36,392 nucleotides of DNA from Cytophagaceae bacterium. GTDB taxonomy: Bacteria; Bacteroidota; Bacteroidia; Cytophagales; Cytophagaceae. The stretch covers positions 1 to 36,392 of the forward strand of contig JALONH010000032.1 of the NCBI GenBank assembly GCA_025455005.1. Reading direction: 5' to 3'. Below the pieces are notes generated by a model that was not told the DNA's origin, searched no databases, and saw only the letters and a program-made list of their open reading frames with translations. Positions 1 to 36,392 of the stretch are shown one piece after another. Every line of letters starts with the position of its first letter. Within the stretch, counting starts at the first letter, position 1. A program made the translations under genes and the position numbers.

Positions 1-1495
1 TACCCCACATAAAACGTAATGAATCTTCTTTCCATGTAAATGAAGTGCCTTCATCGGTATGAAAAACAATAGAGTCCGCCCGGATGGTATCTTTTAAGAA
101 CAAAGACAAGGGTGTTGAGGGGCAAGCAGGGGATGAAGTATACTCCGGAGTACCCATCTCCGGTGCTTTCCAACCCTTACCAAAATAAGTCGCATTATGT
201 AAGTACCATTGATACCAATAAGGTGTTGGCAGATTACTCAATCCGGTGGAAGCATTGATCCACTCTATTTTATCCCAATTCCCTATATCGCAATCCGGAC
301 AGGTATTATTAGGCGATTTAACTTCCAAGGACAAGCGATCCATACTAGTCTCGTGTTGTATAAAAATACGGCCATTGATGTACGGCATCACTTGAGCATT
401 CGTATAGGGATAACCTACAGGTCTTAAAGGAGCTAAAGGATGATCTACCTCGCTCACTTTCAAACCCCATTCGGGCCTAAAATTACTACCATCTTGTAAA
501 CTTTTATAGTCACTCTGATAAAAAAGAGTGTCTCCAAAGTCTAGTGCATTAATATTTGTAGAGTAAAGTTTGTATTCATAATTAATGTATGAATCAGCAT
601 ATCCTGATGTATTTTTATTCGTATATGATATAGCACTATATATTTTTTTTCCATAATTCAAGCCGCCTGTTATTCTATTAAATTGAAAAAAATAATTTGC
701 TCCAATACCGGGTTTTTCATAAAAAATGTCCATAATAATTCCATTGTCATACATATTCATGGACATAGACAAGCCTTGAAGTAGTATATTATCATATTCA
801 GGTATTATATCTCTAAATAAAACATCATGTGACCAAATAACACCGCAAGCATTTACTTTATACACGCGGTAGCGTTCATGCAATAGTGATTTCATAATCA
901 TCCAACTACTAATCCCATCAGTATGTTTTATTAATACACCGGAATTCAACGAATTGAAATAATAAATTTCATCTCCTAAATGAATAGGAATATTACTCTG
1001 GATTATTTTCCCCTTCCCGTTATTTGCTTTAGCGTCTAGGATACTATAGCTTAAATTATAAGTATTTATATAATCAAAAGATGGGTTGTTTTTAAATTTT
1101 ACTAAACAAGTTACCACTATATATCTATCTTGATTATACTCTTCTAAGGGTATGATAAACGCTTGCTGACAATCAAATCCCGGATCAGAAGAAAAAGGAT
1201 GTATATCGCCATTTTCTACAAAATTACCATCGGCATCCCACACCTTTAACCCATTGGTCATAAATCGTAAAGCGCCGGTATTCTTATCTGAAATAGCGAC
1301 AAATGTTCCCGGATAATTAATTAGATCTGTAGAATTTGCTTCTACACTTTTAGATATTGTTGTACTTCTTCCTAGTTCATCATATTGAGTCAATCCAAAA
1401 TATCTTAATTCACCAATCCAAGTGGCTTCCTTTTGGGCTTTTACATCCCAAAGATGAATCAAAAAAAGTAGTATGAGAAATAAATAATTACGCAT
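1..1495 (-). CDS. Secreted protein, N-terminal part (3' end beyond window); possible T9SS cargo
   Basis: An open frame on the minus strand starts at ATG 1495 and runs without a stop to the window edge, giving about 498 residues. It opens with a signal peptide (MRNYLFLILLFLIHLWDVKAQ) and continues as an exported, beta-rich protein with many Tyr, Asn and Asp residues and propeller-like repeats such as LYSTNINALDFGDTLFYQ. A Cys-containing stretch (NNTCPDCDIGN) lies near residues 395-405. The start follows a hairpin by 9 nt. Layout resembles the N-terminal half of large Cytophagales T9SS type B (gliding-motility-associated C-terminal domain) proteins, but the C-terminus that would prove this is missing. 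It lies downstream of and in the same direction as the T9SS protein at 1559-4477, so the two may be co-transcribed. Seen: the open frame and signal peptide. Inferred: T9SS export. No enzymatic motif recognised. Confidence 0.8.
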   Translation of the reverse strand, partial: MRNYLFLILLFLIHLWDVKAQKEATWIGELRYFGLTQYDELGRSTTISKSVEANSTDLINYPGTFVAISDKNTGALRFMTNGLKVWDADGNFVENGDIHPFSSDPGFDCQQAFIIPLEEYNQDRYIVVTCLVKFKNNPSFDYINTYNLSYSILDAKANNGKGKIIQSNIPIHLGDEIYYFNSLNSGVLIKHTDGISSWMIMKSLLHERYRVYKVNACGVIWSHDVLFRDIIPEYDNILLQGLSMSMNMYDNGIIMDIFYEKPGIGANYFFQFNRITGGLNYGKKIYSAISYTNKNTSGYADSYINYEYKLYSTNINALDFGDTLFYQSDYKSLQDGSNFRPEWGLKVSEVDHPLAPLRPVGYPYTNAQVMPYINGRIFIQHETSMDRLSLEVKSPNNTCPDCDIGNWDKIEWINASTGLSNLPTPYWYQWYLHNATYFGKGWKAPEMGTPEYTSSPACPSTPLSLFLKDTIRADSIVFHTDEGTSFTWKEDSLRFMWG

Positions 1496-1504
1496 GAAAC
1501 AAAT

Positions 1505-1532
1505 CAACAGCAAGGTATGAGCCTTGCTGTTG
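1505..1532 (-). terminator. Hairpin, terminator or attenuator between two secreted-protein genes
   Basis: A perfect 11-bp stem (CAACAGCAAGG at 1505-1515 with CCTTGCTGTTG at 1522-1532) encloses a 6-nt loop. It lies 26 nt past the stop of the 1559-4477 gene and 9 nt before the start codon of the 1-1495 gene. The following minus-strand sequence is only modestly T-rich, so termination may be partial. Confidence 0.6.
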
Positions 1533-1558
1533 TATTATTTGACAATTTCGAATGAATC

Positions 1559-4477
1559 TTACTTAATTATCTTTAATGTTTCCGTTTTACCGGAGGTGTA
1601 TTGAAGTGTAACCAAATACACACCGGACGACCATGAAGCAGTCGATACCACAGCACTTGCAAGGCCAATAGCTTCATTGTAGATTTCACTACCGTCTATG
1701 CCGGTAATTTTAATGGTTTCAATGGTTTGTCCATTACCTACTATGTTTACTTCCGCTTGAACAGGGACAGGGTATGCCATCGCTTTATTTTTCAAACCAG
1801 CTTCGTAAGTAGTAGGGATTGGCTTCATATATACAGTACTCTCTTCATACGGATTTACTCGATCCTCTTCTAATCCCGTACTAGCCGTTCTTTGATATTG
1901 AGGCATACAAGCAGGATCATTGGTGATGTAAAATAAATTATATACTCGATTATTTAAGGAGCGATAAAACACATTTGGCTGTGAATATATAATGGAACCT
2001 TGTACTTGATCATAAAACGAAAGAGGCGTAGCTCTTATTACCCCAAAATTACCTGTAGCGGCATAATCCGACTTTCGATAAATCTGATACATATTGCCAT
2101 TATAACCGGCATAATAAATGGTATTTGTGCTTCTATTAATCTCTAATGCCCCCTTAGCACCAGATGCTATACCACTTGGTAACACGTTATCCGTAGTTTC
2201 AATTTGGAATAAACCGGTAAAATTACCTTGATTATCAAATTTAGCGGTGTATAAATCACCATTCGCTACATAATATAGGTTACCATCTGCATCAATTCGC
2301 ATGTCCGTTACGGTGCTTACGTAATCATTGAAAGAGAATCCATTTAACTTTATTTCAGGAGAACCGGTTTGCATTTCTCTATAATATAATCCTCCATCAT
2401 CTTTAAAATAAATGATCCGATTATTTTTAAAATCCATGTCGTAACGAATTCTACCCGGAGTGGCGTCTACGAGTACTTTTAATGAACCTGCATCTATCTG
2501 TAAATTACCCAAATTATCAATGCCCGCTTCTATACTTTGAATATTACGGGAAAACAAATCTCTCCATACTATCTGGAACAGGGAACCACCTATAGCTCTT
2601 ACTTGATACCCATACTCATATTCCACAGGTGAAATCGTATTGAATGAAAATATTGGAACAAATACATTATTATCAATACGACCAGTGTTTAAATCCATTT
2701 TAGCATATTCTAAATTACCTAGTCGATTAATATAAAACAACAAATCATATGATCCTATTCGAACGTATTGTAGGGTATTATCTAATGATTGTTGTATAAC
2801 ATTTATTACACCGGAAGGTTTACTAACCCATTTACCTATAACATTATCAAATTCATAAAAATAAACTTCTTTGCCTAATCCTATTGTATTATGAACGTAA
2901 TAAATTCTGTTCGCATTAGAGGCTTTTGCTAAGTTACTGTACACCTGTGCATCCTGCTGCGGGTTAATATGTCCGCTTAACCAACCACTTACGGTAGGGT
3001 CTCCGGAGGTAACTCCTCCTGTAATATTAATTAAAGCATTATCCGTACTTAAACAACCACTAGCATCCCTCACTTGAACGGTAACAGATTTAGTACCAAA
3101 CGTTCTTCCGTCTAGACTATTATTTATATTAGGAGACGAAGTTTGACTAGTAGCCAACACTCCGTCACTGCTCGTCCACCAATTTAACTGATAAGGGGCT
3201 AACCCTCCGGTTATAGTAGGGATTAGGGTCACATTAGCAGAGCAAGAACTTTGATCCGCTAAACTTACATTAAGAGCGGAACCTGTTTGTAAGGCTAATC
3301 GGATGGTTTGGACACTTCCACAAGGAGTAGTGAAATTTACCAAAATATCCCCACCCGGTCCAAAATCATATAAGTTATCTGATTTAATGTAGAAATATCT
3401 TTGGTCATTTCCTCTATATGTTCTTTGGATGCGGCCTTGCACCGTACTAGTTGATATGGGAGATTTACCTTGGTCTATCCATCCTGGGGGGAGAATGACT
3501 TCATAAGAAGTAGTAGAGGAAATATAAGGTTCAAAACTCACATTAAAACCGTATTGCGCCTCGTTACAACGCACAATATAGGTTCCGGAATTATTAATAT
3601 CAGCCATTTTTAGTTGATTTACTCTTAATTCTGTAGTTGGCTCTGTAACAACAATAGTAGTAGTTGACGTAACAACTGTTCCACAAGGATCTACTATTCT
3701 AAGAGTTATAAGTTTACTTCCTGATGATCTAAATCCATTCACTAAAATGAAATTTCTATTTATAGCTGACAGAGTTCTTGGATCTATATTACCGTCTTGA
3801 ACAGTCCAAGAATAAAATGCTCCAGGAATAGATACTGTCTGAAATTGTAAAGTATTGTTATTGCATCCATTTACCGGAGTTTGAAAGTTTACTTGTATTG
3901 TAGGAGTTCCCACTAAAGATTCTGAAACATTAACATTCAAATTTCCTCCTCTACTGCCGCAAATTCCCTCGAAACCTAGCGAAGTAGCATTGGAACTTAT
4001 ACTAGCTGTTCCAGCTCTTTTGAAATTTACTGAAATATTTTCGGCGCCGTCCCCGCCCGTAAAAATGAAATTAATTAATTGAATGACATTAGCATTAAAT
4101 ACGACTTGTCCGTTCGTTCTCACATTTATACTTCGATTGGAGCCAACCAAGACACCATTAATGGTGGTAGTGGTACTAAATCTTAACTCAATGGCATTAC
4201 CCCTATCATAAAATAAATACGTAAGGCTAGCGCTTGCTGGAATACCTAAGGTAGCTCTCAATTGTTGAATATTGATTCCTGCAGCACTAGTTATGTCAGG
4301 ATCAGAAGAACCCGATACAGCCCAAGAAATGTTTTGGTATCTTTCATAATTGATGGTATAATTTGCTGACCTACCGGAACAAGATAAATTTGGTCCTTGA
4401 ACCCTAAAGGTCCTACATTGTGCTATTGCATTATAACACAGTAACAACATGATTACATTAATAATTATTTTTTTCAT
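1559..4477 (-). CDS. Large secreted Ig-like/beta-propeller protein with T9SS type A sorting domain
   Basis: This 972-residue protein starts with a signal peptide (MKKIIINVIMLLLCYNAIAQ) and ends with a typical T9SS C-terminal domain (about residues 898-972: AYPVPVQAEVNIVG, then ITGIDGSEIYNE, SSGVYLVTLQY and terminal LKIIK). Residues 20-500 are Ig/PKD-like beta modules with Cys pairs; residues 505-870 look like a propeller, with repeated blades such as RIYYVHNTIGLGKEVYFYEF and DADGNLYYVANGDLYTAKFD. It is therefore predicted to be exported through the Sec and type IX systems and released or anchored at the cell surface. No catalytic residues were recognised; adhesion or structural roles are possible. 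Directly upstream of its ATG is a decamer tandem repeat that forms its 5' leader. The next gene downstream (1-1495) is another secreted protein in the same direction. Confidence 0.9.
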   Translation of the reverse strand: MKKIIINVIMLLLCYNAIAQCRTFRVQGPNLSCSGRSANYTINYERYQNISWAVSGSSDPDITSAAGINIQQLRATLGIPASASLTYLFYDRGNAIELRFSTTTTINGVLVGSNRSINVRTNGQVVFNANVIQLINFIFTGGDGAENISVNFKRAGTASISSNATSLGFEGICGSRGGNLNVNVSESLVGTPTIQVNFQTPVNGCNNNTLQFQTVSIPGAFYSWTVQDGNIDPRTLSAINRNFILVNGFRSSGSKLITLRIVDPCGTVVTSTTTIVVTEPTTELRVNQLKMADINNSGTYIVRCNEAQYGFNVSFEPYISSTTSYEVILPPGWIDQGKSPISTSTVQGRIQRTYRGNDQRYFYIKSDNLYDFGPGGDILVNFTTPCGSVQTIRLALQTGSALNVSLADQSSCSANVTLIPTITGGLAPYQLNWWTSSDGVLATSQTSSPNINNSLDGRTFGTKSVTVQVRDASGCLSTDNALINITGGVTSGDPTVSGWLSGHINPQQDAQVYSNLAKASNANRIYYVHNTIGLGKEVYFYEFDNVIGKWVSKPSGVINVIQQSLDNTLQYVRIGSYDLLFYINRLGNLEYAKMDLNTGRIDNNVFVPIFSFNTISPVEYEYGYQVRAIGGSLFQIVWRDLFSRNIQSIEAGIDNLGNLQIDAGSLKVLVDATPGRIRYDMDFKNNRIIYFKDDGGLYYREMQTGSPEIKLNGFSFNDYVSTVTDMRIDADGNLYYVANGDLYTAKFDNQGNFTGLFQIETTDNVLPSGIASGAKGALEINRSTNTIYYAGYNGNMYQIYRKSDYAATGNFGVIRATPLSFYDQVQGSIIYSQPNVFYRSLNNRVYNLFYITNDPACMPQYQRTASTGLEEDRVNPYEESTVYMKPIPTTYEAGLKNKAMAYPVPVQAEVNIVGNGQTIETIKITGIDGSEIYNEAIGLASAVVSTASWSSGVYLVTLQYTSGKTETLKIIK

Positions 4478-4480
4478 AAG

Positions 4481-4528
4481 AATTGAAAAGAATTGAAAAG
4501 AATTGAAAAGAATTGAAAAGAATTGAAA
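4481..4528. repeat. Decamer tandem repeat (AATTGAAAAG), about 4.8 copies
   Basis: Four perfect copies of AATTGAAAAG plus a partial fifth (AATTGAAA) run from 4481 to 4528. The array begins 3 nt upstream of the ATG of the minus-strand T9SS protein (start at 4477), so on that strand it is a pyrimidine-rich leader (CTTTTCAATT repeated) covering the ribosome-binding region. It lies in the divergent gap between this gene and the VWA gene at 4610. Confidence 0.95.
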
Positions 4529-4588
4529 TAATAGTTTTTTGTAAAATTAAATCAAAATATTGAATAAGTAAATAAAACTAAACTTCAT

Positions 4589-4596
4589 TATTTTTG
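4589..4596 (+). promoter_or_regulatory. Bacteroidota-type -7 box TATTTTTG
   Basis: TATTTTTG matches the Bacteroidota TAnnTTTG -7 consensus and lies 13 nt before the VWA gene ATG at 4610. A clear TTTG -33 element at normal spacing was not found. Transcription from here would give a leader of only about 8 nt. Confidence 0.45.
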
Positions 4597-4609
4597 TTTA
4601 TTAGTTACT

Positions 4610-5704
4610 ATGCTCGGCTACAGATTCTCCAAATATATACCAAATAGTAATGAAGTAAAAGGTTTTCCCTCTTTGAGGAAAATTTTTCTTCAATTAATTC
4701 AATACACCAATGGAGATGTAGGAGAGGCACTACAATGGTTAAATGAGTTAGACAAACAATATCAGCTCACTACCGACTCCTACGGTATCGGTGATTTTAT
4801 TGATGATTTAAAACGAGAAGGATATCTAACCGATGACCCCGCCTCCGGAGAAATACAAGTTACCGGTAAGACAGAACAAGCTATTCGGTCCTCTGCCTTA
4901 GAAGAAATTTTTGGCAAACTAAAAAAATCCTCTGCCGGCAATCATACCAGTAGCCGCTCCGGACAAGGAGATGACTTTAACGCAGATACACGGGCTTTTC
5001 AATTTGGCGACAACCTAGACTCTATTGATGTCACTGCTTCTATTCATAATGCTCAAATTAATCATGGCATTGATCAATTTCAATTAACCGACGATGACCT
5101 CTCCATACGAGAAAAAGACCACCTGTCTCAAACCTCAACGGTCTTAATGATTGATATTTCGCACTCCATGATACTGTACGGTGAAGACCGCATTACTCCG
5201 GCTAAAAAAGTAGCCATGGCATTAGCTGAACTTATTCGAATTAAATACCCAAAAGATTCTTTAGATATCATTGTATTCGGAGATGATGCATGGCCGGTCC
5301 AACTCAAAGACTTGCCCTTTTTGCAAGTAGGACCCTATCATACCAATACCTATGCCGGTCTAGAACTCGCTATGGACTTGCTTCGCCGACGTAAGACGAC
5401 GAATAAACAAATCTTTATGATTACAGATGGCAAACCCACCTGCATAAAAGAAAATGGTCGTTACTATAAAAATAGTTTCGGTTTAGATCGGAAAGTAATA
5501 TCTAAAACCATGAACATGGCACATCAATGCCGCCGGTTAAAAATTCCTATTACCACCTTCATGATTGCGAAAGACCCCTACCTACAACAGTTTGTGCGTG
5601 AATTCACAGAAGCCAATCAAGGTAAGGCTTTCTATAGTTCACTAAATGGATTAGGGGAGTACGTGTTTGAAGATTTTGAACGCAATCGAAAAAAAACCTT
5701 TTAA
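4610..5704 (+). CDS. VWA domain protein (CoxE/ChlD-like), partner of MoxR-type ATPase
   Basis: This 364-residue cytoplasmic protein has a C-terminal von Willebrand A domain (about residues 172-355). The metal-ion-dependent adhesion site is intact: D182-I-S-H-S186, a Thr near 246 (HTNTYAGL) and D273 in MITDGKP. Residues 1-100 form a helical, charged N-terminal region and 101-135 a low-complexity linker (KKSSAGNHTSSRSGQGDD). There is no signal peptide or membrane segment, unlike BatA/BatB aerotolerance proteins. VWA proteins of this class pair with MoxR/magnesium-chelatase-type AAA+ ATPases in metal insertion, protein remodelling or complex assembly. The ATPase gene follows after 13 nt, so the two are almost certainly one operon and one machine. 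The client is not identifiable here: no chelatase pathway gene is nearby. Start supported by a -7 box just upstream. Confidence 0.85.
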   Translation: MLGYRFSKYIPNSNEVKGFPSLRKIFLQLIQYTNGDVGEALQWLNELDKQYQLTTDSYGIGDFIDDLKREGYLTDDPASGEIQVTGKTEQAIRSSALEEIFGKLKKSSAGNHTSSRSGQGDDFNADTRAFQFGDNLDSIDVTASIHNAQINHGIDQFQLTDDDLSIREKDHLSQTSTVLMIDISHSMILYGEDRITPAKKVAMALAELIRIKYPKDSLDIIVFGDDAWPVQLKDLPFLQVGPYHTNTYAGLELAMDLLRRRKTTNKQIFMITDGKPTCIKENGRYYKNSFGLDRKVISKTMNMAHQCRRLKIPITTFMIAKDPYLQQFVREFTEANQGKAFYSSLNGLGEYVFEDFERNRKKTF

Positions 5705-5717
5705 ATCAACTTCTTTT

Positions 5718-7226
5718 ATGAAATCCCTGCCAAAAACACTGGGGGCCTTAAGAGCCTCCGGCTATACTTCTAAGACTGTTAAAGAAGAAATGCGCTCTAA
5801 TTTAATTCAGGCGCTACAAAAAGGAATGAATCCCTTTCCCGGTATACAAGGTTATGAGGATACAGTAATTCCCCAATTGCAAACAGCCATCTTGGCACAA
5901 CATAATCTACTTTTCTTAGGTTTACGAGGTCAAGCAAAGACACGTATGGCGCGGTTGATGGTTAATTTATTAGATGAACACATCCCTTATATTGCCGGTA
6001 CGGAACTCAACGATGACCCTTTACAACCAATCAGCAAACAGGGGCGTGATTTAATAGATGAGTATGGTGATAAAACACCCATCGCTTGGCTTCATAGGCA
6101 AGAGCGCTACACAGAAAAACTGGCCACGCCGGATGTTTCGGTATCCGATTTAATAGGTGATATCGATCCTATCAAAGCAGCAACTTTAAAGTTAAGTTAT
6201 GCCGACGAGCGTGTGATTCATTACGGACTCATACCCCGTGCGCACCGGGGTATCTTTGTTATCAATGAATTACCGGACTTACAAGCACGCATTCAAGTAT
6301 CTCTATTCAATATGTTACAGGAAGGAGATATACAAATACGCGGATTTAAAGTTCGACTTCCACTTGATGTAGCCTTTGTATTTACGGCTAATCCGGAAGA
6401 CTATACAAATCGAGGTTCTATCATTACACCCCTGAAAGACCGTATTGAATCCCAAATACTAACACATTATCCAAAAAACGTGCAGTTGTCCAAAGCTATC
6501 ACCGAACAAGAGACTCGATGGGCAAAAGGTCAAGCAGAAAAAGTACAAGTAGACGAATTGATTAAACTACTCATTGAAGAAATCGCTTTTCAAGCTCGTA
6601 AGAGTGAATACATTGATCAGAAAAGTGGTGTATCGGCACGTATGACTATATCGGCAATGGAAAGTTTAATCAGTCATTGCGAACGCAGAGCATTGCTTTC
6701 CGGAGAAACAACGACACAGGCTCGAATATCGGATGTATACGCTGTGCTACCGGCTATTACCGGTAAAGTAGAACTCGTATACGAAGGTGAAGTGGAAGGA
6801 ATAGCCAATGTTGCGTACTATTTAGTAGGCAAAGCCATTCGTTCCGAATTTGATCAGCTATTTCCGAGTCCTGAAAAATTAAAAAAAGAAAAGAAAAAGA
6901 ATGTGTACGATGCCATTATACAATGGTTCAATGCCGGGAACAGTATCGACTTATTACAAGATATGTCCCAATCCACCTATCAGCAAACACTCTTACAAGT
7001 TCCCGGTTTGAAAACATTGGTAGAGCAACATGTGCCCACCCACTCGGATGCTCAACAATTACTAATGATGGAGTTTATATTATTCGGTTTAAGCGAGCAC
7101 TCCCAACTGTCGAAACAAACTCTAGACCGACAAATACAATTTAAAGATTTGTTAGGTTCTATGTTTACTATGGGTGGAGAGGAAGACGACGATACAGAAG
7201 AGGGTTATGGCTTTCATAATAATTAA
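5718..7226 (+). CDS. MoxR/ChlI-type AAA+ ATPase
   Basis: AAA+ ATPase of the magnesium chelatase subunit I/MoxR clade, about 502 residues from ATG 5718. An in-frame ATG at 5667 also exists but lies inside the preceding gene, and the conserved-looking N-terminus begins at MKSLPKTLGALRASGY, so 5718 is preferred. Walker A is GLRGQAKT (residues 68-75), Walker B GIFVINEL (178-185) and the sensor region ANPEDYTNRG (224-233), followed by PLKDRI with the likely arginine finger. A helical lid follows (SARMTISAMESLISHCERR). The C-terminal 130 residues are specific to this subgroup. It is expected to form a hexameric ring that acts with the VWA protein encoded 13 nt upstream. Function beyond ATP-driven remodelling is unknown. 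The gene ends in an acidic tail (GGEEDDDTEEG) and is followed by a strong hairpin terminator. Confidence 0.88.
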   Translation: MKSLPKTLGALRASGYTSKTVKEEMRSNLIQALQKGMNPFPGIQGYEDTVIPQLQTAILAQHNLLFLGLRGQAKTRMARLMVNLLDEHIPYIAGTELNDDPLQPISKQGRDLIDEYGDKTPIAWLHRQERYTEKLATPDVSVSDLIGDIDPIKAATLKLSYADERVIHYGLIPRAHRGIFVINELPDLQARIQVSLFNMLQEGDIQIRGFKVRLPLDVAFVFTANPEDYTNRGSIITPLKDRIESQILTHYPKNVQLSKAITEQETRWAKGQAEKVQVDELIKLLIEEIAFQARKSEYIDQKSGVSARMTISAMESLISHCERRALLSGETTTQARISDVYAVLPAITGKVELVYEGEVEGIANVAYYLVGKAIRSEFDQLFPSPEKLKKEKKKNVYDAIIQWFNAGNSIDLLQDMSQSTYQQTLLQVPGLKTLVEQHVPTHSDAQQLLMMEFILFGLSEHSQLSKQTLDRQIQFKDLLGSMFTMGGEEDDDTEEGYGFHNN

Positions 7227-7322
7227 AAAGTAGGTATAGATATTTGAATCACTTCCTTAAAATCTATCCGATTATTAGCTTATTGGTGAAAGAGTATTAT
7301 TTATAAACCATATTCCTTAATT

Positions 7323-7368
7323 AAAACTGAAAAACTCGTTGGAGCTCACCAACGAGTTTTTCAGTTTT
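7323..7368. terminator. Strong bidirectional-type hairpin terminator
   Basis: A perfect 20-bp stem (7323-7342 with 7349-7368) has a 6-nt loop AGCTCA. The GC-rich core ACTCGTTGG/CCAACGAGT is flanked by A-tracts on one side and T-tracts on the other, the usual form of a terminator working in both directions. It closes the VWA-ATPase operon and insulates the TonB receptor promoter. Confidence 0.85.
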
Positions 7369-7424
7369 AGACCTAATTTTAGACGGTTCAGTTGGGTATG
7401 AGATTTTTCAAGCATTTTGGCTAT

Positions 7425-7432
7425 TACTTTTG
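7425..7432 (+). promoter_or_regulatory. -7 box TACTTTTG for TonB receptor operon
   Basis: TACTTTTG is a perfect TAnnTTTG match 20 nt before ATG 7453. It lies downstream of an alternative in-frame ATG at 7417, so it supports 7453 as the true start. The -33 element is unclear. Confidence 0.5.
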
Positions 7433-7452
7433 TTTCACTAAACATTTCTTTT

Positions 7453-9858
7453 ATGATACGATTTCTATATAGTTTTATCCTGTTCAGTTTCGCTACTATC
7501 GCATGTGCGCAGGGAACACAAATCCTTAGAGGTACAGTAAGTGAACTGGAATCCGGTGTCACGCTGCCGGGTGTAGTAGTAGCGGTAACGAGTGTAACGC
7601 CGGTTCGCTCTACTACTACCGATATTAACGGTGCTTTTCTAATCAATCAAATTCCGATTGGACGGCATACTGTAGTCATCCGCTCTATCGGTTATCATGA
7701 TAAGGTTATAGAAGAAGTGTTACTAGTACAAGGGAAAGAAACTGTTTTACAAATTGTTTTAGAGCCGAAAATAGAGACAACAGAAGCTGTAGTCATTACG
7801 GCTGAAGGGGGCAAACAAGAACCGTTAAACGATATGGCTATGACATCAGCCCGGCAATTCACCGTCGAAGAAACGAATCGATATGCCGGATCGTTGAATG
7901 ATCCCTCACGAATGGCAGCCAATTATGCCGGAGTAAGTGGCGCAAATGATGGAAGAAACGATATCATCATTAGAGGAAATTCTCCTTTAGGATTATTATG
8001 GAGAATTGATGGTTTACCTATTCCCAATCCGAATCACTTTGGAGCCTCGGGTTCTACGGGAGGTCCGGTCACTATGTTAAATAATAATCAACTCGCCAAC
8101 TCCGATTTTTTTACCGGTGCCTTTCCTGCTGAATATGGAAATGCATTATCCGGAGCCTTTGATTTAAATTTACGATATGGTAATAATAGAAAAAGAGAAT
8201 ACTTAGGTCAGATTGGCTTTAATGGATTTGAGTTTGGAATGGAAGGTCCAATGGGAAAGCAAGTGAAGAACGATAGTGTTCTGCAATCCAATAAAGCGTC
8301 TTATTTATTCAACTATCGATATTCTACGTTAGGTTTTTTTCAACTTATCGGCTTGCAATTTGGTACCGGAGCAGCGGTACCCCAATACCAAGATGCCAGT
8401 TTGCGCTTGCATATACCGACAAAAAAACATGGAACGTTTAATGTATTCGCTATAGGTGGACTCAGCTATATCGAACTTTTAGACAGCAAAAAAGACACTA
8501 CCAAAAACCAAACGGATTTATATGGTAATGGAGGGTATGATATTTATTTTCGTTCTAATACCGGTATGATGGGTGTAACGCATAAGTATTACTATAACAA
8601 CAAAATATATCATACCATCGGACTTTCCCTTTCCGGTCAATATAACGCCATCATCAATGATTCTTTAAATGCAGCCGATCGTTCCATTGTATTAGATAAT
8701 TTTGAAGGTACACGGCGAGAAGGGAGACAAACCGTCACATTACAATTGCATCAAAAATTCAGTGCTCGAAGTCATTTGCATTATGGTGTATACCTAACCC
8801 GAATAGGATTTAACATTCAGGATCAATTATACGATTACTCCATCAACCAATGGTACAACATACGCTCGGGCAATGGTTCCGCCATCATTAGCGAAGGGTT
8901 TATACAATGGAAATACAAACTATCCGATCGATGGTCTACTTATGCCGGAGTCCATGCCCAGCAGTTGTCGCTCAACCAACAAGTGGTTGCAGAACCTCGA
9001 GTTGGGACACAATACAAATTGGGGAAAAAACAGACTCTTTCTGCCAGTGCCGGTTGGCATAGCCAAACACAACCTATACTAGTTTATTTTACACAGACGC
9101 GTCTTGCAGATGGTAGTTTCCAAGAAACAAACAAAGACCTAAACTTTACGCGTGCCTTTCATTTAGTGGGAGGCTATCAAGTGATGGCGGGTAAATATAC
9201 CCGAATCAAGGCTGAGGCATATTATCAATATTTGTTTGATGTGCCGGTAGAACAACGGTCTTCTTCATTTTCCTTATTGAACGCCGGTGCAGACTTCGTT
9301 ATTCCTTTGAACGATAGTTTAGTTAATACCGGTAAAGGAAGAAACTATGGGATAGAATGTACAGTGGAACGTTATTTACATAATGGCTTTTATGGGCTTA
9401 GTACCTTATCTTTGTTTCAATCGAAATATACCGGTAGCAACGGAGAAGAATACAACACTGCATTTAATGGTAATTTTGTTTGGAATGTTTTAGCAGGGAA
9501 AGAGTTTAAATTAAACAGTCGTTCGGTTTTAGCACTAGATATAAAAACTACACTTGCCGGTGGAAGACGTTATAACCCAATAGATGTGGCTGCAACACAA
9601 GCGGCAGGCACTATAGAATACGATTTAAGCAGACCGTTTGAAAGACAATATGACAATTACTTTAGAACAGATATAAAAGTAGAATATAGACGCGCATCTA
9701 AATCCGGCACCTTTACTCAAGCGTTTAGTATCAATGTGCAAAATGTTACCAATCATAAAAATATATTTGCACAAACCTATGATTTCAGTACACAACAAGT
9801 CATCAACACCTATCAATTAGGGTTTATGCCAATACCACAGTATAAAATTTTATTTTAA
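7453..9858 (+). CDS. TonB-dependent outer membrane receptor with carboxypeptidase-regulatory-like domain
   Basis: An 801-residue outer membrane protein. The start at 7453 gives a clean signal peptide (MIRFLYSFILFSFATIACAQ); the in-frame ATG at 7417 precedes the promoter box and would spoil it. Residues 21-105 are a carboxypeptidase-regulatory-like beta sandwich (LRGTVSELESGVTLPGVVV, then GYHDKVIEEVLL). Residues about 110-235 form the plug (IIIRGNSPLGLLWRIDGLPI, then AFPAEYGNALSGAFDLNLR). The rest alternates aromatic beta strands of a barrel and ends in QYKILF, a typical terminal phenylalanine. Such receptors use TonB energy to import siderophores, glycans or other large ligands. No SusD-type partner is adjacent, so the substrate is unknown. 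The gene is followed after 11 nt by a histidine kinase and then a LytTR regulator, which suggests a shared regulatory circuit. Confidence 0.9.
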   Translation: MIRFLYSFILFSFATIACAQGTQILRGTVSELESGVTLPGVVVAVTSVTPVRSTTTDINGAFLINQIPIGRHTVVIRSIGYHDKVIEEVLLVQGKETVLQIVLEPKIETTEAVVITAEGGKQEPLNDMAMTSARQFTVEETNRYAGSLNDPSRMAANYAGVSGANDGRNDIIIRGNSPLGLLWRIDGLPIPNPNHFGASGSTGGPVTMLNNNQLANSDFFTGAFPAEYGNALSGAFDLNLRYGNNRKREYLGQIGFNGFEFGMEGPMGKQVKNDSVLQSNKASYLFNYRYSTLGFFQLIGLQFGTGAAVPQYQDASLRLHIPTKKHGTFNVFAIGGLSYIELLDSKKDTTKNQTDLYGNGGYDIYFRSNTGMMGVTHKYYYNNKIYHTIGLSLSGQYNAIINDSLNAADRSIVLDNFEGTRREGRQTVTLQLHQKFSARSHLHYGVYLTRIGFNIQDQLYDYSINQWYNIRSGNGSAIISEGFIQWKYKLSDRWSTYAGVHAQQLSLNQQVVAEPRVGTQYKLGKKQTLSASAGWHSQTQPILVYFTQTRLADGSFQETNKDLNFTRAFHLVGGYQVMAGKYTRIKAEAYYQYLFDVPVEQRSSSFSLLNAGADFVIPLNDSLVNTGKGRNYGIECTVERYLHNGFYGLSTLSLFQSKYTGSNGEEYNTAFNGNFVWNVLAGKEFKLNSRSVLALDIKTTLAGGRRYNPIDVAATQAAGTIEYDLSRPFERQYDNYFRTDIKVEYRRASKSGTFTQAFSINVQNVTNHKNIFAQTYDFSTQQVINTYQLGFMPIPQYKILF

Positions 9859-9869
9859 ACCAATGCGCT

Positions 9870-10904
9870 ATGGGGAAAGTATTGTATAAGGGAATAAGTG
9901 AAGAAAACGTTCAATGGCTGGGTATACCTATACTCAGCCTCATCATTATGTCTACATCAGACGATCCCAGATGTCATGGAGGTTGGACTAATTGGATTGG
10001 CGGTTATATGATTGTGACAGTGTATACCGGACTATTATGGATTGGAAATGCCTTAATCTTTTATAAACTAAAACAAAAATATAGAAGTATTGAAGAGACG
10101 TCGAAACGTATTATAGGTATCTTATTCTATTCTGCCATCTACACCTTGAGTGTCTTTCATATTCTTCACTTTGCCTTTTCCTATCGATTAACCGGTGGTT
10201 GGAGTTGGGAATTTTATAGTACAGACTTGAGGACAACTTTAGTCGCTACCATCATCGTAACCTTTATGTATGAATCGCGGCATTTTTTTAAAGAATGGAA
10301 TAAAAGTAAAATGATAGCTGAACAACTTCGGTACGAAACCACACAAGCGCAATTAAGCAATTTACAAAATCAAGTTAACCCTCATTTTTTATTTAATACT
10401 TTAAACACTTTATCTTCACTGATTCATGAGGACAATACCATTGCCTTAGATTTTGTACATCATATGTCGCATGTCTATCGCTATGTATTAAAGTCGCAAG
10501 AAAAACAATTGGTTACCTTAGCTGAGGAATTACAATTTGCCGAATCATTTATTCATTTATTAAAAGCGCGCTATAGAGATACGTTGCACATTCATTTTGC
10601 TATTTCAGTAGATGAACATTCGGTTGGATTACCCCCTGCTTCTTTACAGATTCTTTTAGAAAATGTAATTAAGCATAATAGTATATCAAAAGATCAGCCT
10701 TTAGATGTTCAAGTGTATACAAAAGAAGGCTTTATTTATATGATACACGATAGGCATCCCAAACTTGAGCCGGAGCCTACCTCCGGTACCGGATTAGCTA
10801 ATATTAAAAAACGATATAATTTATTAGGAGCTATGGAGCCAATAATAGAATCGACAGAAAACCATTTCTTAGTAGCCATCCCATTAATCGATATAGATGT
10901 ATGA
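9870..10904 (+). CDS. LytS-family sensor histidine kinase
   Basis: A 344-residue inner-membrane kinase. The first 140 residues contain about four transmembrane helices (for example around 17-28, 42-65, 81-103 and 122-136) with short loops and no recognisable periplasmic sensor domain. A coiled-coil-like linker leads to the His_kinase domain (PF06580 type): QNQVNPHFLFNTLNTL contains the phospho-acceptor H172. The ATP-binding part shows ASLQILLENVIKHNS (N box) and GTGLANIKKRY (G box). These kinases phosphorylate LytTR response regulators. The next gene overlaps by 4 nt (ATGA) and encodes exactly that, so the pair is translationally coupled. It follows the TonB receptor by 11 nt. The signal may be membrane state or receptor status; this is inference. 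Confidence 0.92.
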   Translation: MGKVLYKGISEENVQWLGIPILSLIIMSTSDDPRCHGGWTNWIGGYMIVTVYTGLLWIGNALIFYKLKQKYRSIEETSKRIIGILFYSAIYTLSVFHILHFAFSYRLTGGWSWEFYSTDLRTTLVATIIVTFMYESRHFFKEWNKSKMIAEQLRYETTQAQLSNLQNQVNPHFLFNTLNTLSSLIHEDNTIALDFVHHMSHVYRYVLKSQEKQLVTLAEELQFAESFIHLLKARYRDTLHIHFAISVDEHSVGLPPASLQILLENVIKHNSISKDQPLDVQVYTKEGFIYMIHDRHPKLEPEPTSGTGLANIKKRYNLLGAMEPIIESTENHFLVAIPLIDIDV

Positions 10905-11665
10905 AAGCCTTGATAATAGAAGATGAATTACCGGCTGTCGAAAAACTAGAGCGAATGTTACGGTCAATAGAACCGAATGTAGACATTGTGGATCGATTAG
11001 ATAAAGTCGTTCGATCAATTGAATGGTTGAAACATAATGCAATGCCGGATATTATTTTTATGGATATACATTTAGCCGATGGAGAAAGCTTTTTAATATT
11101 AAAAGAAGTGACGGTTACTTGTCCTATCATTTTTATTACGGCATATGACCATTATGCCATACAAGCCTTTAAGTTTAACAGTATTGACTATTTACTTAAA
11201 CCGATAACAAAAGAACAATTACAACAATCCATAGAAAAATATAAGCGATGGCAATCGACAAATCTACCGGTATACGATCAATTGGTTGAACTCGTAGACA
11301 ACTTTAAAAAAGGAATACCTACTTACAAACAACGTTTTTTGGTAAAACAAGGCGAACGATTAATCCCTATAGTTGAGTCGAACATTGTGTATTTTATGGC
11401 AGAAGAAAAGTATGTTGTTTTATATACCGAAAAAGAACAATACATAGTAGATTATACTTTGGAAGAATTAGAGCATTTAGTAGACCCGCAATATTTCTTT
11501 CGACTAAACAGACAATGTATAGTGCGTATTCAATCGGTTCAAAAATTAACGCCTCATTTTAATGGGAAATGGAAAATTCAATTGGCCCCGGAACGAAAAA
11601 TAACAGAAGAATTATACGTTAGTAAAGAACGGGCCGGTAAGTTTAAGGAATGGCTCGATCGATAG
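10901..11665 (+). CDS. LytTR-family response regulator
   Basis: This 254-residue cytoplasmic regulator has an N-terminal receiver domain (residues 1-125) with acidic E7/D8, phospho-acceptor D55 in IIFMDIHLADG, ITAYD and the conserved LLKP lysine. The C-terminal LytTR DNA-binding domain (about 145-250) starts at RFLVKQGERLIPI and includes YFMAEEKYVVLYT, FFRLNRQCIV and a terminal region with VSKERAGKFKEWL. It is the partner of the upstream LytS-type kinase, whose gene it overlaps by 4 nt. LytTR proteins bind direct repeats upstream of target genes; likely targets include this operon or surface and secreted-protein genes, but no site could be identified by eye. No terminator is obvious between it and the convergent gene at 11704. 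Confidence 0.93.
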   Translation: MKALIIEDELPAVEKLERMLRSIEPNVDIVDRLDKVVRSIEWLKHNAMPDIIFMDIHLADGESFLILKEVTVTCPIIFITAYDHYAIQAFKFNSIDYLLKPITKEQLQQSIEKYKRWQSTNLPVYDQLVELVDNFKKGIPTYKQRFLVKQGERLIPIVESNIVYFMAEEKYVVLYTEKEQYIVDYTLEELEHLVDPQYFFRLNRQCIVRIQSVQKLTPHFNGKWKIQLAPERKITEELYVSKERAGKFKEWLDR

Positions 11666-11703
11666 CATATCTTTATTGTAGTAATATAGTCTATTGATTT
11701 AAT

Positions 11704-12426
11704 TTATTCAATAACTAATTTTTCGTTGGCAATTTCTCCACCAAGCAATCCAAAACGAAGTATATAAACACCTGGACTTAACGTTTGCAGTTGGAATGAT
11801 GTCGGATTGAACTTAACTGTATAAAGTAATGAACCACTTGAATTCATTACACTAACTGTTAATATTTTATTTAATTTATCTTCTATAGTCAGGTTATTTC
11901 CAACACAAGGATTAGGGAATACAGATATTCCTAATTGTTTGATTGATACAATTGATGCAGTAGGACTTGCAGCATCTACTGTTATATTAATCCTAAAAGA
12001 AGACAATATTGATCCATTAACGTTATTTATCAATTCTACATCCTCGGAGAATGCCCCAACCATATTAGGATACGGGCTAAATTGAAATTCAATATTGGAG
12101 GTAGTACCATTACTGTAAAATATTCTTGATCTTCTTAGATCGGCTCCTTGAACAAACATAACTCTAGGAGTATCAACAGTTGTAAACGTATTAGATGGCT
12201 GTTGCCTTACTGCTGTTGGCTTTCTCAACGTTACTGATTCACCATTACCTAATCCGCTAAGTGTAATAAAAAAAGTAAAGGTTACAGGCGAAGCACCCTG
12301 AGCAATAACAATGCCCTCTTCAAATGAATTTGTACTAATAGAACCTGTAACGTTTGCTAAAGAAATTTTAATACTTAAAAATGAAAACGTTAAAATTAAT
12401 AAGTAGTTTAAAGTAGAAAAGGACAT
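11704..12426 (-). CDS. Small secreted protein with T9SS type A sorting domain
   Basis: A 240-residue exported protein. The N-terminus is hydrophobic (LNYLLILTFSFLSIKISLA) and acts as a signal peptide. Residues about 26-155 form a single beta-sandwich-like domain of unknown family (SFEEGIVIAQGASPVTFTFF, then FSPYPNMVGAFSEDVEL), somewhat like the repeating-strand pattern of spore-coat U or pilin-type modules, though I do not assign it. Residues about 165-240 are a T9SS C-terminal domain: GISVFPNPCVGNNLTIED, MNSSGSLLYTV, SPGVYILRFG and terminal EKLVIE. It should be secreted to the cell surface or medium. It stands alone, convergent with the LytS/LytTR operon and divergent from 12602. No catalytic residues seen. 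Confidence 0.8.
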   Translation of the reverse strand: MSFSTLNYLLILTFSFLSIKISLANVTGSISTNSFEEGIVIAQGASPVTFTFFITLSGLGNGESVTLRKPTAVRQQPSNTFTTVDTPRVMFVQGADLRRSRIFYSNGTTSNIEFQFSPYPNMVGAFSEDVELINNVNGSILSSFRINITVDAASPTASIVSIKQLGISVFPNPCVGNNLTIEDKLNKILTVSVMNSSGSLLYTVKFNPTSFQLQTLSPGVYILRFGLLGGEIANEKLVIE

Positions 12427-12601
12427 AACACATTTGTTGATAAAGTTGAAACTACTTAAAATTTTACATTTTTAAAAATTATTTTAGATAAAGAAGTATT
12501 TAAAATAGAGAAAATCAACAATAGCCTATTTATCCCTTACTAAATTTTAAGATTTGATATCTTTATTCTCTATATTTAAATAAATTCAAATGTATTAAAA
12601 A

Positions 12602-12715
12602 ATGAAACATCACATAAGAGGAACCTTCTATCTTGTTTGTTCATTATTTTTTATAGCTGCAAAACCCTTTTCTACTTCAATTGGAATATCAACAATTCGA
12701 CAAATAAAGTCTTAA
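12602..12715 (+). CDS. 37-residue signal-peptide mini-ORF, possible 5' remnant of broken gene
   Basis: ATG 12602 to TAA 12715 encodes 37 residues: a basic start (MKHHIRG), a hydrophobic stretch (FYLVCSLFFIAA) and a short polar end (TIRQIKS). It looks like a lone signal peptide. It ends 4 nt before the next ATG, which opens the C-terminal amidohydrolase fragment in another reading frame. The simplest reading is that it is the surviving 5' end of an exported M20-type enzyme whose middle was deleted. It could also be a leader peptide coupled to the downstream genes. Confidence 0.4.
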   Translation: MKHHIRGTFYLVCSLFFIAAKPFSTSIGISTIRQIKS

Positions 12716-12719
12716 GCCT

Positions 12720-13109
12720 ATGCAGATAGCTGTAGCGAATCAACTTCCGGAATCGATGTACCCTACTCTTACCTACAAACAATATGTGACACCTTTAAAA
12801 TACAATGAGGCGTTAGTAAATAAGAGTACACCTGCAGTAGAGTTACTTATGGGACCCGGACATAATATGATGCATCCTCCGGTTATGGAATCTAAAAATT
12901 TTGATCATTTAGTTAAAAGCCATCCTGATATAGCCAATGATTATATCTTATTTGGCGTTGCCCATCCGGTTGTATTTAAAAAAGCATTAGAACAAGGAAA
13001 AGTGCTTCCCTTTAGTAATCACAATGGAAACTTTGAAGTTGATCTATTTGCCATACCAATAGGTACTGCATTTGGAGCAACAGCTTTAGTTCAAGCGTTT
13101 CAACGGTAA
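12720..13109 (+). pseudogene. C-terminal remnant of M20-type amidohydrolase/peptidase
   Basis: This 129-residue open frame looks like only the last quarter of an M20 metallo-amidohydrolase. Matching features are a YNEALVNKSTPAVE segment typical of the end of the lid domain, PPVMESKNFDHLV where active enzymes have a (V/T)-x-(S/A)-E-D-F motif, a hydrophobic strand (DYILFGVA), then SNHNGNFEVDLFAIPIG containing the last metal-ligand histidine position. All other metal ligands and the catalytic Glu, which lie in the first 200 residues of a roughly 400-residue enzyme, are absent. An in-frame stop at 12705-12707 closes it upstream. It is unlikely to be active. Its stop lies 3 nt before the permease start, so it may persist for coupling. 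Family assignment is from remembered motifs, not a search. Confidence 0.55.
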
Positions 13110-13112
13110 GTA

Positions 13113-14513
13113 ATGGCTGTTTTCTTTAGCATATTCCTTTTATTAGTCGGAACTTTTATTTTAAAACAAACTAAAATAGGAGCATTAGCAGCCGTTTCAT
13201 TTTATATTTTTTACCTCAACCACCAATCCAAATGGTCGCTCGATTCTTGGATTTCGATTGCGGATGGGTTTATCATCACATTAGAACTCTCTTTATTATT
13301 GTTTAGTGCCTTATACTTTTATGAGTCCCTTCAACGTAATCATAAGCTTTCTTTTCTTAACCATTTTAGTAATAATCCACCCAGTGCAATTTTTTTACTG
13401 ATTAGTTTTAGTTTTTTCTTTGGCTCCTTCTTTGAAGGTATTGCGGGTTTTGGATTGCCTGCCATGTTATTAATCCCAATGTTAGTTAGTCTTGGATTCA
13501 GTCCTATATCTGCCGTAACCTGCTCTTTATTGGGTACGTGTTTAGCTGTATGTTTTGGGGCTTTAGGAACACCTCTTAAAATAGGATTAGGTATTGAACA
13601 ACCTAATGCCATTACAGAAATATTGTTAATTCCTTTGTCTATTTTGCTTCTTCTACATCCTCTAGTAATAACTTTAGTTTACGCTTATGTAGAAAAGGTT
13701 CGGGTTAATTGGAAAAAGGAAGGTATTTATGTTTTTAGTGCAGGCATTCTTTTTTTACCTTTCTTATATATAACGTCTATCTTTAGTATAGAATTTCCTT
13801 CTGTAGTAGCAGGTGGCATGGGCCTAGTTATATATTTGTTACTTTTCCATATATCCTTGCGACAACTACCTTTTCTATTTTGGATTAAATCGTTTGCTCC
13901 ATTTATACTACTTATAGTATTACTTTTGATAAGCAAACCTTTGCTTCAACATATAGCCGTATCCCTTCATCCATCTGTTCGTTCCATTCAAGCTTATCAA
14001 CCCGGGATTATTTTCTTAATAACAATTGGGGTATTGTTTTTTTATGAAAAAATGAATCAACGAGCATTCGAACAATCATCCATAGGAATCGTCGTTTGGA
14101 AAAAAATTCAATCGCCTGTGTTGAGTATAGCAGCTATGGTATGTTTAGCACAATTGATTAAACATGATTTAAGTCAAATCCTGCAGTATGGGATGAACGA
14201 AATCGATGAAAGCAATAGCACCTATTTGTATCCTGCCTTAGGTATGATAGGCTCTTTCATTACCGGTAGCGCCACAATGTCTAATGTCTTAATGCGAGAT
14301 GTAATTCAAGATACTAGCCATGCTTATGCTTGGAACACAGCATTACTGCATGTTGGTAGTGCGCTTGGGAATATTATTTCATTACAAAATATAGTGATGG
14401 CGTGTTCTGTACTGAGTGTACGGATAGAAGAAAAATCAGTATTATCCATTCTATTTCCTATATTATTCTTTTTTTACTTCATACTTTTTCTTGTTAGTTC
14501 GATCTACTTTTAG
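13113..14513 (+). CDS. LctP-family (L-lactate/glycolate permease-like) membrane transporter
   Basis: A 466-residue polytopic inner membrane protein with about 12-13 hydrophobic helices. The core signature of the LctP lactate permease family is visible: FFEGIAGFGLPAMLLIPMLV followed by LGTCLAVCFGALGTP in the first third, and the related half GMIGSFITGSATMSNVLMRD near the C-terminus, the two pseudo-repeats that line the transport path. It is shorter than the 550-residue Escherichia coli LldP. Likely substrate is lactate, glycolate or a similar 2-hydroxy acid taken up with protons, but specificity cannot be read from sequence. The start codon lies 3 nt after the amidohydrolase fragment, so the two are co-transcribed. 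No lactate dehydrogenase gene is adjacent. Confidence 0.82.
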   Translation: MAVFFSIFLLLVGTFILKQTKIGALAAVSFYIFYLNHQSKWSLDSWISIADGFIITLELSLLLFSALYFYESLQRNHKLSFLNHFSNNPPSAIFLLISFSFFFGSFFEGIAGFGLPAMLLIPMLVSLGFSPISAVTCSLLGTCLAVCFGALGTPLKIGLGIEQPNAITEILLIPLSILLLLHPLVITLVYAYVEKVRVNWKKEGIYVFSAGILFLPFLYITSIFSIEFPSVVAGGMGLVIYLLLFHISLRQLPFLFWIKSFAPFILLIVLLLISKPLLQHIAVSLHPSVRSIQAYQPGIIFLITIGVLFFYEKMNQRAFEQSSIGIVVWKKIQSPVLSIAAMVCLAQLIKHDLSQILQYGMNEIDESNSTYLYPALGMIGSFITGSATMSNVLMRDVIQDTSHAYAWNTALLHVGSALGNIISLQNIVMACSVLSVRIEEKSVLSILFPILFFFYFILFLVSSIYF

Positions 14514-14542
14514 CTTCAGAATATCTTCAGCATTTCTCCTCA

Positions 14543-14570
14543 TTTGCTACAGATTACCGTTGTAGTTTTG
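14543..14570 (+). promoter_or_regulatory. Bacteroidota promoter: TTTG (-33) and TAGTTTTG (-7)
   Basis: TTTG at 14543-14546 and TAGTTTTG at 14563-14570 are separated by 16 nt, near the usual spacing for Bacteroidota sigma factor promoters. The -7 box is a perfect TAnnTTTG and lies 22 nt before the ATG of the His-rich small protein. It is the most complete promoter seen in the window. Confidence 0.65.
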
Positions 14571-14592
14571 TTTTAATTAAACGACATAAACT

Positions 14593-14757
14593 ATGAAAAA
14601 GCTCTTCATTATTGTATTTGCCATGCTTACCTGGATAGGTATTAGCGTTGCAGGAAATAAACCGCACGGACATACCAGCTATGTACGGCATCAAAAACAC
14701 CATCACTCAAAGGTATACCATCCTTCCCATCGGATTAATCCGGCGTACCAAAATTAA
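14593..14757 (+). CDS. Small His-rich exported protein (54 residues)
   Basis: ATG 14593 to TAA 14757 encodes 54 residues: a classic signal peptide (MKKLFIIVFAMLTWIGISVAG) followed by a mature part of about 34 residues with 8 histidines, several Lys/Arg and three Tyr (HGHTSYVRHQKHHHSKVYHP). It has its own promoter (14543-14570) and is followed by a hairpin terminator, so it is a complete monocistronic unit. The His cluster suggests binding of divalent metal ions (Ni, Cu, Zn) in the periplasm or outside, or simply a basic envelope peptide; this is inference. No family recognised. Its small size means it is easily missed in automatic annotation. Confidence 0.75.
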   Translation: MKKLFIIVFAMLTWIGISVAGNKPHGHTSYVRHQKHHHSKVYHPSHRINPAYQN

Positions 14758-14784
14758 TTTGTTGTTTATTTGTTGGTAGGTACT

Positions 14785-14812
14785 AAAGGTACTCTATGAT
14801 TGGAGTGCCTTT
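14785..14812. terminator. Convergent hairpin terminator
   Basis: AAAGGTACTC (14785-14794) pairs with GAGTGCCTTT (14803-14812), 10 bp with one G-T wobble, and is followed by TTATTTT on the plus strand. It closes the His-rich gene and ends 3 nt from the stop of the convergent epimerase gene, so it may serve both. Confidence 0.65.
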
Positions 14813-14815
14813 ATT

Positions 14816-15691
14816 TTAAAAAATATCGATTGTAAAAGAAAACGATTCGTTTGCTTTCGGTAGTAACGAACGAATACCCTCTTTCTCTTCTAATTTACCG
14901 GAGGAGGACACGCTGTCTGCAACTCCCATCCATGGCTCTAAACAAATAAAGGGGCCTGGTTTGGACCATATACCGAACCAAGGATATTGAGTAAATGTAA
15001 ACTCGACACCATGCTGATGTCGTTTAGATTCCAAACGAATACATTCGGACTTGATACCCTGAAGTACTATAGCATCTTTTACCTCAAATAATGTAGCATC
15101 GAGTGGTAAGGTCCGTCCATCTTCCCTTAATTTTACTCTTTCTTTTTGCGTACTTCTCAATCCGTTTTCTAATAATACACGATCGAGTACTTCTGTTGTA
15201 TTAAATACTAATTGATAATCGGTAAAGCGCTCTCCTTCCAATAAAGGACAAGTAAACCCCGGATGCGCTCCTATGGAATAAAACATCACTTCCTTTTCTT
15301 CCAGATTAACAACTTTGTAGGTTGTAATGACTTTTTGTTTTTCAATCTGATACTGAATTTGCAGTTCAAACTGAAAAGGATATACAGACAATGTAGTGGC
15401 GTCTGCTTTCAAGGATAATACAATTTCATTTTCTGTGAGCTGTATCAAAGAAAATGATTGATCACGCGCAAACCCATGTTGGGGCAACGTATAGGTCACC
15501 CCTTTATAAACATACCGGTTATCTTTTAGCTTCCCTACTATGGGAAAAAGCACAGGTGCTTTTCTTCCCCATACAGCGGCGTCTCCGGACCATAGATAAT
15601 GTATTCCAAATGGTTTAAAATAGATTTCTGTTAATTCTGCGCCTAAGGCTGTGATGCCGATGCGTAAATATTCATTTTCTAAAATCCACAT
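14816..15691 (-). CDS. Aldose 1-epimerase family protein (LacX/galactose-mutarotase-like)
   Basis: This 291-residue cytoplasmic protein has the galactose mutarotase-like beta-sandwich fold pattern. Key motifs are LGAELTEIY near the start, YLWSGDAAVWGRKAPVLFPI, LPQHGFARDQ with the conserved His (residue near 73), and YSIGAHPGFTCPL with the second catalytic-type His near residue 143. PGPFICLEPWMGVAD near the C-terminus carries the expected acidic residue. It belongs to the LacX-like subgroup, which interconverts alpha and beta anomers of aldoses; the exact sugar is unknown. Its ATG overlaps the TerC stop by one base (TAATG), so it is translationally coupled and last in a five-gene minus-strand run. 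Confidence 0.85.
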   Translation of the reverse strand: MWILENEYLRIGITALGAELTEIYFKPFGIHYLWSGDAAVWGRKAPVLFPIVGKLKDNRYVYKGVTYTLPQHGFARDQSFSLIQLTENEIVLSLKADATTLSVYPFQFELQIQYQIEKQKVITTYKVVNLEEKEVMFYSIGAHPGFTCPLLEGERFTDYQLVFNTTEVLDRVLLENGLRSTQKERVKLREDGRTLPLDATLFEVKDAIVLQGIKSECIRLESKRHQHGVEFTFTQYPWFGIWSKPGPFICLEPWMGVADSVSSSGKLEEKEGIRSLLPKANESFSFTIDIF

Positions 15692-16434
15692 TATTTTTCT
15701 TCGTCCTTAATTAGTTTAGCCGCCTCTCTTCTTTTCCGAGCATACATATTCAGCAGTTCAACTAACAAAGAGAAAAACATAGCGGAGTAAATATATCCTT
15801 TAGGTACGTGTTGGTCAAATCCTTCTGCAATAAGCAGTACACCTATCGTTAAGAGGAAGGCCAAAGCTAATACCTTTACAGAAGGGTGTTTATTGATAAA
15901 TTCACTTATTGCTTTAGCAAAAAGGAGCATCACCACCATAGATATCACCACTGCAATAATCATTATAATAATAGAGTTAGACATCCCAATAGCGGTAAGA
16001 ATGGAATCGAATGAGAAGACAATATCTAATAAAATGATTTGAGTAATCGCAGTAGCTATATTGTTCATCGGTTTAATCTCTTCTAAGTCGTCCTCTCCTT
16101 CCAGATTGTGAAATATCTCCGTTGTACTTTTATACACTAAAAACAAACCACCGGCGATTAGTATAATATCTCTCCAACTAAAGTCATTACCCATAATCGA
16201 AAACAGAGGTTTAATCATATGAGCCAATTGAAAAATAAACGACAACAAAATTACCCGAATAATTAAAGCGCCACTTATACCCAATAAACGAGCTTGTTTT
16301 TGCATCTCTTTTGGTAAGCGATCCGAAATAATAGATATAAAGATGATATTATCTATACCTAAAATAATTTCCATTAGAGCCAAGGTGAGTAAGCTTAACC
16401 AACCATCCAATGTTAAAAAGACTTCTAGATTCAT
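15691..16434 (-). CDS. TerC family integral membrane protein
   Basis: A 247-residue protein with about seven membrane helices. The family hallmarks are two acidic motifs inside helices: LALMEIILGIDNIIFISI near residues 17-34 and LDIVFSFDSILTAIGM near 135-150. A charged loop with EDDLEEIKP sits between. TerC-type proteins are linked to tellurite resistance and, more generally, to manganese or calcium export and metal loading of exported enzymes. It could supply metal homeostasis for secreted proteins here, but that is inference. It lies 47 nt downstream of the OmpA-family gene and overlaps the epimerase start by one base. Confidence 0.9.
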   Translation of the reverse strand: MNLEVFLTLDGWLSLLTLALMEIILGIDNIIFISIISDRLPKEMQKQARLLGISGALIIRVILLSFIFQLAHMIKPLFSIMGNDFSWRDIILIAGGLFLVYKSTTEIFHNLEGEDDLEEIKPMNNIATAITQIILLDIVFSFDSILTAIGMSNSIIIMIIAVVISMVVMLLFAKAISEFINKHPSVKVLALAFLLTIGVLLIAEGFDQHVPKGYIYSAMFFSLLVELLNMYARKRREAAKLIKDEEK

Positions 16435-16481
16435 GTTGTTTGTGGTAGTAGTATAAATTTGTTAAAGGATACGAAATGGAA

Positions 16482-18515
16482 TTAATATTGTAAAATGGTA
16501 AATTCTACACGTCTGTTTTTCTTTTTATTTTCTTCTGTTGTGTTGGGAGCTATTGGTTTTGTACCGCCATATGCTTTTGTTGTTAGTTGTTTAGATGGCA
16601 CCCCTTTACTTATCAAATAGGCTTGTACAACCATAACGCGTTCTAAAGATAATTGGTAATTTTTTTCAGGATCGCCTATGCCGTCGGTGTGACCGGCGAG
16701 CTCTAGACGTAAGCTTGGGTTTTCTATCAAAACGTTTGCTATATGATCTAATTCCGGATAACTGGTTTCGATTAATTTAGCTGTACTTTGATAGAAAAAC
16801 ACATTCTGCATGACAACCTTCTGTCCTACTTCTATAGGAACTAGTTTTAAATTCACTTCCATTTCTTTGAATGCAGCAGTAGACGCTATCTCTACATATT
16901 CGTGGATAGCAAAGTAACCTTTAGCCTCTGCATTATACCCGTAAGTAGCGCCACGAGGTAATACAATTTTATATTCGCCCGAACTTGGGTTAGAAGTGGC
17001 TATACCTACGTTTTTCCCCGTAGTTAAATTATCGTATTGAATGGTAGCACTAATAGGCTTCCCTGTTTTTTCATCCAATACTTTTCCATGTACAATGACA
17101 ACAGGATCCGGCTGTATAGTAGGGGGAAGTTTAATGGTGAAAATATCCGATTGGTTTTGGTCGTTTCTCCAAGCATAAACATACGCGACATCCCCACTGG
17201 CAGGTATAGAGAAGCCTAACTGGCCGGCATCGTTATTTATTACAGGGCCAAGATTAATCGGAGTTGACCAACGAGTCCAAGAGTCGTCTAGTCGTTTGGT
17301 CATGAATAGATCATAGCCTCCATAACCCATATGACCGTTTGATGCAAAATACATTGTTTTACCGTCAGAGGCTAAAAAGGGTGTCGCATCCGACTGAAAC
17401 GTATTTACATCTAATCCAATATTTTTAGGTGTCGTCCAAGTACCATTTTCTTTTATAAAACTCACATAAATATCTAAATCTCCATAACTATTTTTCATCT
17501 CTACCCCCATCAATAAGGTTTTGCCATCGGCGGCTAAGAAATAGGATGCATAAGGATTTAAATTTTCAAAGGACTCAAAAATAAGTGCTTTAGGAATGGA
17601 CCAAGTAGCGTTAGGTTGAATATGTGTAATGGACACGCCGTTGCCTTTACTGCTTCCATCGCTATAGTATTCATTTGCCACCAATAATGTATTTACGTTT
17701 GGCATGATAGAGGTAACAAAGTTATTTCCAGAGTTATTCAATGGCTTGCCCATATTCTTAGCGGGAGTCCATTGTCCGTATGCCGTTTGAGTGGAATACC
17801 AAATGTCTGTATTAGTAATTGTACCTATGTTTTCCGGGTGTTCTGCTCGAGAGAAGTACAATGTTTTACCATCGGATGAAATAATCGGATAGGATTCGCG
17901 ATAAGCAGAATTTACTTCCGGCCCCATGGGGGTCACAGCACCTATTAAATGTTGGTCGGGAGCTTGATTAATGGTAAATGGAATAGATGCAGTAGACGAT
18001 GATATTCCAATGGCATCGATATAGCTCCATCCATCTACTTTCGCTGCATCGCATACAATCGTGGCTGCTATAACCGGAGTGGCAGTACGTTTGAACGGAA
18101 TGGAGAGTATACGGTATTTTTCTGTTAGATTTTTTGCTATGTCTTTATACAGTATAGCCGTTTTACCGCTTTGCTCTTGAATCATAACAGAAATAATGGA
18201 TCCCGGATGCGCTACTTCCAGTATAACGATTTGTTCCGCCACAATGGGTTGAAAAAAGCTGACTGTCACGCTGACTATTTTTTCGGGCAGAGCGGCAGTA
18301 TTATAACCCGGAATCCAGCTCAGTCCATTTTCTTTAGAGCCATAACCGGGAAACACATCCGGAACGCCTAAGACTTGTTTTTTACTCCAATATTCACCGG
18401 CATAAGGATCGGTGGATGCTATGATTTTGTTTGCCCATCGAACTTCCGGAGATTGTGCAGATGCGCAAAGCAGAAGCGATGAAAAAAAGACGATGAACAA
18501 GAATACTTTTTTCAT
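16482..18515 (-). CDS. OmpA-family protein with PD40 propeller and carboxypeptidase-regulatory-like domain
   Basis: A 677-residue envelope protein. Order of parts: signal peptide (MKKVFLFIVFFSSLLLCASAQ); a galactose-binding-like domain (about 22-175, LGVPDVFPGYG and VAEQIVILEVAHPG); WD40-like PD40 repeats (about 190-455, SDGKTLYFSRAEHPEN and SDGKTMYFASNGHMGYGGYD); a carboxypeptidase-regulatory-like domain (about 465-555, VHGKVLDEKTGKPISATIQY); and a C-terminal OmpA domain (about 570-677, LELAGHTDGIGDPEKNYQLS and NRRVEFTIL) that should bind peptidoglycan. The layout recalls PorE-like envelope proteins linked to T9SS, but the N-terminal TPR region of PorE is absent. Its ATG overlaps the purE stop by one base, tying an envelope protein to purine synthesis transcription. 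Confidence 0.88.
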   Translation of the reverse strand: MKKVFLFIVFFSSLLLCASAQSPEVRWANKIIASTDPYAGEYWSKKQVLGVPDVFPGYGSKENGLSWIPGYNTAALPEKIVSVTVSFFQPIVAEQIVILEVAHPGSIISVMIQEQSGKTAILYKDIAKNLTEKYRILSIPFKRTATPVIAATIVCDAAKVDGWSYIDAIGISSSTASIPFTINQAPDQHLIGAVTPMGPEVNSAYRESYPIISSDGKTLYFSRAEHPENIGTITNTDIWYSTQTAYGQWTPAKNMGKPLNNSGNNFVTSIMPNVNTLLVANEYYSDGSSKGNGVSITHIQPNATWSIPKALIFESFENLNPYASYFLAADGKTLLMGVEMKNSYGDLDIYVSFIKENGTWTTPKNIGLDVNTFQSDATPFLASDGKTMYFASNGHMGYGGYDLFMTKRLDDSWTRWSTPINLGPVINNDAGQLGFSIPASGDVAYVYAWRNDQNQSDIFTIKLPPTIQPDPVVIVHGKVLDEKTGKPISATIQYDNLTTGKNVGIATSNPSSGEYKIVLPRGATYGYNAEAKGYFAIHEYVEIASTAAFKEMEVNLKLVPIEVGQKVVMQNVFFYQSTAKLIETSYPELDHIANVLIENPSLRLELAGHTDGIGDPEKNYQLSLERVMVVQAYLISKGVPSKQLTTKAYGGTKPIAPNTTEENKKKNRRVEFTILQY

Positions 18516-19021
18516 TATTTAGGTAACACTGATTTATACCCTTTTTGTTCTATTTCTGCTGCATTCGATTCTACCTTTTGGCGTAATTCCATTTTATACG
18601 CTTTTAGTTTTTCTGCTACTTCCGGTTGGAAAGCACCCATGATTTGTGCAGCTAATATACCTGCATTGGCGGCACCGTCTAGTGCTACTGTAGCCACCGG
18701 CACTCCGGAGGGCATTTGCAAAATAGACAATACTGAATCCCACCCGTCGATAGAGTTAGATGAGTGAACCGGCACACCAATAACCGGTAACGAGGTGAGC
18801 GATGCGATCATACCCGGTAAATGCGCAGCACCACCGGCACCGGCAATAATAACTTTAATACCGCGATCAGCAGCCAGCATCCCATAATCCACCATACGCA
18901 ACGGAGTTCGATGAGCGGAAACAATCGTTAGTTCAAAAGGGATTTGAAACTTTTCTAAGATTTCAGCCGCCGCAGACATGACCTTTAAGTCGGACTGACT
19001 ACCCATTATAATACCTACCAT
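18515..19021 (-). CDS. purE: N5-carboxyaminoimidazole ribonucleotide mutase (class I PurE)
   Basis: PurE, 168 residues, the usual length. It converts N5-CAIR to CAIR in de novo purine synthesis. Landmarks are GIIMGSQSDLKVM at the N-terminus (catalytic Ser and phosphate-binding loop), SAHRTPLRM with the catalytic His, IIAGAGGAAHLPGM, and PVIGVPVHSS. The C-terminal tail (VEKLKAYKMEL then KGYKSVLPK) is typical. It is encoded 3 nt after purK, which makes its substrate, so both steps are co-expressed. The ATG is chosen because it starts just after the purK stop. Its stop overlaps the OmpA-family start by one base. Confidence 0.97.
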   Translation of the reverse strand: MVGIIMGSQSDLKVMSAAAEILEKFQIPFELTIVSAHRTPLRMVDYGMLAADRGIKVIIAGAGGAAHLPGMIASLTSLPVIGVPVHSSNSIDGWDSVLSILQMPSGVPVATVALDGAANAGILAAQIMGAFQPEVAEKLKAYKMELRQKVESNAAEIEQKGYKSVLPK

Positions 19022-19024
19022 ATG

Positions 19025-20173
19025 TTATTTATTTTGCGCCACCACTTGGATAGCTGATTTAATGTTATCGGCTTTTTTCTGTAAGCCTTCGATTGTATGA
19101 TCTAATACAGTAACATGGCCCATTTTGCGAAAGGGCTTTGTCGTTTTTTTGCCATATAAATGGGGAAAGACACCGTCTATCTGCATTGCCTCCTCCAGAC
19201 CTAGGTAGGTAGCAATACCTTCATGCCCTTCGGCTCCTAACAGGTTGAGCATCGCAGCCGGACAAAGTTGTTGAGTGGATCCGAGCGGCATATTTAAAAT
19301 AGCACGCCAGTGTTGTTCATATTGAGAAGTAGCATTTGCCCGTATGGTTTGATGGCCACTGTTGTGCGGTCTCGGTGCAATTTCATTCACTAATAGTTCA
19401 CCTTCTGCGGTTAAAAAGAGTTCAACCGCTAATACTCCAACAAGTTGTAAGGTTGAAATTACTTGAGTGGCAATGTGCGCTGCTTGTTGGTGGATTTGAT
19501 CCGAGACGTCTGCCGGTGCGAATAAATACTCTACCAAGTTATGTACCGGATGAAACACCATTTCAACGGTTGGGAATGTTGTTACCTCTCCATTCGGATT
19601 TCGAGCAACGATGACACTTAATTCTTTTACGAACGGAACGCGTTTTTCTAAGAGTCCCGGTTGGGTAAAACTATTTAAGGCATCGTCCAGTGTATCAATT
19701 TTTTTTACTCCTCTCCCATCGTACCCTTCTTTACCGAGTTTATGAACTGCGGGGAGCATATGGGCATGTTGAGGAATTTCTTTATTAGACGCTACCAATA
19801 CAAATGGTGCGGTGGGTATACCATTTTTTTGGTAAAATTCTTTTTGAACGCGTTTGTCTTGTATGAGTTCAATAAGGTCGGGTTGAGGATATACCTTAAC
19901 TCCTTCAGCGGCCAGTTGGCGTAAAGCGGCTACGTTGACGTGTTCGATTTCAATGGTGAGGAGCTTTTTATTCTTTCCAAATTGGTACACCGTATCAAAA
20001 TCTTTAAGTGCCCCAACTGTAAACGATGAGGCCCAGTCGCGCGCGGGGGCGGAAGGGTCCGGATCCAAAACGTGTATGGATAAATTATAATCAACAGCGG
20101 CTTGAATGAGCATACGGCCGAGTTGGCCACCGCCGAGTAAACCGATAGGGAAATCTGAAAAGAAATGTTCCAT
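19025..20173 (-). CDS. purK: 5-(carboxyamino)imidazole ribonucleotide synthase
   Basis: PurK, 382 residues from ATG 20173; it uses ATP and bicarbonate to carboxylate AIR to N5-CAIR. A start at 20203 would add ten hydrophobic residues but lies upstream of the probable promoter box (20185-20192), so MEHFFSDFPIGLLGGGQLGR is preferred. The ATP-grasp fold is clear: GLLGGGQLGRML nucleotide loop, DKRVQKEFYQ, GYDGRGVKKI glycine-rich loop, VPFVKELSVIVARN, and VNEIAPRPHNSGHQTI with metal and substrate ligands. It is first in the run purK-purE-OmpA family-TerC-epimerase, all on the minus strand with tiny gaps or overlaps except 47 nt before TerC. Confidence 0.97.
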   Translation of the reverse strand: MEHFFSDFPIGLLGGGQLGRMLIQAAVDYNLSIHVLDPDPSAPARDWASSFTVGALKDFDTVYQFGKNKKLLTIEIEHVNVAALRQLAAEGVKVYPQPDLIELIQDKRVQKEFYQKNGIPTAPFVLVASNKEIPQHAHMLPAVHKLGKEGYDGRGVKKIDTLDDALNSFTQPGLLEKRVPFVKELSVIVARNPNGEVTTFPTVEMVFHPVHNLVEYLFAPADVSDQIHQQAAHIATQVISTLQLVGVLAVELFLTAEGELLVNEIAPRPHNSGHQTIRANATSQYEQHWRAILNMPLGSTQQLCPAAMLNLLGAEGHEGIATYLGLEEAMQIDGVFPHLYGKKTTKPFRKMGHVTVLDHTIEGLQKKADNIKSAIQVVAQNK

Positions 20174-20184
20174 AAAATATGGGG

Positions 20185-20192
20185 CTAAGATA
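20185..20192 (-). promoter_or_regulatory. -7-like box TATCTTAG for purK operon
   Basis: On the minus strand TATCTTAG matches TAnnTTTG with one mismatch, 11 nt before the purK ATG at 20173. It would give a very short leader and supports the shorter start. No PurR-type or purine riboswitch sequence was recognised upstream. Confidence 0.35.
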
Positions 20193-20421
20193 CAAAAAAA
20201 CAAGGAAGAAAAGAGAACAGGGAAGACGGTAGGAAATAGGTGAAAAAGGGTGTAATAGGGAAGAAGTAAAGCAGAAGAAACAGGAAAGGATTATGTAAAT
20301 ACTGGATTAGGACTTTAAGAAAGGTATAGATGAGTGCATTACAATGCATTAGGTTTTAAGTAAACGATAATTAAAGGAAAGGATAGAGAGCGGGTTATGG
20401 GGTAGATAAAATATAATAAAA
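20193..20421. other. Purine-rich intergenic gap
   Basis: The gap between purK and the porin gene spans 20174-20521. Apart from the purK -7 box and the porin terminator, it is plus-strand A/G-rich sequence with no ORF, RNA gene or repeat that I could recognise. Confidence 0.5.
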
Positions 20422-20458
20422 AACCCGGCGCCAAGGGGGGAAGTATGGCAACCGGGTT
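20422..20458 (-). terminator. Porin terminator with structured loop
   Basis: AACCCGG (20422-20428) pairs with CCGGGTT (20452-20458); inner GGC/GCC pairing extends the stem. On the minus strand the hairpin is followed by TTTTTTATTAT, a clear intrinsic terminator 63 nt after the porin stop. The loop holds a run of six G on the plus strand. Confidence 0.75.
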
Positions 20459-20521
20459 CTTTAACTAACCAGATGAAAAAATTAACCGTTGTATTTTAAA
20501 ATATTGATACTATTCTTCCAA

Positions 20522-21742
20522 TTAAAAGGCATAGATGGCAGCCATACCGATGGTAACTTGAGTATTAGTTGTTTCTGCACTTTTAACTTCACCGTTTGAA
20601 GAATATTTATATTTAGTGAAGCCTTTTGCTGTTCCACCAGCATCATCGTTAACATCTAAAATATCGATTCTAGCTTCAGGCTTTAAGGAGAAGTGTCCAT
20701 CTTTTAATTTGATATCACCTGTCAATGTGAAGGAATTAACAGCACATCCTTGGCCAATAGCATTCGAGATGTATCTAACTCCATCTTTATCATTAAAGTG
20801 TTCTGCTCTTAAACCTAACGCAACAACATCGCTGAAAGAGTAGTTTAAGTATAACGCAGCTCCATACCAAGTTGCAGTACCCATTTTACCATCAACCGCA
20901 AAGTTCATAGTATCTAATTTACCAGTACCATAAGCAGCGTTTAATCCAATTTTGAAGGCGTCAGTTACTTGATATGTTGTAGTTAAGTCGAATAAGTGGG
21001 AACCTGTTTTAATAGAATCAGGTAAAGTAGTTCCACCTGTTCCTTGAAATCCTGCTGTTGGGAATGACCAACCATTTTTCTCATTACCTCCTATATAGTT
21101 GATATATACATCCCAACCATCCTTAGGAGCTAAATACAATTGGGCGATAACAGATTTTGATTTGTTAAAATCATACATAGCATCCCAACCATTCACAATA
21201 CCTGCCATAATACCTACTTTATCGCTAAGCATATAGGATGCTTTAGCACCTGTATGGTAGAATGGACCATTACCAAATAGATAAGATAATGAATAATTGA
21301 AGTTAAGAGGTGCATCAATTAGTTCATACCCTATGTGTGTACCGAATTGACCTACAGTGAATTTTAATTTATCAGTAGCGTTGTATGCAAAATATGCTTG
21401 TTTGATGAACAAATCTCCTGTTCCGAAAACATTTCCGAAATTACCTAAATATGCATTTGGACCATAAGTCAAGTCGATAACCGCTTCAGATTTATCAGTT
21501 GTATAAGCTAATTTAGTTTGAATTAAACCTAATGAAAACTCATTGTGTTTGATATCAAATATACGTGTAGCATTTTCAAAACTTACACCAGGAGAATGAG
21601 GTGGATTATTTAGGTTATACGAATAGTACATGTCTACATATCCGGATATTGTCAGTTTACCTTTAGGCGCTTCGTCCTGTGCTGTCAAGGTGAACGCTGA
21701 GAACATGGAAGCTGCCAGCGTAAAGAGTGCTAATTTTTTCAT
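20522..21742 (-). CDS. Outer membrane porin, BBP2/OmpL-like beta-barrel
   Basis: A 406-residue outer membrane protein with signal peptide (MKKLALFTLAASMFSAFTLTA). The mature protein opens with GKLTISGYVDMYYSYNLNNP and continues as alternating amphipathic strands (KLKFTVGQFGTHIGYELID, then YHTGAKASYMLSDKVGIMAG), the pattern of the putative beta-barrel porin-2 family common in Bacteroidota. It ends in TIGMAAIYAF with the terminal Phe used by the BAM insertion machinery. It should form a passive channel for small solutes. It is monocistronic, with a long AT-rich upstream region and its own terminator. Its codon use differs from neighbours (almost no CCGG), consistent with high expression. Substrate unknown. 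Confidence 0.87.
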   Translation of the reverse strand: MKKLALFTLAASMFSAFTLTAQDEAPKGKLTISGYVDMYYSYNLNNPPHSPGVSFENATRIFDIKHNEFSLGLIQTKLAYTTDKSEAVIDLTYGPNAYLGNFGNVFGTGDLFIKQAYFAYNATDKLKFTVGQFGTHIGYELIDAPLNFNYSLSYLFGNGPFYHTGAKASYMLSDKVGIMAGIVNGWDAMYDFNKSKSVIAQLYLAPKDGWDVYINYIGGNEKNGWSFPTAGFQGTGGTTLPDSIKTGSHLFDLTTTYQVTDAFKIGLNAAYGTGKLDTMNFAVDGKMGTATWYGAALYLNYSFSDVVALGLRAEHFNDKDGVRYISNAIGQGCAVNSFTLTGDIKLKDGHFSLKPEARIDILDVNDDAGGTAKGFTKYKYSSNGEVKSAETTNTQVTIGMAAIYAF

Positions 21743-22247
21743 ACGTTGTGCGTTTTTGTTGGTAATAAATTGATAAAAGGGTCAGTTAAGGGTTTTTTCA
21801 TCTTTGTCTTCGATATAGAAATATTCCAAATCGATTACATTGTAAACATAGAAGAAAAAAAAGTACTACGCAATAGCTTTCCACAAAAAAAACAATAAAT
21901 CTATGATTTTTAGTAGAATATGGATACTAAATATTTGTTTTGTACAATATGCAGAAAAGACGAGATAAATCTGTGCTATTCAATAATATTAGAATAGTAC
22001 AAATATTGACCAAACCCCATAAATTGTAATATTACTATAAATCAAGGCGTTTGGATGAAAAAAGTGATTTTTACCCATTTTGCCTTCTTTTTAAAACTAC
22101 AAACGATGCAATTTTTATCTTTTTTTTAATAATGAGGTCAAAAATTTAGGTCATTTTCTAATATTTCAATCATTTTTCAACTTTTGTCTTCAAATTTTAA
22201 CCTAAAAGAGATAAAAATATAACATCTGTAGAACTTGGATATAAAAA
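21743..22247. other. Long AT-rich upstream region of porin gene
   Basis: About 500 nt without a convincing gene, very AT-rich, with several A and T tracts. No perfect TAnnTTTG box, CRP-like palindrome or repeat was found on the minus strand near the porin start. It probably carries the porin promoter and regulation, and an RNA element cannot be excluded. Confidence 0.4.
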
Positions 22248-22275
22248 AAGCCGATAAACATTCATTTATCGGCTT
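22248..22275 (-). terminator. gpmI intrinsic terminator
   Basis: AAGCCGATAAA (22248-22258) pairs with TTTATCGGCTT (22265-22275), an 11-bp perfect stem with a 6-nt loop. On the minus strand it is followed by TTTTTTTAT and lies 25 nt after the gpmI stop. Confidence 0.88.
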
Positions 22276-22300
22276 CTTGCATCCTTTTAAGGTTTTAATC

Positions 22301-23821
22301 TTACAATAACGACACGCCGGTCATTTCTTTTGGCTGCTGCACGCCCATTAATGCTAATATGGTTGGGGCTAAGTCACCCAACTTGCCATTTTTTAATGTG
22401 CCGGTGTAGGTACTGTCTACTAAAATACAAGGAACTAAATTAGTAGTATGCGCAGTATTAGGGCTTCCATCCTCATTGACCATTACATCTGCATTCCCAT
22501 GATCCGCTATCACTATCACGCTATATCCGTTATCTACTGCAGTAGTAATCACCGATTCAGCACAATCGTTTACCGTTTCGCAGGCTTTAACGGCAGCTTC
22601 AAACACACCGGTATGACCAACCATATCCGGATTGGCAAAATTCAAGCATACAAAATCTACTTCCTTCGTTTTTAACTCTGCATTAATTTTGTCTTTAATT
22701 TCATGTGCACTCATCTCCGGTGCTAAATCATATGTGGCAACTTTTGGTGAGGGACACAATAACCGTTTTTCCCCATCAAATGGTTGCTCTCTCCCGCCGG
22801 AAAAGAAAAAGGTTACGTGAGGATATTTTTCTGTCTCCGCTATACGAATTTGTTTTTTTCCCGCATTAGCCAATACTTCTCCCAACGTCATTTGTAAATT
22901 ATCCTTATCAAAAATAACATGTACGTTTTGGAAGGTATCATCGTAGTTGGTCATGGTGACATAATACAAGTCGTGCTTGAACATATTATGTTCATGAAAA
23001 TCTTTTTGAGTTAAAGCTAAAGTAATTTCTCTTCCCCTATCGGTTCTATAATTAAAACATACCACTACATCCCCTGTTTCGATTTTTGCCAGAGGTTTAC
23101 CGGTTGCGTCTGTTATCACTACCGGTTTAATAAACTCATCTGTAACACCTGCAGCATACGAAGCTTTAATAGCGGCAGTAGCGGAGGTATCCGTTGTTCC
23201 TTCAGCATGGATCATCACATCGTATGCCAACTTCACTCTTTCCCATCGATTATCTCGATCCATTGCATAATAACGACCTACGATGGATGCAATTTTACCC
23301 GTTGTTTTTTGAGTATGTGCTTCTAATTCTTCAATAAATCCTAGACCACTTTTAGGATCACAGTCACGACCATCCGTAAAAGCATGTATGAACACATCCT
23401 TCAATCCGGCTTCGTTCGCTATCGAACACAACCCTTTTAAATGATTGATATGAGAGTGCACTCCACCATCGGATACTAAGCCTATAAAATGTACTTTCTT
23501 CTGATTGGTTTTGGCGTAGTCGATAAGTGCCTTAACGGCTGGTTCTTGGGATAAGGTACCTTCTTCTACCGCTTTGTTAATCTTAACTAAATCTTGGTAT
23601 ACCACTCGACCGGCACCTATATTCATATGCCCTACTTCGGAGTTTCCCATTTGACCTTCCGGCAAACCAACCGCCAATCCCGATGCTTCTAGTTTGCTGT
23701 GTGCGTATTTTGTAAATAATCCATCAATAAAAGGTGTTTTTGCCGCTTCTATTGCCGATACTTCCGGGTTGGTGCCTAATCCCCAACCATCTAAAATCAT
23801 TAAAACAACTTTTTTATTCAT
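22301..23821 (-). CDS. gpmI: 2,3-bisphosphoglycerate-independent phosphoglycerate mutase
   Basis: GpmI, 506 residues, standard length. It interconverts 3- and 2-phosphoglycerate in glycolysis and gluconeogenesis using two Mn ions. Visible landmarks are VLMILDGWGLG with metal ligand D11, GQMGNSEVGHMNIGAGR with the phosphorylated Ser61, HAFTDGRDCDPKSG, YYAMDRDNRWERV, FNYRTDRGREIT, EKYPHVTFFFSGGRE, and the second metal site in NFANPDMVGHTG and VIADHGNAD. The frame ends GVSLL. It is monocistronic, with a -7 box upstream and a terminator downstream. Confidence 0.98.
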   Translation of the reverse strand: MNKKVVLMILDGWGLGTNPEVSAIEAAKTPFIDGLFTKYAHSKLEASGLAVGLPEGQMGNSEVGHMNIGAGRVVYQDLVKINKAVEEGTLSQEPAVKALIDYAKTNQKKVHFIGLVSDGGVHSHINHLKGLCSIANEAGLKDVFIHAFTDGRDCDPKSGLGFIEELEAHTQKTTGKIASIVGRYYAMDRDNRWERVKLAYDVMIHAEGTTDTSATAAIKASYAAGVTDEFIKPVVITDATGKPLAKIETGDVVVCFNYRTDRGREITLALTQKDFHEHNMFKHDLYYVTMTNYDDTFQNVHVIFDKDNLQMTLGEVLANAGKKQIRIAETEKYPHVTFFFSGGREQPFDGEKRLLCPSPKVATYDLAPEMSAHEIKDKINAELKTKEVDFVCLNFANPDMVGHTGVFEAAVKACETVNDCAESVITTAVDNGYSVIVIADHGNADVMVNEDGSPNTAHTTNLVPCILVDSTYTGTLKNGKLGDLAPTILALMGVQQPKEMTGVSLL

Positions 23822-23864
23822 AATCTTTAATACGTTTTCTGCGCTTTTACAATTATTTAGCCCT

Positions 23865-23872
23865 CAAAAATA
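23865..23872 (-). promoter_or_regulatory. -7 box TATTTTTG for gpmI
   Basis: On the minus strand TATTTTTG is a perfect TAnnTTTG 43 nt upstream of the gpmI ATG at 23821. A clear -33 element was not found at the expected distance. Confidence 0.45.
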
Positions 23873-24223
23873 CAAGAACTTATGTGGCTTAAAAAGCATA
23901 TTTTCAAAACAGAGTAAAAAAACAGTCCCACTTCGACATTTTTAAAGCCTAAAGCGTTTTGTTATACACCTAGCCGGATTTTGTTTCTGAATAGAATGGC
24001 TTCTTTTAGAATTCATCATCCGCACTTCATGTTAATGCGATACGTTCAGTCCCTTTTAAAGAATAAAAGTACTGGCTAACGCACCCTATAATTATAGATT
24101 ATTGGATATCAAATCGATCGTAAGGATTGGAATAAAAAAATTAGTCGCTGACTTTTAGAAAGTTGTAAAATTTATATTACTGCCTGATAATCATGGCATT
24201 ATTTTCGCTGTAAGTTATCCTGT
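23873..24223. other. Intergenic region between gpmI and DUF4783 gene
   Basis: About 350 nt between divergent genes. No tRNA, ncRNA or repeat was recognised. A TATTTTCG sequence about 20 nt before the ATG at 24224 is a one-mismatch -7 candidate for the plus-strand gene. Confidence 0.4.
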
Positions 24224-24643
24224 ATGTATAAAAGAGTAAACGTATTTCTTGGATTGGCATTATCTATTTGGCTTTCAAGCTTTTTAGTAGTGACTAACGG
24301 TCATCAATCAGTTCCGGAGCTATTGGAAGTAGTGCGAATACATATTAAAGGAGGACAAGCCAAAGAGTTGTCGAAATACTTTAGCGAAACAGTAGAGCTG
24401 CAATTATTAGATCAAGATCGAAAAGGGTATAATCGAACACAGGCGGAATTCATTGTAAAAGACTTCTTTTCAAAACATCCGGCCAGCGACTTTAAATATA
24501 CCTATAAGAATATAGAAAAAGAGGAGTTCAAATTAGCTATAGGCGACTATACCTATCCCAATGGAACAATGCGAGTGACGATAGTTATCAAACCCTCCGG
24601 TACTTCTTATTCTATAGACTCTATGGTAATTGAACGCAAATAA
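24224..24643 (+). CDS. DUF4783 domain protein, exported
   Basis: A 139-residue exported protein. Residues 1-27 are a signal peptide (VFLGLALSIWLSSFLVVTNG). The remainder matches what I recall of DUF4783, an NTF2-like alpha+beta fold found mainly in Bacteroidota: HIKGGQAKELSKYFSETVEL, SRTQ-like YNRTQAEFIVKDFFSKHP, FKLAIGDYTYPNGTMRV and a last strand SIDSMVIERK. No function is known; the fold could bind a small ligand or lipid. It lies directly upstream of nadC, an arrangement I remember from other Bacteroidota, but a hairpin terminator and a separate nadC promoter lie between them. Confidence 0.75.
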   Translation: MYKRVNVFLGLALSIWLSSFLVVTNGHQSVPELLEVVRIHIKGGQAKELSKYFSETVELQLLDQDRKGYNRTQAEFIVKDFFSKHPASDFKYTYKNIEKEEFKLAIGDYTYPNGTMRVTIVIKPSGTSYSIDSMVIERK

Positions 24644-24670
24644 ATAAATTTCTCTTAGTTTAACTTTGCG

Positions 24671-24696
24671 AACCCCGGACGTGTTCCGGGGTTTTT
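24671..24696 (+). terminator. Intrinsic terminator after DUF4783 gene
   Basis: AACCCCGGA (24671-24679) pairs with TCCGGGGTT (24685-24693), a 9-bp GC-rich stem with loop CGTGT, followed by TTTTTAATTTT. Strong rho-independent terminator, 27 nt past the stop. Confidence 0.88.
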
Positions 24697-24727
24697 AATT
24701 TTACTTCGGTATTGTCCATTTTTGTTT

Positions 24728-24735
24728 TAATTTTG
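24728..24735 (+). promoter_or_regulatory. -7 box TAATTTTG for nadC
   Basis: TAATTTTG is a perfect TAnnTTTG only 6 nt before the nadC ATG at 24742. A start site 5-7 nt downstream would make the message leaderless or nearly so. It argues against an earlier TTG start at 24712. Confidence 0.5.
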
Positions 24736-24741
24736 CTCGCC

Positions 24742-25602
24742 ATGTACGATTATTTACAACCTGAATCCCTGTATCGATTTATACAAACTGCTTTATCGGA
24801 AGATGTAGGCAGTGGTGATCATACTTCTTTGGCTACCATTGCCAAAGGGACAACGGGAGATGCGATTATGTATTTAAAGGATGATGGTATCATTGCCGGT
24901 GTGGAGGCAGCTGAAATGATTTTCAAAACCGTTGACCGTAGTTTAACCACTGAATGGTACATTCAAGACGGATCACCATTTCAAAAGGGAACGGAAGCGT
25001 GTAAAGTTTCCGGATCCGTACATTCTATATTACAGGCAGAACGATTGGTATTAAATACGATGCAACGTATGAGTGGGATAGCCAGTGGGGTTAATGCGTT
25101 GCAAAAAAAGATCGAACATACGGGGACTAAGTTATTAGACAGCCGTAAGACAACCCCTAATTTTCGCATGATGGAAAAATGGGCAGTTGCCATAGGAGGT
25201 GGAGTGAACCATCGGTACGGATTGTTTGATATGATATTAATTAAAGATAATCATATTGATTTCGCCGGAGGAGTGGGTCCAGCCTTACAACGGTGTACAG
25301 ACTATATAAAAACGACAGGCCTTGACCTGAAAATAGAAATAGAAGCACGTACGTTAGCTGAAGTGTCAGAAGCTCTTTCTACTGGCATTCCGTTTCGTAT
25401 CCTTTTAGATAATATGCCTATCCCTCTTTTAAAAGAAGCTGTAGCTTTGATCGATAACAAGGTGGAGACCGAAGCTTCCGGTGGTATAACATCCGATACT
25501 ATAGTGGCGGTAGCAGAATGTGGAGTGGATTTTATATCCATGGGCGCTATTACCCATAGTTATAAAAGTAAGGACATCAGCCTAAAAGCAAAAAATTACT
25601 AA
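24742..25602 (+). CDS. nadC: Nicotinate-nucleotide pyrophosphorylase (carboxylating), quinolinate phosphoribosyltransferase
   Basis: NadC, 286 residues from ATG 24742. It joins quinolinate and PRPP to give nicotinate mononucleotide, CO2 and PPi in NAD synthesis. Landmarks are ALSEDVGSGDHTS at the N-terminus, QAERLVLNTMQRMSGIAS, the substrate-binding DSRKTTPNFRMMEKWAVAIG with basic residues, GGGVNHRYGLFDMILIKDNH, IEIEARTLAEV, ILLDNMP and EASGGIT for phosphate binding. A TTG 30 nt upstream in frame is unlikely as start, because the promoter -7 box falls between the two. No nadA or nadB is in this window. Confidence 0.96.
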   Translation: MYDYLQPESLYRFIQTALSEDVGSGDHTSLATIAKGTTGDAIMYLKDDGIIAGVEAAEMIFKTVDRSLTTEWYIQDGSPFQKGTEACKVSGSVHSILQAERLVLNTMQRMSGIASGVNALQKKIEHTGTKLLDSRKTTPNFRMMEKWAVAIGGGVNHRYGLFDMILIKDNHIDFAGGVGPALQRCTDYIKTTGLDLKIEIEARTLAEVSEALSTGIPFRILLDNMPIPLLKEAVALIDNKVETEASGGITSDTIVAVAECGVDFISMGAITHSYKSKDISLKAKNY

Positions 25603-25650
25603 GAGAGAGGGGCGTTCCATCTTATATTTAAGTCCTCTGTTAAGAAAAAA

Positions 25651-25748
25651 ATACTTAATACTTAATACTTAATACTTAATACTTAATACTTAATACTTAA
25701 TACTTAATACTTAATACTTAATACTTAATACTTAATACTTAATACTTA
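25651..25748. repeat. Heptamer tandem repeat (ATACTTA), 14 perfect copies
   Basis: Fourteen exact head-to-tail copies of ATACTTA fill 98 nt, ending 24 nt before the ATG of the YcxB-like gene. The unit is neither interrupted nor degenerate, which implies recent expansion or continual slippage. It lies in the promoter/leader zone between nadC and 25773, so copy-number change would alter promoter spacing or leader length and not a reading frame. Confidence 0.97.
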
Positions 25749-25772
25749 CCAAAAGAATTTATTGCAGCCGGA

Positions 25773-26195
25773 ATGAGTTCGATAATAAAAGAACAATGGA
25801 TGTACGCCGGTATACCATTGGCTATGATTGTAGTTGGTCTCCTCTGGTCAGAAGGCCGGTGGTGGTTTATTCTACCGGCAATTATTGGGGCTTCTATCTA
25901 TCTTTTATTTTGGTATTTACAGTTTGTGGCAGCAACACAAATGGAGCAAAGTAAGGTATTGTTTCAAAAATTAAGTTATGAATTTGACAGTAGACAAATT
26001 TTAATCAAGTTAAACGATAAACAAGGAAGCCCACTAAAATGGGAAATGATTAAACGGGTGAATAAAAGAAAAAATGACTATCTCTTTATTATGGGTAGAG
26101 GACAGTTTTTCTTGTTCCCATATAAAATATTTAACTCGGATAACGACTTGCGCTTTTTAGATTCCATCCTGGAAAGAAAAGGCTTATTAAAATAA
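25773..26195 (+). CDS. YcxB-like small membrane protein
   Basis: A 140-residue protein with two transmembrane helices near the N-terminus (about 11-25, GIPLAMIVVGLLW, and 30-50, WWFILPAIIGASIYLLFWYL), followed by a cytoplasmic beta-rich domain that resembles the YcxB-like family: KLSYEFDSRQILIKLNDKQG, SPLKWEMIKRVNKRKNDYLF, then FFLFPYKIFNS and a terminal helix LRFLDSILERKG. Function is unknown in the family. It lies downstream of the heptamer array and ends 5 nt before a strong terminator, so it is monocistronic or shares a long message with nadC. Confidence 0.65.
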   Translation: MSSIIKEQWMYAGIPLAMIVVGLLWSEGRWWFILPAIIGASIYLLFWYLQFVAATQMEQSKVLFQKLSYEFDSRQILIKLNDKQGSPLKWEMIKRVNKRKNDYLFIMGRGQFFLFPYKIFNSDNDLRFLDSILERKGLLK

Positions 26196-26200
26196 TACAG

Positions 26201-26228
26201 AAAAAACCTCGAAAAGTCGAGGTTTTTT
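26201..26228. terminator. Strong hairpin terminator after YcxB-like gene
   Basis: AAAAAACCTCGA (26201-26212) pairs with TCGAGGTTTTTT (26217-26228), a 12-bp perfect stem with loop AAAG. A-tract and T-tract flanks allow termination in both directions. Confidence 0.88.
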
Positions 26229-26333
26229 ACTTTTCATTGATTAACTAGAATCTAGTAATAGTATTTTTACAAGAACCTTTTTTCATATATACTGATTATT
26301 ACTTTATTATCAGACATTTATAAATATTAGTAT

Positions 26334-26341
26334 TACCTTTG
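26334..26341 (+). promoter_or_regulatory. -7 box TACCTTTG
   Basis: TACCTTTG is a perfect TAnnTTTG 21 nt before the ATG at 26363. The upstream 100 nt are AT-rich; no TTTG at exact -33 spacing was seen. Confidence 0.5.
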
Positions 26342-26362
26342 TTATGCACATAGGCAATATCT

Positions 26363-27865
26363 ATGAAAATTTTATATTTACTCATTTTTGCATTATTCTT
26401 TGTTTCTACAAGTTCTGGTCAATCGCCGGAGAACGATTGTAACTATAGCCTTGGGGTAGATTATACCTTTTGTGTTCGTTCAGAGAACGAACGTATTTGG
26501 AATTCAAACGAACCTTTTGATACACTCTTTATTCGTATACCGGAAAACCCCAATGTTATTCAAATTCAATGGAATATTATAGGTCAAGGTAAATTTATAG
26601 GCTATCAAGATAAGCACATTGTGTATTTAACGAGTACAAAGGACATTGATCAAGCCCCAGTTTTATTGATTGGCAGTATACAATTACGCCGATGTACTTC
26701 GGTATTAATCGATACAATAGCGGTTCAGTTGCGTTCTTTACCGGAGCAGATACCTAATGGATATGTTTATTATGCATCTTGTGCAGACACTGTTCGTTTA
26801 GGTCAAGCGTTTAATGGTATACGACCTTTTTCATCCCATCCGGAGTATTCTGTTCTATGGCAAAATCTAAACGGACTTGGTCATATAATGTATGCGGATT
26901 CTTCAGAAGCGGTGTATATTCCCCGAGTTGGCAGCGAATCCTCATTGGTTATTGTAAAGAAGCAAAGTAGTTATAAGGGTTGCGCTGTAGATGAGTTTGT
27001 TTACTTAACCCTTCAATCGAAGCCAACCGTTTTTGCCGGCAAAGATATTTGGATTCAGGATTCAACTGCTCGAAATAATGGTACTAAAATTCGATTGCCG
27101 AGTGCTTACACCGGTAACCCATTATCTACTTTGTACCGTTGGAGTCATACCGGATCCGGATTTTTCCTTCAAAACAACAGAGACGGAATGGTGTACCGAG
27201 CCCATACAACTGATTATGATAAAGGGTATGTTACGATTACCTTACAAACAAACTACTGTGAAAGCATCCAGAAAGATTCCTTTTTAATTTTTCTAAACCC
27301 AACTCCTTTGTTGCAACCTCAACTTCCCAGGATATTGCACGCCAATCAAACCATTGAGCTATCTTTAAACACCACTTTAGGGATACCGGTACAATCTTGT
27401 TATGTGTTTGGTGACCATCATCAATTTATAGAGCAAGTGAAACCGGGAGATAATGTACTCTTACAAGAGAGCAATGAGCAATTTTCAAATGGGGTTATTT
27501 ATTTGGAATACCATATACAATCCGATGATGCCACGATAGTCGTTAAGGATTCTATGTTAACAACAAAGTACCATACATCTACGTCTCCAATAGCCCTTAC
27601 AAGACTTTCTAAAATGCCGTCTGCGTCCCTTTCTCTTTATCCCAATCCTTGTCTTTCGGCTATTTCATTCTCCCTACCTAGCAGTACAGGTATAGCGGCT
27701 ATTTTATTTACCCATACTTTGGGAAAACAACAAATAAAGACGGATGTATCTTTTTTTGAAGATCATTACATCTGTTCGGTTGATGATTTGTCGCAGGGCG
27801 TATACCTTGTTGAAATTATTACAAAAGAAGGAATGCGGTATTATAGTAAAGTAGTGAAAGAATAA
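26363..27865 (+). CDS. Secreted Ig/PKD-like protein with T9SS type A sorting domain
   Basis: A 500-residue exported protein with signal peptide (MKILYLLIFALFFVSTSSGQ). The body contains several Ig/PKD-like beta modules with paired Cys and tryptophan-centred strands (IQIQWNIIGQGKFIGYQD, YSVLWQNLNGLGHIMY, LYRWSHTGSGFFLQN). The last 75 residues are a T9SS sorting domain: SLSLYPNPCLSAISFS, SQGVYLVEIIT and terminal SKVVKE. No catalytic motif was recognised. It converges on the GH9 cellulase gene, with a hairpin between, and may be an accessory surface protein of the cellulose locus, but that is only positional. It has its own -7 box upstream. Confidence 0.83.
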   Translation: MKILYLLIFALFFVSTSSGQSPENDCNYSLGVDYTFCVRSENERIWNSNEPFDTLFIRIPENPNVIQIQWNIIGQGKFIGYQDKHIVYLTSTKDIDQAPVLLIGSIQLRRCTSVLIDTIAVQLRSLPEQIPNGYVYYASCADTVRLGQAFNGIRPFSSHPEYSVLWQNLNGLGHIMYADSSEAVYIPRVGSESSLVIVKKQSSYKGCAVDEFVYLTLQSKPTVFAGKDIWIQDSTARNNGTKIRLPSAYTGNPLSTLYRWSHTGSGFFLQNNRDGMVYRAHTTDYDKGYVTITLQTNYCESIQKDSFLIFLNPTPLLQPQLPRILHANQTIELSLNTTLGIPVQSCYVFGDHHQFIEQVKPGDNVLLQESNEQFSNGVIYLEYHIQSDDATIVVKDSMLTTKYHTSTSPIALTRLSKMPSASLSLYPNPCLSAISFSLPSSTGIAAILFTHTLGKQQIKTDVSFFEDHYICSVDDLSQGVYLVEIITKEGMRYYSKVVKE

Positions 27866-27868
27866 AAA

Positions 27869-27892
27869 AAGCCGTTTCAAATGAAACGGCTT
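27869..27892 (-). terminator. Terminator of GH9 cellulase gene (convergent)
   Basis: AAGCCGTTTCA (27869-27879) pairs with TGAAACGGCTT (27882-27892). On the minus strand the stem is followed by TTTTTTTATT, an intrinsic terminator 18 nt past the GH9 stop. It begins 3 nt after the stop of the plus-strand gene and may also slow that transcript. Confidence 0.82.
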
Positions 27893-27910
27893 GTAACGTT
27901 CAATTAATTT

Positions 27911-30900
27911 TTATTGTTTGATGAGCTTCACCGTTTGATACAGGTTTCCATCCCATGAAGTTAGAAAATAAATACCCGGCGCTAATCCTTCTCCAATATT
28001 CCATTCTTGATTCGCTCCTTTGTTAGTCCATTTTTCAATTGTTTCGCCGCTTACTGTTGTTAATACATAATCTACGGCCGGATCCGATGAAGAAATGTAC
28101 TGAATCGTAGTGTAACCGGTAAATGGATTTGGTTTTGCTACCAAGCTGTTTTTAAACGTTGCGTCTACAGATACTATCGCGCTATAATCGGTCGATCCAT
28201 CCAGATCCACTTGTGCTATTCTGTAATACGTTGTAGAGGCTAATGGTGCTGCATCAACTAACGAATAGCGTTGTAAAGCGGAAGAGTTACCGCTGCCATC
28301 CACCACCGAAAGGTCGCTGAAATCCACTCCATTTGAAGAACGCTGAACGATAAAGTAATCGTTATTTACTTCTTCAGAGGTTATCCATTCCAAGAGTACT
28401 GTATTATCGATTCGTCGAGCAGAAACCGACACCCAATCAACCGGAAGAGTACAACCTGTATTGGCGGCCACTACCGGTAAGCGATCACACGGAGTCCCCG
28501 TTTGAAATTGAATATTATAGAAGAAGTGGTAGTCGTTTCCATCTCCATCTCCTCCATTTTCACCGGTAATCGTAAATACACCGGCAGGAGTAGAATTATA
28601 TGGATAGGTAGCATTACCTTGTTGCCATATTGGGGAACCATTAATGGAACCGGAAGCTGGTTGTACGATTCGTAAACGTAAATTCGTACCCCATGCAGAT
28701 TGTATGGTAAAGTTAGTAAAGGTAAAGTTAATCATTATGGTGCCACAACTTGCACAAGAAGGAGTTGCTGCATTAGAAGTAAATATTCTTGTTGGAGAAA
28801 GCGCGTTCCCATTATTATCTAAAACTTCTACTGCTATTGTACCTGCAGAGGTAGCATAGGTTGTAAATGGAACAGATAAAGAGGTTATGGTAACATTGGA
28901 CGAAATCGTAAAAGCTAAGTGATTTCCATTTGGCCAGCCCCATTGTTGGTCTCCACCAGTCAATTTACTTGTAGGCCCAACACTACCGCCGGTAGCACTC
29001 ATATCTTGAACGTAGTATGTGCCGGCGGAGGGTGCATTATAATTTAAACCGGTAGCAACTGAAGAGCCGGCAGTTGGTACTGTAAACCATTGATAAGGGC
29101 CAGCACCGGCATTTGTAATACTTAATGGAATCGAACCGGATGCGGAGCAACCGTCTACCGGAGTCGGCAAGGAACTCGTTAAACGAATAATGTCGTTATT
29201 GTTACACGAACCTTGTGTAACGGTAAGTCTATAATAACCCGCTTTACGCACATTTGATAAGGTGGAGTTGGTTCCGGCAGTTATATTGGTATAAGGACCT
29301 GCTAAAGCATTTGCTTCTGCCCATTGCCAAGTAGCACCGGAGTAAGAAGCTAGGTTCGAAGGGGCTAGATTATACGATGCAGGTTGACAGATATTTTGAT
29401 CAGCCCCTAAACTAGGTACAGGAATAGAGTTAGTAAAGTGTATGGTATCTCGTTTGGTGCAAGGGGCCCCTACGGTAGTGGAGTCTCTTTCTACAATATA
29501 GCTGCCTGCTGAGGTAATGCTGTAGGTACGGTTTGTAGCTCCTGAGATAAGCGTTTTTGTACTTCCGTTCCATGTATACCAACGATAAGATATAGCTCCA
29601 CCGGGATTTCCTGCGTTTGCATCTGCTAGATAAGGTAGTGTGGTATTACAAGTAGAACGGTCCGGACCTAGATTGGGTTGACGACAGTTACCTACGACAA
29701 CAGGAGCTAACCTCCAGTTAATAAAACCTAAAGCACCTACTAAACCTACGTTATAATCAACACAAACTTCAGAGTTCACATAATCACTTCTATCGTCATT
29801 ATACGTTCCGTCTCGTTTACCGCCAACTAAGGCGCCTAATTGTTGGTTTTTTGTTGGAATAGTAAGAACGGTGGCATTGCCGGGATTGTCATCTCTTAAA
29901 TAAACATTTCTATGGTGAGGGTATTGAGGCGATAAAAAAGGCCCCCCTGCTGCCGGCGTAAAGCCTACAACGTAACTACGTTTGCTTCCGTTTCTTCCCA
30001 TGATATAATCTATATCTGCATAGATTAAATTCATAGTTGCCGTAGAGTAGTCATTGTTAAGTTTGGCATATAAAGCAATTAAGAAAGAAGCATTCGCATT
30101 ATAGCGCAAAGCACCCCAACCTCCACCATGTGCGTTATAAATGCCTAATCCATTTCTGCTTCCACCAGCCATAAAATGACCGGAAATACGATTGTTAAAT
30201 TGTGTTCTGGCATTGTTATCACCTAATAATGCCATGTTGTACAATGCTACCTCGCCATCGTTTGCATAGTCAAAGGTATAATATTGGTTCGGGCCTACAA
30301 CGCCTGCCCCTTTATTATTTGCTGCCGGGTATTGTAGCGCTTCCGTTCTATAGGCTGTATTGTTCGTAGCCCAATACATTTCAGAACACATGATGGCATA
30401 ATTATCTTCCCATGCGTCATTCCCACCATAGAATCCTTCTGTGCAAGAAGGGTCTCCGTTGCCCTTATTGTTTTTCGCGTAATTGTATGCATAATTCGCA
30501 TGCGTTAAACATAAAGCTGCATACGCTGCATCGTAGGGTTGATACATTCTGGACATCAACGCCAAAGTGGCTGCTACCATAGACGCTTGGGTAGATTCAC
30601 CGGGATTCTTACACACCGGACGTGCTTGACCACCATTATTTTGACTCAAGGTTTGCATTTTTACGGCAGTAGTCCATTGAGCATGATCCCAATCTCCATC
30701 TCCAACTTGATAGTAAAAATTATTATTATCTCGAGCACATTTAATTAAGTAATCACATTTGTGCTTCATTTCATCTAAAACATCCGGAATACCATTAGGG
30801 TCATGACAAGTACCCTCATAGGTATAGTTTCCACATGTATTGTAACCATTATACGTAAAACTATATTTATCATCGTATCCGGTAGGCCATTCTGCATATC

Positions 30901-31219
30901 CCTTCAACAACATGTAAGCAGAATAAAATCCGGTAATACCAAACTTTACGTGATCTCCACAGTCGTGCCATCCACCGGACATATCATACGCACCATCGGC
31001 ATCCCCTACAAAGGCGGTACCTCGTAAACTTGAGTTAACGCCGGTGGGTAAATGATTGTATAATGTCCAATTGTTATTACCGGAGCGTTGTGCACCGTAA
31101 AAACGAGTGGACATCCATAGTGCTTTTTTATAATCATTTGTCGTCCAATATTGAGCCAACAATTCGAACTGAGTCAAAAGAATGAGTAAAAGAGTAGTAA
31201 GTTTAAACTTTGTGGACAT
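27911..31219 (-). CDS. GH9 cellulase (endoglucanase), modular, T9SS-secreted
   Basis: A 1102-residue enzyme from ATG 31219; an upstream in-frame TTG at 31225 is unlikely. After a signal peptide (LTTLLLILLTQFELLAQ) the GH9 domain fills residues about 24-505: DMSGGWHDCGDHVKFG holds the catalytic base pair of aspartates (D86, D89), PHHRN the substrate His, and SDYVNSEVCVDYNVGLVG the acid Glu484. The usual Ala of DAGD is Cys here. Unlike many GH9 enzymes there is no N-terminal Ig domain and no classical CBM. Next come three Ig-like segments (about 515-740), an aromatic-rich module (745-910), a fibronectin-III-like domain (LPVDWVSVSARRIDNT onward) and a T9SS sorting domain (about 1025-1102, VAKPNPFTGYTT, terminal VKLIKQ). 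It should cleave beta-1,4-glucan at or near the cell surface. The upstream GH8 gene shares its C-terminal modules. Confidence 0.95.
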   Translation of the reverse strand: MSTKFKLTTLLLILLTQFELLAQYWTTNDYKKALWMSTRFYGAQRSGNNNWTLYNHLPTGVNSSLRGTAFVGDADGAYDMSGGWHDCGDHVKFGITGFYSAYMLLKGYAEWPTGYDDKYSFTYNGYNTCGNYTYEGTCHDPNGIPDVLDEMKHKCDYLIKCARDNNNFYYQVGDGDWDHAQWTTAVKMQTLSQNNGGQARPVCKNPGESTQASMVAATLALMSRMYQPYDAAYAALCLTHANYAYNYAKNNKGNGDPSCTEGFYGGNDAWEDNYAIMCSEMYWATNNTAYRTEALQYPAANNKGAGVVGPNQYYTFDYANDGEVALYNMALLGDNNARTQFNNRISGHFMAGGSRNGLGIYNAHGGGWGALRYNANASFLIALYAKLNNDYSTATMNLIYADIDYIMGRNGSKRSYVVGFTPAAGGPFLSPQYPHHRNVYLRDDNPGNATVLTIPTKNQQLGALVGGKRDGTYNDDRSDYVNSEVCVDYNVGLVGALGFINWRLAPVVVGNCRQPNLGPDRSTCNTTLPYLADANAGNPGGAISYRWYTWNGSTKTLISGATNRTYSITSAGSYIVERDSTTVGAPCTKRDTIHFTNSIPVPSLGADQNICQPASYNLAPSNLASYSGATWQWAEANALAGPYTNITAGTNSTLSNVRKAGYYRLTVTQGSCNNNDIIRLTSSLPTPVDGCSASGSIPLSITNAGAGPYQWFTVPTAGSSVATGLNYNAPSAGTYYVQDMSATGGSVGPTSKLTGGDQQWGWPNGNHLAFTISSNVTITSLSVPFTTYATSAGTIAVEVLDNNGNALSPTRIFTSNAATPSCASCGTIMINFTFTNFTIQSAWGTNLRLRIVQPASGSINGSPIWQQGNATYPYNSTPAGVFTITGENGGDGDGNDYHFFYNIQFQTGTPCDRLPVVAANTGCTLPVDWVSVSARRIDNTVLLEWITSEEVNNDYFIVQRSSNGVDFSDLSVVDGSGNSSALQRYSLVDAAPLASTTYYRIAQVDLDGSTDYSAIVSVDATFKNSLVAKPNPFTGYTTIQYISSSDPAVDYVLTTVSGETIEKWTNKGANQEWNIGEGLAPGIYFLTSWDGNLYQTVKLIKQ

Positions 31220-31542
31220 GAGCAAATTCCTACGTTATGGATAAATACGATAGGTTAAAAATAGGAAAAATTTATTTATTGTGTTTATCTAATGTAAGAT
31301 TATATTATTTATATAAATAGTTTGATTATAACAGTAATTTATTATAATAATACAAATATTATCAATATCCATACTTATGTTTTTGAACAAAAAATTCCAT
31401 TTTTTTAATTTTAGCCACATTCGTAACTTTCTTCTAGGAATTGAACCTGAAAAAATTCAATTTTTTCATCAAATTATTTTGACACTTTATGGTTGAAAAA
31501 AGAGAAAAACAGGAGTATTATCAATAGTTATGGATGTAGGTA
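31220..31542. other. AT-rich gap between GH8 and GH9 genes
   Basis: The cellulase genes are separated by 367 nt (31220-31586). The part nearer GH9 is very AT-rich with no ORF and no perfect TAnnTTTG on the minus strand. It probably holds the GH9 promoter; no operator was recognised. Confidence 0.45.
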
Positions 31543-31572
31543 ATAGGCCTTAAAATAACTTTTAAGGCCTAT
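31543..31572 (-). terminator. Hairpin after GH8 gene, weak terminator
   Basis: A 12-bp stem (31543-31554 with 31561-31572; core TAGGCCTTAAA) has a 6-nt loop, 14 nt past the GH8 stop. The minus-strand sequence after it (TTACCTACATCC) lacks a U-run, so it may protect the 3' end or pass polymerase on to GH9 instead of fully terminating. Confidence 0.55.
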
Positions 31573-31586
31573 AAGAATAGATATTT

Positions 31587-34500
31587 TTAATTTTTAATTA
31601 TAGACAAACGTTCCATTGAATCAGGAGAAACAATTTGAATAATATATTTTCCTGATGGTAGGTTGGCGCCAAAAGAGGCTGATAAAGAGTCCCCATTATT
31701 ATTTACTTCAACAATTTCAACTATTTGACCTAAGGTATTGATAACCTCAATTTTGTAAATGTTTGAAATAGATACAGTATTAATCAGAGTAAACTGCTCG
31801 GCACTAGGATTTGGGAAAACCATCCAGTTAACGTCCTTAGAATCTAAAGAAGCCGAGAAAACAGATGAATATGATTCTGTACCGTCAAAATCAACCTGAC
31901 GAATTCGGTAATACCACAATCCCGAAGGTACAGATGCATCATAATAGGAATAAGTTGAAAGAGCAGCAGAAGTACCTTTACCAGCAACTGTTTCTATAGT
32001 TCTAAAGTTAACTGCATCAGAAGAACGCTGAACCTCAAATTGTTTATTATTTACTTCATTTGCAGTAATCCACTCTATGCGAACGTTATTTTTTTCAACA
32101 ATTGCACGTTGAGATATCCAATCAACCGGAAGTGTACATCCTATATTGGCTGCTATTACCGGTAAGCGATCACAAGGTGTCCCGGATTGGAATTGTATAT
32201 TGTAAAAGTAAAAGTAATCATCGGCTTGATTGTTCCCACCTGCGCCACCGGTAATAGTAAATATTCCGGACGGCGTTGAGTTATAAGGATATACTCCACC
32301 TGCATCATTCCAGTTAACATCTCCATTAATAGCACCTCTACTCGTTAAACGCATTCTCAAATTGGATCCCCAAGCATTATTGATTGTGAAAGAGGGAAAT
32401 GTGAACGTTATCAATTGATCATTGCCGGTATTTACGGTAGCATTATTTGAAGTGAAGGTACGCGCTGGAGTAAACGGATTTCCACTTCCGTCTAATATTT
32501 CTACTGTGATGGCACCGGAACCGGCACTATATATATCAAACGGAACTCGTAAAGATGTTATGGTAATGGATGAGGTAATGGTAAATCGCATATGATTACC
32601 CAAATTTATTCCCCAGTTTGTTAAACCACCCAATAACGTTGTAGGCCCTACACTTCCTCCTACTGCACTCATATCTTGAACATAATAGGTTCCGGCTGCT
32701 GGGGCATTGAAATTTAATCCTGTGGCTAAAGAAGCGCCTCCGGTAGGTACATTGTACCATTGGTAAGGTCCACCGCTTGCGTTGGTTATACTTAACGGAA
32801 TGGAACCGGAAGCTGCACATCCATCCACCGGTGTAGGTAAGTTGGAAGTTAACACCACTTCATCGAACGTAGAGGCACAACCAGAAATCGAAGCCGTTAA
32901 TCTATAGGTTCCGGCTGTTCTAACATTTGCAAGAGTAGAGGAGGTTCCGCCGGTAACATTTGTTCCATTCAATGCCCACTGCCAGGCAACTCCCGGTGGG
33001 AAACTAGCACCATTTGTAGGCGCAAGGTTATATGAAGCCGGCGAACAAATCACGGCATCTGCCGGTAAAGCAGGAGCCGGTAGAGTTGAAGAAATGACTA
33101 CCGTATCTGTTCTTTGGCAAGAAGAGGAATCTCTTACTACTACATATACACCAGGGCCATTTACAGCTGTAATGCTCAGCGTTGTTTGGGATGGTGACGA
33201 TGTTACTAGGTTTGTGGGACTTGGGCTATGGCGCTTCCAAGTGTACGTAACGTTTGTAGCAGTTGGAGTATTCGAATTTAAACTAACCGGGAAACCGGAT
33301 CCACAGGTAGTTCTGTCTGCACCTAGATTGGGCGTTCTACAAACGGCACCATAAGGATTCCAAAAATTACCGGATGCTAAAAACATATACATTACAGCTA
33401 ATGAATTTTGGTAATAGGGGGCATCGTCTAAACGGTCCGTTCCACTATAACCACTTAACGATGTTTTGGTAATCCAGTTTTGGTACCAAGCGTTCAATTG
33501 ACTTTGCGACACTGCAGTTTGAGATAAAACAAAGGCTCCGTAGAAAGCTGAATTTCGATCACCATTGGATGGATTACCGGTGGCGCGGTCGTAATTAGTA
33601 AAGATATTATTTACGCCTTCCGATTGAGCCCAATTCCCTACTTGTGTTAACCAGGTATCGGCTGCAGCCGTACCCCACCATAAATAATCGGTTGCAATAC
33701 GCCAAGGAGTTCTAGCTGCATCATATTGATAAGAATCCGGACCGGCACCTCCCGTTGCAGAATACGAGCATTCAGCACTATTGGGTGCTGGAACTGATCC
33801 GTTTGCTCTGGTCCATGCCGAAACCAAGTGCGTACTCGAATTTTTATTGGCATTGATTAATGCATAGGAATGGTCCGCTAATAAATTCCAAGCGGTTGCT
33901 TGAGAAGGAATATGTTGAGCAAAAGCTCTATAATAGGCCGGAGCAAAGTAAGAGATGTTGATACAAGTACATGTGGTGTTACTTTGAAAAGCATCCCCAG
34001 GTCGCAAAACATAAAATGGTGATATTCCCCCTGGACCCGTACATGCTGCATGACCTCCAGCATTACCAGGTAAATTTGTTTCGTAATTATAAATAGCTGT
34101 TATTAATGCTGTGGCATCTGCTCCATAATTGTAGGGTGAGGTAGCTGTTGGCCACTGTGCTTCAGCTATCAATAAAGCCATGGCAGCATCTAAATCACCG
34201 TCTGTAGCCCCATTAGAACTAATTACACCTGAACAACTAACCATCCAATGCATTAAACCATTGCTGTTTCGATATTGTCTATATCCAGCCCACAGTCTGT
34301 CGAATAACACTTTATCCCCTTGATAGGCTGCTAATAACATTCCATACCCTTGGCCTTCTGAAAAACTTGCAGATCCTGATGTTGAGTTTCGAACTAAGGA
34401 GTATGACCCACAACTCGTAACATAATTTGATCTCCATGAGTTATACCATGTTTGTGCTCTCGATGAGGATGCTGTAGCAGACTCTACAGTTTGGTTAAAC

Positions 34501-34604
34501 CCATACGGTGAAACGAAATTTCTTGGGAATGTGTAAGTCTGAGAGTATCCCTTTAGGATAAACGTACAGAATAGAAGGGAAAGTAGTATATACTTCATGT
34601 GCAT
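31587..34604 (-). CDS. GH8 endoglucanase, modular, T9SS-secreted
   Basis: A 1005-residue enzyme. The signal peptide is MHMKYILLSLLFCTFILKGYSQ (ATG 34604; ATG 34598 is also possible). The GH8 catalytic domain covers residues about 25-418: FSEGQGYGMLLAA carries the acid Glu83, GATDGDLDAAMAL the conserved Asp135/Asp137, and YQYDAARTPWRIATD the Asp295 expected as base in GH8 members of this type. The family attacks beta-1,4-glucan (or chitosan, xylan) with inversion; next to GH9, cellulose is the likely target. The C-terminal half (from CRTPNLGADRTTC, residue 422) repeats the GH9 layout: Ig-like segments, an aromatic-rich module (649-809), a fibronectin-III-like domain (LPVDWISQRAIVEKNN) and a T9SS sorting domain (about 925-1005, WMVFPNPSAEQFTL, terminal LSIIKN). 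Confidence 0.95.
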   Translation of the reverse strand: MHMKYILLSLLFCTFILKGYSQTYTFPRNFVSPYGFNQTVESATASSSRAQTWYNSWRSNYVTSCGSYSLVRNSTSGSASFSEGQGYGMLLAAYQGDKVLFDRLWAGYRQYRNSNGLMHWMVSCSGVISSNGATDGDLDAAMALLIAEAQWPTATSPYNYGADATALITAIYNYETNLPGNAGGHAACTGPGGISPFYVLRPGDAFQSNTTCTCINISYFAPAYYRAFAQHIPSQATAWNLLADHSYALINANKNSSTHLVSAWTRANGSVPAPNSAECSYSATGGAGPDSYQYDAARTPWRIATDYLWWGTAAADTWLTQVGNWAQSEGVNNIFTNYDRATGNPSNGDRNSAFYGAFVLSQTAVSQSQLNAWYQNWITKTSLSGYSGTDRLDDAPYYQNSLAVMYMFLASGNFWNPYGAVCRTPNLGADRTTCGSGFPVSLNSNTPTATNVTYTWKRHSPSPTNLVTSSPSQTTLSITAVNGPGVYVVVRDSSSCQRTDTVVISSTLPAPALPADAVICSPASYNLAPTNGASFPPGVAWQWALNGTNVTGGTSSTLANVRTAGTYRLTASISGCASTFDEVVLTSNLPTPVDGCAASGSIPLSITNASGGPYQWYNVPTGGASLATGLNFNAPAAGTYYVQDMSAVGGSVGPTTLLGGLTNWGINLGNHMRFTITSSITITSLRVPFDIYSAGSGAITVEILDGSGNPFTPARTFTSNNATVNTGNDQLITFTFPSFTINNAWGSNLRMRLTSRGAINGDVNWNDAGGVYPYNSTPSGIFTITGGAGGNNQADDYFYFYNIQFQSGTPCDRLPVIAANIGCTLPVDWISQRAIVEKNNVRIEWITANEVNNKQFEVQRSSDAVNFRTIETVAGKGTSAALSTYSYYDASVPSGLWYYRIRQVDFDGTESYSSVFSASLDSKDVNWMVFPNPSAEQFTLINTVSISNIYKIEVINTLGQIVEIVEVNNNGDSLSASFGANLPSGKYIIQIVSPDSMERLSIIKN

Positions 34605-34828
34605 ATAACAGATTGATACTATTTATACACAAAGTAACACTAAAAGTAACAATGGTGTTTATCTTATGATTTATTACACTAAATCAAGTTTTTTATTCAA
34701 AAGAGACCATAAAATATTATTATAATACAATTTAAAAAGCCATATAAAGTGCTAACTGATTTATAATTAATACGTTTGATATTCTATTTTATTCGAAAAA
34801 TAACAAACAATAGGAATGAAAAAAAAGA

Positions 34829-34875
34829 AATACCCCGGATAAGTATGGAATATATTCATATCTATCCGGGGTATT
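34829..34875 (-). terminator. Terminator of the 34895 Ig-repeat gene
   Basis: A 13-bp stem (AATACCCCGGATA at 34829-34841 with 34863-34875) has a 21-nt loop with inner TATG/CATA pairing. On the minus strand it is followed by TTTCTTTTTTTTC and lies about 20 nt past the stop. It separates this gene from GH8, which therefore needs its own promoter in 34605-34828. Confidence 0.85.
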
Positions 34876-34894
34876 AGTTACTGTTCAACAGTGT

Positions 34895-36392
34895 TTATTC
34901 CACAATCACTTTCTTTATAAATTGAATTTCGTCCACTTGAACTTTTAAGAAGTAAACACCGGCTTGACTGGTTTCCGTCATTACTTTTACAGCTCCGGTA
35001 CTCATTACTTGAGGTTCAATGCGTTGGATAGTTTTACCGGCAGCATCCATTACCTCTATAGATATTAATTTACCAGCTGCATTGTTATTTTCTAAATAGT
35101 ATTCTCCTTTAGAAGGGTTAGGGTATACGGACCATGCAGCTGCTTCCTGAATGGAGCGAGAAGAAGTCGTAGGACTTACCGTTATCGGAATATTAATGGA
35201 AGAGGTTTGTCCCAAAGGATTTGTTTGAGTAACACTTACAGATCCGGAGGAAGAACCAAAGTTGACAACGATGGTATTGGTACCTTGACCACTTACAATA
35301 GTAGCTCCCGGAGGGACTGTCCAGTTGTATTGCATACCGGAAGTAGATGGAACGCTATATGTAACGTTTGACTGATTAGCAATTACGGTTGCCGGTCCTG
35401 TGATAGAAGTGGCAAAGGTTGGCAACGGCTGGATGGACATAGTGGTTATGGAAGATGTGGTTGGGCTTCCCGTCACACAAGTCAAATTAGAGGTCATACG
35501 AACACTTATTTGATTACCATTCGCAATAGAAGTAGACGTGTAGGTATCATTCGTAGCACCCGATATAGGACTTCCATCTAACAACCACTGATAAGCAGGA
35601 GCAGAACCTCCTCCTACCGGTGTTGCGGTGAAGGTGATCGATTGTCCTTGGTATAGTGTACCAGAAGGACTCACGGTAATGGAAACAGATGCCACTAGAT
35701 TATTCGTTACCGTAACCGATACGTTAGGAGAGGTAGCTGTAGGTGTAGTAGCACAGGTAGAATTGGATGTCATCACTACGCTAATGATATCTCCAGTAAC
35801 TAATGAAGTAGAAGAATAAGTAACATTCGTTGCCCCTGAAATGGCGTTACCGTTTCTTCTCCATTGATAGGTTGGAGCTGTTCCACCGTTACCGGGATTA
35901 GCCGTAAAGGTTGCGTTTTGACCGGAACAAATGGTAGCAGAAGTTGGAGTTATACTGACAGCTGGAGTCACCGTACCGCTAACAGAAATGATTACCGCGT
36001 TTGAGGTAACAGGAGTAGTAGAAGCACAGGCGGCATTAGAGGTCATACGAACTGTAATAGACGAACCGTTGGTTAAAGTTGTTGAAGAATAGGTAGCATT
36101 CGTAGCTCCGGCTATCGACGTTGTTCCATTGAACCATTGATACGTCGGGGTACCGCCATCTACCGGGTTTGCCGTAAAGGTAACGTTCGTTCCGGTACAG
36201 ATGGTAGTAGAAGGCGTAGATATAGTTACGGATGGCGTAACTGCTGGAGTTATTGTAATTACTACCGCGTTAGAGGTAACAGGAGTAGTAGAAGCACAAG
36301 CCGCGTTAGAGGTCATACGAACTGTAATAGACGCACCGTTGGTTAAAGCTGTTGAAGAATAGGTAGCATTCGTAGCTCCGGCTATCGACGTA
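34895..36392 (-). CDS. Ig-like-repeat secreted protein with T9SS sorting domain (5' end beyond window)
   Basis: The minus-strand frame is open from the window edge to the stop at 34895 (about 498 residues); the true start is outside. Residues nearest the edge repeat a 90-92-residue Ig-like unit at least three and a half times; each has a Cys in ICTGTNVTFTANPVDGG, a central Trp-type strand (PTYQWFNGTTSI), GATNATYSST and a second Cys in MTSNAACAST. The last unit has lost one Cys (LYQGQSITFTATPVGG). A PKD-like domain follows (NWTVPPGATIVSGQGTNTIV), then a T9SS sorting domain (WSVYPNPSKGEYYL, SQAGVYFLKVQ, terminal IKKVIVE). The missing N-terminus may carry another catalytic domain, since it lies next to the cellulases; this cannot be judged here. 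Confidence 0.88.
   Translation of the reverse strand, partial: TSIAGATNATYSSTALTNGASITVRMTSNAACASTTPVTSNAVVITITPAVTPSVTISTPSTTICTGTNVTFTANPVDGGTPTYQWFNGTTSIAGATNATYSSTTLTNGSSITVRMTSNAACASTTPVTSNAVIISVSGTVTPAVSITPTSATICSGQNATFTANPGNGGTAPTYQWRRNGNAISGATNVTYSSTSLVTGDIISVVMTSNSTCATTPTATSPNVSVTVTNNLVASVSITVSPSGTLYQGQSITFTATPVGGGSAPAYQWLLDGSPISGATNDTYTSTSIANGNQISVRMTSNLTCVTGSPTTSSITTMSIQPLPTFATSITGPATVIANQSNVTYSVPSTSGMQYNWTVPPGATIVSGQGTNTIVVNFGSSSGSVSVTQTNPLGQTSSINIPITVSPTTSSRSIQEAAAWSVYPNPSKGEYYLENNNAAGKLISIEVMDAAGKTIQRIEPQVMSTGAVKVMTETSQAGVYFLKVQVDEIQFIKKVIVE
35440..36392. repeat. Tandem 270-276 bp repeats coding for Ig-like units
   Basis: The same landmark (GGTCATACG, coding for the RMTS strand) recurs at about 35492, 36041 and 36311, with a diverged copy near 35768. 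Positions 35991-36122 and 36261-36392 match at about 94% by eye over 132 nt, so the outer units are recent duplicates and the inner ones older. Confidence 0.85.

Follow-up and report, generated by a model that had tools for sequence, protein, structure and literature searches.

Neighbouring GH8 and GH9 cellulase genes of a Cytophagaceae bacterium most likely owe their look-alike tails to one exchanged stretch

Two adjacent genes in a 36,392-nucleotide stretch of Cytophagaceae DNA (the window) encode putative cellulases, GH9 and GH8, whose look-alike C-terminal tails most likely arose through one tail stretch passed between old neighbours rather than through whole-tail copying. Comparison of the sequences establishes homologous tails, conflicting module histories and a conserved chromosomal slot, and recombination (gene conversion or unequal crossing-over) would be the cause of the conflict. 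The direction of replacement was probably from GH9 to GH8, because the block of the window GH8 nests within GH9 tails.

The GH9 gene (27911..31225; both genes and all their parts lie on the minus strand) is an ORF of 1104 aa counted from a TTG, the ATG at 31219, two codons further on, being the likelier start, and the GH8 gene (31587..34604) is an ORF of 1005 aa. Pfam matches the former to GH9 (E 7.5e-84, 283 bits against a cut-off of 27.7) and the latter to GH8 (E 3.3e-29, 102.4 bits against a cut-off of 24). The GH9 catalytic domain (residues 30-503; 29717..31138) was delimited by our own HMM and by alignment to PDB entry 4zg8, a solved GH9 enzyme whose corresponding motifs match D88 and D91 (HDCGD) and E486 (DYVNSE); we take the Asp pair and E486 to be the catalytic residues by their role in GH9 enzymes. 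In the GH8 catalytic domain (residues 47-417; 33354..34466), delimited likewise with 1cem and 1kwf, E83 (SEGQGYG) is aligned to a Glu of 1cem (CelA), the same site being Gln in 1kwf, and D295 (YDAAR) is aligned to YDATR of CelA. By the roles in CelA, E83 is presumably the catalytic acid and D295 the catalytic base, and endoglucanase activity is predicted for the GH8 protein. The 361-base gap between the genes contains, immediately downstream of GH8, a perfect 13-base inverted repeat with a 4-base loop (31543..31572, no strand assigned), read by eye. The two genes, with this hairpin between them, may form one operon. A terminator-like hairpin of 10 pairs followed by a T-run lies 3' of GH9 (27869..27892, minus strand), found by a pattern with seven matches in the scanned region, where shuffled sequences gave 6.1 on average.

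Both proteins end in a type A sorting domain of type IX secretion (T9SS), matched by TIGR04183 above its cut-off of 23 bits (GH9, residues 1032-1103, 27917..28132, 30.7 bits; GH8, residues 930-1004, 31593..31817, 38 bits). The Pfam T9SS sorting domain is also matched on both, the GH9 match lying under the Pfam cut-off (20 vs 27 bits). The T9SS component SprA_N is encoded at one place in the genome (E 5.2e-162), and both enzymes are predicted to be exported by the T9SS with loss of the sorting domain. A cohesin search (PF00963) gave no matches in the genome, which is 99.6% complete, and its control search matched in one of 14 named genomes; the absence of cohesin matches and the single SprA match agree with the description of the pair in the initial annotation as a non-scaffoldin set. 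CotH and GH18 proteins also bear the same tail, which is therefore a general T9SS tail; the Pfam survey of carriers other than GH8 and GH9 covered nine proteins, namely the CotH protein of locus L074 and eight of the 22 such carriers that the trees include.

The tail order common to both proteins is three Ig-like domains (IgA, IgB and IgC), a beta-sandwich of about 170 residues (JR), an FN3-like domain (FN) and the T9SS signal. The two tails align with a score of 1380, while 200 shuffles gave 60 +/- 9 with a maximum of 91, which rules out chance similarity; the catalytic domains score 50, within the range of their shuffles (mean 48, maximum 78). The same module order after unrelated catalytic domains, as first proposed, is thereby borne out. 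Modules were delimited by our own HMMs, and Pfam Ig_7 was matched in both proteins. In GH9 they are IgA (residues 517-598; 29432..29677), IgB (604-686; 29168..29416), IgC (690-744; 28994..29158, also by Ig_7), JR (747-920; 28466..28987, also by trees) and FN (927-1018; 28172..28447), which is homologous to that of GH8. In GH8 they are IgA (425-505; 33090..33332), IgB (511-589; 32838..33074), IgC (593-647; 32664..32828, also by tree and scan), which is the first module of the block common with GH9, JR (650-818; 32151..32657, also by trees and AF2 models) and FN (825-916; 31857..32132), whose AF2 model matches the FN3 of Pel3 with Z 11.8. The Ig and FN modules may serve as spacers. Because identity between the two proteins differs widely from module to module (IgA 38%, IgB 60%, IgC 81%, JR 57%, FN 47%, sorting domain 26%), the likeness of the tails is very uneven. 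The seven strings quoted in the initial annotation are all present in both translations, as read by eye, and all fall between the IgB/IgC linker and the first FN residues (GH8 residues 589-829); likeness in a few strings need not represent the history of the whole tail. No third close tail copy was found in the genome, and a block donor inside it was ruled out, the three further tail copies being only 37-42% identical and none of them close.

Trees were built from ORFs with a JR match of more than 100 residues, the sample including 19 genomes of the family, among which the window genome is the sole member of its genus. The order search covered 390 genomes, evenly drawn out of a larger group. 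The CotH protein of L074 and locus L113 had no such match and are absent. Partial copies in L086 and L123-L125 were excluded too, as was the tail of the GH8 in Sporocytophaga genome G018 (L058), which is split across two ORFs; one piece of the likewise split L058 GH9 was kept as a tail row, and L058 pieces were kept in the catalytic trees. In the IgA+IgB tree (44 rows) the window pair as sisters is rejected (dlnL 71, AU p 7e-9), as it is for IgA alone (AU p 4e-5), and each window IgA groups with proteins of other genera, not with its neighbour. The window GH9, whose nearest IgA relatives are the GH9s of genomes G010 and G009, joins these two in the IgA+IgB tree (100/99). The IgA of the window GH8 is nearest to Sporocytophaga GH8 in a group that also holds Sporocytophaga GH9, and a grouping of the window and Sporocytophaga GH8s alone is not the best tree in the IgA and IgA+IgB sets (p 0.08-0.14). 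IgB alone yields no clear history for the pair.

The IgC+JR tree (48 rows) places the window GH8 and GH9 as sisters (99/95), with the 46 other rows all more distant from either, and nests the pair in a 12-row set of nine GH9s, two GH8s and one truncated protein (99/92); a grouping of the window GH8 with Sporocytophaga GH8 is rejected (dlnL 121.8, p 5e-8). The IgC+JR of the G009 GH9 falls outside this set, and GH9 blocks are thus not one clade. Among single modules, JR pairs the window proteins at 98/77 on a branch that is not starred, IgC does not unite them in its best tree with the pairing not rejected (p 0.23), and FN makes them sisters weakly (88/62). The sorting-domain tree has no starred branches and carries no signal on the pair. 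The view that all tail modules of the two proteins are each other's closest relatives fails at IgA, and tails nearer to unrelated proteins than to each other, the outcome that the initial annotation had set against its own reading, are found for IgA and IgA+IgB and not for IgC+JR.

A sliding identity scan places an apparent switch point in GH8 at residues ~584-592, in the LTSNLPTPV linker (32829..32855), with conflicting and supported histories on either side in trees and scan. In IgA, the window GH8 has an identity of 0.19-0.40 to the window GH9 vs 0.41-0.67 to its Sporocytophaga counterpart. The values change to 0.83 and 0.53 from residue ~584, and onward to residue ~883 they are 0.43-0.83 and 0.08-0.50, a comparison of like with like up to residue ~820 since FN is not matched in Sporocytophaga GH8. 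Midway through JR (residues ~689-733) the window GH8 is closer to the G010 GH9 (0.60) than to the window GH9 (0.43-0.47). The exchange appears to be an old event, because synonymous sites are near saturation: fourfold site identity between the genes is 0.22-0.44 with 0.29-0.32 expected, slightly above expectation in JR (19/49) and FN (11/25) as raw counts. Together with a longest exact DNA match of 18 bases between the genes, this rules out a recent conversion tract; a near-identical tract is expected of a recent exchange only, and its absence is therefore compatible with an old one. The same 18-base limit rules out an assembly chimera.

The pair occupies a slot whose flank (22301..26195), annotated by Pfam, consists of gpmI (22301-23821, minus strand), DUF4783 (24224-24643, plus strand), nadC (24712-25602, plus strand) and YcxB (25773-26195, plus strand). 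YcxB-nadC-DUF4783-gpmI adjoins GH9 and GH8 in the window, in the Sporocytophaga genomes Spo16, Spo17 and Spo18 and in G009 (loci L054, L057, L058 and L089), that is, in the window, Sporocytophaga and one further genus, and the same order stands next to GH8 alone at L127 and L128. Because other genera share the pair in the slot, the neighbourhood is older than the common block. The GH8 catalytic tree unites seven of eight tail-bearing GH8s, the window among them, in one group (100/100), the GH8 of L103 being the single one outside. The slot GH8 of G003 has a full-length domain and is not among the proteins placed in a tree.

We consider it probable that long-standing neighbours with related tails had the IgC-JR(-FN) block of GH8 replaced by a GH9 copy through recombination. 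The two genes would be old neighbours in a conserved slot of Cytophagaceae, each encoding a T9SS-exported cellulase and each starting with a separate tail built of related modules. In the window lineage, the GH9 copy of IgC-JR would have replaced the GH8 counterpart by recombination between homologous tails, as gene conversion or unequal crossing-over; the FN3-like domain perhaps belongs to the exchanged block. The exchange would have spared the catalytic domains and IgA, and probably the sorting domains too. A wider possibility, to which we give only limited credence, is that in this family linked genes whose catalytic domains are unrelated repeatedly remix the tails of their secreted cellulases, with switches close to conserved linkers, the chromosomal slot meanwhile staying in place even as the GH8 catalytic type in it is replaced; catalytic and tail parts would then be exchanged independently, perhaps keeping neighbours alike in binding or placement. 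Tails of mixed history occur in three other genera.

Three other histories appear less able to account for the pair. A tail duplication at the level of the family, with the window pair retaining an old block that the GH8s of Sporocytophaga and G001 lost to a foreign module, is improbable; the G010 GH8, which in its catalytic domain is nearest to the window GH8, does carry a GH9-type block, but this history predicts that the window GH8 block falls with that protein or outside GH9 tails. The former grouping is rejected (p 1.3e-4), as is a set that joins the nine GH9s and the truncated row but excludes both GH8s (p 3.8e-4), both groups having been named after the tree was seen. Slightly less plausible still is separate acquisition of the block by both genes, whether a third gene or horizontal transfer supplied it. 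After the window pair, the closest block (98/95) belongs to the GH9 of G066, from another family, in a GH9 tail that otherwise differs, and blocks therefore move between proteins and perhaps genomes; the window pair is, however, mutually nearer than to the 46 other rows, and the genome's three other matches, at the low identity given above, include no third such copy. Duplication of the whole tail beside itself followed by a catalytic swap, the initial proposal, is the least credible. Identical module order in adjacent genes, the tail score and the IgC+JR sisters speak for it, and homologous tails on non-homologous catalytic domains are upheld, but copying of the whole chain conflicts with the IgA and IgA+IgB trees, with sorting domains of such low identity and with tailed GH8 and GH9 already sharing the slot in Sporocytophaga.

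JR belongs to no Pfam family in searches with eight members (E up to 0.5), its best match apart from Ig_7 being HYR_4C (E 0.012, below its cut-off), and no CBM was among these matches. In the PDB it has no sequence relative, with one chance-level match (E 0.33). Its AF2 model (pLDDT 73) aligns to the PHR domain of BTBD2 and MYCBP2 over 144-148 residues (Z 9.8, 8.4 and 8.2; next match 7.1), a candidate fold match that shows no function; in Foldseek, the single PHR chain within the 50 matches listed has E 0.17. Identity to PHR is 10-12%, and the Pfam matches of the eight members include no PHR family. The match to CBM6 1uxz is weak (Z 5.2, below PHR). Viral capsid chains and an insect toxin also occur in the fold lists as low-ranking beta-sandwich matches.

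The T9SS cellulases CHU_1335/CHU_1336 and CHU_1075 of Cytophaga hutchinsonii and the MYP proteins of Sporocytophaga myxococcoides are multi-modular and resemble the window pair in having a GH8 or GH9 domain, Ig-like folds, regions without an assigned role and a T9SS sorting domain; the available part of that account gives architectures and mentions neither module histories nor tail exchange between neighbours (PMC6247017). In the parts available of both sources, the digestion of crystalline cellulose by Cytophaga-type bacteria is described as unsolved, without any known exoglucanase having been reported, and the extended non-catalytic regions of their cellulases as having no known function (PMC6247017, PMC10992098). 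If the tail block was exchanged as a unit between enzymes, IgC-JR-FN becomes a candidate functional unit whose binding is directly testable. In modular cellulases, cellulosomal ones included, domain shuffling joins catalytic domains with exchangeable accessory modules. Here, by contrast, the modules exchanged would be distal ones of a T9SS tail, moved between two linked genes whose catalytic domains are unrelated, in a genome where no cohesin (PF00963) was found. As in concerted evolution or gene conversion of neighbouring paralogues, one segment is more similar between the neighbours than between either gene and its orthologue, but the effect is confined to a part of the coding sequence and the event is old, with fourfold sites near saturation.

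The window is one complete contig (36,392 bases) of a 2.94 Mb genome that is 99.6% complete, and it encodes two neighboring cellulases on the minus strand, a GH8 enzyme (31587-34604) whose gene lies 361 bases upstream of that of a GH9 enzyme (27911-31225). Both start with a hydrophobic, signal-peptide-like N-terminus (judged by eye), followed by a catalytic domain, three Ig-like modules (IgA, IgB, and IgC, the last assigned to Pfam Ig_7), a module termed JR, an FN3-like domain (FN), and a type A T9SS sorting domain. The catalytic motifs are intact: E83 and D295 of GH8 align with the solved structure of CelA, and D88, D91, and E486 of GH9 with the solved structure 4zg8; we take these to be the catalytic residues. 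The catalytic domains would cleave cellulose, the Ig and FN modules might serve as spacers, and JR may have a binding role. Judging from the recognized sorting domains and the SprA encoded in the genome, both enzymes are probably exported via the T9SS; no cohesin was found in this genome. Directly downstream of GH8 (31543-31572), reading by eye shows two perfectly complementary 13-base arms around a 4-base loop and no T-run; this inverted repeat may end or guard the GH8 transcript. Upstream of GH8, an open reading frame cut by the contig end (34895-36391, minus strand) encodes Ig-like repeats that closely resemble one another, together with a PKD_6 domain and a T9SS sorting domain.

The tails of the two enzymes are alike beyond chance (score 1380; the highest of 200 shuffles reached 91), whereas the catalytic domains do no better than shuffled sequences, which confirms the common module order with similar text reported in the initial annotation. 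This likeness is very uneven along the length, with identities of 38% in IgA, 60% in IgB, 81% in IgC, 57% in JR, 47% in FN, and 26% in the sorting domain, and the seven strings originally quoted as evidence all fall within the stretch that runs from the IgB/IgC linker to the very beginning of FN. Identity at 4-fold sites (0.22-0.44 vs. 0.29-0.32 from codon usage, slightly above in JR and FN) is near expectation, indicating that copying, if any, is old.

The likeness had been interpreted as duplication of the whole tail with a swapped catalytic domain, and the module trees proposed for checking it give a divided answer. In the IgA+IgB tree (44 rows), the window GH9 groups with the GH9s of the relatives G009 and G010 (support 100/99) and the window GH8 with Sporocytophaga GH8 and GH9 (95/89); the window pair, a test group set by the finding itself, is rejected as sisters (dlnL 71.3, AU p 7e-9). 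IgA alone also rejects the pair (p 4e-5), which speaks against a whole-chain copy, and IgB alone gives no resolution (p 0.25). In the IgC+JR tree (48 rows), the window GH8 and GH9 are sisters (99/95). Their nearest relative is a GH9 of G066, a genome from another family (98/95), within a 12-row set of nine GH9s, two GH8s, and one truncated protein (99/92). The GH8s of Sporocytophaga and of the relative G001, and the IgC+JR block of the G009 GH9, lie outside this set; joining the window GH8 to Sporocytophaga GH8, with GH8 groups set by catalytic orthology, is rejected (dlnL 121.8, p 5e-8). Analyzed separately, JR unites the window pair (98/77), and IgC shows no such clade and does not reject it (p 0.23). 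The pair is not firm in the FN tree (88/62), which has long branches and unsettled bootstrap values, and the sorting-domain tree has no starred branch.

The catalytic GH8 tree (21 rows) joins the window GH8 with the G010 GH8 (99/97) and next with those of Sporocytophaga and G001, the seven together at 100/100; an eighth tail-bearing GH8 (locus L103, also of G010) falls outside. The catalytic GH9 tree does not resolve the window type beside a firm second type (10 rows), which includes both neighboring GH9s of the relative G003.

Tails of other genera are also mixed. The G010 GH8 carries GH9-like IgA+IgB (with G001 and G079 GH9, 96/85), IgC+JR grouping with G001 GH9 (95/92), and FN grouping with a GH9 of its own genome (97/86, rough values). 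Joining its block to that of the window GH8, a grouping chosen only once the tree had been inspected, is rejected (p 1.3e-4), so two events, or one and then another, are implied. Sporocytophaga GH9 has IgA+IgB closer to GH8 tails; joining it to the other window-type GH9s is rejected (p 1.3e-4), a test assuming that these GH9s form one group, where the catalytic tree is not firm. The G066 GH9 (L109:5535-8558, plus strand) combines a second-type catalytic domain and IgA+IgB with window-type IgC+JR. Mixing is thus seen in three genera besides that of the window.

A sliding scan of the window GH8 gives identities in IgA of 0.19-0.40 to the window GH9 vs. 0.41-0.67 to the mean of three Sporocytophaga GH8s, and a mixed picture in IgB. 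From residue ~584, identity is 0.83 to the window GH9 vs. 0.53, and the former scores higher in every step up to residue ~928, although the contrast past residue ~820 says little because Sporocytophaga GH8 has no FN match. The sorting domain has low identity to both. The scan points to an apparent switch in the linker before IgC, with a poorly placed far end. Two patches conflict with one clean switch. In mid-JR (~689-733) the window GH8 is closer to G010 GH9 (0.60) than to the window GH9 (0.43-0.47). Over the front half of IgB, the window GH9 is closer to the window GH8 (0.62-0.66) than to its G010 orthologue (0.41-0.48). The latter patch may be a further exchanged patch, which the IgB tree does not settle.

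The pair lies beside YcxB-nadC-DUF4783-gpmI, with one extra gene between YcxB and GH9 (26363-27865, plus strand); its 500-aa product bears a weak T9SS sorting domain and, at E 1e-15, is matched in the window only among the loci compared. The same genes, in kept order and orientation, adjoin GH8 and GH9 in three Sporocytophaga genomes (G016-G018) and G009, with a gene on the far side that we presume from its sequence to be FeoB-like; in the window, the contig end cuts the far-side Ig/PKD T9SS gene, so a FeoB-like gene is not visible. The two halves of this slot are about 33 kb apart in Sporocytophaga G015, and in G018 (L058:4853-12924) the GH8 is broken into two ORFs and an opposite-strand ORF separates two pieces of GH9 sequence, possibly through assembly error, insertion, or decay. 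The G002 and G003 slots hold one GH8 without GH9; that of G004 meets a contig end, its GH8 adjoining the FeoB-like gene on another contig. In G010, GH8 adjoins YcxB in opposite orientation. For G001, G005-G008, and G011-G014, the available stretches, several of which are short or stop at a contig end, show neither enzyme gene next to YcxB-nadC. The GH8s of G009, G002, and G004 are of another type than those of the window and Sporocytophaga, and one clade of slot GH8s is rejected (eight rows held together, dlnL 295.7, G003 row dropped). GH8s of two clades thus occupy one slot across genera (L089, L098/L127, L100, and window 22301-34604), apparently through in-place replacement of the gene or of its catalytic domain.

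The JR modules (32151-32657 in GH8; 28466-28987 in GH9) have no Pfam family and no sequence relative in the PDB; in a Pfam scan of eight members, IgC hits Ig_7 and all further matches are weak, HYR_4C at E 0.012 being the best. The longer AlphaFold2 model (9 rows) has pLDDT 90-96 over residues 81-170 and 57-83 over the remaining JR; JR modeled alone gave 73, and the other four models of it 55-60. Three PHR domains, from mammalian BTBD2 and MYCBP2, head the VIA-align matches (Z 9.8, 8.4, and 8.2, each aligning 144-148 residues), ahead of the next row at 7.1 and of CBM6 at 5.2, and Foldseek returned nothing at E 0.001. JR is tentatively predicted to be a PHR-like beta-sandwich. FN has an FN3 fold (Z 11.8 with Pel3).

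An IgC-JR query matches five places in its own genome (the GH8/GH9 pair, two proteins without another Pfam domain up to E 0.001, and one CotH-LTD protein), 16 of 19 genomes of the family, its own included, and 37 of 390 in the order (E up to 1e-10). A GH18 domain precedes the tail in two proteins of other genera (L087:5555-8218 and L122:2466-5171), and two CotH-LTD proteins bear a tail of this kind (L074:2577-7571 and L067:5045-10024); the tail carriers in the trees comprise 19 GH9s, 7 GH8s, and 22 other or truncated proteins. The IgC-JR tail is therefore a general T9SS tail and not a cellulase-only chassis.

We conclude that GH8 and GH9 are most likely two old neighbors with mosaic tails that later came to share one block, IgC-JR and perhaps FN. 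The original interpretation is thereby partly supported and partly corrected: duplication of the whole tail with exchange of the catalytic domain is rejected by IgA and by IgA+IgB. We found no report of exchange or shuffling in such tails in the open-licence PMC literature, and tail exchange is not a topic of the parts consulted of PMC10992098, PMC5831590, and PMC4928363. According to the sections consulted of PMC6247017, GH8 and GH9 T9SS enzymes contain extensive stretches without an assigned role; the same paper places CHU_1335/1336 in the extracellular soluble fraction.
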